This document shows positions 1 to 36,904 of a DNA stretch of 36,904 nt, in pieces. Origin of the DNA: a virus. The stretch spans positions 1 to 36,904 of the IMG/VR virus record IMGVR_UViG_3300049846_000686; one strand, written 5' to 3'. The notes beneath the pieces were generated by a model, which saw nothing but the letters and a program-made list of their open reading frames with translations, was not told the DNA's origin and ran no database searches. Numbering within the stretch: position 1 is the stretch's first letter; every line of letters begins with the position of its first letter. Both the position numbers and the translations under genes were made by a program.

Positions 1-149
1 CCGAACGAGGACGGGTCGAACCCTTTGGCTTTGAGTTCATTCGTGCCTGTCTTCAAGATAAGATAAGTGGCGATCCCGTTGCATTCTTTGGCATAGACAT
101 CGCCAAGTCTGTGGACTGGACGGTAATCACCGGCCTTGACAAGTTCGGG
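1..149. repeat. Left copy of terminal overlap (149 bp)
   Basis: These bases are repeated at the right end (36755-36904). The two copies are identical except that the left copy has CCCTTTGG at 21-28 where the right copy has CCCTTTTGG. Only the right copy keeps the large terminase frame open, so the left copy probably lacks one T through a sequencing or assembly error. The overlap is what an assembler leaves when it walks round a circular or circularly permuted genome. Confidence 0.95.
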
Positions 150-563
150 AAGGTGGCATACTTCGATCGGTTTCAGCGGGACTGGCATCAAACAAAGGAG
201 GCCATACTCAGGTTACCGGATGTACCAATGGTTATAGACTCAACGGGAGTAGGTGACTCTTTCGTTGAAGACTTAAGGCGTAATCGCCACAATATCAGCG
301 GGTTTAAGTATACAGCCGATTCAAAGCAGAAGCTCATAGCCTCCCTTGCTCAAGCAGTACAGTCAAAATCTATCGGAATCCTTAAAGGGATCATGCAGGA
401 TGAAATGGAATCCTTTGAGTTTGTATACAATCCACATACCGGAAACGTCAAATACTCTGCACCGGATGGCGAACATGATGACTGCACCAACTCCTTGGCC
501 TTGGCCTTAAAATGTATGAGGGACAAGAAGGATCTGATGACATTCGACTATTCATTTGGCTAA
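1..563 (+). CDS. terL: Terminase large subunit, C-terminal part (continued from right end)
   Basis: C-terminal nuclease half of the large terminase; positions 150-563 encode residues 264-400. Two further acidic motifs of the RNase H-like nuclease are visible: MVIDSTGVGD (D293) and EHDDCTNSLAL (D373/D374). Together with D246 upstream they give the usual three-metal-ligand set. A GTG at 111 lies in frame but is internal, not a true start. Upstream of about position 24 the left-end sequence is one T short and out of frame with the right-end copy, so bases 1-149 should be read from the right end. The gene is followed after 38 bp by a MuF-like head gene. Confidence 0.93.
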   Translation, partial: ERGRVEPFGFEFIRACLQDKISGDPVAFFGIDIAKSVDWTVITGLDKFGKVAYFDRFQRDWHQTKEAILRLPDVPMVIDSTGVGDSFVEDLRRNRHNISGFKYTADSKQKLIASLAQAVQSKSIGILKGIMQDEMESFEFVYNPHTGNVKYSAPDGEHDDCTNSLALALKCMRDKKDLMTFDYSFG

Positions 564-601
564 TGAATTTTTAAGACCATTCCTGTATATTACAGGTTGA
601 G

Positions 602-1012
602 GTGTGCCAAATCTCTAAATTAAAACGAATCAAACAAGAACTGCACGAGAAAAACGTGCTTAGACTTGTGCGCAAATTAGGCATCCCTTCAAGCGCAGTA
701 AAGCGATTCGAGGAAAACTCAGGCAACTTCAAGGAGTACAAACCAAAGAAAGGCACAAAGTACTATTACTATTGGGGTCCTGACGATCAAAAGACACGCC
801 CCTTCTGCCATGACTTACTAAAGATTGACAAGGTGATAAGTGAGGATGACATCGCAGTTATGTCCATTGAACTCGGTTACGACGTATTGAAGTATAAGGG
901 TTCATACAACTGTCGGCACACTTGGAGATCATTCAGGGGTGAAATTATCCCTAATCCACCGATCACTGTAAATCAGATCCGCAAACTCATTGACAAAGGT
1001 ATTCCTGCATAA
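602..1012 (+). CDS. Probable MuF-like minor head protein
   Basis: 136 residues from a GTG start; the frame is open back to 575 without an ATG. The centre contains KTRPFCHDL (about 64-72) followed 30 residues later by SYNCRHTW (101-108). This order, an acidic/TRPFC-H segment and a later NCRH/W segment, resembles the C-terminal end of SPP1 gp7/MuF head morphogenesis proteins, which act inside the capsid near the portal. It lacks the usual long N-terminal region and is short for the family. Position directly after the large terminase fits a head gene, although the portal itself is far away at 17.7 kb. The next gene starts on its stop codon (TAATG). Assignment rests on motif resemblance only. Confidence 0.5.
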   Translation: MCQISKLKRIKQELHEKNVLRLVRKLGIPSSAVKRFEENSGNFKEYKPKKGTKYYYYWGPDDQKTRPFCHDLLKIDKVISEDDIAVMSIELGYDVLKYKGSYNCRHTWRSFRGEIIPNPPITVNQIRKLIDKGIPA

Positions 1013-1458
1013 TGACCTATAACCAGATCATAGCGTTATTCCAGTCCATTGCAACGGCACACTTGCAACTGAAAGGCTCTTTCTATACCGGTGAGGCGTG
1101 GGAGGTTGAAGGCGTTATGAACCCGGCCATCGTTTATCCGATGCTTTATGCTATCCCTGTTCAGTCAACAATGGAGGAACAGGTGGTAAGGCGCACATTT
1201 ACGCTTATTGTTATGAGCAAGGTATTAAAGGATAAGAGCGATGAGCAGGAGATACTTAGTGATAACGAGCTGATCCTTCAGGATGTGATCAAGATACTGA
1301 GGAATGAATCTGAGGACTATGAGGTTGTTGGCGATCCTATCTTATTTCCTTTCAAGGAGGATTTTGGAGATTGGTGTGCGGGATGGAGGGCGGACATTGA
1401 AATACTTACAAACGGACGTTCCAATTACTGTGACGTTCCAAAGAATGACATTGAATAA
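1012..1458 (+). CDS. Putative head-tail connector or tail completion protein
   Basis: 148 residues with no catalytic motif. The length, the alternating hydrophobic pattern and a C-terminal GWRADIEILT strand resemble tail terminator/completion proteins that cap the tail at the neck. The start codon overlaps the preceding stop (TAATG), so it is translated with the MuF-like gene. I do not recognise a specific family; the role is inferred from size, secondary-structure feel and position in the structural module. Confidence 0.4.
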   Translation: MTYNQIIALFQSIATAHLQLKGSFYTGEAWEVEGVMNPAIVYPMLYAIPVQSTMEEQVVRRTFTLIVMSKVLKDKSDEQEILSDNELILQDVIKILRNESEDYEVVGDPILFPFKEDFGDWCAGWRADIEILTNGRSNYCDVPKNDIE

Positions 1459-1482
1459 TTAACAAATAAACAATACAATAAA

Positions 1483-1839
1483 ATGGAATACGACATCATT
1501 GCGAGCCAATCAGCCGCATCAAACATCACCTCAAACGGCATAAACTTGGATGGGCTTCCTCCTGGAAAAAGCAGAAAGAATCTTAGCATTCAGGCAGTTT
1601 ATAGCTCACTGAATACCACAGGAGCTACTGTAAGGGTTCAGCATTCAAACGACGATTCGAACTATGAAAATCTTGACTTGAACGATTCAACCATTGGTTT
1701 GATGACTTTAGGAACAGGTACAGGATCAATGGCCATGACTCCTATCGTTGATCTTGGCATGAAGTACTACCGTGTGGTGTACACAAAGAACTCGGTGAAT
1801 GCCGGAACTATCAAAGTAATTTCAAACGTAAACGGATGA
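1483..1839 (+). CDS. Beta-rich structural protein of unknown function
   Basis: 118 residues, rich in Ser, Thr, Asn and Gly, with alternating polar and hydrophobic stretches such as TVRVQHSNDDSNYENL and MKYYRVVYTKNS that predict a beta-sandwich. It has no signal peptide or membrane segment. It overlaps the next gene by 4 bp (ATGA), so the two are probably co-translated. Small beta-sandwich proteins in this place are often capsid or tail decorations, but nothing in the sequence proves it. Confidence 0.5.
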   Translation: MEYDIIASQSAASNITSNGINLDGLPPGKSRKNLSIQAVYSSLNTTGATVRVQHSNDDSNYENLDLNDSTIGLMTLGTGTGSMAMTPIVDLGMKYYRVVYTKNSVNAGTIKVISNVNG

Positions 1840-3398
1840 GAAAGTATTTGTTGATTCTCATTGCCTTTGTAGCATCGGTAATGAATGGGCAAGTTGTGGG
1901 TGGATACATCCCTTACAACAATTCAGCATCTTCTCCTTCGATCAATTTCGGTGGTAAGAATGTGAAGACCACAGGAACAATGACGGTAGGAACTTTGGTA
2001 ACTGGTGCCGTAACAAATACGGGTCAATCTACTGCCAATACTTTATCAGTTGTTTCTACCTCTACACTGAACGGTTTGACAAACAACGGAAGCCTTACGA
2101 ACAATGGAGCCATCACTGCCACGGGAGCGATCACGGCTACTGGAGTTGTAACAGGGGGATCTTTTGTAACTGCAGGAACTGCAAGTGTTGGTGGAACCCA
2201 AACTGTGACAGGTGGAGTTATTACCCCTACATTATGGGGAGGAAGCGCAGCAGGAGCAACATTAAATCTATTGTCTTCGACTACCGCAACTCCGGGATAT
2301 ATCATATTGGGTTCAGGCTCAGGAACAACTATCAGCACAAATAAAACAAGGATAGGCGGTTCATCTATTCCTTCTTCAACTTTAGATGTGACAGGTACGA
2401 TGAGTGTAAGCTCTACGTCGAGTTTGAACGGAATTACTAACACAGGCAACATCACAAGTTCAGGAACTTTCTCCGCAGGAAGCACCGCTACTATTACGGG
2501 GAATCTTACAACGGGTTCAAATGTAACTGTTGGTTCAGCATTAACGGTTAACGGGGTTGCTGATATTGGATTCATTAGGTGTACTTCCACAAACACTTCT
2601 CAATACATTGGCGGCAATTTGTCAATAGGGAAGACAACAAACCCAACCGCCACTTTGGACGTTAGCGGAACAATGAGCGTATCAAGCACCGCTACTATTA
2701 CGGGGGATGTTTATTTAAATGGAGGAACAAGGAGAATTGTTGGCGATGCTGCTTTAGAATTGTACTCAGGTGGATCAAGTAATCTAAATCTTAGAACAAC
2801 ATCTGGAGGCGCAGTTATAACTCAGCAGTTTGCAGGAGTAACAAAAGTTACAACATCTACTTTAGGAGTTGCTATTGTTGGTTCTGTATCAGCTTCTTCA
2901 AGTACAAACGTCCTCGGCTTAGCAACAGTGAACACCCAAAGCACTGTCACATTGACTACCCCAGCGAGTAGCGGAACTTTGGCGAATTTGGGGGATGCGG
3001 TGTTTCCAGTAACATTACAGTCTTATGGTGGAAATCCTGCTGACGGTTCAACTTATTATTTTGGAAATGCCATAGCGGGTTTAGTAAATAACTCGGCTTT
3101 TGGAAATGTAAAATTGCCATACAACTGCACACTAGTAGCGTGGGATTTAAACTGGTATGGTTCTCCGGGAACAGCGGAGTCAAGCACATTGTCGGTTAGT
3201 GGCACTACAAATTATACGTTAACTTCAGTAGCTATATTTTCTGCGGCGGCGGCGGTAGGTTCTTATACGGCAAACGGATTAAGTCAGAGCTTTTCTGCCA
3301 ATGATGTTTTAAATATTAAATGGGTTACTCCTACTTGGTCAACCAATCCAACGGCTCTTTATTTAGGCGTTACACTTTGGTTCGTTCGCAGACAGTGA
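1836..3398 (+). CDS. Repeat-rich fibre-like protein with an N-terminal signal peptide
   Basis: 520 residues. Residues 1-18 (MRKYLLILIAFVASVMNG) look like a Sec signal peptide ending before QVVGG. The next 350 residues are low-complexity Thr/Ser/Gly/Asn beta repeats, for example LDVTGTMSVSSTSSLNG near 185 and LDVSGTMSVSSTATITG near 275. The C-terminal 130 residues are more complex and end in YLGVTLWFVRRQ. The repeats are typical of phage fibre shafts or bacterial surface proteins. A signal peptide is unexpected for a virion fibre, which assembles in the cytoplasm; the protein may be exported by the host or may have been taken from a host surface-protein gene. It overlaps the genes on both sides by 4 bp. 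Confidence 0.65.
   Translation: MRKYLLILIAFVASVMNGQVVGGYIPYNNSASSPSINFGGKNVKTTGTMTVGTLVTGAVTNTGQSTANTLSVVSTSTLNGLTNNGSLTNNGAITATGAITATGVVTGGSFVTAGTASVGGTQTVTGGVITPTLWGGSAAGATLNLLSSTTATPGYIILGSGSGTTISTNKTRIGGSSIPSSTLDVTGTMSVSSTSSLNGITNTGNITSSGTFSAGSTATITGNLTTGSNVTVGSALTVNGVADIGFIRCTSTNTSQYIGGNLSIGKTTNPTATLDVSGTMSVSSTATITGDVYLNGGTRRIVGDAALELYSGGSSNLNLRTTSGGAVITQQFAGVTKVTTSTLGVAIVGSVSASSSTNVLGLATVNTQSTVTLTTPASSGTLANLGDAVFPVTLQSYGGNPADGSTYYFGNAIAGLVNNSAFGNVKLPYNCTLVAWDLNWYGSPGTAESSTLSVSGTTNYTLTSVAIFSAAAAVGSYTANGLSQSFSANDVLNIKWVTPTWSTNPTALYLGVTLWFVRRQ
2481..2705 (+). repeat. Exact 21-bp direct repeat pair inside fibre-like gene
   Basis: Bases 2481-2501 and 2685-2705 are identical (starting AGCACCGCTACTATTA). 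They encode the same STATITG peptide in successive shaft repeats. The identity at DNA level points to recent duplication or to recombination between repeats, which could change shaft length. Confidence 0.9.
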
Positions 3399-3742
3399 GA
3401 ATCCTATTCTTAATACTACTATTCCCTTTCATACTGAAGGCTCAGGTGGATGATAAAACTCTCCACGTATGGGCAGGCACAGGGATTAGCGTACTCACCT
3501 CTCAGATTACCTTTCATGTTCTTACAGATGAAAGATGGGGTGTGTCTTTATTTGCGGGAGGTGTTGCAGGATGGACAGCAGGGATAGTAAAGGAGAATAT
3601 ATGGGATGCAAGTGGTAAAGGAGTGAAGGATAAGTGGGATATAATCGCAACAGGTCACGGGGCTTTTATCGGGGTCATCGGGAGTACGGTGAGCTTTGAC
3701 ATCCACACTAAAAGAAAACATAAAAACGAAATAATCGAATGA
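3395..3742 (+). CDS. Small exported protein resembling YfiM/DUF2279
   Basis: 115 residues when started at GTG 3395, whose GTGA overlaps the stop of the fibre-like gene. A longer version from 3320 would overlap that gene by 79 bp and bury the signal peptide, so the shorter start is preferred. Residues 1-16 form a signal peptide (RILFLILLFPFILKA). The mature part has DKTLHVWAGTG (20-30), AGWTAGIVKENIWDASG (58-74) and KWDIIATGHGAFIG (80-93). This order of DK-x-H, a Gly-rich membrane-like segment with KE-x-x-D, and D-x-x-AT-x-G is that of YfiM/DUF2279 envelope proteins. The role in a phage is unknown; the lysis genes follow immediately. Confidence 0.55.
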   Translation: MRILFLILLFPFILKAQVDDKTLHVWAGTGISVLTSQITFHVLTDERWGVSLFAGGVAGWTAGIVKENIWDASGKGVKDKWDIIATGHGAFIGVIGSTVSFDIHTKRKHKNEIIE

Positions 3743-3969
3743 ATGCAGACAAACTGACATTTGAATCAAAGGACGTTGTTAAATTGGTCGGATTTGTGGC
3801 AGTTGTTTGTGGTATGTGGTTTGACCTTAAAAGCGATCTAAGAGAGTTTAAGGCCACAACTGAGTTGAGGATTAGTCAGCTTGAGAAGGAGAATGATAAG
3901 GCACATTTCAGGGGTCAGCAATATGCGATAGTTCCAAACGAAACAAGATTGAAGGATGAACGTCAGTAA
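3739..3969 (+). CDS. Small membrane protein, possible holin or antiholin
   Basis: 76 residues with one predicted membrane helix (about 13-29, VVKLVGFVAVVCGMWFD) followed by a charged coiled coil (30-55, SDLREFKATTELRISQLEKE). One membrane helix plus a coiled coil resembles XhlA-type accessory lysis proteins. It overlaps the preceding gene by 4 bp and the endolysin by 14 bp, which places it in the lysis block. A role in holin regulation is inferred. Confidence 0.5.
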   Translation: MNADKLTFESKDVVKLVGFVAVVCGMWFDLKSDLREFKATTELRISQLEKENDKAHFRGQQYAIVPNETRLKDERQ

Positions 3970-4363
3970 GCACATAACAATAGAAGAGGCCACAATGTCA
4001 CCGACCGCTTTAAGGTTGGGTATTGATAACGTGCCAAGTGAGAAAGAACTTGAAAGCATGAAGTTAGTAGCTGAGAAATGCTTTGAGCCTTTGAGAGAGT
4101 GGTATGGCAAACCCATTAAGGTTAACTCCTTTTTCCGGTGCAAGGCTCTCAATGATGCGGTTGGTTCAAATGACAGAAGCTACCACAGATTAGGCATGGC
4201 CATTGATATGGGAGCGGGGAGCAAGGAAGAGAATGAGAAACTTTATAATTGGTGCAGGGATAACCTGAAGTTCACGGAGCTGATTAACGAGTACAATTTT
4301 TCATGGGTTCACATTGCTTATAACCCTAATTCATTAACAAACACTTTAAAAAAGATAGGATGA
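3956..4363 (+). CDS. Endolysin, peptidase M15A family
   Basis: 135 residues, the full length of a single-domain M15A peptidase, which cleaves peptide cross-bridges of peptidoglycan during lysis. The zinc-site pattern is present: SYHRLGMAIDM gives H77 and D84, and FSWVHIAYN gives H119. The N-terminal HITIEEATMSPTALRLGIDN is the usual leader of phage M15A enzymes, and VNSFFRCKALNDAVGS precedes the zinc site. There is no signal peptide, so it needs a holin to reach the wall; a two-helix membrane protein follows with a 4-bp overlap. Confidence 0.9.
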   Translation: MNVSKHITIEEATMSPTALRLGIDNVPSEKELESMKLVAEKCFEPLREWYGKPIKVNSFFRCKALNDAVGSNDRSYHRLGMAIDMGAGSKEENEKLYNWCRDNLKFTELINEYNFSWVHIAYNPNSLTNTLKKIG

Positions 4364-4605
4364 AACAATACCTAAAACAAAACATCGTTGAACTGTTGGC
4401 CGTTGGTGCGGTGATTCAGTTCTTAATCGTTATCCTCTTTGTGCTTTTCAAAGAAGTGAAGAGCAACGAGACCACCACAATGATGATACTTACATCATCT
4501 ACAAACATCGTAGTTATTGTACTGTCTTACTATTTCGGTTCAAGTAAAGGAAGTAAGGATAAACAGAATAAACTCGATGAATTAACCGAACAACAAAAGC
4601 AATGA
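4360..4605 (+). CDS. Putative holin (two membrane helices)
   Basis: 81 residues with two predicted membrane helices, about 10-31 and 43-60, and a charged C-terminus (SSKGSKDKQNKLDELTEQQKQ). This is the layout of class II holins, which open the inner membrane for the endolysin. It sits between the endolysin and the spanin gene with ATGA overlaps on both sides. No family is recognised beyond the topology, so the call depends on size, helices and position. Confidence 0.65.
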   Translation: MKQYLKQNIVELLAVGAVIQFLIVILFVLFKEVKSNETTTMMILTSSTNIVVIVLSYYFGSSKGSKDKQNKLDELTEQQKQ

Positions 4606-5045
4606 GCATTTCAATGAGGCCTACTCCTTTCGAGAAGTTTCTGATCGTAGCTACAATCCTGCTTTGCCTTTTCGTCCTTAACTCATGTTCATGCGACTGG
4701 CACGTTAAGAGAGCAAAGGCTAAATGCGGAGAAGTAGCCAATGAGGTTGTAACCGTTCACGATACCGTTATAACAAACACTGTTAAAAGCGATACAGTAT
4801 TCAGATACTTCCAAAAAGACACGGTTATCATAAAAGAAGGAAAGCTCACAGTAAAGTACTTCTATCACTACAATGACAGTACAGTATACCTTCAAGGCAA
4901 ATGCGCATCTGATACCATTTACAAGGAAATAAAAGTGCCAATCGAAAAGACAGTTATCAAAGTTGATTATTTCCCCAAATGGCTCATGTTCTTACTTGGC
5001 GGATTAGTAATCGTTGGCATCGTTTATAAAATCTTTTTCAAATGA
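4602..5045 (+). CDS. Putative unimolecular spanin (lipoprotein plus C-terminal membrane anchor)
   Basis: 147 residues. Residues 5-28 form a lipoprotein signal sequence ending in VLNS-C29, a good lipobox. Residues 40-120 are a beta-rich ectodomain with repeated DTV motifs (VHDTVI, KSDTVF, KDTVII, ASDTIY). A membrane helix (WLMFLLGGLVIVGIVYKIFF) lies at the extreme C-terminus. An outer-membrane lipid anchor at one end and an inner-membrane helix at the other is the design of u-spanins such as T1 gp11, which fuse the two membranes in the last step of lysis. The position right after endolysin and holin supports this. Confidence 0.7.
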   Translation: MSISMRPTPFEKFLIVATILLCLFVLNSCSCDWHVKRAKAKCGEVANEVVTVHDTVITNTVKSDTVFRYFQKDTVIIKEGKLTVKYFYHYNDSTVYLQGKCASDTIYKEIKVPIEKTVIKVDYFPKWLMFLLGGLVIVGIVYKIFFK

Positions 5046-5215
5046 GCAAAGCATATCAAGACCGATCAACAGGAAAGTGGAAGTGGGGAACACGGGGAGA
5101 GGCTATTTACGACACAAAGTCCGAATGCCAAAGAGCGGGAATGGACCTATTGACCGAAAAGCTACGTAAAATCAAAGAGCGACTGAACAACACCATCCTA
5201 AACTATGGCAGGTAA
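5042..5215 (+). CDS. Small basic protein of unknown function (57 aa)
   Basis: 57 residues: starts MSKAYQDRSTGKWKWGTRG, then EAIYDTKSECQRAGMDLLTEKLRKIKERLNNTI. The start overlaps the spanin stop (ATGA) and the stop lies 11 bp inside the next gene, so the frame is tightly held in the operon and is almost certainly translated. The N-terminal part is rich in Trp, Lys and Gly; the C-terminal part predicts an amphipathic helix. No family recognised. Confidence 0.7.
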   Translation: MSKAYQDRSTGKWKWGTRGEAIYDTKSECQRAGMDLLTEKLRKIKERLNNTILNYGR

Positions 5216-5729
5216 TTTCCCATATACAGAGGCTTTTGTCCGAAAGTATGCCGATCAGGTTGAGCAGGAGATTATCAACCGTGCCATATCTGAGGGCAAA
5301 TACGCCACTGGCAAGCTCATAAAGTCCCTTCGTAAACAAGTAAGGGAAAGCAAAGAGGGAATAGCCTTAAGGTTCTATTTTGTGAAACCAGGCTCAGACT
5401 ATGCCGATTTTGTGGATAAAGGGGTGAGTGGCGCTGGCGTTCCAAATGGATTCAAAGGGAAGAAGAAGGCTGTGGCAAGGTCCAAATACTACAAGTTCAC
5501 AAACAAAATGCCTCCAGAGAAGAGTATAAAGTCATGGATGAGGATTCATGGTATACCAAAAAAAGCATCTTACCCTATACGTCGATCAATTTTCATCTTC
5601 GGTATTCAGCCTACATGGTTCTTTACGATTCCGACCACAAGGCGAAAAGACCAATTCAACAAGGGAGTAGAGAAAGCCCTGGCAAAAGATTTTCAGGAAT
5701 CAATTTTAAAGGAGTTCAAAAAGAAGTAA
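5205..5729 (+). CDS. Neck/tail completion protein, HK97 gp10-like
   Basis: 174 residues. The central DYADFVDKGVSGAGVP followed by SIKSWMRIHGIPKKASYPIRRSIFIFGIQPTWFF is the pattern of HK97-gp10/tail-completion proteins, in which a YA-x-x-V-x-x-G motif precedes a C-terminal region with aromatic residues. These proteins sit at the neck and join head to tail. It begins 11 bp inside the preceding small gene and is followed 1 bp later by the first large tail gene. Confidence 0.65.
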   Translation: MAGNFPYTEAFVRKYADQVEQEIINRAISEGKYATGKLIKSLRKQVRESKEGIALRFYFVKPGSDYADFVDKGVSGAGVPNGFKGKKKAVARSKYYKFTNKMPPEKSIKSWMRIHGIPKKASYPIRRSIFIFGIQPTWFFTIPTTRRKDQFNKGVEKALAKDFQESILKEFKKK

Positions 5730-5730
5730 G

Positions 5731-7236
5731 ATGTCGGTTACCATAGAACAATACCCACAGTCAAACATAATGCCTGTGTATAATCCGATCACATTTACGG
5801 TTGATTCTACAAATAAGAGCAGCTGTCAATTCAGGTATGTGTGTGACGTATACGTTAACGGCACTTTTGTTAAAAGGCTCAAGCGTGTACCAAACTCCAC
5901 AAACGGTTACGCTACATTCGATGTTAGCCGGGTACTTGAGGATTATCTCTCATTCGATCTAAACGAAGATCTTTACGGATCGTCACTGTTCGCTACAAAT
6001 GCCAATTCATGCCTTGATTATGTGCTTAAATTCGGTGAGGAATACGACCCATCAGCTCAATGCGATACCGGAACAACCGTATACCATAACCTTACCTTAT
6101 CTTCTTCTATTGCTACATTCTCGGCCTTTAACGGGGCTTTGCAAAAGGATGAATGGCTTCTGTGGGATTCGTCGGACTATATTTCAACGGACGTTACAAG
6201 TAAATTCCTGACCCGTTTCCCAGAGCGTGGCCTTGTGACCATTGGCGGTCAGATGGTTTTCAATATCTTCAACTCTGACATCCGTAAGCTACAAGTAAAA
6301 ACATATTCAAGCACGGGTTCACTTTTAGGAACATACACATATTCAAACTCTTACACTTCAGTAACCAATGCCACTAACCGCCTTCTATGTGTCGGGGTAG
6401 GTCCTGAAAACCTCAATAATTCTACCTTGGCATCAGGAACACAGCCGGTCATCAATACCTCAGTGGCTTACTACACCGTTCAGCTTTTAAAGACAGCGGA
6501 TGCGGTGGCCAGCGAACTCAAGCGTATTGATCTGGATTATCGTTACAGCAAATGGGATCATCACAGACTTTGGTTTTTGGGAAGACTTGGAGGCATGGAA
6601 GGGTACACTTTTACTTTAAGGGATGAGCAAACCATAAACACCAATAGAACCGAGTACAAACACCTTTATGGGTCATACGTTGACGGCTCTCCTTATGGCA
6701 CATGGACCTATAACCTTTACAACCGAGGGCGCACCACACTATCCGTTAACGCTCAAAGAACAAAGACATGGACAAGTAACTGGCTCACCGAGGATGAGGC
6801 CATATGGATGGAGGAGCTATTTACTTCCCCTGAAGTTTACGAGATCATTGACAATAAACTGAATTGCCTTAGATACTTTACGGCAGTAACAAATGACCCG
6901 ATAGAGGGGCAACTGGTAGTATTTACAGTGCCTAATGATCTTGAGGTTGGCGATACAATCAGGGTTATGTGTAGCGGATATGAGGCACTTATAGGTGATT
7001 TTACAATCTATAACGCTGATTCTGAAACTATAACCATTGAAAGTCCTTTCGGGATATTCGAAGATGGAACATATCCGGACTCCATCGAATTATTGTTCAT
7101 GGGTCAAAGCGGTGAGATCAGACCGTTGATATTCAAGACAAGCGGTTACTTACAAAAGGTAAAGAACAACATCAAGAATATAAACTACGTCATTGAGGTT
7201 GATGACGCTGAAGCAGTAAACACACAAAGGAACTGA
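5731..7236 (+). CDS. Tail structural protein (distal tail/baseplate type)
   Basis: 501 residues, beta-rich throughout. An N-terminal region (YNPITFTVDSTN..CQFRYVCDVYVNG..VKRLKRVPNSTNGYATFDVSRVLEDYLSFDL spread over 17-75) looks like a conserved beta domain of tail-tip proteins in Bacteroidetes phages. The C-terminal IRPLIFKTSGYLQKVKNNIKNINYVIEVDDA is charged and probably an interaction surface. It overlaps the next, larger tail gene by 1 bp. The role as baseplate or distal tail protein follows from order and size, not from a diagnostic motif. Confidence 0.55.
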   Translation: MSVTIEQYPQSNIMPVYNPITFTVDSTNKSSCQFRYVCDVYVNGTFVKRLKRVPNSTNGYATFDVSRVLEDYLSFDLNEDLYGSSLFATNANSCLDYVLKFGEEYDPSAQCDTGTTVYHNLTLSSSIATFSAFNGALQKDEWLLWDSSDYISTDVTSKFLTRFPERGLVTIGGQMVFNIFNSDIRKLQVKTYSSTGSLLGTYTYSNSYTSVTNATNRLLCVGVGPENLNNSTLASGTQPVINTSVAYYTVQLLKTADAVASELKRIDLDYRYSKWDHHRLWFLGRLGGMEGYTFTLRDEQTINTNRTEYKHLYGSYVDGSPYGTWTYNLYNRGRTTLSVNAQRTKTWTSNWLTEDEAIWMEELFTSPEVYEIIDNKLNCLRYFTAVTNDPIEGQLVVFTVPNDLEVGDTIRVMCSGYEALIGDFTIYNADSETITIESPFGIFEDGTYPDSIELLFMGQSGEIRPLIFKTSGYLQKVKNNIKNINYVIEVDDAEAVNTQRN

Positions 7237-10200
7237 TGCCCTCAAAATTAGTATTATACAAACCGGAACTCAACCCGGATGTTTATTTTGAAAATCCACC
7301 CGTTTCATTTTGGAACTTCGGGACAGGATGGACATTCGGAACGAACAACACCAATGGCCTGGGAGCTGAAAAGTTGGGCGTGGCCAATAGCTTTTTGACT
7401 CTGTACCTGAATGATGGTAACTATGGAATCACTGGGGAGGTGCTTAAACCATATAGGACCTACAAGTATACGATCAGGGCTGAGTTCGTTACAAATGCTG
7501 GGGGCGGTGATTACTGCAAGTTTCAGATCGGAGGCAATGACGTTTATACCCTGCCGGCAAGTGCTGGATCGGCCATTTACACCGGTACGTTCACCACCGG
7601 AGCGTCCGGGACTGTTCGGTTCTCATCTACATCCGGAAACTCTGTTTTACTCTCTTACTTGAAGCTGAGTGAATCACCGGAGACTTTCGATATTGACCTC
7701 ACTGAGGATATTGAAGTTCCGTTAACCTATGCCATTGCGGATATTGTCGATCCAGACAAAAGAGATTCATCCTATTCGAAAACGGTAAAGATACCCGGCA
7801 CAAAGAATAATAACCTGTTTTTCAATCATGTATACGAGATAAGCGCAGAGGGTATATTCAACGTGAACAAGAAAATCAAGTGCGAGGTGTATACGGATGA
7901 TCTTTTGCAGTTCACCGGATTTGCCAAACTTGACGGTATTAACAGGACCAATAACGGGATAAACAATTACTCAGATGTAAATTACGACATTACCTTGTTT
8001 GGTGACTTAGGCGACTTTTTCTTTGAATTGGGAGACACGCTTTTGTCAGACCTTGACTTCAGTGAATACGACCATGACTATACCAAGGCAAACCAGTTCA
8101 ATTCATGGTATACGTCGATCATAAGGAATGGGGCTACTTACTCCCATGTTACCAATGGATCGTATTTAACCGTGTCTTCATGCCAGTATAATGGCGGCCG
8201 GGTACAGATGAACTTTAGCGGAGCGCACGGACTTGTTGCTGGGGATTGGGTTCTTTTCCCTGAAGGTAGCATAAACTATACGCTGGCCGGTGGGCCTGAA
8301 CTGTATTACCTTGGTGAGCATATGGTCTACGAGGTTGTTTCGGCAACGGCCGTAGTATTGCAATGTCCTTACTTTGCGGCAGCTGGTAGCATAACAACAG
8401 TTAGTGTTGGAACTGACCGGGTAAGAAAGCACTCAAAGACGGGCAGGGGCTATGTCTACCCAATGACTGACCGTGACCAGACAGACGGTGCGCTTTGGGA
8501 AATAAAGCACTTTTTCCCTAACCTCTTCGTTTACGAGATCCTTACAAAAATGTTCCAAAAGGTGAAGTTTGTATGGGAGAGCGATATTATTGATTCTGTG
8601 ATCTTTAAGAAGTTGGTAGCGGACGGATGCAATGGACTGCTTAAGCTATCTCCGGATGAGATCGAATCGAGATTGTTTCAAGCGAAAAACACTAACAATC
8701 AGAATAGTACATTCACCCTTAGTCAGGTAGGCGGATGGTATACAAACCTGGGAACTTCTCCCTCTGCATTGGACCTTCAGATAGACGATGATTCAACCGC
8801 CCCGATGTTCGACAATGCCGGGGTATACAATACGGGAACTTACCGATACACCTGTTCGGATACCGGTATTTACACATTGAACTTTGCGGCCATCATCAAG
8901 TTTGGGACTACCGGAACGGAGACAAATACCGGCTACGCTTCACAAATGGCTTTTGCCATCGATGTTGTGGACTACACGGCCAACGTTATAGTACCGAACT
9001 GTACGGTTCAGTTTGCCCCTACAACCATCTACCAAACATCGTCCAATAGTTCAAACTACATCGTTTCTACATCGGTGGATAACTGTTATTTGACATCAGG
9101 CAATACATATGGAGTAAGGTTGAGGGTTATCAGCACTGGCTCTACGTTCTGGACAGGGGCAGGAACGAGCATAACCATTCAATACGGAGTGATCGGTGGG
9201 ACCGTGTTTTTTGGTAATAAGGTGGTAAATACTGCCTTACAGGCGGGAGATACTGTTTACATGAACAGCCTTTTGCCAAAGATGAAGTGTACCGAGTTCT
9301 TTGCGAACATCATCCGAATGTTCAATTTGTATATTACCACCGATAAACTCACGGAAAGAAAGCTGTACATCCAAACACGGGATAACTTCTATGATAATGG
9401 CGAAGAGATTGATTGGACCTCAAAGATGGATATTTCCCAAAACATCAGACAAGTTCCGATGGCTCAACTTCAGGCTAAGATCATGAACTATAATTATGAA
9501 AAGGGGGGCGACTTTTATAACAAGGATCATTCTGAGAAGTTTGGGGCTACTTATGGCAATTTGCAGAAGCGTGTAGATAATGACTTCAAAAAAGGTGAGT
9601 ATACGACAGGCGTAACGTTCGCCTCTACGGTGCTGGTTGACTTGTATGGCAAGGTGGTGAGTAACATTCAGGCGGGAACAGATACCGACTCTTCTAACGA
9701 TGCCATGTCGGATAAGCTAAGGATATTGTACTTCAACTGCGCAAGTACTCAGTATTTAGGATGGAATGTGAAAACAGATCCAACGGATACTTTGGGAACT
9801 ACTCACAGGATGTACCCATATGCCGGGCATTTAGATAAGCCGGACGCTCCGTATCATGATCTTAATTGGTGGTATCCGAGGGGTGTATACTTTGCGTATG
9901 ATTCGTGGACGGACAGAAACCTTTTCAACCTGTACCATAAAAAGACATGGCTTGAACAGGTAGATCCTGAAGGTAGGATGCTCATTGCTTATATGCATCT
10001 GACCGCAAAGGATATCAACTCATTGGACTTTAGGAATAGGTTCAGGATTCATGAACACGTTTTCAGGCTGAACAAAATCATTGATTATTCAGTCGGAAAG
10101 AATGTTCCTGTATTGTGCGAGTTCATAAAGGCTTTGGATATTCCAAACTTTACTACCCAAATAAACTACAACTTTGAACTCGGTACTGGATGGATTCAGG

Positions 10201-10793
10201 AAGGATTTGATTTTTACCTCGGAAAATATGTAGGCGAAGGGAATGGTTATAACCAGGGCGCAGATTCAAAGGTGCTGATAAATGGCGCCTCCTACGTTGG
10301 AAAGTACAGCTACAATGTTATAGTGAACGGGAACGATAACTACGTAGGTAATTCATCAAGCAACATACTGATCACGGGTTCAGGGAATAAAGTTCCGGCA
10401 GGGGCTACCGATATAGTGATGCTGAACTGTACGGATTTGGAGGTTACACTGGCCGACTGTGGGATGACCTTTATTGAGAACAAACGCATTATTAGAAAGG
10501 GATGGACTACCATTAACGCTTCTTCGAGTCCGTATACTATTGACGGAAGTCAGGGGGATAAGTACCTGATTGACCTTAGTGCCGGGGATATTGACCTTAT
10601 CATTATACCGTCTAAGATAGGGGCGAATGAGATTTACTTGAAGATCATTGATGCCACAAACAATCTGAACATCAATACTGAGGACAATGCCGGAACGATT
10701 GACTTGAATGCATTGCCTTATACGATCTCTCCAACGGTATTGGACTGCTATGAAATTTCAAGCGATAACGGAATAGATTTACAGATAATATGA
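7236..10793 (+). CDS. Large tail protein, probable tip/receptor-region protein
   Basis: 1185 residues, the largest product. Residues 20-145 resemble a carbohydrate-binding beta-sandwich (WNFGTGWTFG..LKPYRTYKYTI..GTFTTGASGTVRFSS). Residues 150-205 hold DIDLTEDIEVPLTYAIADI and SSYSKTVKIPGTKNNNLFF, a segment I associate with tail proteins of Bacteroidetes phages. Residues about 1003-1055 form a run of short N/G/V repeats (KVLINGASYVG, VIVNGNDNYVG, ILITGSGNKV) likely to be a beta-helix. Such a multi-domain protein downstream of a distal tail protein probably builds the tail tip and contacts host glycans. It overlaps the fibre gene by 4 bp. Confidence 0.6.
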   Translation: MPSKLVLYKPELNPDVYFENPPVSFWNFGTGWTFGTNNTNGLGAEKLGVANSFLTLYLNDGNYGITGEVLKPYRTYKYTIRAEFVTNAGGGDYCKFQIGGNDVYTLPASAGSAIYTGTFTTGASGTVRFSSTSGNSVLLSYLKLSESPETFDIDLTEDIEVPLTYAIADIVDPDKRDSSYSKTVKIPGTKNNNLFFNHVYEISAEGIFNVNKKIKCEVYTDDLLQFTGFAKLDGINRTNNGINNYSDVNYDITLFGDLGDFFFELGDTLLSDLDFSEYDHDYTKANQFNSWYTSIIRNGATYSHVTNGSYLTVSSCQYNGGRVQMNFSGAHGLVAGDWVLFPEGSINYTLAGGPELYYLGEHMVYEVVSATAVVLQCPYFAAAGSITTVSVGTDRVRKHSKTGRGYVYPMTDRDQTDGALWEIKHFFPNLFVYEILTKMFQKVKFVWESDIIDSVIFKKLVADGCNGLLKLSPDEIESRLFQAKNTNNQNSTFTLSQVGGWYTNLGTSPSALDLQIDDDSTAPMFDNAGVYNTGTYRYTCSDTGIYTLNFAAIIKFGTTGTETNTGYASQMAFAIDVVDYTANVIVPNCTVQFAPTTIYQTSSNSSNYIVSTSVDNCYLTSGNTYGVRLRVISTGSTFWTGAGTSITIQYGVIGGTVFFGNKVVNTALQAGDTVYMNSLLPKMKCTEFFANIIRMFNLYITTDKLTERKLYIQTRDNFYDNGEEIDWTSKMDISQNIRQVPMAQLQAKIMNYNYEKGGDFYNKDHSEKFGATYGNLQKRVDNDFKKGEYTTGVTFASTVLVDLYGKVVSNIQAGTDTDSSNDAMSDKLRILYFNCASTQYLGWNVKTDPTDTLGTTHRMYPYAGHLDKPDAPYHDLNWWYPRGVYFAYDSWTDRNLFNLYHKKTWLEQVDPEGRMLIAYMHLTAKDINSLDFRNRFRIHEHVFRLNKIIDYSVGKNVPVLCEFIKALDIPNFTTQINYNFELGTGWIQEGFDFYLGKYVGEGNGYNQGADSKVLINGASYVGKYSYNVIVNGNDNYVGNSSSNILITGSGNKVPAGATDIVMLNCTDLEVTLADCGMTFIENKRIIRKGWTTINASSSPYTIDGSQGDKYLIDLSAGDIDLIIIPSKIGANEIYLKIIDATNNLNINTEDNAGTIDLNALPYTISPTVLDCYEISSDNGIDLQII

Positions 10794-11866
10794 GTTACAT
10801 TAAAGAAGTGCCAGACCAAACAGGCAATGCAGGAAAGTATCTGAAAACGGACGGCTCATCACTTTCATGGGATACTATTGCTGGTGGCGGCGATATGCTT
10901 AGTTCAAATAACCTTAGCGATGTGGCGAACGTATCAACAGCCCGCACAAACTTAGGGCTGAACACAACCGCCAACCAAACAGATTCAACCGATAAGCGTT
11001 TTATGTCGGATGCACAGGAAGCTAAGTTAGACGCTATCTTAGGAACTAATACAGGGGATGAGACGAATGCCACAATTAAAACAAAATTAGGGATAACTAC
11101 TTTATCTGGTAGTAATACAGGTGATCAAACTTCTATTGTTGGAATAAGCGGAACCAAGGCTCAATTTGATACAGCATGCTCGGATGGTAATTTTTTATAT
11201 TCTGGTGATGTTACTCAATATACAGATGAAATGGCTCAAGATGCTGTTGGTGCAATGGTTGATTCAACTATTATTTACACGGATGCAACACCATTATTAA
11301 GTAGGGCAGCTTTAACGGGGGCGATAACAGCAAGCGCAGGAAGTAACACAACATCATTAGGGTCTTTTACCAAATCACAATTAGATACTGCCGTGAGCGA
11401 TGGTAATGTTATGTATGTGGGTGACCAACCATCATTATCATACGCTTCCGCTTTTGCAACCGCTACAACATCAATAAGTGCCGCTACTTATGCGGATATT
11501 ACAGGATGCTCGGTTTCATTAGCCGCCGGTACTTGGATTATATTTGGTCACGTTGTGGCGGGGGCTGCTAACTTGATAATTCAGGGATTCGTGGCCATAA
11601 CTCATTCAGATAATACGGTTATTGCCGCTTCTGCATTTTCCCGTCCAGCTTCTGGTACAGCATCTCTAAACTCACCCGTTGCGGTTTCATGGAGTGCCAT
11701 TGTAACTCCTGGAAGCACCACTACCTATAAATTAAGGGCAGCAAGGGGATTAACAACACACACAAGTACTTACACTGTTTATGATGGAACAGGATATAAT
11801 ACAACCAACCACGCAACAGATAACAGCGATAAAGGAACAAGCATAATAGCGATTAGAATAGCATGA
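10790..11866 (+). CDS. Tail fibre / receptor-binding protein
   Basis: 358 residues. The N-terminus (GNAGKYLKTDGSSLSWDTI, 13-31) is the attachment motif common to phage fibres. A shaft follows with NLSDVANVSTARTNLGL (42-58) and two repeats of LSGSNTGDQT/LGTNTGDET type. The last 145 residues (from about 215) form a beta-sandwich reminiscent of C1q/TNF-like tip domains (AGTWIIFGHVVAGAANLIIQ) and end TSIIAIRIA. This is the best candidate for host recognition. ATGA overlap upstream and a 4-bp overlap with the tail chaperone gene downstream. Confidence 0.75.
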   Translation: MSYIKEVPDQTGNAGKYLKTDGSSLSWDTIAGGGDMLSSNNLSDVANVSTARTNLGLNTTANQTDSTDKRFMSDAQEAKLDAILGTNTGDETNATIKTKLGITTLSGSNTGDQTSIVGISGTKAQFDTACSDGNFLYSGDVTQYTDEMAQDAVGAMVDSTIIYTDATPLLSRAALTGAITASAGSNTTSLGSFTKSQLDTAVSDGNVMYVGDQPSLSYASAFATATTSISAATYADITGCSVSLAAGTWIIFGHVVAGAANLIIQGFVAITHSDNTVIAASAFSRPASGTASLNSPVAVSWSAIVTPGSTTTYKLRAARGLTTHTSTYTVYDGTGYNTTNHATDNSDKGTSIIAIRIA

Positions 11867-12390
11867 TAAACAAAATCACACTACCATCTTCATGGGAAGA
11901 GGTAAAAATAGGGATGTACCAAGACCTTGCGTCGGTAGAGAATAGCGATAGCGGTCTTACAAAGCTGATAGACATCATATCAGTGTTGGCGGACATTGAC
12001 CCTGAAGATGTAAGGAAGATCAATTCAACGGACTTAGAGCCGATATGTGATGCTATTGCATGGACGGCTGATGCTCCTAAAGATTCATTTAAGGAGTTCA
12101 TTGAGGTTGACGGAAAAGTGTATCATCTTGTAAAACTGTCATCGCTTAGCGTGGCCGAGAATGCGGATTTAGAAACCTATGCCAATGACATCGGTCAGCT
12201 TCATAAGTTTTTTGCCTTGCTTTATAGACCAATTGACGAGAAGGAATACAGTGTAGAGACCATGAACGAAAGGGCTGAACTGTTCCGTGAGAATGTTGCG
12301 ATAACCGACGTGATCGGAACGATAGTTTTTTTTTTAGGCATTGCAGTGAAATACGAAGAAAGTATTCAACTCTATTCGAAAAACCAATAA
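11863..12390 (+). CDS. Tail assembly chaperone, short form (gpG-like)
   Basis: 175 residues, acidic and helical, starting MINKITLPSSWEEVKIGMYQDL. It lies two genes before the tape measure, the usual place of the gpG/gpGT chaperone pair that wraps the tape measure during tail assembly. Near the 3' end a run of ten T (12326-12335) is followed by A, giving the frameshift heptamer T-TTT-TTA in the correct phase. Ribosomes that do not shift finish after IQLYSKNQ. Function is inferred from position and from the frameshift arrangement. Confidence 0.75.
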   Translation: MINKITLPSSWEEVKIGMYQDLASVENSDSGLTKLIDIISVLADIDPEDVRKINSTDLEPICDAIAWTADAPKDSFKEFIEVDGKVYHLVKLSSLSVAENADLETYANDIGQLHKFFALLYRPIDEKEYSVETMNERAELFRENVAITDVIGTIVFFLGIAVKYEESIQLYSKNQ

Positions 12391-12629
12391 GCGAAGATGA
12401 AGAAGAAGAGGAAATCAGAGGAGAAAGCGAAGGGCAAAAAAAGAAAAGGCTTGCTCAAGAAAGGAACGAAGCGGAAAGGGCGAAAAAATGGAATTGGTTT
12501 TCGCTCGTTTATATCCTTACAAAAGGAGACATCACAAAACGGGATGAGGTTCTTCGAATGAATTACATAAGTGTATTGAACTGGTTACTATTTGAAAAGG
12601 AAAATGAACACATTAGACAGAGATTTTAA
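11863..12629 (+). CDS. Tail assembly chaperone, frameshifted long form (gpGT-like)
   Basis: Fusion product made by a -1 shift at 12330-12336: 158 zero-frame residues (through GTIVFFL) joined to 97 residues encoded from 12336 to the stop at 12627-12629. The extension begins RHCSEIRRKYSTLFEKPIS, continues with a very acidic stretch (EDEEEEE), and ends in a helical domain containing KWNWFSLVYILTKGDITKRD and NWLLFEKENEHIRQRF. An acidic linker and helical T domain are what lambda-like GT proteins carry for tape-measure contact. Without the shift this 240-bp stretch would be an unexplained gap between genes. Confidence 0.85.
12330..12336 (+). promoter_or_regulatory. Programmed -1 ribosomal frameshift site (T TTT TTA)
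   Basis: Zero-frame codons are GTT TTT TTT TTA, so the X-XXY-YYZ heptamer T-TTT-TTA is in phase, the same slippery sequence as HIV-1 gag-pol. Slippage by -1 moves the ribosome into a frame open for 97 further codons. Polymerase slippage on the ten-T run could give the same product. I did not identify a convincing downstream pseudoknot. Confidence 0.85.
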
Positions 12630-12933
12630 GAAAGCGACACACGATACTACGAAAATGATCGTGAACGGATGCAAAGCCATTTCATCATTCAGCATGAGGC
12701 CAGGTCTTTTAGAATTTGAGGACTACCTGTATTCTATTGAGGAAGACCAGATAAGGCGTGAGATACTTGCGGAGCTTGCTAAGGCAAAGCAGTTACTCAG
12801 GTCAAGGAAAGGTTGGAGATGGGAGATGATAAAAACAACTAATGGTAACCCATTTAAATTAATGATGCTGGCAACGGCATGGATAAGAAACAAACGACAT
12901 GGCAACAGAAATAGAACTAAACACAAAAATTAA
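12604..12933 (+). CDS. Conserved-looking protein preceding tape measure, unknown function
   Basis: 109 residues from ATG 12604, preceded by GAAAAGGAAA, a fair ribosome binding site; a TTG at 12592 is in frame but less likely. Recognisable stretches are SFSMRPGLLEFEDYLYSIEEDQIRREI and LLRSRKGWRWEMIKTTNGNPFKLMMLATAWIRNK. It overlaps the end of the frameshifted chaperone by 26 bp and the tape measure start by 35 bp, so all three are translationally linked. Its role is likely in tail assembly, but I recognise no family. Confidence 0.65.
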   Translation: MNTLDRDFKKATHDTTKMIVNGCKAISSFSMRPGLLEFEDYLYSIEEDQIRREILAELAKAKQLLRSRKGWRWEMIKTTNGNPFKLMMLATAWIRNKRHGNRNRTKHKN

Positions 12934-14638
12934 TACCGCAAACTCGGCTCAGTCGATTGGTGAACTTCGAAAGGCCTTAAAAGACCTCGTATCGGCTCAG
13001 GCTGATGTAGGGGCGGGTAGTGCCAACTTCAATAAACTTGCCGATGCCATAAACAAAACGGAAGGCAGGATCGGAGACCTTCAGGACTCATTCACTACCC
13101 TTAGAGGTTCTGGTGTTGAGCGTTTGAACTCATCCATAGGATTACTCAGAGAAGGTCTTGTATCAGGTGATATTGATAAGGCCAAGATCGCATTCAAGGG
13201 TTTAGGCACTGCCATGTCTGCCGTGCCTATCTTCTTGCTCATCGAAGGGGTAAAAGCCCTATATGACAATTTCGATAAAATACTACCGGCATTCAAGGAG
13301 TTCTTCAATCTTCAATCTGCAACCGAAAAAGAGATTGCAAACCTAACCAAGGAACTTGAAAAACAGAAGAAGGTAAACGAGGCAATATTCGTAGGGTTAG
13401 AGAACCAGATCAAACTTCTCGAAGCCCAGGGGGCAAGTGAGGGAAAGATACTGGCCGTTAAAAAGCAGTTGACCGAGGCAAAGATAAAAGAAGCCGAGCT
13501 TGACGTTCAGTTACAGAAAGCAAAGATAAAGGACATCCTTCTCAACGATACCCTTACCGAATCCATCGAGAAACAGGCGGCCGCTTATTACAGGGCGCAA
13601 GGTAACAACATTGCGGCTGATGCCATTGATAAGAAGATTCAACAGTCAAAAAACGAAAGGATAAAGGAGGCCAGCGATGCGCTCAGAACCGACTTAATCA
13701 ATATCCAAAACCTTAAAACCAATCAACAGGTTGAAGAGATCAAGCAGGAAAAGAAAGTAGCTGAAGAAAAGAAGAAGATAAATGACAAATATCAGGAAGA
13801 TCTAAAAAAGGCCAAGGAAGACCTCTTCAATGATTCGCTTGAAGAAGACAATAAGCAGAACGAAAAGGATGCTGAGAATGCTCAGAAGCAATTCGAGAAA
13901 ACGCAGGAAGAAAATACAAAGATCATAGAACAAAGGGACGCTCTTTATCAGCAAAACAGGGACAATGAAATAAAAGCCTACGAGCAGGGACTTGCAGAGA
14001 AAAAGAGGATAGCCGATGATGAACTGAAGATTGAACAACAAAAGGATGCGGCAAGGTTCGCCATTGCTCAGTCCGGTATACAGGCCATTCAGGGGCTTAG
14101 CGATCTTGCGTTCAGTATCAGACAGGCCAATACAAAGAAAGGAACGGCAGAGGAAGAGAAGGCTTTGAGAAAGCAGTTCCAGGTAAACAAAGCCTTACAG
14201 ATCGCCAACGCAACGGTATCAGGAGCGCAGGGTATCCTTCAGGCGGCAACTGCCCCGTCTGGCGTTCCTATTCCCTTTGACATTCCGTTTCGTGTGGCCA
14301 AGGCGGTAGCAATCGGAGCTACAACTGCCGCAACCATAGCCAAAATATCAGCTACTCAGTTTCAGGGAGCTTCGGGATCGGCAGGAGGCGGAGCGCAAAT
14401 ATCAGGCGGTTCAGGAGGAGGTGGAGTGGACGTAGGTTCAGGGGCAAGTGTTCCAAGACAGAATATACAAGGACTTGCATTCAATAACAGAACAGTCGGA
14501 CAGGTCGGACAGCCGGGCGGAGGTAATACCCCAAACAACAGTCAGCCGCAAGTCATCAAAGTTGTTCAGATAGAGAGCGAAGTGACCGCAGTACAGAACA
14601 AGGTGAAGACCATTCAAAGTATAGCTAAATTCCCATAA
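12899..14638 (+). CDS. Tape measure protein
   Basis: 579 residues, largely alpha-helical and Lys/Glu/Gln-rich, with long coiled coils over about 140-420. A hydrophobic segment near 105-120 (AMSAVPIFLLIEGVKAL) and a second one near 435-480 (ANATVSGAQGILQAATA...AIGATTAATIAKI) are usual for tape measures, which set tail length and are ejected with the DNA. The C-terminus is a Gly/Ser-rich tail ending in VQNKVKTIQSIAKFP. At the usual 1.5 angstrom per residue the protein would imply a tail near 85-90 nm. It lies downstream of the chaperone pair, as in most siphoviruses. Confidence 0.85.
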   Translation: MATEIELNTKINTANSAQSIGELRKALKDLVSAQADVGAGSANFNKLADAINKTEGRIGDLQDSFTTLRGSGVERLNSSIGLLREGLVSGDIDKAKIAFKGLGTAMSAVPIFLLIEGVKALYDNFDKILPAFKEFFNLQSATEKEIANLTKELEKQKKVNEAIFVGLENQIKLLEAQGASEGKILAVKKQLTEAKIKEAELDVQLQKAKIKDILLNDTLTESIEKQAAAYYRAQGNNIAADAIDKKIQQSKNERIKEASDALRTDLINIQNLKTNQQVEEIKQEKKVAEEKKKINDKYQEDLKKAKEDLFNDSLEEDNKQNEKDAENAQKQFEKTQEENTKIIEQRDALYQQNRDNEIKAYEQGLAEKKRIADDELKIEQQKDAARFAIAQSGIQAIQGLSDLAFSIRQANTKKGTAEEEKALRKQFQVNKALQIANATVSGAQGILQAATAPSGVPIPFDIPFRVAKAVAIGATTAATIAKISATQFQGASGSAGGGAQISGGSGGGGVDVGSGASVPRQNIQGLAFNNRTVGQVGQPGGGNTPNNSQPQVIKVVQIESEVTAVQNKVKTIQSIAKFP

Positions 14639-14696
14639 CCGTGTTAATAACTTTCCTGAATTGTTGTGAAAATTGATGTATAGAACTCATTGAAAC

Positions 14697-15710
14697 ATGG
14701 CCACACTCAACGGGTTACCTTTATTCAAGATTCGCATTAGCGATGACCTTTCTGATAAAACAGGATGGGATGAACTGGCATTCGTTGATTATCCCGCCAT
14801 TGAAACCAATTTTGTAGCCCTTGCCTCACAGGACAAAAAGATGCCGATGAAGTTTAGCTTCAATGCTGAAAAGAAACTGGTGTATGGTCCGATCCTTATT
14901 CCAGATATGCCTATTTATAGGTATGATTCAAAGCAGGGAGAGTATTACGTGGCATTTGAAAAGGAAACCATTCAGCAAATTGTAAGGAAGAGACAAAGGC
15001 AAAACAAGAACCTTGCTTTCAATCTTCAGCATAATTCTGATGTGAAGGTAGACGCTGTTTTGCAGGAGATATGGATCACCGGTAAAAGTGATAAATCTCA
15101 GGATTTCGGATTTGATCTACCTGAAGGATCTGCTTTCGTTGTATCATACGTAGAGGACGATAAGTTTTGGAATGAATACGTAAAGACAGGAAAGGTGAAA
15201 GGGTATTCTATCGAGGGATGGCTGGACATGGAATTGAAGAAACAAATCAAACAAAATAACATGAGCGACAACAAAAAATTCGTTGAAGCAAAGACAAATC
15301 AAGGCACACTCAAAACAAGCGCAGAAGCGTTTACCGAAGGTGTTGATGCCATGATCGTTGATGCTAACGGGCAGGAGTCTCCTGCTAATGGAGAATATGA
15401 ACTTGAGAACGGAACAAAGATCGTTTGCGTAGAGGGTAAAGTTACCGCTATCGAAGAAATGATGTCACAGGATGAACTCAGCGATGAGGAAGTTGCGGCA
15501 TTATCAAAGATGTTCGGTAAAGCCTTAAAGCCGGTACTTGACCGTATCGAGGCCATTGAGACCAAGATGGCAAACACGCCCGGTGCGCCTGCTAAAACAG
15601 GTAACGACACCGATTCAAAAGGTACTGAGAAATTAAGCCCCGCTCAGACCGCACTTGAGAAAGTGAATCAGTTGAGGGTCACAATGTCAAAAAATCAAAA
15701 AACCAAATAA
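14697..15710 (+). CDS. Prohead protease fused to scaffold (XkdF-like)
   Basis: 337 residues. Residues about 50-185 match the XkdF/prohead serine protease layout: KLVYGPILIPDMPIYR, YYVAFEKETIQQIVRKRQ, NLAFNLQHNSDVKVDAVLQEIW, GSAFVVSYVEDDKFWNEYVKTGKVKGYSIEGWLDME (segments in order). H107 in LQHNSD and the Ser in GYSIEG are plausible catalytic residues. Residues 190-337 are acidic, with a predicted coiled coil (AALSKMFGKALKPVLDRIEAIETKM) and a Lys-rich end, as in scaffold domains. It directly precedes the major capsid gene (1-bp gap). A 58-bp gap separates it from the tape measure. Confidence 0.85.
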   Translation: MATLNGLPLFKIRISDDLSDKTGWDELAFVDYPAIETNFVALASQDKKMPMKFSFNAEKKLVYGPILIPDMPIYRYDSKQGEYYVAFEKETIQQIVRKRQRQNKNLAFNLQHNSDVKVDAVLQEIWITGKSDKSQDFGFDLPEGSAFVVSYVEDDKFWNEYVKTGKVKGYSIEGWLDMELKKQIKQNNMSDNKKFVEAKTNQGTLKTSAEAFTEGVDAMIVDANGQESPANGEYELENGTKIVCVEGKVTAIEEMMSQDELSDEEVAALSKMFGKALKPVLDRIEAIETKMANTPGAPAKTGNDTDSKGTEKLSPAQTALEKVNQLRVTMSKNQKTK

Positions 15711-15711
15711 A

Positions 15712-16647
15712 ATGTCAACCGCAACAAAACACACATTCGGGCTGATTGACAGCTCGGTAACATACACCGGAAAAGATGCCGATGGCTTCTATTCTACCCT
15801 CCTTTTGGTTGGTGATAGCCGCCAAAAGTTCCGTAAAGTCCCTAACGTAAAGGACAAAGTAAAACTCGCCTCATTGGACATGGGAGATTTCTTCCAGGCC
15901 GATGCCTGCTCGCTTTCTGCCGATGGTGATTACACCCTCGATCAAAAAGAGTTCCAAGTCTGTGATCTTGCCTTCAAAGTGGCTCTTTGTATCAAGGACT
16001 ACGAAGGATTGTATCTGGCTGAAACCATGAAGCCCGGTTCAAACGTGGAAGAGAACTTCCCGAATGGATTCGTAGATTACCTGATGAACCAGATGGCTCT
16101 CAAAGGTTCTGCAACCCTTGAGAACTACACTTGGCAGGGTGATACTGCCGGAAGCCCTGCTTCTTTGTGCGATGGATTGCAAAAGAAAATGTTGGCTGAT
16201 TCCGCAGTATTGGACGTCGCCGTTGATGGCACAAAACTCCATAACGCTACCTACGTGATGGGTGAACTTACCGAGATGTACCAGAAGATGGTTAACTCTG
16301 CTCCTGCCGTTGACCTGAACAAGTGTGCATTCTTCTTGAACAAGGCTACCATTGCCGCCTTCAAATTGGCTTTGATCGGTGTATCTCCTGCTTTGGTGAG
16401 CTACAATCAAGGAAACTTCGGATTGAACTTCCTTGGAGTTCCAATCATCGAAGCTCCGGGTCTTGGCGACTACAAAGCGGTGCTTGCTGACCCTGAGAAC
16501 TTCGTGTATCTGTTCGACCTTGCATCTGATGAAAATCAGGTTGAGATGGTGAAAGATCCATTGAACCCTAAACAGTACTACCTGATGGGTTCACTCAAGT
16601 TCGGAGTGGGTTACCTGAAAGGCGCTGAGATCGTTTACTACAACTAA
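15712..16647 (+). CDS. Major capsid protein
   Basis: 311 residues, placed directly after the protease/scaffold. The order of segments is compatible with the HK97 fold: an N-terminal arm, a spine-like helix (FVDYLMNQMALKGSATLENYTWQG, about 120-143), and a C-terminal strand region (FLGVPIIEAPGLGDYKAVLADPENFVYLFDL, about 240-270). A Cys-rich set (C64, C83, C92 region) is unusual. A hairpin follows the stop codon, consistent with a strongly expressed, separately terminated transcript. Identity is inferred from position, size and codon use biased to highly expressed codons. Confidence 0.8.
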   Translation: MSTATKHTFGLIDSSVTYTGKDADGFYSTLLLVGDSRQKFRKVPNVKDKVKLASLDMGDFFQADACSLSADGDYTLDQKEFQVCDLAFKVALCIKDYEGLYLAETMKPGSNVEENFPNGFVDYLMNQMALKGSATLENYTWQGDTAGSPASLCDGLQKKMLADSAVLDVAVDGTKLHNATYVMGELTEMYQKMVNSAPAVDLNKCAFFLNKATIAAFKLALIGVSPALVSYNQGNFGLNFLGVPIIEAPGLGDYKAVLADPENFVYLFDLASDENQVEMVKDPLNPKQYYLMGSLKFGVGYLKGAEIVYYN

Positions 16648-16651
16648 AAAC

Positions 16652-16674
16652 AAAGGGGGTGAAAGTCCCCCTTT
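16652..16674 (+). terminator. Hairpin after major capsid gene, weak intrinsic terminator
   Basis: Perfect 8-bp stem AAAGGGGG/CCCCCTTT around a 7-nt loop, 4 bp after the capsid stop. Only three T are in the stem and the following bases are ATAAAATA, so the U-tract is weak. It may attenuate read-through into the tail tube gene or protect the capsid mRNA 3' end. Confidence 0.7.
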
Positions 16675-16690
16675 ATAAAATACACTACAA

Positions 16691-17218
16691 ATGTCTTGTG
16701 TTTGCGAAAGCATATCGGCTGGCATAGCCAAAGAATGCTCCAATAATGTTGGTGGCATCAAAAAAATGTATGTGACGGAGAAGTGCAACGTTTCCTCATA
16801 TACCTTGTCATCCCCAGGTGACGAGATCAGCACTATCACAATGTCCGGCGGGGCTTCGTTCTATGAGTATGTGTTCAATAAGAACACATGTTTTTTCACA
16901 GAGAGTGAGAATAACGACGAGGCCAATGGAACTACACTTGTGACTCAAACCATCACATTGGTATTGAATCGCAGGGAAAAGACAAAGCGTGACAATCTTA
17001 TGCTTTTGAATAAGTTCAAGGAGCTTGTGATCATCATCACCGATTCAAACGACATCAACTGGCTATTTGGTGAAACCAATGGCGTGGTGTTGAAAACAAA
17101 TGAAGGCGGTTCGGGTACTGCTAAGACAGATCGTAACGGGTACACCCTTACATTTGTCGGTGAAGAGCCTGAGCTTGCAAATACTGTAACTGATGCTGCC
17201 CTTGCAGCCGTGATCTGA
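16691..17218 (+). CDS. Major tail tube protein (putative)
   Basis: 175 residues. CSNNVGGIKKMYVTEKCNV near the N-terminus, a central beta hairpin region (TQTITLVLNRREKTKRDNLMLLNKFK) and a C-terminal LVIIITDSNDINWLFGETNGVVLKT...GYTLTFVGEEPELANTV match the arrangement of tube proteins in phages of Bacteroidetes. It sits between capsid and portal genes and is flanked by two hairpin terminators, which suits a high-copy virion protein. Four Cys in the first 35 residues are noteworthy. Confidence 0.65.
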   Translation: MSCVCESISAGIAKECSNNVGGIKKMYVTEKCNVSSYTLSSPGDEISTITMSGGASFYEYVFNKNTCFFTESENNDEANGTTLVTQTITLVLNRREKTKRDNLMLLNKFKELVIIITDSNDINWLFGETNGVVLKTNEGGSGTAKTDRNGYTLTFVGEEPELANTVTDAALAAVI

Positions 17219-17238
17219 TCTGTTTGTTTATAGGTAAG

Positions 17239-17275
17239 AAGGGGCGTATCATTACGGTGACACGCCCTTTTTTTT
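17239..17275 (+). terminator. Rho-independent terminator after tail tube gene
   Basis: Stem GGGCGT (17242-17247) pairs with ACGCCC (17262-17267), extended outward by a G-T and two A-T pairs and inward by TCA/TGA after one mismatch. It is followed by eight T (17268-17275), the classical form. It lies 20 bp after the tail tube stop and 5 bp before the next gene. Confidence 0.9.
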
Positions 17276-17280
17276 GAAGC

Positions 17281-17685
17281 ATGAAAATTCTTAAAAATAC
17301 AGCCAATACCGTACCGTTGACCCTTACAGAAAAGGCCACAACGGGTTCACAGGATTGGCTTTTTGAGTTTACGAGTGACGATACAGGGGAGGTAAAGTAC
17401 TGCCATGCTACGGATATATCACTATATCCGGCAAGGTATAACGAGTTTATGATTACGGACAGTGCCACAGAAGACGCTCAAAACGGGACTTTGGACTTTT
17501 CACCTGTTGGAACGTGGAGGTATAGGATATATGAAATGCCTGTTTCTTCTCCTCCATCTTTAACACCTACCGGGTATTTGGCAATAGTAGAGACAGGACA
17601 GGTAAAGGTTATCGACCCATCAGCCACAAGCGATGCCAAGTTCGATGATGACGAAACAAAAGACATAGCAACATTTGACCAATGA
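17281..17685 (+). CDS. Small beta-sandwich virion-associated protein, unknown function
   Basis: 134 residues beginning MKILKNTANTVPLTLTEKAT. Alternating strands (WLFEFTSDDTGEVKYCHA, ARYNEFMITDS, GTWRYRIYEMP, TGYLAIVETGQVKVID) predict a compact beta-sandwich. It overlaps the portal gene by 4 bp. Small proteins of this type next to portals may be head decorations or adaptors, but I cannot assign it. It is the first gene after a strong terminator, so it probably needs either read-through or its own promoter. Confidence 0.5.
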   Translation: MKILKNTANTVPLTLTEKATTGSQDWLFEFTSDDTGEVKYCHATDISLYPARYNEFMITDSATEDAQNGTLDFSPVGTWRYRIYEMPVSSPPSLTPTGYLAIVETGQVKVIDPSATSDAKFDDDETKDIATFDQ

Positions 17686-18944
17686 GCATATTTGACAAAT
17701 TCAATAAGCAGTTAAAGACTGCCCTATCCAATGGTAAAACCTCTCAGGGTGGAAAGTACTCATTTGGGACTGTTGACTATACCATTCCGAGTATACCTTG
17801 CGTGATCGAAAAGAAAAGCGATCCTTGGGTTCATTACGGTGAGGATAACCTATATCCCGATAAGGTGAACGACCTTAGAAACGGGTCGGCCATACACAAC
17901 AGCATCATTAAGACCAAAAGCAAGATGACGGCCGGGGTTGGTTTCCTCATTAACGGTGCTTTGAATGAGGCGGAAAGTATCGCAAAATACAATGCGTTGC
18001 CATCTGCTGTAAAGGCCAGCTACGACTTCTTTCTTAAGAATCCAAATAACGAGGAATCAATGGATGTCATCAGGGCTAAGAATGCTGATGATTTGCAGGA
18101 GCAGGGGCAATATTGCTATGAAGTTGTATTCAATATGGACTTTTCAAAGATTGTCCGTGTTAAATACGTGAACGTTCAAAGTGTTCGTTCCGGTAAAATG
18201 GTCAACGGTAAAGTGACCGAATACTGGATAAGCAGGGATTGGAGCAAGGCAAAGACCAAAGAATACGCCCCTACAAGGATTGCGGCCTTTGACCCATCCA
18301 ATAAAACTGACCTGAATCAGTTGGTATTTGAGAAGGTTGGAAAGCAAGATTATTACGGAGAATTGCCATACAAGGGGTGCTTGAATTGGGTCATGATCGA
18401 CTTTAAGATGTCGCTCTTCCATTTATCGAACATTGATAATGGCATGAATCCTGGTATTTGGTTCAAGTTCTATAAGCTACCAAAGAATGAAACAGAAAAG
18501 CAGACCATCTTAAGCGATTTGAAGCGAACCTATGCAGGAGCTACGAAGACCAATAAGATGGTGGCCACCTTCTCGGATGGTAAGGATTTGGCTCCAGATA
18601 TTGAACCGGTACAGACTTCAAACCTTGATAAACAACTCCTTTTGTTGGCCGAACTTTGCGATAAGAAGATTCTTACAGGGCATCAGCTTACAAGTCCATT
18701 ATTGGCCGGGGTTAGCGTATCGGGGCAACTTGGAGGAAATACCGAAATGAAAACGGCCTACCAGATATTCGAGAACGTAGCGATGGAGTATGACAGACAG
18801 CATTTAGAGCGTTCTTATCAGAAGATTCTCGACTACAACAAAATACCTATTCAGCAAACGATCAACCCTTTTGACCCATTCAAGGTAAGAGAAACGAAAA
18901 CGCCTGAAGTTCAACCTTCAAACACTACTACAAATGGCCAATGA
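17682..18944 (+). CDS. Portal protein
   Basis: 420 residues, the right size for a compact portal. The N-terminal half has DPWVHYGEDNLYPDKVNDLRNGSAIHNSIIKTKSKMTAGVGF (in segments, about 47-87), the typical portal motif of a start-up region followed by a conserved helix. The C-terminal half has the long helix and loop region DKKILTGHQLTSPLLAGVSVSG then NTEMKTAYQIFENVAMEYDRQHLER, as in portals of this group. It forms the dodecameric ring at the capsid vertex through which DNA enters. The location after capsid and tail genes, not beside the terminase, is unusual. Confidence 0.8.
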   Translation: MSIFDKFNKQLKTALSNGKTSQGGKYSFGTVDYTIPSIPCVIEKKSDPWVHYGEDNLYPDKVNDLRNGSAIHNSIIKTKSKMTAGVGFLINGALNEAESIAKYNALPSAVKASYDFFLKNPNNEESMDVIRAKNADDLQEQGQYCYEVVFNMDFSKIVRVKYVNVQSVRSGKMVNGKVTEYWISRDWSKAKTKEYAPTRIAAFDPSNKTDLNQLVFEKVGKQDYYGELPYKGCLNWVMIDFKMSLFHLSNIDNGMNPGIWFKFYKLPKNETEKQTILSDLKRTYAGATKTNKMVATFSDGKDLAPDIEPVQTSNLDKQLLLLAELCDKKILTGHQLTSPLLAGVSVSGQLGGNTEMKTAYQIFENVAMEYDRQHLERSYQKILDYNKIPIQQTINPFDPFKVRETKTPEVQPSNTTTNGQ

Positions 18945-19494
18945 TGCAAGGTTTATAACAAAGCAGTACATGATCGACAATTCTCCCTTATCCGGAAACG
19001 TCGATGCCAATGAGGTATATCCGTTCGCTAAAACTGCCGAGAAATTATACATTCAGGATGCCATCGGAACGAACTTGTTTGATGACCTGATTTCAAAGAT
19101 CATTGCGGGTACACTGAATGCAAACGAGGTCATTCTTTGTAAGAAGATACGTGAGGCCGTTCTATGGTACACGCTATTTGATGCCATTCCGTTCATTGCG
19201 CTTAAAATCCGAAACATTGGTATTGTGAAGCAGACCGGTGAGGGCCATGAGTCAGCGTCCAGGCAGGACTTAAATGTACTCAGGGACGAGTGCAAGAAAA
19301 AGGGAGACTTCTTCCTTGAAAGGGTTCAGGCGTACCTTTGTGAGAATAAAAGCCTGTTCCCTGCGTATACCAACGGTACGGATGACGATCTGCCGAAGAA
19401 TGAGCTTAGCCCTACCCCATCATGCGACATCGCCTTCGAGAACGATATTACGGACGATTACCGTAGGTTTTACCGTAAATGGCTTGAGAGTTAA
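18934..19494 (+). CDS. Head-tail adaptor protein (DUF6712-like)
   Basis: 186 residues. The N-terminal DARFITKQYMIDNSPLSGNVD and the following helical region with LYIQDAIGTNLFDDLISKI and CKKIREAVLWYTLFDAIPFIALKI match the head-tail adaptor family common next to portals in Bacteroidetes phages (DUF6712). It would bind the portal's lower face. It starts 11 bp inside the portal gene. Its stop codon overlaps by 3 bp the stop of the opposing glycosyltransferase gene, so the rightward module ends here with no intergenic DNA. Confidence 0.7.
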   Translation: MANDARFITKQYMIDNSPLSGNVDANEVYPFAKTAEKLYIQDAIGTNLFDDLISKIIAGTLNANEVILCKKIREAVLWYTLFDAIPFIALKIRNIGIVKQTGEGHESASRQDLNVLRDECKKKGDFFLERVQAYLCENKSLFPAYTNGTDDDLPKNELSPTPSCDIAFENDITDDYRRFYRKWLES

Positions 19495-20060
19495 AGGAGC
19501 TTGTACTTCTTAAGTAAGCGATCGTAATTCTCCTTCTTTCCTGTATTGTCAGAAAGACCGTTCATTTGAGTGGCAATAAAGGTATTCATCACATACTTCT
19601 TCAGATCTTTGTTCTGACCCATCCATCGGTCAATATGCATGGTGTTATCGTATCCGTCGATGATCCTATCATAGGCCTTTGAGTTGACCATATAGAAATG
19701 AAGCCCGGAGAAGTCACCTATTTCGCTCCACCATTCATTTATTTTCTTAATGCCTTTGTCCATGTACACACCTCCGAGAAGAATATCCCAATCGTTCGGA
19801 GCGTGTTGCATACACTCAAAATAATGGTCTTTTGTCTTTTCCTTTCCTTGGAATACAATGTCATCCTCCATGATCAGGACATCATCAAGCTCCAATTGTT
19901 TGGCAATCATAAGACAGTTGATGTGTGTCTGGGCTATGCCTTTGTGGGATGGGTTTTGCCGGATACCATCGACGATTCTGGCAGAAACTCCGAGGTATTT
20001 GATTTGCTCTTTAAAGTGAGCAAGCCGATCCGTTCTTTCAGGCAGGTTTATTACGAACAT
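19491..20060 (-). CDS. Glycosyltransferase family 25-like
   Basis: 189 residues. FVINLPERTDRLAHF (2-16) is the family 25 (LPS glycosyltransferase) N-terminal signature. VLIMEDDIVF (61-70, acidic cluster E65-D67) is the metal/nucleotide-sugar site, and LLGGVYM and HIDRWMGQ lie further on in the expected order. It would transfer a sugar, usually galactose-type, to an LPS or protein glycan. It is the last gene of the minus-strand glycan block and overlaps the FkbM-type gene by 23 bp. Whether the acceptor is host envelope, virion or DNA cannot be seen. Confidence 0.85.
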   Translation of the reverse strand: MFVINLPERTDRLAHFKEQIKYLGVSARIVDGIRQNPSHKGIAQTHINCLMIAKQLELDDVLIMEDDIVFQGKEKTKDHYFECMQHAPNDWDILLGGVYMDKGIKKINEWWSEIGDFSGLHFYMVNSKAYDRIIDGYDNTMHIDRWMGQNKDLKKYVMNTFIATQMNGLSDNTGKKENYDRLLKKYKLL

Positions 20061-20676
20061 CTACGAAAATTAGGTTGCAGAAGTTTGAGGCCAAAAGTGA
20101 ATAGTCACGGGCGAACATATAGTCGATTACAGCTTTGTTGCCGTATGAGTTTGTTTCTATACATAGACACCTTACCCCAAGTTCTTTAAGGTCTAATTGC
20201 TTGAGTATTTCAAAGTCCATGCCCTCAGCGTCGATGCTTACAAAGTCGTATTTTGAATGTCCGTTGTATGCATTCCTATAATCCTTCCAGGTGATTGTAG
20301 TTATGGCTTCCTTTACAAAGGTGCAAGTTCCTTTCCATCGCTTTATCTCTTCTTCTTTGAGGGTACTCAAAAGGGCCGTGTCTCCTGTTCCAAGATGTGA
20401 ACCGCTTTTGAAGATAGTGGCTATTCCTGTTTCGTTGGATATGGCATACTTCCAAACACGTATTTTTTCGTTATAAAAATGAAGCGCTTCAAGTTTCGAA
20501 AAAGGCTCAAGGCATGGTTCGAATAGGTCACCGGACCACCCGGCCTCAATCAGCCCCAAAACATTGGAAAGAGTTTTACCATCATTCTCACCGATAGAAA
20601 GAAGGTTGCCTTTGAACTTACCAAACCATTCAGAAACTATCTTTCCTTCTCCGTGTTGCGAGTAGTCATTTATCAT
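20038..20676 (-). CDS. FkbM-family methyltransferase
   Basis: 212 residues. LLSIGENDGKTLSNVLGLIEAGWSGDLFEP (25-54, given here as the SAM-binding region with motif IGENDG) and YDFVSIDAEGMDFEIL near 145 are hallmark motifs of FkbM (Methyltransf_21) enzymes, which O-methylate sugars or other small hydroxyl groups. The usual Gly at the third motif position is Glu (GEND instead of GAND). Overlaps on both sides (10 and 23 bp) show it is part of the glycan block. A terminal sugar methylation is the likely role. Confidence 0.85.
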   Translation of the reverse strand: MINDYSQHGEGKIVSEWFGKFKGNLLSIGENDGKTLSNVLGLIEAGWSGDLFEPCLEPFSKLEALHFYNEKIRVWKYAISNETGIATIFKSGSHLGTGDTALLSTLKEEEIKRWKGTCTFVKEAITTITWKDYRNAYNGHSKYDFVSIDAEGMDFEILKQLDLKELGVRCLCIETNSYGNKAVIDYMFARDYSLLASNFCNLIFVDVRNKPA

Positions 20677-21232
20677 AAACGTGTTTTAAAAGCGGTTTGA
20701 AATCAGCCTCGGAGATAAAGCCATCCTTCTTCTTTCTGATAACAGCGATCACTTCCCATCCGTCTATGGTATTGTGATAGATGGCGTATTCCTCTATGGT
20801 GATCACTTCGCAACCTGTGACCTTTGCATATTCCTTCCAGAAGTCAACCGTGAAAAAATGGTTGCCGTGTTCCGGGAAATTTCCGGTTTTAGGGTTCTTG
20901 TGTATCATAACTCCGCCTACTTTACAATGGTTATGCACGTTCTTAAGGACAGGATACAGCTTTTTTGTGTGTTCAATAGTTCCGAAGTCGGTCACAATAT
21001 CGAACTTTTTTCCAAGATCAAACGGCTTGCAGAGATCGTAGTTTAGCGCTCCATCTTTACCGTTAATGTCTATGGATGTATGCTCTATCTGAAAGAGCTT
21101 AGATAGGTACTCTTTAGCGGAAATGTCCTGAACGTTTTCAAGGTTCATTATTTGGTTTCCAAGTTCGAGCATGGAGTAGCCTTTTAAGATACTCAGACCG
21201 CTCATGATTTGCATTCCTTTGTGTTCGATCAT
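20666..21232 (-). CDS. SAM-dependent methyltransferase (class I)
   Basis: 188 residues. SMLELGNQIMNL near 20 is the glycine-containing motif I, FDIVTDFGTIEHTKKLYPVLKNVHNHCKVGGVMIHKNP (in segments, 78-115) carries motifs II and III with the IEH signature of Methyltransf_11-like enzymes. The HGNHFFTVDFWKEYAKVTG segment probably shapes the substrate site. It lies in the middle of the glycan block with a 4-bp overlap upstream and an 11-bp overlap downstream. Sugar methylation is inferred from neighbours; other small-molecule acceptors are possible. Confidence 0.75.
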   Translation of the reverse strand: MIEHKGMQIMSGLSILKGYSMLELGNQIMNLENVQDISAKEYLSKLFQIEHTSIDINGKDGALNYDLCKPFDLGKKFDIVTDFGTIEHTKKLYPVLKNVHNHCKVGGVMIHKNPKTGNFPEHGNHFFTVDFWKEYAKVTGCEVITIEEYAIYHNTIDGWEVIAVIRKKKDGFISEADFKPLLKHVYDK

Positions 21233-21894
21233 ATTCCTCTCATTGTTAAAATTGTTTTTTCTGTTGGTGGGTAGTAGTGTGACAGTCCTGGATCGTGCAT
21301 TTTCATTCCGAGCTTATTGGCAATGATTGAAGCGGCTGACTGATCCTGTCTATGGAACAGAAAGCGTGGATCACTGCTTTGATTATCGTGAAGCCTTGAC
21401 CCGTTCCATACGCCATCGTGAGCAGATTGAAGCCAAATCCTTATAAATTCTTTACCGATCGGATTCTCCGTGTTAAACCCAAGCATTGACGAAGAGCAGT
21501 CTGGCATCTTTTCCGCTTCTTCACGGCTGACCTGAAAGTAATTAAGACAGGCATCGGAACACACTTGAGCGCAATTATATCCCGATTTCCAAAGATAGTA
21601 GCCTTGTTCATTGATAATATCAAAAATAGGATTAGGATCTTTCAATGCCCATACAGAGCAGTCAAGCCAAAGGATATGGCTGTATTTTCTTTGAAGAGCC
21701 TCTTCGATTGCGGATGCTTTGATATGGTATGGGTTATTCTGATCGTAGTAAGAGTTCGGCCATGTATCAAACTGAATAATGTCTCCATGAAAACCGTGAT
21801 ACATCAACGATCTTAAAAGCCTTTTAGAGCCTTTTGGATACCATCCTGACCCGTTGGATGCATTGACTATACAGTGATTTATGTTACAGTCCAT
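21229..21894 (-). CDS. Putative GT-A fold glycosyltransferase
   Basis: 221 residues. NASNGSGWYPKGSKRLLRSL near the N-terminus, YHIKASAIEEALQRKYSHILWLDCSVWALKDPNPIF (about 56-91, LDCS in place of a DxD) and a late HRQDQSAASIIANKLG are the pattern of nucleotide-sugar transferases that open with a donor site and use a D-x-S/D metal motif. Overlaps neighbours by 11 and 4 bp. I do not recognise the CAZy family. It belongs functionally to the surrounding glycan block. Confidence 0.6.
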   Translation of the reverse strand: MDCNINHCIVNASNGSGWYPKGSKRLLRSLMYHGFHGDIIQFDTWPNSYYDQNNPYHIKASAIEEALQRKYSHILWLDCSVWALKDPNPIFDIINEQGYYLWKSGYNCAQVCSDACLNYFQVSREEAEKMPDCSSSMLGFNTENPIGKEFIRIWLQSAHDGVWNGSRLHDNQSSDPRFLFHRQDQSAASIIANKLGMKMHDPGLSHYYPPTEKTILTMRGI

Positions 21895-22456
21895 ACTTTA
21901 TCTTAGGGTTCTGATATTTGTAATTATAAAAATACATGATTTTTTTGATGTAGTATTCAGATGAGAGATAAGGTTTTAGGCGTGTTGAGTAGTCGAAATC
22001 CTCCCCAAATCGCATATCCTTAAATCCTACTTGTTTGGCGATTGAAGTCTTAACCGGCGTTTTATGGTAAATAGAACGAACGTACCTGAACCCGTCTTTA
22101 TTGTCCTCCCAGTTATAGTGCATCCTTGCACAAGCATTCTCTTTCTTTCCTTCGATGTCACATTCAATATCAAAACCTATGCAGTCAGTTTTTAACTCTA
22201 TGGCCTTGAGTATTTCAGAAACGTAGTAAGGAGGTACGCCATCGTCATCGTCTATGAACACGCAATACTCACCAATAGACAAATTGAGAAGATCATCCCT
22301 TTTCTTTCCTACTGAAACCTCTTTTCTTTTTCTGTTATCGGAAATAATCTGAACAGATCCTCCACATTCATTTATTTGCCTGTCAAGCTCTGAGATTAAA
22401 GCGTTGAACTTATCCATCCTTTCAGGTATTGTACAGATGAGAATTGACAGCTTCAC
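21884..22456 (-). CDS. Glycosyltransferase family 2
   Basis: 190 residues. LSILICTIPERMDKFNALI (3-21) is the family 2 opening strand. GEYCVFIDDDDGVPPYYV (62-79, DDDD at 69-72) holds the metal-binding DxD. MRFGEDFDYSTRL is the ED-type catalytic-base region. The enzyme is short for the family (about 190 instead of 250 or more), without a membrane anchor, so it is a soluble GT-A catalytic domain. Linked by ATGA overlap to the upstream glycosyltransferase and by 11-bp overlap to the next. Confidence 0.85.
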   Translation of the reverse strand: MKLSILICTIPERMDKFNALISELDRQINECGGSVQIISDNRKRKEVSVGKKRDDLLNLSIGEYCVFIDDDDGVPPYYVSEILKAIELKTDCIGFDIECDIEGKKENACARMHYNWEDNKDGFRYVRSIYHKTPVKTSIAKQVGFKDMRFGEDFDYSTRLKPYLSSEYYIKKIMYFYNYKYQNPKIKYGL

Positions 22457-23151
22457 AGTCCGAAGTTAATAGATTTTCGGTAATTATACAAGTCCTCGTC
22501 GTGTTTCCAGTGTTGATCGTTTCTTTTGTAAAGATCGTCCCTGCGACTTGCGTACTTCTGACTCCATCCGGGGTGTTGATGTTCTATTATGCACTCTTTG
22601 AACCGCCTTAGTTTTCCGAGCTTATCGGCTACTTCTTTGGCTTCATTATCGCAAAAGAAAGACCTGTATTCAGGATAGTAAATGTAATTGAATCGCTGAT
22701 AGTATTTGCTCCCTATAATTTCCTGAGTGTTTATTTTTCGCTGATGTCCATCATAGAACCAAAGGGATGCGTCGAGATCGTCTGGCATGGATGAACGTAT
22801 CAGGTTATCGTATCCTTTAACTATCGGGAATTGATCGTCTGATATGTTTAGTAGGATGTCCCATTTCAAAGGAAATATGTTTATATCCCTATTTATGGCA
22901 TTTATTTTATCACTTGATTGTTCAAGATAACCTACATAATTAGAAATATAAATATGGGCTTGTGTTTCTTTCATTACGTCTATTGCAGTATTATCATCTT
23001 TATCAAACGTAAAAAGCCATACCATCTTATGAGGATTCTCAGCAAGTTCAATGTACTTTTTTACACAGTCGATCAGCTGCTGTGGCCTTTCCCTTGAGGT
23101 AACTTTCATTAGAATAGTCTTTTCAGGGCTGAAGTTTTTTAGTAGGTTCAT
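22453..23151 (-). CDS. Putative glycosyltransferase (GT-A type)
   Basis: 232 residues. ILMKVTSRERPQQLIDCVKKY (13-33) and FTFDKDDNTAIDVM (47-60) resemble the donor-binding half of family 2-like transferases. WDILLNISDDQFPIVKGYDN (97-116) gives a DD metal motif. HPGWSQKYASRRDDLYKRN at the end may form the acceptor site. It is the first gene of the six-gene glycan block and follows a small membrane protein by 16 bp. No promoter box is obvious in that gap, so it is likely read from upstream. Confidence 0.7.
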   Translation of the reverse strand: MNLLKNFSPEKTILMKVTSRERPQQLIDCVKKYIELAENPHKMVWLFTFDKDDNTAIDVMKETQAHIYISNYVGYLEQSSDKINAINRDINIFPLKWDILLNISDDQFPIVKGYDNLIRSSMPDDLDASLWFYDGHQRKINTQEIIGSKYYQRFNYIYYPEYRSFFCDNEAKEVADKLGKLRRFKECIIEHQHPGWSQKYASRRDDLYKRNDQHWKHDEDLYNYRKSINFGL

Positions 23152-23167
23152 ATCGTAAATTTAAGAA

Positions 23168-23320
23168 TTAATCCTCATAATCTTCCGGCATTTCTGGGGC
23201 GTTTTTTATTTCAATGACTATCCACACGGCAAAGAAGATAATGATTGAGGCAGTGATCACGAAAGGCTTGTGCCTATGTACGAACTCAATTAGATCGGTG
23301 TGTGTTTCGATGAATGTCAT
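23168..23320 (-). CDS. Small single-span membrane protein (50 aa)
   Basis: 50 residues: MTFIETHTDLIEFVHRHKPF then a membrane helix (VITASIIIFFAVWIVIEI, 21-38) and an acidic tail ending MPEDYED. The start overlaps the upstream stop (ATGA), which supports translation. Its N-terminus resembles the 45-residue membrane protein at 28612-28749 (FIE, DL-x-E, HK at matching positions), so the phage carries two diverged copies. Function unknown; an envelope or superinfection role is only a guess. Confidence 0.7.
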   Translation of the reverse strand: MTFIETHTDLIEFVHRHKPFVITASIIIFFAVWIVIEIKNAPEMPEDYED

Positions 23321-23529
23321 TTTGTTTTATTTTGCCTTCTCGTTATCGTTGATTTAATTGACCGTAATAGGTGAGGAGTGATGTGATGGCTTCCATTCTC
23401 AACCTCAATGCAGATGGTGATTGCTGGCTGTGTTTTCATCCCATCGGATGAGATCTGATTTTTGTAAATAAGAGTGTGGTACTTTTTACCTCCGATGCCG
23501 GACTCTCGCTCTGTTAGTTGTAGGGTCAT
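23317..23529 (-). CDS. Hypothetical protein (70 aa)
   Basis: 70 residues starting MTLQLTERESGIGGKKYHTLIYKN, with beta-strand-like segments and a basic C-terminus (RSIKSTITRRQNKTK). It overlaps its neighbours by 4 bp at both ends (ATGA), a strong sign that it is a real gene in a translationally coupled string. No family recognised. Confidence 0.65.
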   Translation of the reverse strand: MTLQLTERESGIGGKKYHTLIYKNQISSDGMKTQPAITICIEVENGSHHITPHLLRSIKSTITRRQNKTK

Positions 23530-23933
23530 TTCTTACTGTTTTGGTATTGGGTGTATAATTCAGGTATTGTTTTAAATGGGTTATTATTTACTATGAGCCA
23601 TCTTCCAAACTCAATAGCATTACGCTTAATCATCTCATCCTTCTGTGAGAGTTGGGATTTCATGATATCCACAGCATCTTTCATTCCCTCATTTCTTATT
23701 TGGCTCATGTGTAATTTATCCTCCATCTCCTCAATCTGCTTTTGGAGGGATTGGGCGTATTCATCCATCATTTTTTCAACATTCAATAAAAGACTACCCG
23801 ATACTTTTCCTGTAGCATAATAACTTTCTATTGAAGCCTTAACTAACCCATGCCACCCCTCAAGGTGTTTAGCTATTAAATCTCTTTTGTTAATGCTCAT
23901 TTTATTCGATTCGTTATTTAATTCTTCTTTCAT
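23526..23933 (-). CDS. Coiled-coil hypothetical protein (135 aa)
   Basis: 135 residues, mostly helical, with a coiled coil at about 50-105 (VEKMMDEYAQSLQKQIEEMEDKLHMSQIRNEGMKDA in segments). The start could also be the internal Met at codon 12 (MSINKRDL), since the first 11 residues overlap the preceding gene by 20 bp. No enzymatic motif. It probably oligomerises; function unknown. Confidence 0.6.
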   Translation of the reverse strand: MKEELNNESNKMSINKRDLIAKHLEGWHGLVKASIESYYATGKVSGSLLLNVEKMMDEYAQSLQKQIEEMEDKLHMSQIRNEGMKDAVDIMKSQLSQKDEMIKRNAIEFGRWLIVNNNPFKTIPELYTQYQNSKK

Positions 23934-24222
23934 GTTCTAATTTTAATAGATTATACTTCTTTCGCAGTTCCTTATTTTGCTTTAGCAGATCGGTTATTTG
24001 TAAGTTCTTTTGCTTTAGTTCTTTCTTATATTGTTGCAGTACATCAAACTGATGCTCTGTTTTAGATGTCAAATGCCAATTTAAACACTTGTCACAAAGA
24101 TATGCCCTGACTGGTTTTTTTATTCTTTGACTTGTAGCTTTTAATTTATTGATAAACTCATTCGCATACTTCTCATTTATGAAATAAGTTTTTGGGCAAA
24201 ATTCACCATTCGATTCGTTCAT
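23914..24222 (-). CDS. Zinc-finger-like small phage protein (102 aa)
   Basis: 102 residues. RAYLCDKCLNWHLTSK (39-54) is a C-x2-C followed by WH-L-TS, a motif that recurs in small phage proteins of Bacteroidetes and looks like a treble-clef or half zinc finger (also C9 upstream). The C-terminal half is a basic coiled coil (LLKQNKELRKKYNLLKLEHE). It may bind nucleic acid. It follows the HTH gene by 15 bp. Confidence 0.6.
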   Translation of the reverse strand: MNESNGEFCPKTYFINEKYANEFINKLKATSQRIKKPVRAYLCDKCLNWHLTSKTEHQFDVLQQYKKELKQKNLQITDLLKQNKELRKKYNLLKLEHERRIK

Positions 24223-24237
24223 TTTGTTTTGTTTATG

Positions 24238-24489
24238 TTAATATATTTCAAATTTCACCTTTACTCGTATGCTCAATTTATCAGCGTAGTTCAGAAGAAG
24301 TCCTACCTTAATCTTTCCCGACTCCAAGTCTATGATTGATCGTCTTGTTGTATTCAGCCAGTCAGCCATGAACTCCTGAGTGAACCCCGCTTCCTTCCTT
24401 GTTTCAATGCAAGTCTTTAGGATCTCGTTGTACGTCTTTTTGAACAGATCTACATTCGAATGTTCAAATTTGGTTACATCTGTATTCAT
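24238..24489 (-). CDS. Helix-turn-helix regulator, XRE/Cro-CI type
   Basis: 83 residues. ARKEAG-FTQEFMADWLNTTRRSIIDLESGKIKVGLLLNYADKL (about 32-75; actual first residues ETRKEAG) is a standard Cro/C1-type HTH: FTQEFMADWL (helix 2), TTRRSIIDLE (recognition helix) and the closing GKIKV turn. The protein is small enough to be a Cro-like repressor. It lies just downstream of the hairpin at 24526-24554, so its promoter or operator may be in that junction, though I see no TAnnTTTG box there. Confidence 0.8.
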   Translation of the reverse strand: MNTDVTKFEHSNVDLFKKTYNEILKTCIETRKEAGFTQEFMADWLNTTRRSIIDLESGKIKVGLLLNYADKLSIRVKVKFEIY

Positions 24490-24525
24490 ATCTTATTGTC
24501 TTTCAGTTATGGCGGGTATACGGTA

Positions 24526-24554
24526 GTTATGCGGCATTAAAACGACCGCATAAC
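24526..24554. repeat. Junction hairpin 1, conserved CATTAAAACGA loop
   Basis: Stem GTTATGCGG (24526-24534), loop CATTAAAACGA, stem CCGCATAAC (24546-24554): 9 perfect pairs. The 29 bases, plus the following AC, are identical to junction hairpin 4 at 27396-27424, almost 3 kb away. No T-run follows on either strand, so it is not a normal terminator. Immediately right, ACGGGCTT starts the inverted repeat of cassette V. Confidence 0.9.
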
Positions 24555-24583
24555 ACGGGCTTGGCAAAATATTTAAACAAAGC

Positions 24584-24940
24584 CTACGCACGGGTTAAGT
24601 GCTTAATAAGTAAATACACCCCATCATTTACACCTGACCAATAAAAGTCCTTATCTAATGTCGGGTTGTTCTTACTCCATTCGTCTATAAAGTCATCGAC
24701 AAGTTTTTTGGCTTCGTCATGCGTTGGTATGTGCATATTGATCTCTGCCGTTAATTCAAATAATTGCCTTGTAAGTTCTCTATTGTCATCAATAACAGGC
24801 AATCTGTAATCTTTAGCAAATGACATTATCATATCCTTAACACCTTCTTTTGTGTATTCGCCACTTATTGCCTGTTTAGCTATAATGTCAGCCCATGCCA
24901 ACGATGACTTTTCAAACTTTTTTAATTCTTTCTTTTCCAT
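24584..24940 (-). CDS. Hypothetical helical protein (118 aa), cassette V
   Basis: 118 residues, acidic and alpha-helical (ELTRQLFELTAEINMHIPTHDEAKKLVDDFIDEWSK). No motif recognised. It overlaps the zinc-finger gene by 29 bp, so the two are coupled. Its stop TAG lies 3 bp from the left cassette arm. Base composition is more AT-rich than the structural genes, as in the rest of the accessory stretch. Confidence 0.65.
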   Translation of the reverse strand: MEKKELKKFEKSSLAWADIIAKQAISGEYTKEGVKDMIMSFAKDYRLPVIDDNRELTRQLFELTAEINMHIPTHDEAKKLVDDFIDEWSKNNPTLDKDFYWSGVNDGVYLLIKHLTRA

Positions 24941-25136
24941 GTTCTAATATAGTTATTAATTGTTTGTATTCTTTTACTTTCTTATCACATTCCAAGTGGA
25001 AATATAGTGTTTCATCAAGTTCCCACATTGAATAAATTTCTTTAAATCCAATCTTAACGGCACTTGTTGAACGCCCAACACCTCCATTTTCCCACTTCAT
25101 AAATTTACCACAATGGCAACATCTTAATTTTTCCAT
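24912..25136 (-). CDS. Small zinc-finger protein (74 aa), cassette V
   Basis: 74 residues from ATG 25136. A longer frame would need a TTG at 25169 inside the cassette arm, so the shorter start is preferred; AAAAGGGTAGG precedes it. CCHCGKFMKWENGG (5-18) and YFHLECDKKV (44-53) give C-x2-C and H-x2-C pairs, a zinc-binding set. Function unknown; small zinc-ribbon proteins of this type are frequent in phage accessory regions. Confidence 0.7.
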   Translation of the reverse strand: MEKLRCCHCGKFMKWENGGVGRSTSAVKIGFKEIYSMWELDETLYFHLECDKKVKEYKQLITILEHGKERIKKV

Positions 25137-25179
25137 ATTCCTACCCTTTTTGTTTAAATACTTCGCCAAGCCCGAAAAC

Positions 25180-25217
25180 GTTATGGCGCATTAAAACGCC
25201 ACTTCGTTCGCCATAAC
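25180..25217. repeat. Junction hairpin 2, variant loop
   Basis: Stem GTTATGGCG (25180-25188) and CGCCATAAC (25209-25217), 9 perfect pairs. The loop starts with CATTAAAACG like the other junctions but is extended to 20 nt. The stem differs from hairpins 1 and 4 at two positions on each side, and both sides change together. Outside the stem, AGCC/GGCT segments could extend pairing weakly. Confidence 0.85.
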
Positions 25218-25233
25218 ACAGGCTAAAACGACA

Positions 25234-25454
25234 ATTACTTAAACTTTTTTACTCACGCTCAATGAACTTACTATATTTAATATATTGGTCACAATATTCG
25301 TGCTTCCCAGCACCAGCATCTTCATTCTCCAACTGGTATCCTAATTTTTTTAATCGTTTACGTTCTTTTTTAGCTTGTTCAATTTCTTTTTCAGAATAAT
25401 AAACATCTACATAAGTATATTTTCGTATTTCCATCGCTCAAAAGTTTAAGTAAC
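25234..25454. repeat. Cassette IV: one gene bracketed by a 15-bp inverted repeat
   Basis: Arms 25234-25248 (ATTACTTAAACTTTT) and 25440-25454 (AAAAGTTTAAGTAAC) match at 14 of 15 positions. They enclose only the 61-residue gene at 25249-25434. The left arm abuts its stop codon with no gap, and the right arm lies 5 bp upstream of its ATG. This is the smallest and most cassette-like unit of the array. Confidence 0.8.
25249..25434 (-). CDS. Small hypothetical protein (61 aa), cassette IV
   Basis: 61 residues: an N-terminal strand (MEIRKYTYVDVYYSEKE) then a Lys/Glu-rich helix (IEQAKKERKRLKKLGYQLE). Beta strand plus basic helix could be a nucleic-acid or protein-inhibitor fold, but no family is recognised. 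It fills its cassette completely, from 5 bp after one arm to the base before the other. Confidence 0.65.
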   Translation of the reverse strand: MEIRKYTYVDVYYSEKEIEQAKKERKRLKKLGYQLENEDAGAGKHEYCDQYIKYSKFIERE

Positions 25455-25483
25455 TGCGTTTAGCCTAATACCGTTAGGTGCAA

Positions 25484-26146
25484 TTAAGTTTTTAAAAAAT
25501 TGGCGGTCTGCTTCACGGAAGCAGTAAGATGTTGCTCGTATAAGTGTAAGTTGTTTACAAAGTGATAATACCACCCCACTTTTAACGCTAATTTTAAAGA
25601 AACTAACTCTTGTAACTTACTAAAGCAATACTGGTCATTACAAAACCCATACCAGAGGTCATTAGAACGCATTAGAACAGTCATATTTAATCTAGTGTCA
25701 GTTATATTGAAAACAATATTTAACGTGCAAGGAGTGTCAAGAGAATGCTTCTCGTGCTCTTTCCCGTCATAAATAGACAATACTGCGCGTCTTGAATTGG
25801 GATTTTTAGTTAATTCATCAATAACGAAGTCTAATTGATTGCTTCTACTCCATTGATAACCATAGTTTGAATTAACTAAATTATCGCCATTGTGCATTTT
25901 ATCCCAAATTTTAGCATGTTTCTTTATCTCAGAAACATCTCTATTTTTTGACAAATACCATTCCCATTCTAAATCTGCATAAGAATTTTTCCACTTTCTA
26001 AATGAAGTATTAATTTGATTATTGAGTGGATTATCTATATAAAATCCTACATTTTGAAGAAACATTGTATTATCAAGTTTATTTCCTTCTTGTGTTATTT
26101 TATTATAGAAAAATTCAAATGCTTCTTGCGCTTTATTAAATCTCAT
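25484..26146 (-). CDS. ThyA-fold pyrimidine C5-transferase, probable dCMP hydroxymethylase
   Basis: 220 residues with ThyA-family motifs in order: WYLSKNRD (64-71), NSNYGYQW (92-99), NPNSRRAVL (115-123), catalytic Cys140 in DTPCTLNIV, RSNDLWYGFCND (160-171) and NNLHLYEQH (198-206). Thymidylate synthase has Asn (E. coli N177) where this protein has Asp171. In T4 gp42 the same Asp selects cytosine, and its neighbouring residues RSND-x3-GF-x-ND are the same. The likely product is 5-hydroxymethyl-dCMP, though a dUMP substrate cannot be excluded. It is co-translated with a MazG-like gene (ATGA). Its last codons (NFLKT-stop) lie in the cassette inverted repeat. Confidence 0.75.
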   Translation of the reverse strand: MRFNKAQEAFEFFYNKITQEGNKLDNTMFLQNVGFYIDNPLNNQINTSFRKWKNSYADLEWEWYLSKNRDVSEIKKHAKIWDKMHNGDNLVNSNYGYQWSRSNQLDFVIDELTKNPNSRRAVLSIYDGKEHEKHSLDTPCTLNIVFNITDTRLNMTVLMRSNDLWYGFCNDQYCFSKLQELVSLKLALKVGWYYHFVNNLHLYEQHLTASVKQTANFLKT

Positions 26147-26448
26147 AATTGTTCTTTTACAAAAGTTCCATTTTCCATTTTACCCGTTCTTTTCGCAATA
26201 ACATTATAAGCGGAATTTATGCAATCTTCTATGTTATAACCTTTTAACTTTGCTAAGTTTGTAAGAACAACGACACAATCTCCAATTGCATCAATAAATT
26301 CAGGTTCATCATTTTTCAATATAGCTTTTGAAAGTTCTCCCGCTTCTTCGAAAAGTTTAATACATTGAGTTTTCGGATCTCCTTTTTGAAATATTCCTTT
26401 TTGTTCTGCCCAATCTCTTATTGATTGAAATTCATTTTTTAGTTCCAT
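26143..26448 (-). CDS. MazG-like nucleoside triphosphate pyrophosphatase
   Basis: 101 residues, an all-alpha NTP-PPase domain. KLFEEAGELSKAI (31-43) followed by EFIDAIGDCVVVL (50-62) gives the metal-binding E-x2-E...E-x2-D pattern (E34/E35/E38, E50, D53, D57). Such enzymes hydrolyse dNTPs to dNMPs. With a dCMP hydroxymethylase next to it, a dCTPase role like T4 gp56 (a different fold) is attractive: it would supply dCMP and keep unmodified dC out of the DNA. Overlaps neighbours by 4 and 10 bp. Confidence 0.8.
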   Translation of the reverse strand: MELKNEFQSIRDWAEQKGIFQKGDPKTQCIKLFEEAGELSKAILKNDEPEFIDAIGDCVVVLTNLAKLKGYNIEDCINSAYNVIAKRTGKMENGTFVKEQL

Positions 26449-26615
26449 ATTAATGAGTTTATTTGTTTTGAATAGGTTTTTGTTTCAGTTTTTATTTTGC
26501 AGTATTCTTTTTTATCTGTTCCAATGAACAATTTTAAAACTTCTCCTTCGATAGTTTCATTTTGTCCTTTTGGAATAAATTTCACTTTCATTCCAACCTC
26601 GATTTTGTTTTTCAT
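26439..26615 (-). CDS. Small basic protein (58 aa), cassette III
   Basis: 58 residues, MKNKIEVGMKVKFIPKGQ then ETIEGEVLKLFIGTDKKEYCKIKTETKTYSKQINSLIWN. Alternating strands with VGMKVKF and GEVLKLF suggest a small SH3/KOW-like barrel. ATGA overlap with the upstream gene and 10-bp overlap with the MazG-like gene show it is translated. Function unknown. Confidence 0.7.
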   Translation of the reverse strand: MKNKIEVGMKVKFIPKGQNETIEGEVLKLFIGTDKKEYCKIKTETKTYSKQINSLIWN

Positions 26616-26887
26616 TTTGATTTGTTTTTATTGTTTATATAATTGTTAAGTGCTCCAATGTAAGCTACAGCATCAAGAAGATTGTCCTCTTTGTGATTAA
26701 ATGATTCTCTTGATAGTTTCAGCGCTATTAATGCTTTAAACATCTCTATTGCAGTTAATTTCAATCCTGTCATTGAGTTGAATAACTCAGCAGCTTTGTC
26801 CATACTATCGTCAAAGTTGCCATACATGCGTTCTTTTTCTTCAGAACGTTCATTAACTATTTTATTTGCTTGTTCTAATATATTCAT
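26612..26887 (-). CDS. DUF6378-like phage protein (91 aa)
   Basis: 91 residues. ERMYGNFDDSMDKAAELFNSM (19-39) and MFKALIALKLSRESFNHKEDNLLDAVAYIGAL (49-80, in segments) match the pattern of a phage domain I know as DUF6378, found next to nucleotide-metabolism genes. The all-helical fold with E, D and K at fixed positions resembles the NTP-PPase superfamily, so a nucleotide-related role is possible. First gene of cassette III. Confidence 0.65.
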   Translation of the reverse strand: MNILEQANKIVNERSEEKERMYGNFDDSMDKAAELFNSMTGLKLTAIEMFKALIALKLSRESFNHKEDNLLDAVAYIGALNNYINNKNKSK

Positions 26888-26949
26888 ACGTTTTTTATTT
26901 TTCTTCGAAAAATCGCCAATTTTTTAAAAACTTAACAGACACCTAACAC

Positions 26950-26983
26950 GGGCTAAAAGTGCATTAAAACGACACTTTAGCCC
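26950..26983. repeat. Junction hairpin 3, best attC-like site
   Basis: Stem GGGCTAAAAGTG (26950-26961) with CACTTTAGCCC (26973-26983): 11 pairs plus one bulged A, around the loop CATTAAAACGA. Outside lie CCTAAC at a 2-nt spacing on the left and, after GATCC, GTTATAGG on the right. The order R-box, 2-nt spacer, L-box, loop, L-box, 5-nt spacer, R-box with one extra-helical base is that of integron attC sites. The stop TAA of the gene at 26990 lies in the right R-box, another attC habit. Confidence 0.85.
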
Positions 26984-26988
26984 GATCC

Positions 26989-27278
26989 GTTATAGGGCAT
27001 TTTGGACAGCACTCCGAATATCATCAACTGATCGAGTTGTGAAAATACTTAATACTTCAAATTCCCAATCTTCACTTGGTTTTGGAATGTGTTTTATTAA
27101 AGTTGATTGCGTTCTGTGCCATTGTAGTGTTTCTTCGGGTGCTTTGTAACTTGCATCATTATAATTCCACTGTAAATCTTTAATAAAATCTGTTTTGTCA
27201 GTTGGTATTTTTTCAATCATCTGACTAATAATTTGGCAACAATTTCTCATTTTGTTTGAATTAAAAACGCCCTATAAC
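26989..27278. repeat. Cassette II: one gene bracketed by a 15-bp inverted repeat
   Basis: Arms 26989-27003 (GTTATAGGGCATTTT) and 27264-27278 (AAAACGCCCTATAAC) match at 14 of 15 positions and enclose the 86-residue gene at 26990-27250. The left arm contains the gene's stop codon; the right arm is 13 bp before its ATG. Both arms end in GTTATAG, so each abuts a hairpin junction. Confidence 0.85.
26990..27250 (-). CDS. Hypothetical protein (86 aa), cassette II
   Basis: 86 residues starting MRNCCQIISQMIEKIPTDKTDFIKDL, with Trp-rich middle (LQWNYND, LQWHRTQ, EDWEFEVLSIFTT). No family recognised. The stop codon is part of the left cassette arm (GCCCTATAAC on the minus strand), as is usual for genes in integron cassettes. 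AT-rich relative to the virion genes. Confidence 0.6.
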   Translation of the reverse strand: MRNCCQIISQMIEKIPTDKTDFIKDLQWNYNDASYKAPEETLQWHRTQSTLIKHIPKPSEDWEFEVLSIFTTRSVDDIRSAVQNAL

Positions 27279-27280
27279 AT

Positions 27281-27390
27281 ACGCTATACAAAAGCAGGGG
27301 CTTTACTGCTAATACAAGCGGTGTGCATCTATTTATCATTTGTGGTAGGCTGAAAGGGAGTGCATCTTAACCCCTGCCTTCGTATAGCGT
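27281..27390. repeat. Long-arm hairpin between cassettes (20-bp arms, 70-nt loop)
   Basis: Arms 27281-27300 and 27371-27390 pair at 18 of 20 positions (ACGCTATAC outermost, GCAGGGG innermost). Outside them stand CTATAAC with a 2-nt spacer (27272-27278) and GTTATGC with a 5-nt spacer (27396-27402). With those boxes the whole element 27272-27402 has the size and layout of a long, VCR-type attC site. The 70-nt loop contains no ORF. Confidence 0.85.
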
Positions 27391-27395
27391 CAGCC

Positions 27396-27424
27396 GTTAT
27401 GCGGCATTAAAACGACCGCATAAC
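27396..27424. repeat. Junction hairpin 4, identical to hairpin 1
   Basis: Stem GTTATGCGG (27396-27404), loop CATTAAAACGA, stem CCGCATAAC (27416-27424). It is identical over 31 nt to the copy at 24526. On the minus strand the gene at 27397-27594 reads through it and stops at the TAA inside the left stem, so the last nine residues are encoded by the hairpin. Confidence 0.9.
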
Positions 27425-27594
27425 ACCTGCCTATTTGTTGCTCCTTCATGTAAATTAAAGTGTCTTACTTTTTGCCCATCAATCACAAATTTACAATGAG
27501 TATAGGCAGGATGTTCTGTTGGTTCACCATGTAATTGGCAGTGAGTTGTATAAGCCCCACATTGCTTTGTTGATATTATCATTTTTCTTTTCAT
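27397..27594 (-). CDS. Small hypothetical protein whose C-terminus is encoded by a junction hairpin (65 aa)
   Basis: 65 residues. C12, C19, C34 and C59 and several His (YTTHCQLHG, YTHCKF) suggest metal binding or disulfides. Residues from about VLCGRFNAA on are encoded by the repeat hairpin and end at a TAA inside GCATAAC. The tail is therefore probably acquired from the junction rather than ancestral. No flanking inverted repeat was found for this gene, unlike its neighbours. Function unknown. Confidence 0.6.
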   Translation of the reverse strand: MKRKMIISTKQCGAYTTHCQLHGEPTEHPAYTHCKFVIDGQKVRHFNLHEGATNRQVLCGRFNAA

Positions 27595-27631
27595 CTCTAA
27601 AATTTTAGTTTACTAAATAAAGCCCCGAACG

Positions 27632-27802
27632 TTATGTACAATTTATTTTTTTACTTTTTGCCAGCGCACGTTTTACATATTTAGTAATCGGTTCAATTAG
27701 TGATTTAGGAACACGAAAAGAAATTGTTTTAGTTTCTTCTTTGTATTGGCTTTTACGACCTGCGTTAGGTCTTTTGCCTCCGTGTTTATTTTCCGTTTTC
27801 AT
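27632..27802 (-). CDS. Small basic protein, possible ribbon-helix-helix DNA-binding protein (56 aa)
   Basis: 56 residues: MKTENKHGGKRPNAGRKSQY, then KTISFRVPKSLIEPITKYVKRALAKSKK. The GGKRPNAGRK leader followed by a T-x-S-F-R-V-P strand and a helix is the layout of small RHH-type proteins that recur in Bacteroidetes. A DNA-binding or antitoxin-like role is plausible. The start overlaps the upstream gene by 17 bp; the stop TAA lies in the cassette arm (ACATAAC). Confidence 0.7.
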   Translation of the reverse strand: MKTENKHGGKRPNAGRKSQYKEETKTISFRVPKSLIEPITKYVKRALAKSKKINCT

Positions 27803-27971
27803 CTATCCAATTCTTTGCTTTTTCTATAGAGTTTTCCGAGCCATCCAAAAAAATATCACCTGCAATACATTTTACAATATCATTGCCTTTGTAAATAATA
27901 CAAGTATGCATTTTTACATCTGTTCTTTTTTGGATATTAAATCCTTTGTAATTTTCGTTTGAATGTGTCAT
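27786..27971 (-). CDS. Small hypothetical protein (61 aa), cassette I
   Basis: 61 residues: MTHSNENYKGFNIQKRTDVKMHTCIIYKG, then IAGDIFLDGSENSIEKAKNWIDENGK. Beta-strand rich followed by a C-terminal helix (SIEKAKNWID). No family recognised. It is led by a good Bacteroidetes-type promoter (27996-28029) and precedes the RHH-like gene with a 17-bp overlap; together they might form a toxin-antitoxin-like pair, though nothing beyond size and order supports this. Confidence 0.6.
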   Translation of the reverse strand: MTHSNENYKGFNIQKRTDVKMHTCIIYKGNDIVKCIAGDIFLDGSENSIEKAKNWIDENGK

Positions 27972-27995
27972 AATGTTCTGTTTTTAATTATACAT

Positions 27996-28029
27996 CAAAT
28001 ATACGCACTTATTTTGATTCTGTAAACAA
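27996..28029 (-). promoter_or_regulatory. Bacteroidetes-type promoter for cassette I
   Basis: On the minus strand TTG (28029-28027) is followed after 23 nt by TATATTTG (28003-27996), matching the TTG-N17-23-TAnnTTTG consensus. The first ATG downstream is at 27971. It is inside the cassette arms, so the cassette carries its own promoter, unlike typical promoterless integron cassettes. Confidence 0.6.
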
Positions 28030-28112
28030 TTTCAAGATTATTTTTGTTAAATTATGCAACTAATTGAAAACCACCCCTAAAAAGTAAAAAATAAACTGGT
28101 ACATAACAGCAC

Positions 28113-28139
28113 ATTGGCGGCATTAAAACGACCGCCAAT
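28113..28139. repeat. Junction hairpin 5, conserved loop with a different stem
   Basis: Stem ATTGGCGG (28113-28120), loop CATTAAAACGA, stem CCGCCAAT (28132-28139), 8 perfect pairs. The loop equals that of hairpins 1, 3 and 4, but the stem differs from theirs on both sides. It ends the row of inverted-repeat units on the right. Next to it (28145-28206) AACGT/ACGTT and GTGGC/GCCAC segments form a weaker, longer attC-like element around the stop of the gene at 28200. Confidence 0.88.
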
Positions 28140-28199
28140 CTGCAAACGTTGGTGGCAATTAGGCAACCCGCAATAAAAAGCTGCTGGCAGGAGCCACGC

Positions 28200-28559
28200 T
28201 CACGTTACTTGTCTAAACGGCCTGTTACATTTTGGGCAAGCAGTTCCTAAGTAAAATCCTGCTATATCTTTACATCCATCGCACACGCTTTTTGCCGACC
28301 CTTCGTTGCCTAACTGTTCGGGCTTGCTGTTTTGTGGTTTATTGTAGTTTGGTATCGTTGGGTCAATTCCTGTACCTTGACAGTTTGGACACTTCGGAAG
28401 CAAGCCCCCACCAACACTATGTATATTCAATTTTTGCTTAGTGAGTGCGTACAATTCCATTTTCTCAATCCACTCGTGTTCTTCTAATCTAATGTCGTAC
28501 CCGTTCGACACTGCTTCTTCTATTTTAGGGTCTGTTAATAAAAACTCTCGTGCTGTCAT
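28200..28559 (-). CDS. DnaJ-type zinc-finger protein (119 aa)
   Basis: 119 residues. CPNCQGTGI (57-65) is a C-x2-C-x-G-x-G motif of the DnaJ central domain; CDGCKDIAGFYLGTACPKCNRPF (93-115) holds two further C-x2-C pairs. The first 50 residues are helical and acidic. It probably binds zinc and assists protein folding or DNA-protein contact. A second phage protein with C-x2-C-x-G-x-G motifs lies at 33283. No overlap with neighbours; 52 bp separates it from the upstream small membrane gene. Confidence 0.65.
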   Translation of the reverse strand: MTAREFLLTDPKIEEAVSNGYDIRLEEHEWIEKMELYALTKQKLNIHSVGGGLLPKCPNCQGTGIDPTIPNYNKPQNSKPEQLGNEGSAKSVCDGCKDIAGFYLGTACPKCNRPFRQVT

Positions 28560-28611
28560 ATTATTTCATCTGTTAAGTCGCAAAAACTAAATATACATTC
28601 GTTCATTACCG

Positions 28612-28749
28612 TCAGTCATGTTTGTTAACATTAAAGTTTAATCTAACAGAAGAGCAGAGGAAGATAAAGACCATGCTAATAACAGTCCACGTTTTATGCT
28701 CGTTCAAATACTCGAATAGATCCATCGGTTCCTCTATGAAGTTCATCAT
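28612..28749 (-). CDS. Small single-span membrane protein (45 aa)
   Basis: 45 residues: MMNFIEEPMDLFEYLNEHK, then a membrane helix (TWTVISMVFIFLCSSVRL) and a short tail. The start overlaps the upstream stop. Its N-terminus lines up with the 50-residue membrane protein at 23168 (FIE...DL-x-E...HK), so both seem to be members of one small-protein family. Function unknown. Confidence 0.65.
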   Translation of the reverse strand: MMNFIEEPMDLFEYLNEHKTWTVISMVFIFLCSSVRLNFNVNKHD

Positions 28750-29003
28750 CTAATCCTCGAAGTAAAAAACGTTTTTCCGCAAGATCCGCACTCGCTGTAC
28801 AGGTGTTCTACTTTTATGCTTGATTCTTGGCCGCATTTCGGGCAAATGTTCTTTTTTGAAATGTAAGTGCCAACGGTGTGAACGGAGCATCTTGTTTCGC
28901 CTCCGGTTCTTGCCTTCTGCCTGTACTTCCATCTTGTTTCGTTGTAAGAAATAGGCGAAGATGCCGTGTCAATGGACGGGATTTCTACGTTGTTGATTCT
29001 CAT
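28746..29003 (-). CDS. Zinc-ribbon protein (85 aa)
   Basis: 85 residues. ICPKCGQES (about 53-61) and YSECGSCGKTF (69-79) are C-x2-C pairs of a classical zinc ribbon; an additional C at 39 and H at 42 lie upstream. It overlaps the DnaB gene by 4 bp, which points to a replication- or transcription-related partner. Likely nucleic-acid binding; specific role unknown. Confidence 0.7.
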   Translation of the reverse strand: MRINNVEIPSIDTASSPISYNETRWKYRQKARTGGETRCSVHTVGTYISKKNICPKCGQESSIKVEHLYSECGSCGKTFFTSRIR

Positions 29004-30388
29004 AAAAAGTCGGTGTTATTGGTTAAACTTGATTTGTTTTGCTCTGCCTGTTCGTATTGGTCACCTAAATTGTAATTGGTCACGGTCATTGTTTCTCCGA
29101 AGAACTTCACGGGAACTTCCTGAATCTTCAGCCCTCTGCCTTTTGCGATGTCGAACAGCATCAGGTTTGGCGTTTCAAGATCCCTTGTCCCGTAAGTGTA
29201 AAACTGCTCTTCAGGGAAATAATAAGCCGGACGGAACAAGAATGAAACAATATCCGCATCCTGCTCGATGGCTCCAGACTCCCTGAGATCACTTAGCTGA
29301 GGTCTTTTGTCCGTTCTTTCCTCTACCTTCCTTGATAGCTGAGACAATGCAATGATCGGCAGTCCCAACTCCTTCGCAAGTCCTTTCAGGTTACGGGTGA
29401 TGTAGCTGATCTCCTGCTCCCTATTTCCTTTGATCTCACCGGCCATGAGTTGCAAGTAATCCACGATTATCAGCTCAATACCATGCTCGTGCTTCATCTT
29501 CTTGGCCCTGATCTTCATGTCCATCATGCTCAGTCCCGGAGTATCATCGATAAAGAAAGGAGCGTTCTTGAGCTTCACGCACCCTGCCTGAACCGAGTCC
29601 TTTTCAAGTTGGTTCAATGACTTCGATCCGATCTTTGAGCTATTGAAATGAGCTTCCGAACTGGCAATCCTTCCGACAAGCTCAATGGCCGTCATTTCAA
29701 GGCTGAACATCAACACGGGCTTATTCAGCTCGACGGATGGGTAGGTCCCGCATTTCAGGGCAAAGGCAGTCTTTCCCATTCCCGGACGGGCTGCCACAAC
29801 GATAAGCTGACCCTTTTGCCATCCACCGGTGATCCGGTCAATGTTTGGAAGTCCACAATGAAGTCCCGGACGAATACCGTGATCGATCACTTCCTGGATC
29901 TCTCCCATCAGTTCATCGAATACCTGACCGACTGTCTTGGTCTTGGAGGATATGAAAGTGGTAAGCTCTGTAATTCGCTTGTTTACCGAAGCGATCACGT
30001 CGAAGCAGTCTGTGGATGGTATCTGAGACTTTGACTGGATGGAAGCTCCAAGGATAACTAACTCACGGAGAATGTAGTACTCATGAACTTTCCGGCAGAA
30101 AATTTCAATGTTTGCCGAAGTTGCGATTTTGTTGGTCAAGGTTTCCACAAAGTAAGCCCCGCCTATTTCTTCCAATCTTCCCGCCTTTTTAAGCTCGTGG
30201 ACGACAGATATAGTGTCGATTGATGTCCCAGCCTCAAAAAGCCTCAAAGCCGCCCTATAAACGAATTTATGGGCTTGATCGTAAAAATACTCTTCACGGA
30301 TGATAGGGAAAACGATTGAAGGAGCGAAAGGTTCTACCATCAAAGCTCCTAAAATAGCTGATTCTATGGCCTTATCGAATTGATTCAT
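29000..30388 (-). CDS. dnaB: Replicative DNA helicase, DnaB-like
   Basis: 462 residues, full length for a DnaB-type helicase that unwinds DNA at the phage fork. N-terminal domain 1-150 (AIESAILGALMVEP) is followed by the RecA-like domain with Walker A AARPGMGKTA (199-208) and Walker B LIIVDYLQLMAG (306-317). SQLSRKVEERTDKRPQLSDLRESGAIEQDAD is the conserved hexamer segment with the arginine-finger region. ATGA overlaps with the loader-type gene upstream and the zinc ribbon downstream give one replication operon. Confidence 0.97.
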   Translation of the reverse strand: MNQFDKAIESAILGALMVEPFAPSIVFPIIREEYFYDQAHKFVYRAALRLFEAGTSIDTISVVHELKKAGRLEEIGGAYFVETLTNKIATSANIEIFCRKVHEYYILRELVILGASIQSKSQIPSTDCFDVIASVNKRITELTTFISSKTKTVGQVFDELMGEIQEVIDHGIRPGLHCGLPNIDRITGGWQKGQLIVVAARPGMGKTAFALKCGTYPSVELNKPVLMFSLEMTAIELVGRIASSEAHFNSSKIGSKSLNQLEKDSVQAGCVKLKNAPFFIDDTPGLSMMDMKIRAKKMKHEHGIELIIVDYLQLMAGEIKGNREQEISYITRNLKGLAKELGLPIIALSQLSRKVEERTDKRPQLSDLRESGAIEQDADIVSFLFRPAYYFPEEQFYTYGTRDLETPNLMLFDIAKGRGLKIQEVPVKFFGETMTVTNYNLGDQYEQAEQNKSSLTNNTDFL

Positions 30389-30972
30389 AGCAGTTGATTC
30401 CTTTTGCGTGGTTTGTCATCGGTGACTTGGTTCATGTTCTTGCGTAGCCAATTTTTGAAATGGAACACGAATTTTTGATAAGATGGGTACTCTACCTCAG
30501 CGAATGATCGAAACGCTTCCAGTTTGGCCAAAACGAAGTCTTTTGGCTTCTTTAGGTCGGTACAGATAACCTCAATCTCAGAACCTACCCTTATTGACTC
30601 AAAAAATGCTTCACGCATATTTATATTATTACTATTTATATTTGTATTTTCCATATGTTGAACATATGTCGAAGATATGTTATTTTTACTCAACCTGTTT
30701 TTTGATCTACTTTCACTGTATTTTTGACGTTTAAGTATTTCATCTTCAAGTCTTTCATTAAAATAAAGGCCTTCGGAATCTTTTATAAACTTAGAAAACA
30801 CATCTTTATCATATGTTTTACATATCATAATCATATGTTTTTCTTCAAGATGACCGAGTTGGTGTTGAGCCATTAAAAGTCTGATATATTTACCGACCTG
30901 TTCATCCGTAAAAAACTGAGTACCTGTGGTAAAGTCTCCAGGATAAAAAAGGAATGCCGGGTCTTTAGCCAT
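30385..30972 (-). CDS. Replication initiation or helicase-loading protein (DUF1376-like N-terminus)
   Basis: 195 residues. DPAFLFYPGDFTTGTQFFTDEQVGKYIRLLMAQHQLGHL (4-42, in segments) is the N-terminal domain seen in many phage replication proteins (FYPGDF, DUF1376 group), a winged-helix origin-binding fold. A variable Asn/Ser-rich linker follows (100-120), and a C-terminal helical domain (FRSFAEVEYPSYQKFVFHFKNWLRKN) of the helicase-interacting type. Directly upstream of DnaB with an ATGA overlap, so a loader or initiator role is likely. Confidence 0.75.
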   Translation of the reverse strand: MAKDPAFLFYPGDFTTGTQFFTDEQVGKYIRLLMAQHQLGHLEEKHMIMICKTYDKDVFSKFIKDSEGLYFNERLEDEILKRQKYSESRSKNRLSKNNISSTYVQHMENTNINSNNINMREAFFESIRVGSEIEVICTDLKKPKDFVLAKLEAFRSFAEVEYPSYQKFVFHFKNWLRKNMNQVTDDKPRKRNQLL

Positions 30973-31114
30973 TTTCTCTATTTATTTTAAGGTATTGAGC
31001 GTTTGAATATTTGTATGACTCTTTAATACATACTCTTTCAACTGCTTCAAAGATTGTTTCAGCAAGAACTGTGAAGAATCTTCCAGATGGGCTTTTAATC
31101 TTGTAGGATTTCAT
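30965..31114 (-). CDS. Small basic protein (49 aa)
   Basis: 49 residues: MKSYKIKSPSGRFFTVLAET, then IFEAVERVCIKESYKYSNAQYLKINRENG. Strand-helix-strand pattern. The stop lies 8 bp inside the replication initiator gene, and the start overlaps the stop of a 29-codon frame (ATGA), so it is held in the operon. No family recognised. Confidence 0.6.
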   Translation of the reverse strand: MKSYKIKSPSGRFFTVLAETIFEAVERVCIKESYKYSNAQYLKINRENG

Positions 31115-31200
31115 AAAAAATACCCTACTCCAATATAGGCTACCCCCAATACAGGACGCACTGGGCTATAAAGTTTCAGGATATTTTTAAAGTTTTTCAT
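31111..31200 (-). CDS. Hydrophobic micro-ORF (29 aa)
   Basis: 29 residues beginning MKNFKNILKLYSPVRPVLG and ending VAYIGVGYFL. It starts 13 bp after the promoter box at 31213-31220 and its stop overlaps the next ATG. It could be a leader peptide or a tiny membrane protein. Short length limits confidence. Confidence 0.4.
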   Translation of the reverse strand: MKNFKNILKLYSPVRPVLGVAYIGVGYFL

Positions 31201-31212
31201 TGGTAGCTGACA

Positions 31213-31239
31213 CAAATATACAATCAAATTTTACTCAAA
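31213..31239 (-). promoter_or_regulatory. Putative promoter of the replication operon
   Basis: Minus strand: TTTG (31239-31236), 15 nt, TATATTTG (31220-31213). The -7 box is perfect; spacing is slightly short of the usual 17-23 nt. The micro-ORF, the 49-residue gene, the initiator, DnaB and the zinc ribbon follow. No other promoter-like box is evident in the 31115-31318 stretch; the rest of that gap is AT-rich without ORFs. Confidence 0.5.
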
Positions 31240-31293
31240 ACACGGAGATTTATTAACACTTATATGTTAATTGAACATTTGTTTTTCAAAATC

Positions 31294-31310
31294 GGCTTCT
31301 TCGCAAAGCC
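31294..31310 (-). repeat. Small GGCTT/AAGCC hairpin after winged-helix gene
   Basis: Five pairs around a 7-nt loop, 8 bp after the stop codon on the minus strand and preceded by TAACGTTTTG. It resembles the gene-end contexts in the cassette stretch (a TAAC stop followed by GGCTT pairing) but has no second arm. It could also be a weak terminator; only GATTTTG follows. Confidence 0.4.
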
Positions 31311-31318
31311 ACAAAACG

Positions 31319-31801
31319 TTATCCGGCATCCGCATGGCTCAGTTTTGCGAATAATCCAATTACGTCAATCAAGATGAAGGTAAAAGAGCAGGCAAGCATA
31401 TAAACATTAACCGGAGTTCCGACGTTGTTTTTTGCCATATCTTGATCTTTTGATCTAAGCCTCCACCGGTATACAGACTTGCCATAACCCCCATCCTTCA
31501 CCATTTCTTCCTTGGAACACTTTTCGAGTTTACGGTATTCGATCACTTCCTTTGTTTCCTTGTCAACCCTGTCAGCAAGCTCTGTGATCCTTGCCTTGAG
31601 GGACTGATGCAGGACCTCGTAGGTTTTCGAATGCCCGTATCTTTGTTGATAGATGTCAGCGATCTCCCTTGTGGTGAAATACTTTCCGGGATTGAGTTCA
31701 AATATGTGAAGCACCCTTTCTCTTAAAAGCTGAGCCTTTACTTTATGCGCCTCAAGTTCTGCGCCCGATGCGTCGATGGTGTTGTGGAATAGATTTCTCA
31801 T
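31319..31801 (-). CDS. Winged-helix protein with C-terminal membrane segment (160 aa)
   Basis: 160 residues. Residues 20-90 (RERVLHIFELNPGKYFTTREIADIYQQRYGHSKTYEVLHQSLKARITELAD in segments) form a winged helix of the kind in small phage regulators. Residues about 120-153 are unusual: GTPVNVYMLACSFTFILIDVIGLFAKL looks like a membrane helix. A DNA-binding domain with a membrane tail is rare. The stop TAA lies in GGATAACG, close to a GGCTT/AAGCC hairpin (31294-31310), so the C-terminal tail may have been added by a junction-like sequence. Upstream ATGA overlap with the exonuclease gene. Confidence 0.6.
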   Translation of the reverse strand: MRNLFHNTIDASGAELEAHKVKAQLLRERVLHIFELNPGKYFTTREIADIYQQRYGHSKTYEVLHQSLKARITELADRVDKETKEVIEYRKLEKCSKEEMVKDGGYGKSVYRWRLRSKDQDMAKNNVGTPVNVYMLACSFTFILIDVIGLFAKLSHADAG

Positions 31802-32535
31802 TTTATAAGCATTTTTGAGGCTGTGATTACTCTTTCGGTAAGTGCGTCCTTGTCTGCTTGTGGGATCTCAAAACGGATGATACTAATGTTCTTGAACTTC
31901 TTACCATTGATAAGGTATGGAAGTTCTTCATTATCGGCATTGATAAGCCAGTATAATTTTTGAGTTTCATCGGAATCGATTGCCAGGGCTTTGATCTCCA
32001 TCAGCTCCTCCAGGTATGGAACATAGACGATCAGTTCAGCGTATTTGGAACCGGTAATGATGCCATTTGAAACAAGCTGCCAGTAATACTTCTCTCCGTC
32101 CTTGTGGTTCTCCCTGATCAAGTTCATGGCATCCATCCCCTCAAAACCATCATATAAAGGACGGACAAGGTTACAGAACGATTTTAGGGTAATTGGACAT
32201 TTTACGTCCACAACGGTATCGTGCTTTAAAGCATCAGGGCTTCCGGTCCAACACTCGAACTCAGGGTGCTGAAAGGTTTCATCTCCCATCAGAACGTAAT
32301 CCATAGGAAGGAGTGAAAACACTCTTTTCTCAAGAAGTCTCCCCCAATTCAATGGTCTTGCGTTTGATTCCTCGCTGAGTGATCTTCCGAGTTCTCGTTC
32401 CATATTACACTCATCTATGTAGGTACGCGCAGTTTTTCCAAGCGTTCCTTTTGCCTTTCCATCGCTCATCAAGGCTCCGATCTCAGAGCTTGTGAAGTTC
32501 CCTATTCTTAGGGTGTTTGTGGTCATTGTTCCCAT
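31798..32535 (-). CDS. YqaJ-family exonuclease (recombination)
   Basis: 245 residues. The PD-(D/E)xK nuclease core is visible: GRLLEKRV (E69), CWTGSPDAL (D101) and VVDVKCPIT (D110, K112), then YYWQLVSNGIITG in the helix with the conserved Gln. Such YqaJ/lambda-Exo-type enzymes resect double-strand ends and work with an annealing protein, which is the next gene upstream (RecT). MTTNTLR at codon 4 is an alternative start. The ATGA overlap joins it to the winged-helix gene. Confidence 0.92.
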   Translation of the reverse strand: MGTMTTNTLRIGNFTSSEIGALMSDGKAKGTLGKTARTYIDECNMERELGRSLSEESNARPLNWGRLLEKRVFSLLPMDYVLMGDETFQHPEFECWTGSPDALKHDTVVDVKCPITLKSFCNLVRPLYDGFEGMDAMNLIRENHKDGEKYYWQLVSNGIITGSKYAELIVYVPYLEELMEIKALAIDSDETQKLYWLINADNEELPYLINGKKFKNISIIRFEIPQADKDALTERVITASKMLIK

Positions 32536-32536
32536 C

Positions 32537-33262
32537 TTACTTAGCCTCTAAAAGTTGCTTTACCTTCGGATATGACTTTACTTCCTTGTTCTTGAGAATC
32601 CTTTCGATATGGATAACCTCGTCTGCCGAAAGAAGTTCCTTTTTATTCTCGAACAGGAACTGAAGATCGTCGTGGTCAATAACCTCAGAAACCTGATGAG
32701 AGGTAATATCAATCACTTCTTCGATTGTCTGTAAGCCCATTGAAACTTCAGGGGCAAACTGTTTTGTAAAGAACGAGGCCGCCCTGTATCGCCTCATCAC
32801 CTCCGGCATTGTTTTCCATTTACTGCCTGTTTTGCTTATCCACCCTTCAGCGTGTGCCATGTCCATTGAAACCCATGCCCCAAAGCACTTTTCACCCTTC
32901 AGATCGTAGGCCCATGCCCTTGTCCTTCCTCCATCCTTTTCGTCTTCTTCGTACCTTAATGGAGAGAATTTACCGGAAGCGTTAAGGGTAGCAATCAGAA
33001 AAACACTGCTCCACCCTGGTTTACCCTGAATCACATCAAGGTTCTGCATGACCATGAGGATGTTTGCATTCATTCTATTGGCCATCTCTATGGCTATAAT
33101 ACAGTTACCTACATTGTTTTGATACCTTTTCGGGATCATATCCGACTTACTGAACATTGAGGCAACCCTCTGAATGTGTTCGAATGATTCCTTTGTTGCA
33201 AATGAGCTTACTTGCCCGGCCATGCTCTCGTTTAGACTTACTGGCATTTTTTCGTTTTCCAT
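32537..33262 (-). CDS. recT: RecT-family single-strand annealing protein
   Basis: 241 residues. FEHIQRVASMFSKSDMIPKRYQNNVGNCIIAIEMANRM (28-65, in segments) and NILMVMQNLDVIQGKPGWSSVFLIATLN (66-93) are standard RecT motifs; TKTGSKWKTMPEVMRRYRAASFFTKQFAPEVSMGL contains the conserved basic helix. It anneals complementary single strands during phage recombination and replication and pairs with the YqaJ exonuclease 1 bp downstream. Such a pair could drive exchange between the near-identical cassette junctions. Confidence 0.93.
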   Translation of the reverse strand: MENEKMPVSLNESMAGQVSSFATKESFEHIQRVASMFSKSDMIPKRYQNNVGNCIIAIEMANRMNANILMVMQNLDVIQGKPGWSSVFLIATLNASGKFSPLRYEEDEKDGGRTRAWAYDLKGEKCFGAWVSMDMAHAEGWISKTGSKWKTMPEVMRRYRAASFFTKQFAPEVSMGLQTIEEVIDITSHQVSEVIDHDDLQFLFENKKELLSADEVIHIERILKNKEVKSYPKVKQLLEAK

Positions 33263-33282
33263 TTGTTTATTTGTTTTATAGG

Positions 33283-33510
33283 TTAATCTCTGTTTATATC
33301 TGCCCAGTGTTCAATCTGTTCCTGGTAGTATTCCTCGGCAGATATGAGGGTTACTCCATGACCCTTGCAATGATTACAGGGTTCTTTATTCTCGGTAGGC
33401 TTTCCGTGTTCATCAACGTCGTAGTCTGGGTCTTTTCCCGTTCCTTTGCAGTGTTCACACTTTACCTCGTATTCTTCGGGACTGTCGGGTTCTACCAAAT
33501 GCTTTTCCAT
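33283..33510 (-). CDS. DnaJ-type zinc-finger protein (75 aa)
   Basis: 75 residues with two C-x2-C-x-G-x-G motifs: CEHCKGTGKDP (18-28) and CNHCKGHGVTL (45-55). The rest is acidic. Such two-motif mini-zinc-finger proteins often sit in recombination/replication operons of phages. A related motif occurs in the gene at 28200. It lies 20 bp upstream of RecT. Confidence 0.7.
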   Translation of the reverse strand: MEKHLVEPDSPEEYEVKCEHCKGTGKDPDYDVDEHGKPTENKEPCNHCKGHGVTLISAEEYYQEQIEHWADINRD

Positions 33511-33513
33511 GAC

Positions 33514-33822
33514 TTATAGGTTACTATTTCCAACGGTTTGAACATCTACATCATCGGACTTAACTTCTACCGGTGTACGGGCAAAAAATACCCTTGTTTG
33601 GTTGAGCATCCTTCGCATCTCTTCCTTGAGCTTATTTTCAAGATCGCCATACTCTCTTCCAAGTCTTTTGTTTAAAGCGATGGCCTCGGCCAGCTCTATT
33701 GACATTTCATCTGAGCATTTAGAGAGCATATCCTTTGTGCGGACGTTTTGCTTGTTAGCTCCTTGAGAAATGCCCCAATCGGTCAAATCCCTTTCTCTGT
33801 ATGTGATTTCGTCGTGTTTCAT
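33514..33822 (-). CDS. Hypothetical protein (102 aa)
   Basis: 102 residues. Helical, with a possible coiled coil (MSIELAEAIALNKRLGREYGDLENKLKEEMRRM, 40-72). No family recognised. It starts on the stop of a 35-residue gene (ATGA) and is followed after 3 bp by the zinc-finger gene, all within the early operon. Confidence 0.6.
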   Translation of the reverse strand: MKHDEITYRERDLTDWGISQGANKQNVRTKDMLSKCSDEMSIELAEAIALNKRLGREYGDLENKLKEEMRRMLNQTRVFFARTPVEVKSDDVDVQTVGNSNL

Positions 33823-33926
33823 TTTCCTTGTGGTTTAATTTCGTTACTTACCGGTGGATGTGGTACGGAGAGCATCTTCTCAAGAAGGTCAAGCGTCTCC
33901 ATGATTTTGTCAAGGTCGTAGCTCAT
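33819..33926 (-). CDS. Very small protein (35 aa)
   Basis: 35 residues: MSYDLDKIMETLDLLEKML then SVPHPPVSNEIKPQGK. It overlaps the gene upstream by 4 bp and the gene downstream by 4 bp (ATGA at both ends), so it fills the gap exactly and is likely real. An amphipathic helix followed by a Pro-rich tail suggests a protein-binding peptide. Confidence 0.6.
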   Translation of the reverse strand: MSYDLDKIMETLDLLEKMLSVPHPPVSNEIKPQGK

Positions 33927-34171
33927 GTCAGTGAATTTACAAAGTCCATAACTTGATTGAATTGACTTTCTTTAAGCGTACACTCATACACAAACCTTTT
34001 ATTCTTTGGCCTGTAAATTTGTTTGCGGGTGAGTAGCTTTGAGAGGTATGCCTGAGACACCCCCATCTTTTCGGCAAGAAGTTTGCGCTTACCATAGCCA
34101 AGACTCCTGTCTACGTGCTTAAACTGATCCTCAGTCAGCGTGATTGTTTTTTCCTTTTGCATTGTTTCCAT
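33923..34171 (-). CDS. Helix-turn-helix regulator, first gene of leftward operon
   Basis: 82 residues. LTEDQFKHVDRSLGYGKRKLLAEKMGVSQAYLSKLLTRKQ (12-51) is a compact HTH (RKLLAEKM-GVS-QAYLSKLL). The Met at codon 4 (34162) may be the true start, because the promoter box ends only 5 bp before the first ATG (34171). As the first gene of the early operon it is a candidate for autoregulation of the divergent promoters. Confidence 0.75.
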   Translation of the reverse strand: METMQKEKTITLTEDQFKHVDRSLGYGKRKLLAEKMGVSQAYLSKLLTRKQIYRPKNKRFVYECTLKESQFNQVMDFVNSLT

Positions 34172-34176
34172 GAGGT

Positions 34177-34208
34177 CAAATGTACAATCTTAACCAACAC
34201 TTTACCAA
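34177..34208 (-). promoter_or_regulatory. Leftward early promoter
   Basis: On the minus strand TTTG is followed after about 21 nt by TACATTTG, whose G lies 5 bp from the ATG at 34171. This fits the Bacteroidetes consensus well. The transcript would begin at or just inside the first codon, so either leaderless translation or the internal ATG (34162) is used. Base positions are accurate to a few bp. Confidence 0.65.
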
Positions 34209-34271
34209 AGAATTTATGTTAAAAATTAACCTGAATATTGCAATGTGTTAACAATCAACTAAAAAGAAAAT

Positions 34272-34304
34272 TGAATAAAATCCATACAAACGTATTATCT
34301 TTAT
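34272..34304 (+). promoter_or_regulatory. Rightward promoter for sigma-like gene operon
   Basis: TTG, about 22 nt, then TATCTTTA, a near match to TTG-N17-23-TAnnTTTG lacking only the final G. Transcription would begin at about 34305, just before ATG 34310 and 34319. It is divergent to the leftward promoter, with about 65 bp between the two boxes. Confidence 0.5.
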
Positions 34305-34309
34305 ATCCC

Positions 34310-34879
34310 ATGTGTGACATGGGTGAAATCTTCACAAGGACATACAAGGACATTCATAGGTCTGCAAAGCTCATCACAAGCCGTAAAGGATCAAACACCC
34401 TCGACTTGATAAATACAACCTACATATCCCTGCAAAAGAAGCCCGCATTCCCAACTGAACCCGATCAGTTCATCAAGTACTTCTCAAGGTCCATGAAGCT
34501 CATGCACTCCCTACCAGATTCCCCCTTTTACCGGCAGTATCGTTCCAGGGAGTCAGCCCTTAACCATGACCCCATAGACGAGCGGGATCATCACTCATTA
34601 GCCTCATCGGACGACGAAAACATCCCATCACACCTATCCTTAAAACAGGTCGATCAATACAAAAGCCTTCAGGCATTCAAAAAATCATTACCTTTGCATT
34701 TACAGGCTTTGTTTGATCTTTACTACATCAATGAACTTCGATGCCCTGAAATCCACGCCCAACTCATTAAAGAAGGGTATGATATAACAAGGCATCGGGT
34801 ATTCAGTTACGTAAAACAAATCAAAGTAAAATTCGAATCATGGAAGAGCAACCAAAGACAGAACCAAACACCGAAGTAA
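34310..34879 (+). CDS. Sigma-factor-like protein (putative)
   Basis: 189 residues from ATG 34310 (or 187 from 34319). The frame is open further left to 34238 through a TTG, but the promoter box would then lie inside the gene. DLINTTYISLQKKP...FIKYFSRSM resembles sigma region 2 of ECF factors, and LQAFKKSLPLHLQALFDLYYINELRCPEIHAQLIKEGYDITRHRVFSYVKQIKVKFE (segments, about 128-185) a region-4 HTH. As the first gene before the terminase it may turn on late genes. Identification is by pattern only. Confidence 0.55.
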   Translation: MCDMGEIFTRTYKDIHRSAKLITSRKGSNTLDLINTTYISLQKKPAFPTEPDQFIKYFSRSMKLMHSLPDSPFYRQYRSRESALNHDPIDERDHHSLASSDDENIPSHLSLKQVDQYKSLQAFKKSLPLHLQALFDLYYINELRCPEIHAQLIKEGYDITRHRVFSYVKQIKVKFESWKSNQRQNQTPK

Positions 34880-35172
34880 GCAAAGACGATCAGCGAATAA
34901 TGGAGGTATCAGCCCTAATTGAGCTATCCCGCAACAAGATCGAGTCATCCCGTTCACAGATCTCATTCATCAAAGGTCTCTCGAATTATGATGACAAGGA
35001 ACTGAAAGCCAAGATGGAAAAGATAAAGTCAAACTTCAACGCCATCATCAAGATCGAGACCTACAAGCTTTTTGCCTTGTACGCTGAACTTCAGAACGCC
35101 TACAACCAAAGACTCGAACAGGCCCAGAACCAGACCCCAACCCCTGAACATTCACTTGAAGTAGTACAATGA
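34840..35172 (+). CDS. Coiled-coil hypothetical protein (110 aa)
   Basis: 110 residues, charged and helical (ALIELSRNKIESSRSQISFIKG, KAKMEKIKSNFNAIIKIETYKLFALYAELQNAYNQRLEQ in segments), with a Pro/Thr/Gln-rich C-terminus. It starts 40 bp inside the sigma-like gene and overlaps the next gene by 4 bp. No family recognised. Confidence 0.6.
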   Translation: MEEQPKTEPNTEVSKDDQRIMEVSALIELSRNKIESSRSQISFIKGLSNYDDKELKAKMEKIKSNFNAIIKIETYKLFALYAELQNAYNQRLEQAQNQTPTPEHSLEVVQ

Positions 35173-35450
35173 TACAGTTTGTAGGTACAATATGTTTGGT
35201 ATGGCTATTCGCTGAAGGGGCGAGTGTCATCAAGTTCTTTAAGGAGCTTTTTAACATTTCCAACGATTCAGAACCAAAGAACCGAATCCTTCAAGTCCTT
35301 CAAAAACTCGTTAACTGCTCGATGTGTTCCGGCTTTTGGATAGGCCTTGCCATTTATCAGAACTTCTTCATGGCCTGTATCATATCCGTAACATCTGAGG
35401 CATTCTGTAAGGTTGTAAAGAAACTGGGCAATATATTCACCGAGCTGTAA
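35169..35450 (+). CDS. Small membrane protein with CSMCSGFW motif (DUF1360-like)
   Basis: 93 residues. A first membrane helix (FVGTICLVWLFAEGASVI, 4-21) and a second one (FWIGLAIYQNFFMACIISV, 56-75). KLVNCSMCSGFWIG (46-59) with C-x2-C just before the helix is the signature I associate with DUF1360-type phage membrane proteins. It overlaps its upstream neighbour by 4 bp. Role unknown; it may sit in the host inner membrane. Confidence 0.6.
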   Translation: MIQFVGTICLVWLFAEGASVIKFFKELFNISNDSEPKNRILQVLQKLVNCSMCSGFWIGLAIYQNFFMACIISVTSEAFCKVVKKLGNIFTEL

Positions 35451-35453
35451 ATC

Positions 35454-35702
35454 ATGGGCTTACAACGTAACACCATACCAAACGAGGAATATATCAGGCG
35501 CATGGACGAACTCATGCCTAAACTGATCCAAAAGCGCAAGTGTGACACCCGTGAGGAAATGAAGGAACTGTTCTTCCTTTACAATGATCGCCTTACACCC
35601 CGTGAAAACAAACCCGAATGTGGCGGATGCCGGGCAAGGGTATTCAAGCGAATGGAAGCGTATTATAAAACACTCAAAGAAGAAAACAATGGGAAACCAT
35701 AA
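35454..35702 (+). CDS. Hypothetical protein with CGGCRARVFKRM motif (82 aa)
   Basis: 82 residues. ENKPECGGCRARVFKRMEAYYK (51-72) near the end carries a C-x2-C and a basic helix. The first half is helical (EEYIRRMDELMPKLIQKRKC). The motif recurs, in my recollection, in proteins next to terminase genes of Bacteroidetes phages, so a link to packaging or to the small terminase is possible. It overlaps the small terminase start by 14 bp. Confidence 0.6.
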   Translation: MGLQRNTIPNEEYIRRMDELMPKLIQKRKCDTREEMKELFFLYNDRLTPRENKPECGGCRARVFKRMEAYYKTLKEENNGKP

Positions 35703-36126
35703 ATACATAGAATCACCAGAAAAGATGTGGGAATACTTTGAAGCCTATCGAAACGAAGTAAAGACTAAACCTATACTTGTACAGGACTTTGTGGGCAAGG
35801 ATGGTAATGAGGTCAACCGCAAGAAGGAAAGACCCCTAACAATGGAAGGGTTTGAAAATTATCTATTCAGGAACAAGATAATTACAGATGTGAGCGATTA
35901 CTTTGAAAATAAGAAAGATAGGTATTCTGAATTTATCCCCATCTGCCGTGCGCTTAAAAAAATAATAAGACAGGATCAGATTGAAGGGGGAATGGCAGGC
36001 ATATACAACCCATCAATAACTCAGCGACTTAACGGCCTAACCGAGAAGACTGAGAATAAGAACGAACACTCAGGACAGGTGAACATCACGATGAATCTTG
36101 GAGACATCACTCCGAATGGAGATTAA
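35689..36126 (+). CDS. terS: Terminase small subunit
   Basis: 145 residues from ATG 35689. A longer open frame from 35584 would overlap the preceding gene in another frame and is not the likely start. YIESPEKMWEYFEAYRNEVK (6-25), KKERPLTMEGFENYLFRNK (45-63) and RQDQIEGGMAGIYNPSITQRLNGL (96-119, in segments) are standard motifs of the phage DNA-packaging small terminase that recognises pac/cos DNA. It overlaps the large terminase by 11 bp. Confidence 0.9.
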   Translation: MGNHKYIESPEKMWEYFEAYRNEVKTKPILVQDFVGKDGNEVNRKKERPLTMEGFENYLFRNKIITDVSDYFENKKDRYSEFIPICRALKKIIRQDQIEGGMAGIYNPSITQRLNGLTEKTENKNEHSGQVNITMNLGDITPNGD

Positions 36127-36904
36127 CTACCAAAGACCAAAGCTCACAAAGTATCAGCGAGATATCCTTGACTCAAAGGAACGCTTCACGATTACCGAGG
36201 CATCAACCAAAACAGGCAAAACGGCCAGTCATGTCATTTGGTTATTCGAACAGGCATTAAGATGTAAACTCAATCAGAATGTATGGTGGGTAGCTCCGGT
36301 ATACTCGCAGGCTGAGATCGCTTTCAATCGCATGAGGGCGCAAGTGTCAGATAGGTCCTTCTTCCAGGTTAACCATGCAAAGTTAAAGCTCACTCTTCCT
36401 CATGGCTCTGTGATTCACTTCAAGTCAGCTCAGGATCCTGATAACCTTTACGGGGAGGATGTGTACGCTGCAGTATTTGACGAGGCCAGCCGTGCAAAGG
36501 AGGCTTCATGGTTTGCTTTGCGTTCAACCTTAACGGCCACGAATGGTAAATGCAAGATCATAGGAAACGCCAAGGGCAAAAAGAACTGGATGTATAAGCT
36601 CGGAGTTAAAGCACGGTCAGGTGAACCCGATTACAAATACTTCAAGATCACGGCCTACGATGCGGTAGATGCTGGTATCCTTAAACTCAAAGAGGTGGAG
36701 CAGGCCAAGCGGGATCTTCCGGACTACGTCTTCCGTGAGCTGTACCTTGCCGAACCGAACGAGGACGGGTCGAACCCTTTTGGCTTTGAGTTCATTCGTG
36801 CCTGTCTTCAAGATAAGATAAGTGGCGATCCCGTTGCATTCTTTGGCATAGACATCGCCAAGTCTGTGGACTGGACGGTAATCACCGGCCTTGACAAGTT
36901 CGGG
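36116..36904 (+). CDS. terL: Terminase large subunit, N-terminal part (continues at position 150)
   Basis: ATPase/nuclease motor that packages phage DNA into the prohead. This end encodes residues 1-263 of a 400-residue protein; the reading frame continues exactly into codon 264 at position 150 once the terminal overlap is merged. A Walker A-type motif (ASTKTGKT, residues 29-36) and Walker B (AAVFDEAS, 118-125, with D122 and E123) mark the ATPase. FGIDIAKS (243-250) supplies the first acidic residue (D246) of the RNase H-like nuclease. The start ATG overlaps the 3' end of the small terminase gene by 11 bp, as expected for a TerS-TerL pair. It is not visible as a closed ORF because the contig ends inside it. 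Confidence 0.95.
   Translation, partial: MEINYQRPKLTKYQRDILDSKERFTITEASTKTGKTASHVIWLFEQALRCKLNQNVWWVAPVYSQAEIAFNRMRAQVSDRSFFQVNHAKLKLTLPHGSVIHFKSAQDPDNLYGEDVYAAVFDEASRAKEASWFALRSTLTATNGKCKIIGNAKGKKNWMYKLGVKARSGEPDYKYFKITAYDAVDAGILKLKEVEQAKRDLPDYVFRELYLAEPNEDGSNPFGFEFIRACLQDKISGDPVAFFGIDIAKSVDWTVITGLDKFG
36755..36904. repeat. Right copy of terminal overlap (150 bp)
   Basis: Second copy of the left end of the window, one T longer. Joining the ends through this overlap gives a non-redundant unit of 36,755 bp (positions 150-36904). It also restores one uninterrupted large terminase gene. It is either an assembly overlap of a circular map or a short true terminal redundancy; the sequence alone does not separate these. 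Confidence 0.95.

Follow-up and report, generated by a model that had tools for sequence, protein, structure and literature searches.

Organization of the array

The window, i.e. the whole stretch of 36,904 nucleotides of viral DNA analysed here, contains at positions 24526–28139 a row of small genes separated by hairpins and bracketed by inverted repeats. Cuts at AA^C divide it into six cassettes with one gene-bearing cargo chamber apiece, and every gene of the array, like the cassettes and hairpins described below, lies on the minus strand; the earlier note had likewise read all genes as pointing the same way. Cassette 1 (27632..28148) is of type i, with hairpin F followed by an R-bracketed cargo of two ORFs (27786–27971, 61 aa; 27632–27802, 56 aa); its arms are GTTATGTACCAGTTTATTTTTTACTTTTT at 28079–28107 and the partner at 27631–27659. 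Hairpin F (28108..28147; R'' at 28148–28156, R' from 28107) is attC-like with a cap at the L end, and the R1 model gives 67.6 bits at 28089–28160. Cassette 2 (27398..27631) is of type ii, in which an L-bracketed ORF (27397–27594, 65 aa) with weak L arms is followed by the inside-out hairpin D (27397..27425). This R-end-capped hairpin reads GTTATGCGG-TCGTTTTAATG-CCGCATAAC, was recovered as an R-capped site in the search, and has an identical copy of its 29-mer in two further viral contigs. Cassette 3 (26990..27397) consists of an L-bracketed non-coding part of 112 nt (arms 27281–27300/27371–27390) and an R-bracketed gene for 86 aa (26990–27250; arms GTTATAGGGC..GCCCTATAAC). Cassette 4 (25474..26989), again of type i, begins with hairpin C (26948..26988), which is attC-like, capped at the L end, and scored by the R1 model at 54.9 bits with a compensated stem. 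Four ORFs follow, with products of 220 aa (thymidylate-synthase fold), 101 aa (MazG-like), 58 aa, and 91 aa (DUF6378) according to Pfam, between arms of 22+8 nt (25473–25505/26914–26947). Cassettes 5 (25181..25473) and 6 (24527..25180) are both of type ii. The former has an L-bracketed 61-aa ORF (25249–25434; arms 25232–25248/25440–25456) and the R-capped hairpin B with a lengthened loop (25180..25217), and the latter two L-bracketed ORFs (24912–25169, 85 aa; 24584–24940, 118 aa; arms 24556–24581/25149–25174) and the R-capped hairpin A (24526..24555). The stop codons fall on the left arm or a few bases away, in agreement with the earlier note.

A Pfam search (PF00589) of the 36.9-kb record, which may itself be a fragment, yielded no tyrosine recombinase, so that the integrase noted earlier as missing from the window is indeed absent. 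Two ordinary sites and three R-capped ones without an integrase correspond to a CALIN (at least two attC sites, no integrase), and the integrase gene that a complete integron has in the same element is not found within the record; therefore, activity in the window phage would depend on supply in trans. The window had no match to Rfam families, and blastn of the 66-nt site F against named phages gave no match. The host of the phage is probably a member of the Bacteroidota.

A family of attC-like hairpins

The hairpins reported earlier at the junctions are present and have the common core GCATTAAAACG, but two mirror-image bracket classes, one with R boxes and the other with L boxes, had been lumped as one. 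They belong to an attC-like family with the loop GGTCGTTTTAATGCC and a covarying stem, in which 8 of 13 pairs are altered on both sides. The family occurs in over 100 viral stretches and at least 71 genome contigs, including Bacteroidota chromosomes, and also in the isolated Polaribacter phage P12002L (R1 model, 74.4, 56.6, and 49.4 bits); chance matches of the core 15-mer in three viral stretches (L007, L029, and L043), which are one coding sequence, were excluded from the site set. The attC order R''-L''-L'-R' with complementary boxes is seen in the family alignment A1 and, within the window, in hairpins C and F; hairpins A, B, and D pair as attC does with the box order reversed. The R box starts with GTTR in 65/65 viral and 40/43 host cassettes, and the strict attC consensus GTTRRRY/RYYYAAC is found in only 12/65 and 3/43, respectively. 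The L-end cap is the known attC form, whereas the R-end cap is "inside-out", with more than 100 viral cases and none found in 22 host genomes. In 62/65 phage cassettes the cargo has the direction of the hairpin strand, and in 37/43 host cassettes the opposite one.

Pairing of the arms

Inverted repeats are present at all five of the units that the earlier note had listed: 24556–24581/25149–25174 (26 nt, 92%), 25232–25248/25440–25456 (17 nt, 94%), 25484–25505/26914–26935 (22 nt, 100%; extended by 25473–25480/26940–26947), 26989–27003/27264–27278 (14/15, read from the sequence), and 27631–27659/28079–28107 (29 nt, 86%). A sixth unit (27398–27631) and the 20-nt repeat at 27281–27300/27371–27390 had been overlooked. 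Chance could be rejected as the origin of the arms, because in 300 dinucleotide shuffles of 24300–28400 repeats scoring ≥16 arose at 0.01 per shuffle, against 3 observed; this also answers the earlier concern that such arms might be as common in shuffled sequence.

Complementarity of a cassette's own ends was seen over 108 R-bracketed cassettes, with swapped pairs as the control. For L-bracketed cassettes (n = 93), an anchored test gave an own-end score ≥10 in 59% versus 1.2% (p = 7e-32); a forward scan for any partner was discarded as too noisy. Sites in the circle form fold into far more stable structures than shuffled sequence does (z, −13.3 and −9.1). Pairing of the arms across the gene had been regarded as a departure from integrons, but in an integron cassette the R' box at the start should pair with the R'' box of the same cassette, since both boxes meet in the free circle. 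The window is unusual in how far the pairing extends and in that half of the units have L boxes, not R boxes, as brackets.

Boundaries and exchange of the cassettes

Mobile units have their ends at the AA^C step of R''. The points at which homology breaks off gather where R'' meets L'', within 1–2 nt of the step between AAC and G, and a viral pair (L262/L265) differs by the gain or loss of exactly one 752-bp cassette at AA^C between flanks of 100%/98% identity. The joint thus lies inside the R box (G^TT/AA^C), as in attC. The units are not delimited by their arms, as initially proposed; each stretches between the AA^C steps of two successive R'' boxes, and the clean exchange of one unit that had been sought does occur, with its ends at AA^C and not at the arms; it is the only clean gain or loss found. 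We rejected a frame cut between L' and G^TT: no clustering of breakpoints is seen there, and such a cut leaves genes in both chambers of two cassettes and in neither chamber of one, whereas AA^C gives one each.

The same genes with swapped neighbours, which the earlier note had proposed to look for, were found elsewhere. Segment 28150..27631 (cassette 1) has a ~90% match in three stretches (L010, L054, and L078) with unrelated flanks on both sides; the 86-aa gene of cassette 3 recurs at 95% amino acid identity in L430, where homology stops at AA of R''; and the 118-aa protein of cassette 6 has a relative with 71% amino acid identity in an R chamber of L427. The units are discrete and mobile, with cargo, one site, and mutually pairing ends, as integron gene cassettes are.

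Ordinary homologous recombination between phages, with hairpins and promoter stretches as anchors and the arms as terminators or leftovers, would be an alternative source of such mosaics. The hairpins are alike enough to serve as anchors, and in two cases the gene differs between conserved arms: L261 carries another gene between the same arms, with the non-coding part of cassette 3 100% identical, and in L010 the first gene of cassette 1 is replaced with the arms kept. For these swaps, another process such as homologous recombination is needed. As an account of the whole array we consider it improbable, because the breakpoints lie at most 1–2 nt from the AAC–G step, the L262/L265 joint has only GCTAAC in common, which is too short, and the pairing of cassettes with their own ends is left unexplained.

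Host arrays and the linked recombinase

In hosts, the arrays adjoin an XerA/IntI-like recombinase without the IntI-specific I2 segment. Of the 131 sites in 22 host genomes, 26 are no more than 15 kb from this recombinase (~1 expected), and none is near any of 45 XerC/D genes; the 11 sites within 5 kb are all on its 3' side and on the opposite strand. Downstream of the recombinase there is a palindromic attI-like site in 9/18 cases (shuffles, 0.6%), and the enzyme is thus accompanied by an adjacent attI-like site and a cassette array, as IntI is. Aligned with IntI4 (2a3v) at 13–178 and 248–317, it has ~27 residues in the I2 region, versus ~70 in IntI4, and therefore lacks the I2 of IntI. None of the host recombinases scored above the TIGR02249 cut-off. 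A TIGR02249 search alone was discarded as evidence for integrons; XerC/D trigger matches in all 14 control genomes as well, which makes it uninformative. The host recombinase may act on these sites and is most likely the enzyme for the phage sites.

These linkages also bear on a reading of the hairpins as transcription terminators or RNA-processing elements and of the arms as long stem terminators, with no dedicated mobility. The genes all run in one direction with hairpins between them, and weak terminator activity has been suggested for attC sites (PMC9892861). Yet the stems are not followed by a U-run, the loop is kept on one strand although host genes run the opposite way, and neither the linkage of sites to a recombinase nor the exact gain or loss of a unit is accommodated, which makes this reading highly improbable. 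Single-strand transposon-like elements (HUH/Y1, IS200/IS605, or REP-type) moved in trans by a Y1 transposase, with which hairpin ends and the lack of target duplication would be compatible, are scarcely credible here, since each unit has one hairpin instead of two subterminal ones, its boundaries fall inside the R box, and the enzyme linked to the arrays, a tyrosine recombinase, is accompanied by an attI-like site.

Proposed mechanism

With an attC-like family, exact unit exchange, cassettes with swapped neighbours, and integrase-bearing relatives in hosts, the integron analogy drawn in the earlier note holds, and the feature is probably an integron cassette array without an integrase, part of an integron-type system that Bacteroidota have in common with their phages. 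A cassette would span the interval between the AA^C steps of consecutive R'' boxes and comprise one cargo chamber with at least one gene, usually together with a single short hairpin with the loop TCGTTTTAATG. In a single-stranded free circle, R would pair with R and L with L, the long arms lengthening the stem, and folding would create one recombination site of R box, spacer, and L box. A mini-loop at the L end would give type i, with the cargo beyond R as in ordinary attC, and one at the R end type ii, with the cargo beyond L. Cassettes would be joined at AA^C by a tyrosine recombinase provided in trans, for which the XerA/IntI-like enzyme adjoining arrays in hosts and some phages is the likeliest candidate, and the phage could thereby gain or lose small accessory genes, e.g. 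those for DNA methyltransferases or nucleotide metabolism. It is about an even chance that a separate integron class is common to Bacteroidota and their phages, with an XerA-type recombinase without I2 and folded sites capped at either end, in which phages have their own cassette pool with the cargo reversed relative to the site.

Relation to known systems

The earlier note knew of no phage system with this layout; however, CALINs in phage genomes, including that of Polaribacter phage P12002L, were published in 2023 (Qi et al. 2023, PMC9892861), and the window array is a variant of these attC arrays. The likeness extends to integrase-less attC arrays in a virulent Bacteroidota phage with DNA methyltransferase cargo, and one P12002L site, which may be among the three matched by R1 (attC2 in the numbering of Qi et al.), recombined experimentally with attI1 via IntI1, in the bottom strand only. 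That paper noted divergent attC directions, but did not describe R-capped sites, long own arms, the phage/host contrast in cargo direction, or the recombinase; the window holds both site classes.

Sedentary chromosomal integrons, such as the Vibrio superintegron, are alike in G^TT/AA^C bounds, R and L boxes, a folded site, a recombinase with an adjacent attI-like site, and cassettes pointing away from the recombinase. In contrast, the recombinase here is XerA-like without I2, has an N-terminal extension of ~100 residues, and points towards the array, and the sites share a fixed 15-nt loop with R boxes of GTTRNNN instead of GTTRRRY. The recombinase belongs to the same subfamily as XerA/XerC/XerD (NF040815, 'site-specific tyrosine recombinase/integron integrase', 230 bits), but is a third paralogue beside XerC/XerD in most genomes examined and is linked to hairpin arrays, whereas XerC/D genes are not; dif, the site of XerA/XerC/XerD and also of plasmid pdif modules, is a short double-stranded site without a hairpin.

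Integron surveys list almost none in Bacteroidetes, formerly only In0 and later one complete integron in Salinibacter (PMC9024848), and no description of such arrays in Bacteroidota turned up in our literature search, outside which most subscription papers lay. Arrays of hairpins with a linked recombinase and an attI-like site nevertheless occur across Flavobacteriia, related groups, and many of their phages. One account (PMC7790495) holds the I2 helix to be the key innovation for, and necessary to, single-strand attC recombination, and its lack in the candidate enzyme speaks against the proposed mechanism; if the recombinase acts on these sites, the helix is dispensed with, which is a directly testable question. 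For phages, the cassettes offer a concrete route for swapping small accessory genes one at a time, and swapped methyltransferases may counter restriction. A phage pool of its own with the cargo reversed, if it exists, would set phage cassettes apart from those of hosts in their expression. The R-capped site uncouples box order from the loop-bearing end, two properties always confounded in known attC.

Cassette array of the phage

The window, an entire IMG/VR virus record, encodes phage head, portal, and tail tape-measure proteins on the plus strand, and a DnaB-like helicase and primosomal proteins on the minus strand. Because the portal protein has a relative in Nonlabens phages and one cassette gene has a relative in Bacteroides phages, the host is likely a member of Bacteroidota, as judged from these sequence relationships. 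All five units described in the earlier note are indeed present, as are the arms that bracket them (three repeats scoring ≥16, against 0.01 per shuffle in 300 shuffles), and five hairpins with the core GCATTAAAACG are located at the unit junctions. When cut at AA^C, the region 24527-28148 gives six cassettes, numbered 1 to 6 from 28148 downward on the minus strand. All six contain exactly one gene-bearing chamber, a chamber being the DNA between paired R boxes or paired L boxes; the other chamber is a short hairpin loop in five of them and a 112-nt non-coding stretch in cassette 3. The five units first proposed correspond to the gene-bearing chambers of cassettes 6, 5, 4, 3, and 1, and cassette 2 had been missed.

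At 25484-26887, cassette 4 combines genes for a thymidylate-synthase-fold protein, a DUF6378 protein, and a MazG-like pyrophosphohydrolase, so that a single cassette holds a nucleotide-modification set. At the DNA level, the thymidylate-synthase-fold gene is related to a deoxycytidylate 5-hydroxymethyltransferase gene found in Bacteroides phage BF503P1 and its relatives. In cassette 2, a 65-aa ORF (27397-27594) passes through hairpin D with its stop codon within the R'' box, so that its final residues (..CGRFNAA) would be encoded by the hairpin.

Family of attC-like hairpins

The junction hairpin represents a genuine family. Its exact 15-mer core, which reads GGCATTAAAACGACC on the plus strand and GGTCGTTTTAATGCC on the strand of the genes, occurs in at least 119 viral stretches, mostly inside a stem whose sides vary from case to case yet pair and which is bordered by ..AAC and GTTR.. 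at its two ends. A gapped pattern located the core in 71 genome contigs, nearly all of Bacteroidota, including Winogradskyella, Aquimarina, Maribacter, Tenacibaculum, Crocinitomicaceae, and Saprospiraceae. Among 66 aligned sites, 8 of the 13 predicted stem pairs show changes on both sides; the invariance of the core is partly owed to the search by the core itself, and R1, the covariance model built from these sites, also recovers sites with an altered core. The strand reading GGTCGTTTTAATGCC is termed the R1 strand (minus in the window). Integron attC sites have this R''-L''-loop-L'-R' layout.

The ends of a cassette also pair with each other. Across 108 intervals that each separate one R1 site from the next, the start agrees with the reverse complement of the end in 61-76% of cases at positions 3-8, compared with 26-57% when starts and ends from different loci are paired, and arms scoring ≥10 are found in 7.4% of own-end pairs and 0.3% of different-locus pairs. 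The R' and R'' boxes of one integron cassette are likewise expected to pair, since both boxes meet in the free circle. The unusual feature is the arms of 17-30 nt in most window units, which may act by making the fold more stable or may have a different role. Arm position 10 is nearly always mismatched (9% identity in 108 cassettes) between paired neighbours, and this fixed bulge may be a recognition feature.

Inside-out sites

In hairpins A, B, and D, the GTT..AAC boxes are placed beside the loop and the L-type boxes outside (R-capped, or inside-out). This form was seen in 10 of 11 candidates from the loci collected, and the pattern TGTT-N6-TCGTTTTAATG-N6-AACG in at least 119 viral stretches, with ~0.3 expected by our own estimate; therefore, the inside-out class is no local accident of the window. 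All nine bases beside the loop are paired (9/9) in 92 of 107 unique inside-out contexts. The outside L boxes bracket a gene, the partner arms located upstream scoring ≥10 in 59% (n = 93) against 1.2% in a mismatched-locus control (Mann-Whitney p = 7e-32). A search for the pattern in 22 host genomes found none; these genomes together hold 131 ordinary R1 sites.

The clean division of the window into six cassettes suggests one folded site, composed of an R box, a spacer, and an L box, that would be closed by a mini-loop at either end. Single-stranded DNA folding agrees with this one-site model, the circle forms being predictions: site C in its array context gives -11.9 kcal/mol, cassette 4 in its predicted circle form gives -39.6 kcal/mol (z, -13.3), and an R-capped circle-type site, for which the end arm of cassette 6 was joined to hairpin B to illustrate the fold, gives a predicted -34.6 kcal/mol (z, -9.1).

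Boundaries, gain, and loss of the mobile unit

When the viral loci were compared all against all, the points at which homology ends clustered within a few bases of the R''|L'' junction (AAC|G), with no clustering at the L'|R' junction. The clean division of the window, which is independent of these breakpoints, also points to AA^C as the right place to cut. Both the clean gain or loss of a single unit and the same genes with swapped neighbours, named as checks in the earlier note, were found. In the clearest case, loci L262 and L265, from different metagenomes, share 6.1 kb at 99.6%, after which a 752-bp unit is present in L262 only and homology resumes at 98%; with this unit removed at CTAA^C, L262 is identical to L265 at every one of the 60 bases compared. 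Its gene reads, by sequence, as a putative DNA methyltransferase. The window segment 28150-27631 matches L010, L054, and L078 at ~90%, with both flanks unrelated and one inner gene different. The non-coding part of cassette 3 recurs at 100% identity in L261 with a different gene within the same arms, and its 86-aa gene recurs in L430, where homology stops at AA. Such gene swaps within conserved arms require a second process, probably that of homologous recombination. The 118-aa protein of cassette 6 is encoded in an L chamber of the window array, and a relative of it occupies an R chamber in L427.

Positions 27968-28112, where cassette 1 begins with its R' arm and the adjoining upstream region, show 85.5% identity over 145 bases to positions 579174-579314 of LR756502.1 (L345), a 642-kb uncultured phage genome.

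Candidate recombinase

No tyrosine recombinase was found in the 36,904-base window, in line with the earlier statement that it lacks an integrase. The integron-integrase model TIGR02249 has matches in all 22 host genomes, none above the cut-off, and matches of this kind arise from XerC/D alone. Most host genomes contain a third recombinase of ~375 aa, distinct from XerC and XerD, with an N-terminal extension of ~100 residues, and three of the five copies tested scored above the NF040815 cut-off ('site-specific tyrosine recombinase/integron integrase'). It has ~27 residues where IntI4 (2a3v) has ~70, so the IntI-specific segment is missing. Within 15 kb of this gene are 26 of 131 R1 sites (~100 Mb, 24 genes; ~1 expected), compared with 0 of 131 within 30 kb of 45 XerC/D genes in the 22 genomes. 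The 11 sites within 5 kb are all located past its 3' end on the opposite strand. A palindrome right after the stop codon, followed a few bases on by GTTR, is found in 9 of 18 (0.6% in shuffles) and resembles an attI site where the first cassette begins. The third recombinase is likely the candidate enzyme for the array sites. The other ~100 of the 131 sites are cassettes or single sites scattered in the chromosomes.

A related recombinase accompanies the sites in some viral contigs, two such genes containing stop codons. Since several array recombinase copies are broken by stop codons (L346, L361, and G016:C3), the resident enzyme may have been lost from some arrays.

Comparison with known systems

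Qi et al. 2023 (PMC9892861) described phage attC arrays without an integrase, including that of the isolated phage P12002L with its divergent attC directions, and the window array groups with these phage CALINs by anatomy. For one of two P12002L sites, the bottom strand recombined with attI1 via IntI1, and the top strand gave no recombinants (PMC9892861). As R1 scores the P12002L sites at up to 74.4 bits, these data experimentally support the function of at least one, its coordinate not matched to the published numbering. In Bacteroidetes, IntegronFinder 2.0 listed a single complete integron and otherwise only In0 elements (PMC9024848). The array's sites depart from the strict R-box consensus of attC sites, the array-linked host recombinase fails the IntI test, and the R-capped sites have no published description that we found in the accessible literature.

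Direction of the cargo

The direction of phage cassettes is opposite to that of host cassettes. In 62 of 65 viral cassettes, the R1 strand carries the longest ORF; in 37 of 43 genome-contig cassettes, the strand opposite R1 carries it. P12002L has the viral arrangement, its sites and neighbouring methyltransferase genes all being on the minus strand. After the R' arm, a TACGGATTA-like motif is present in 14 of 65 viral R-bracketed cassettes and in 0 of 43 host cassettes, and it may be a signal for expression in phages.
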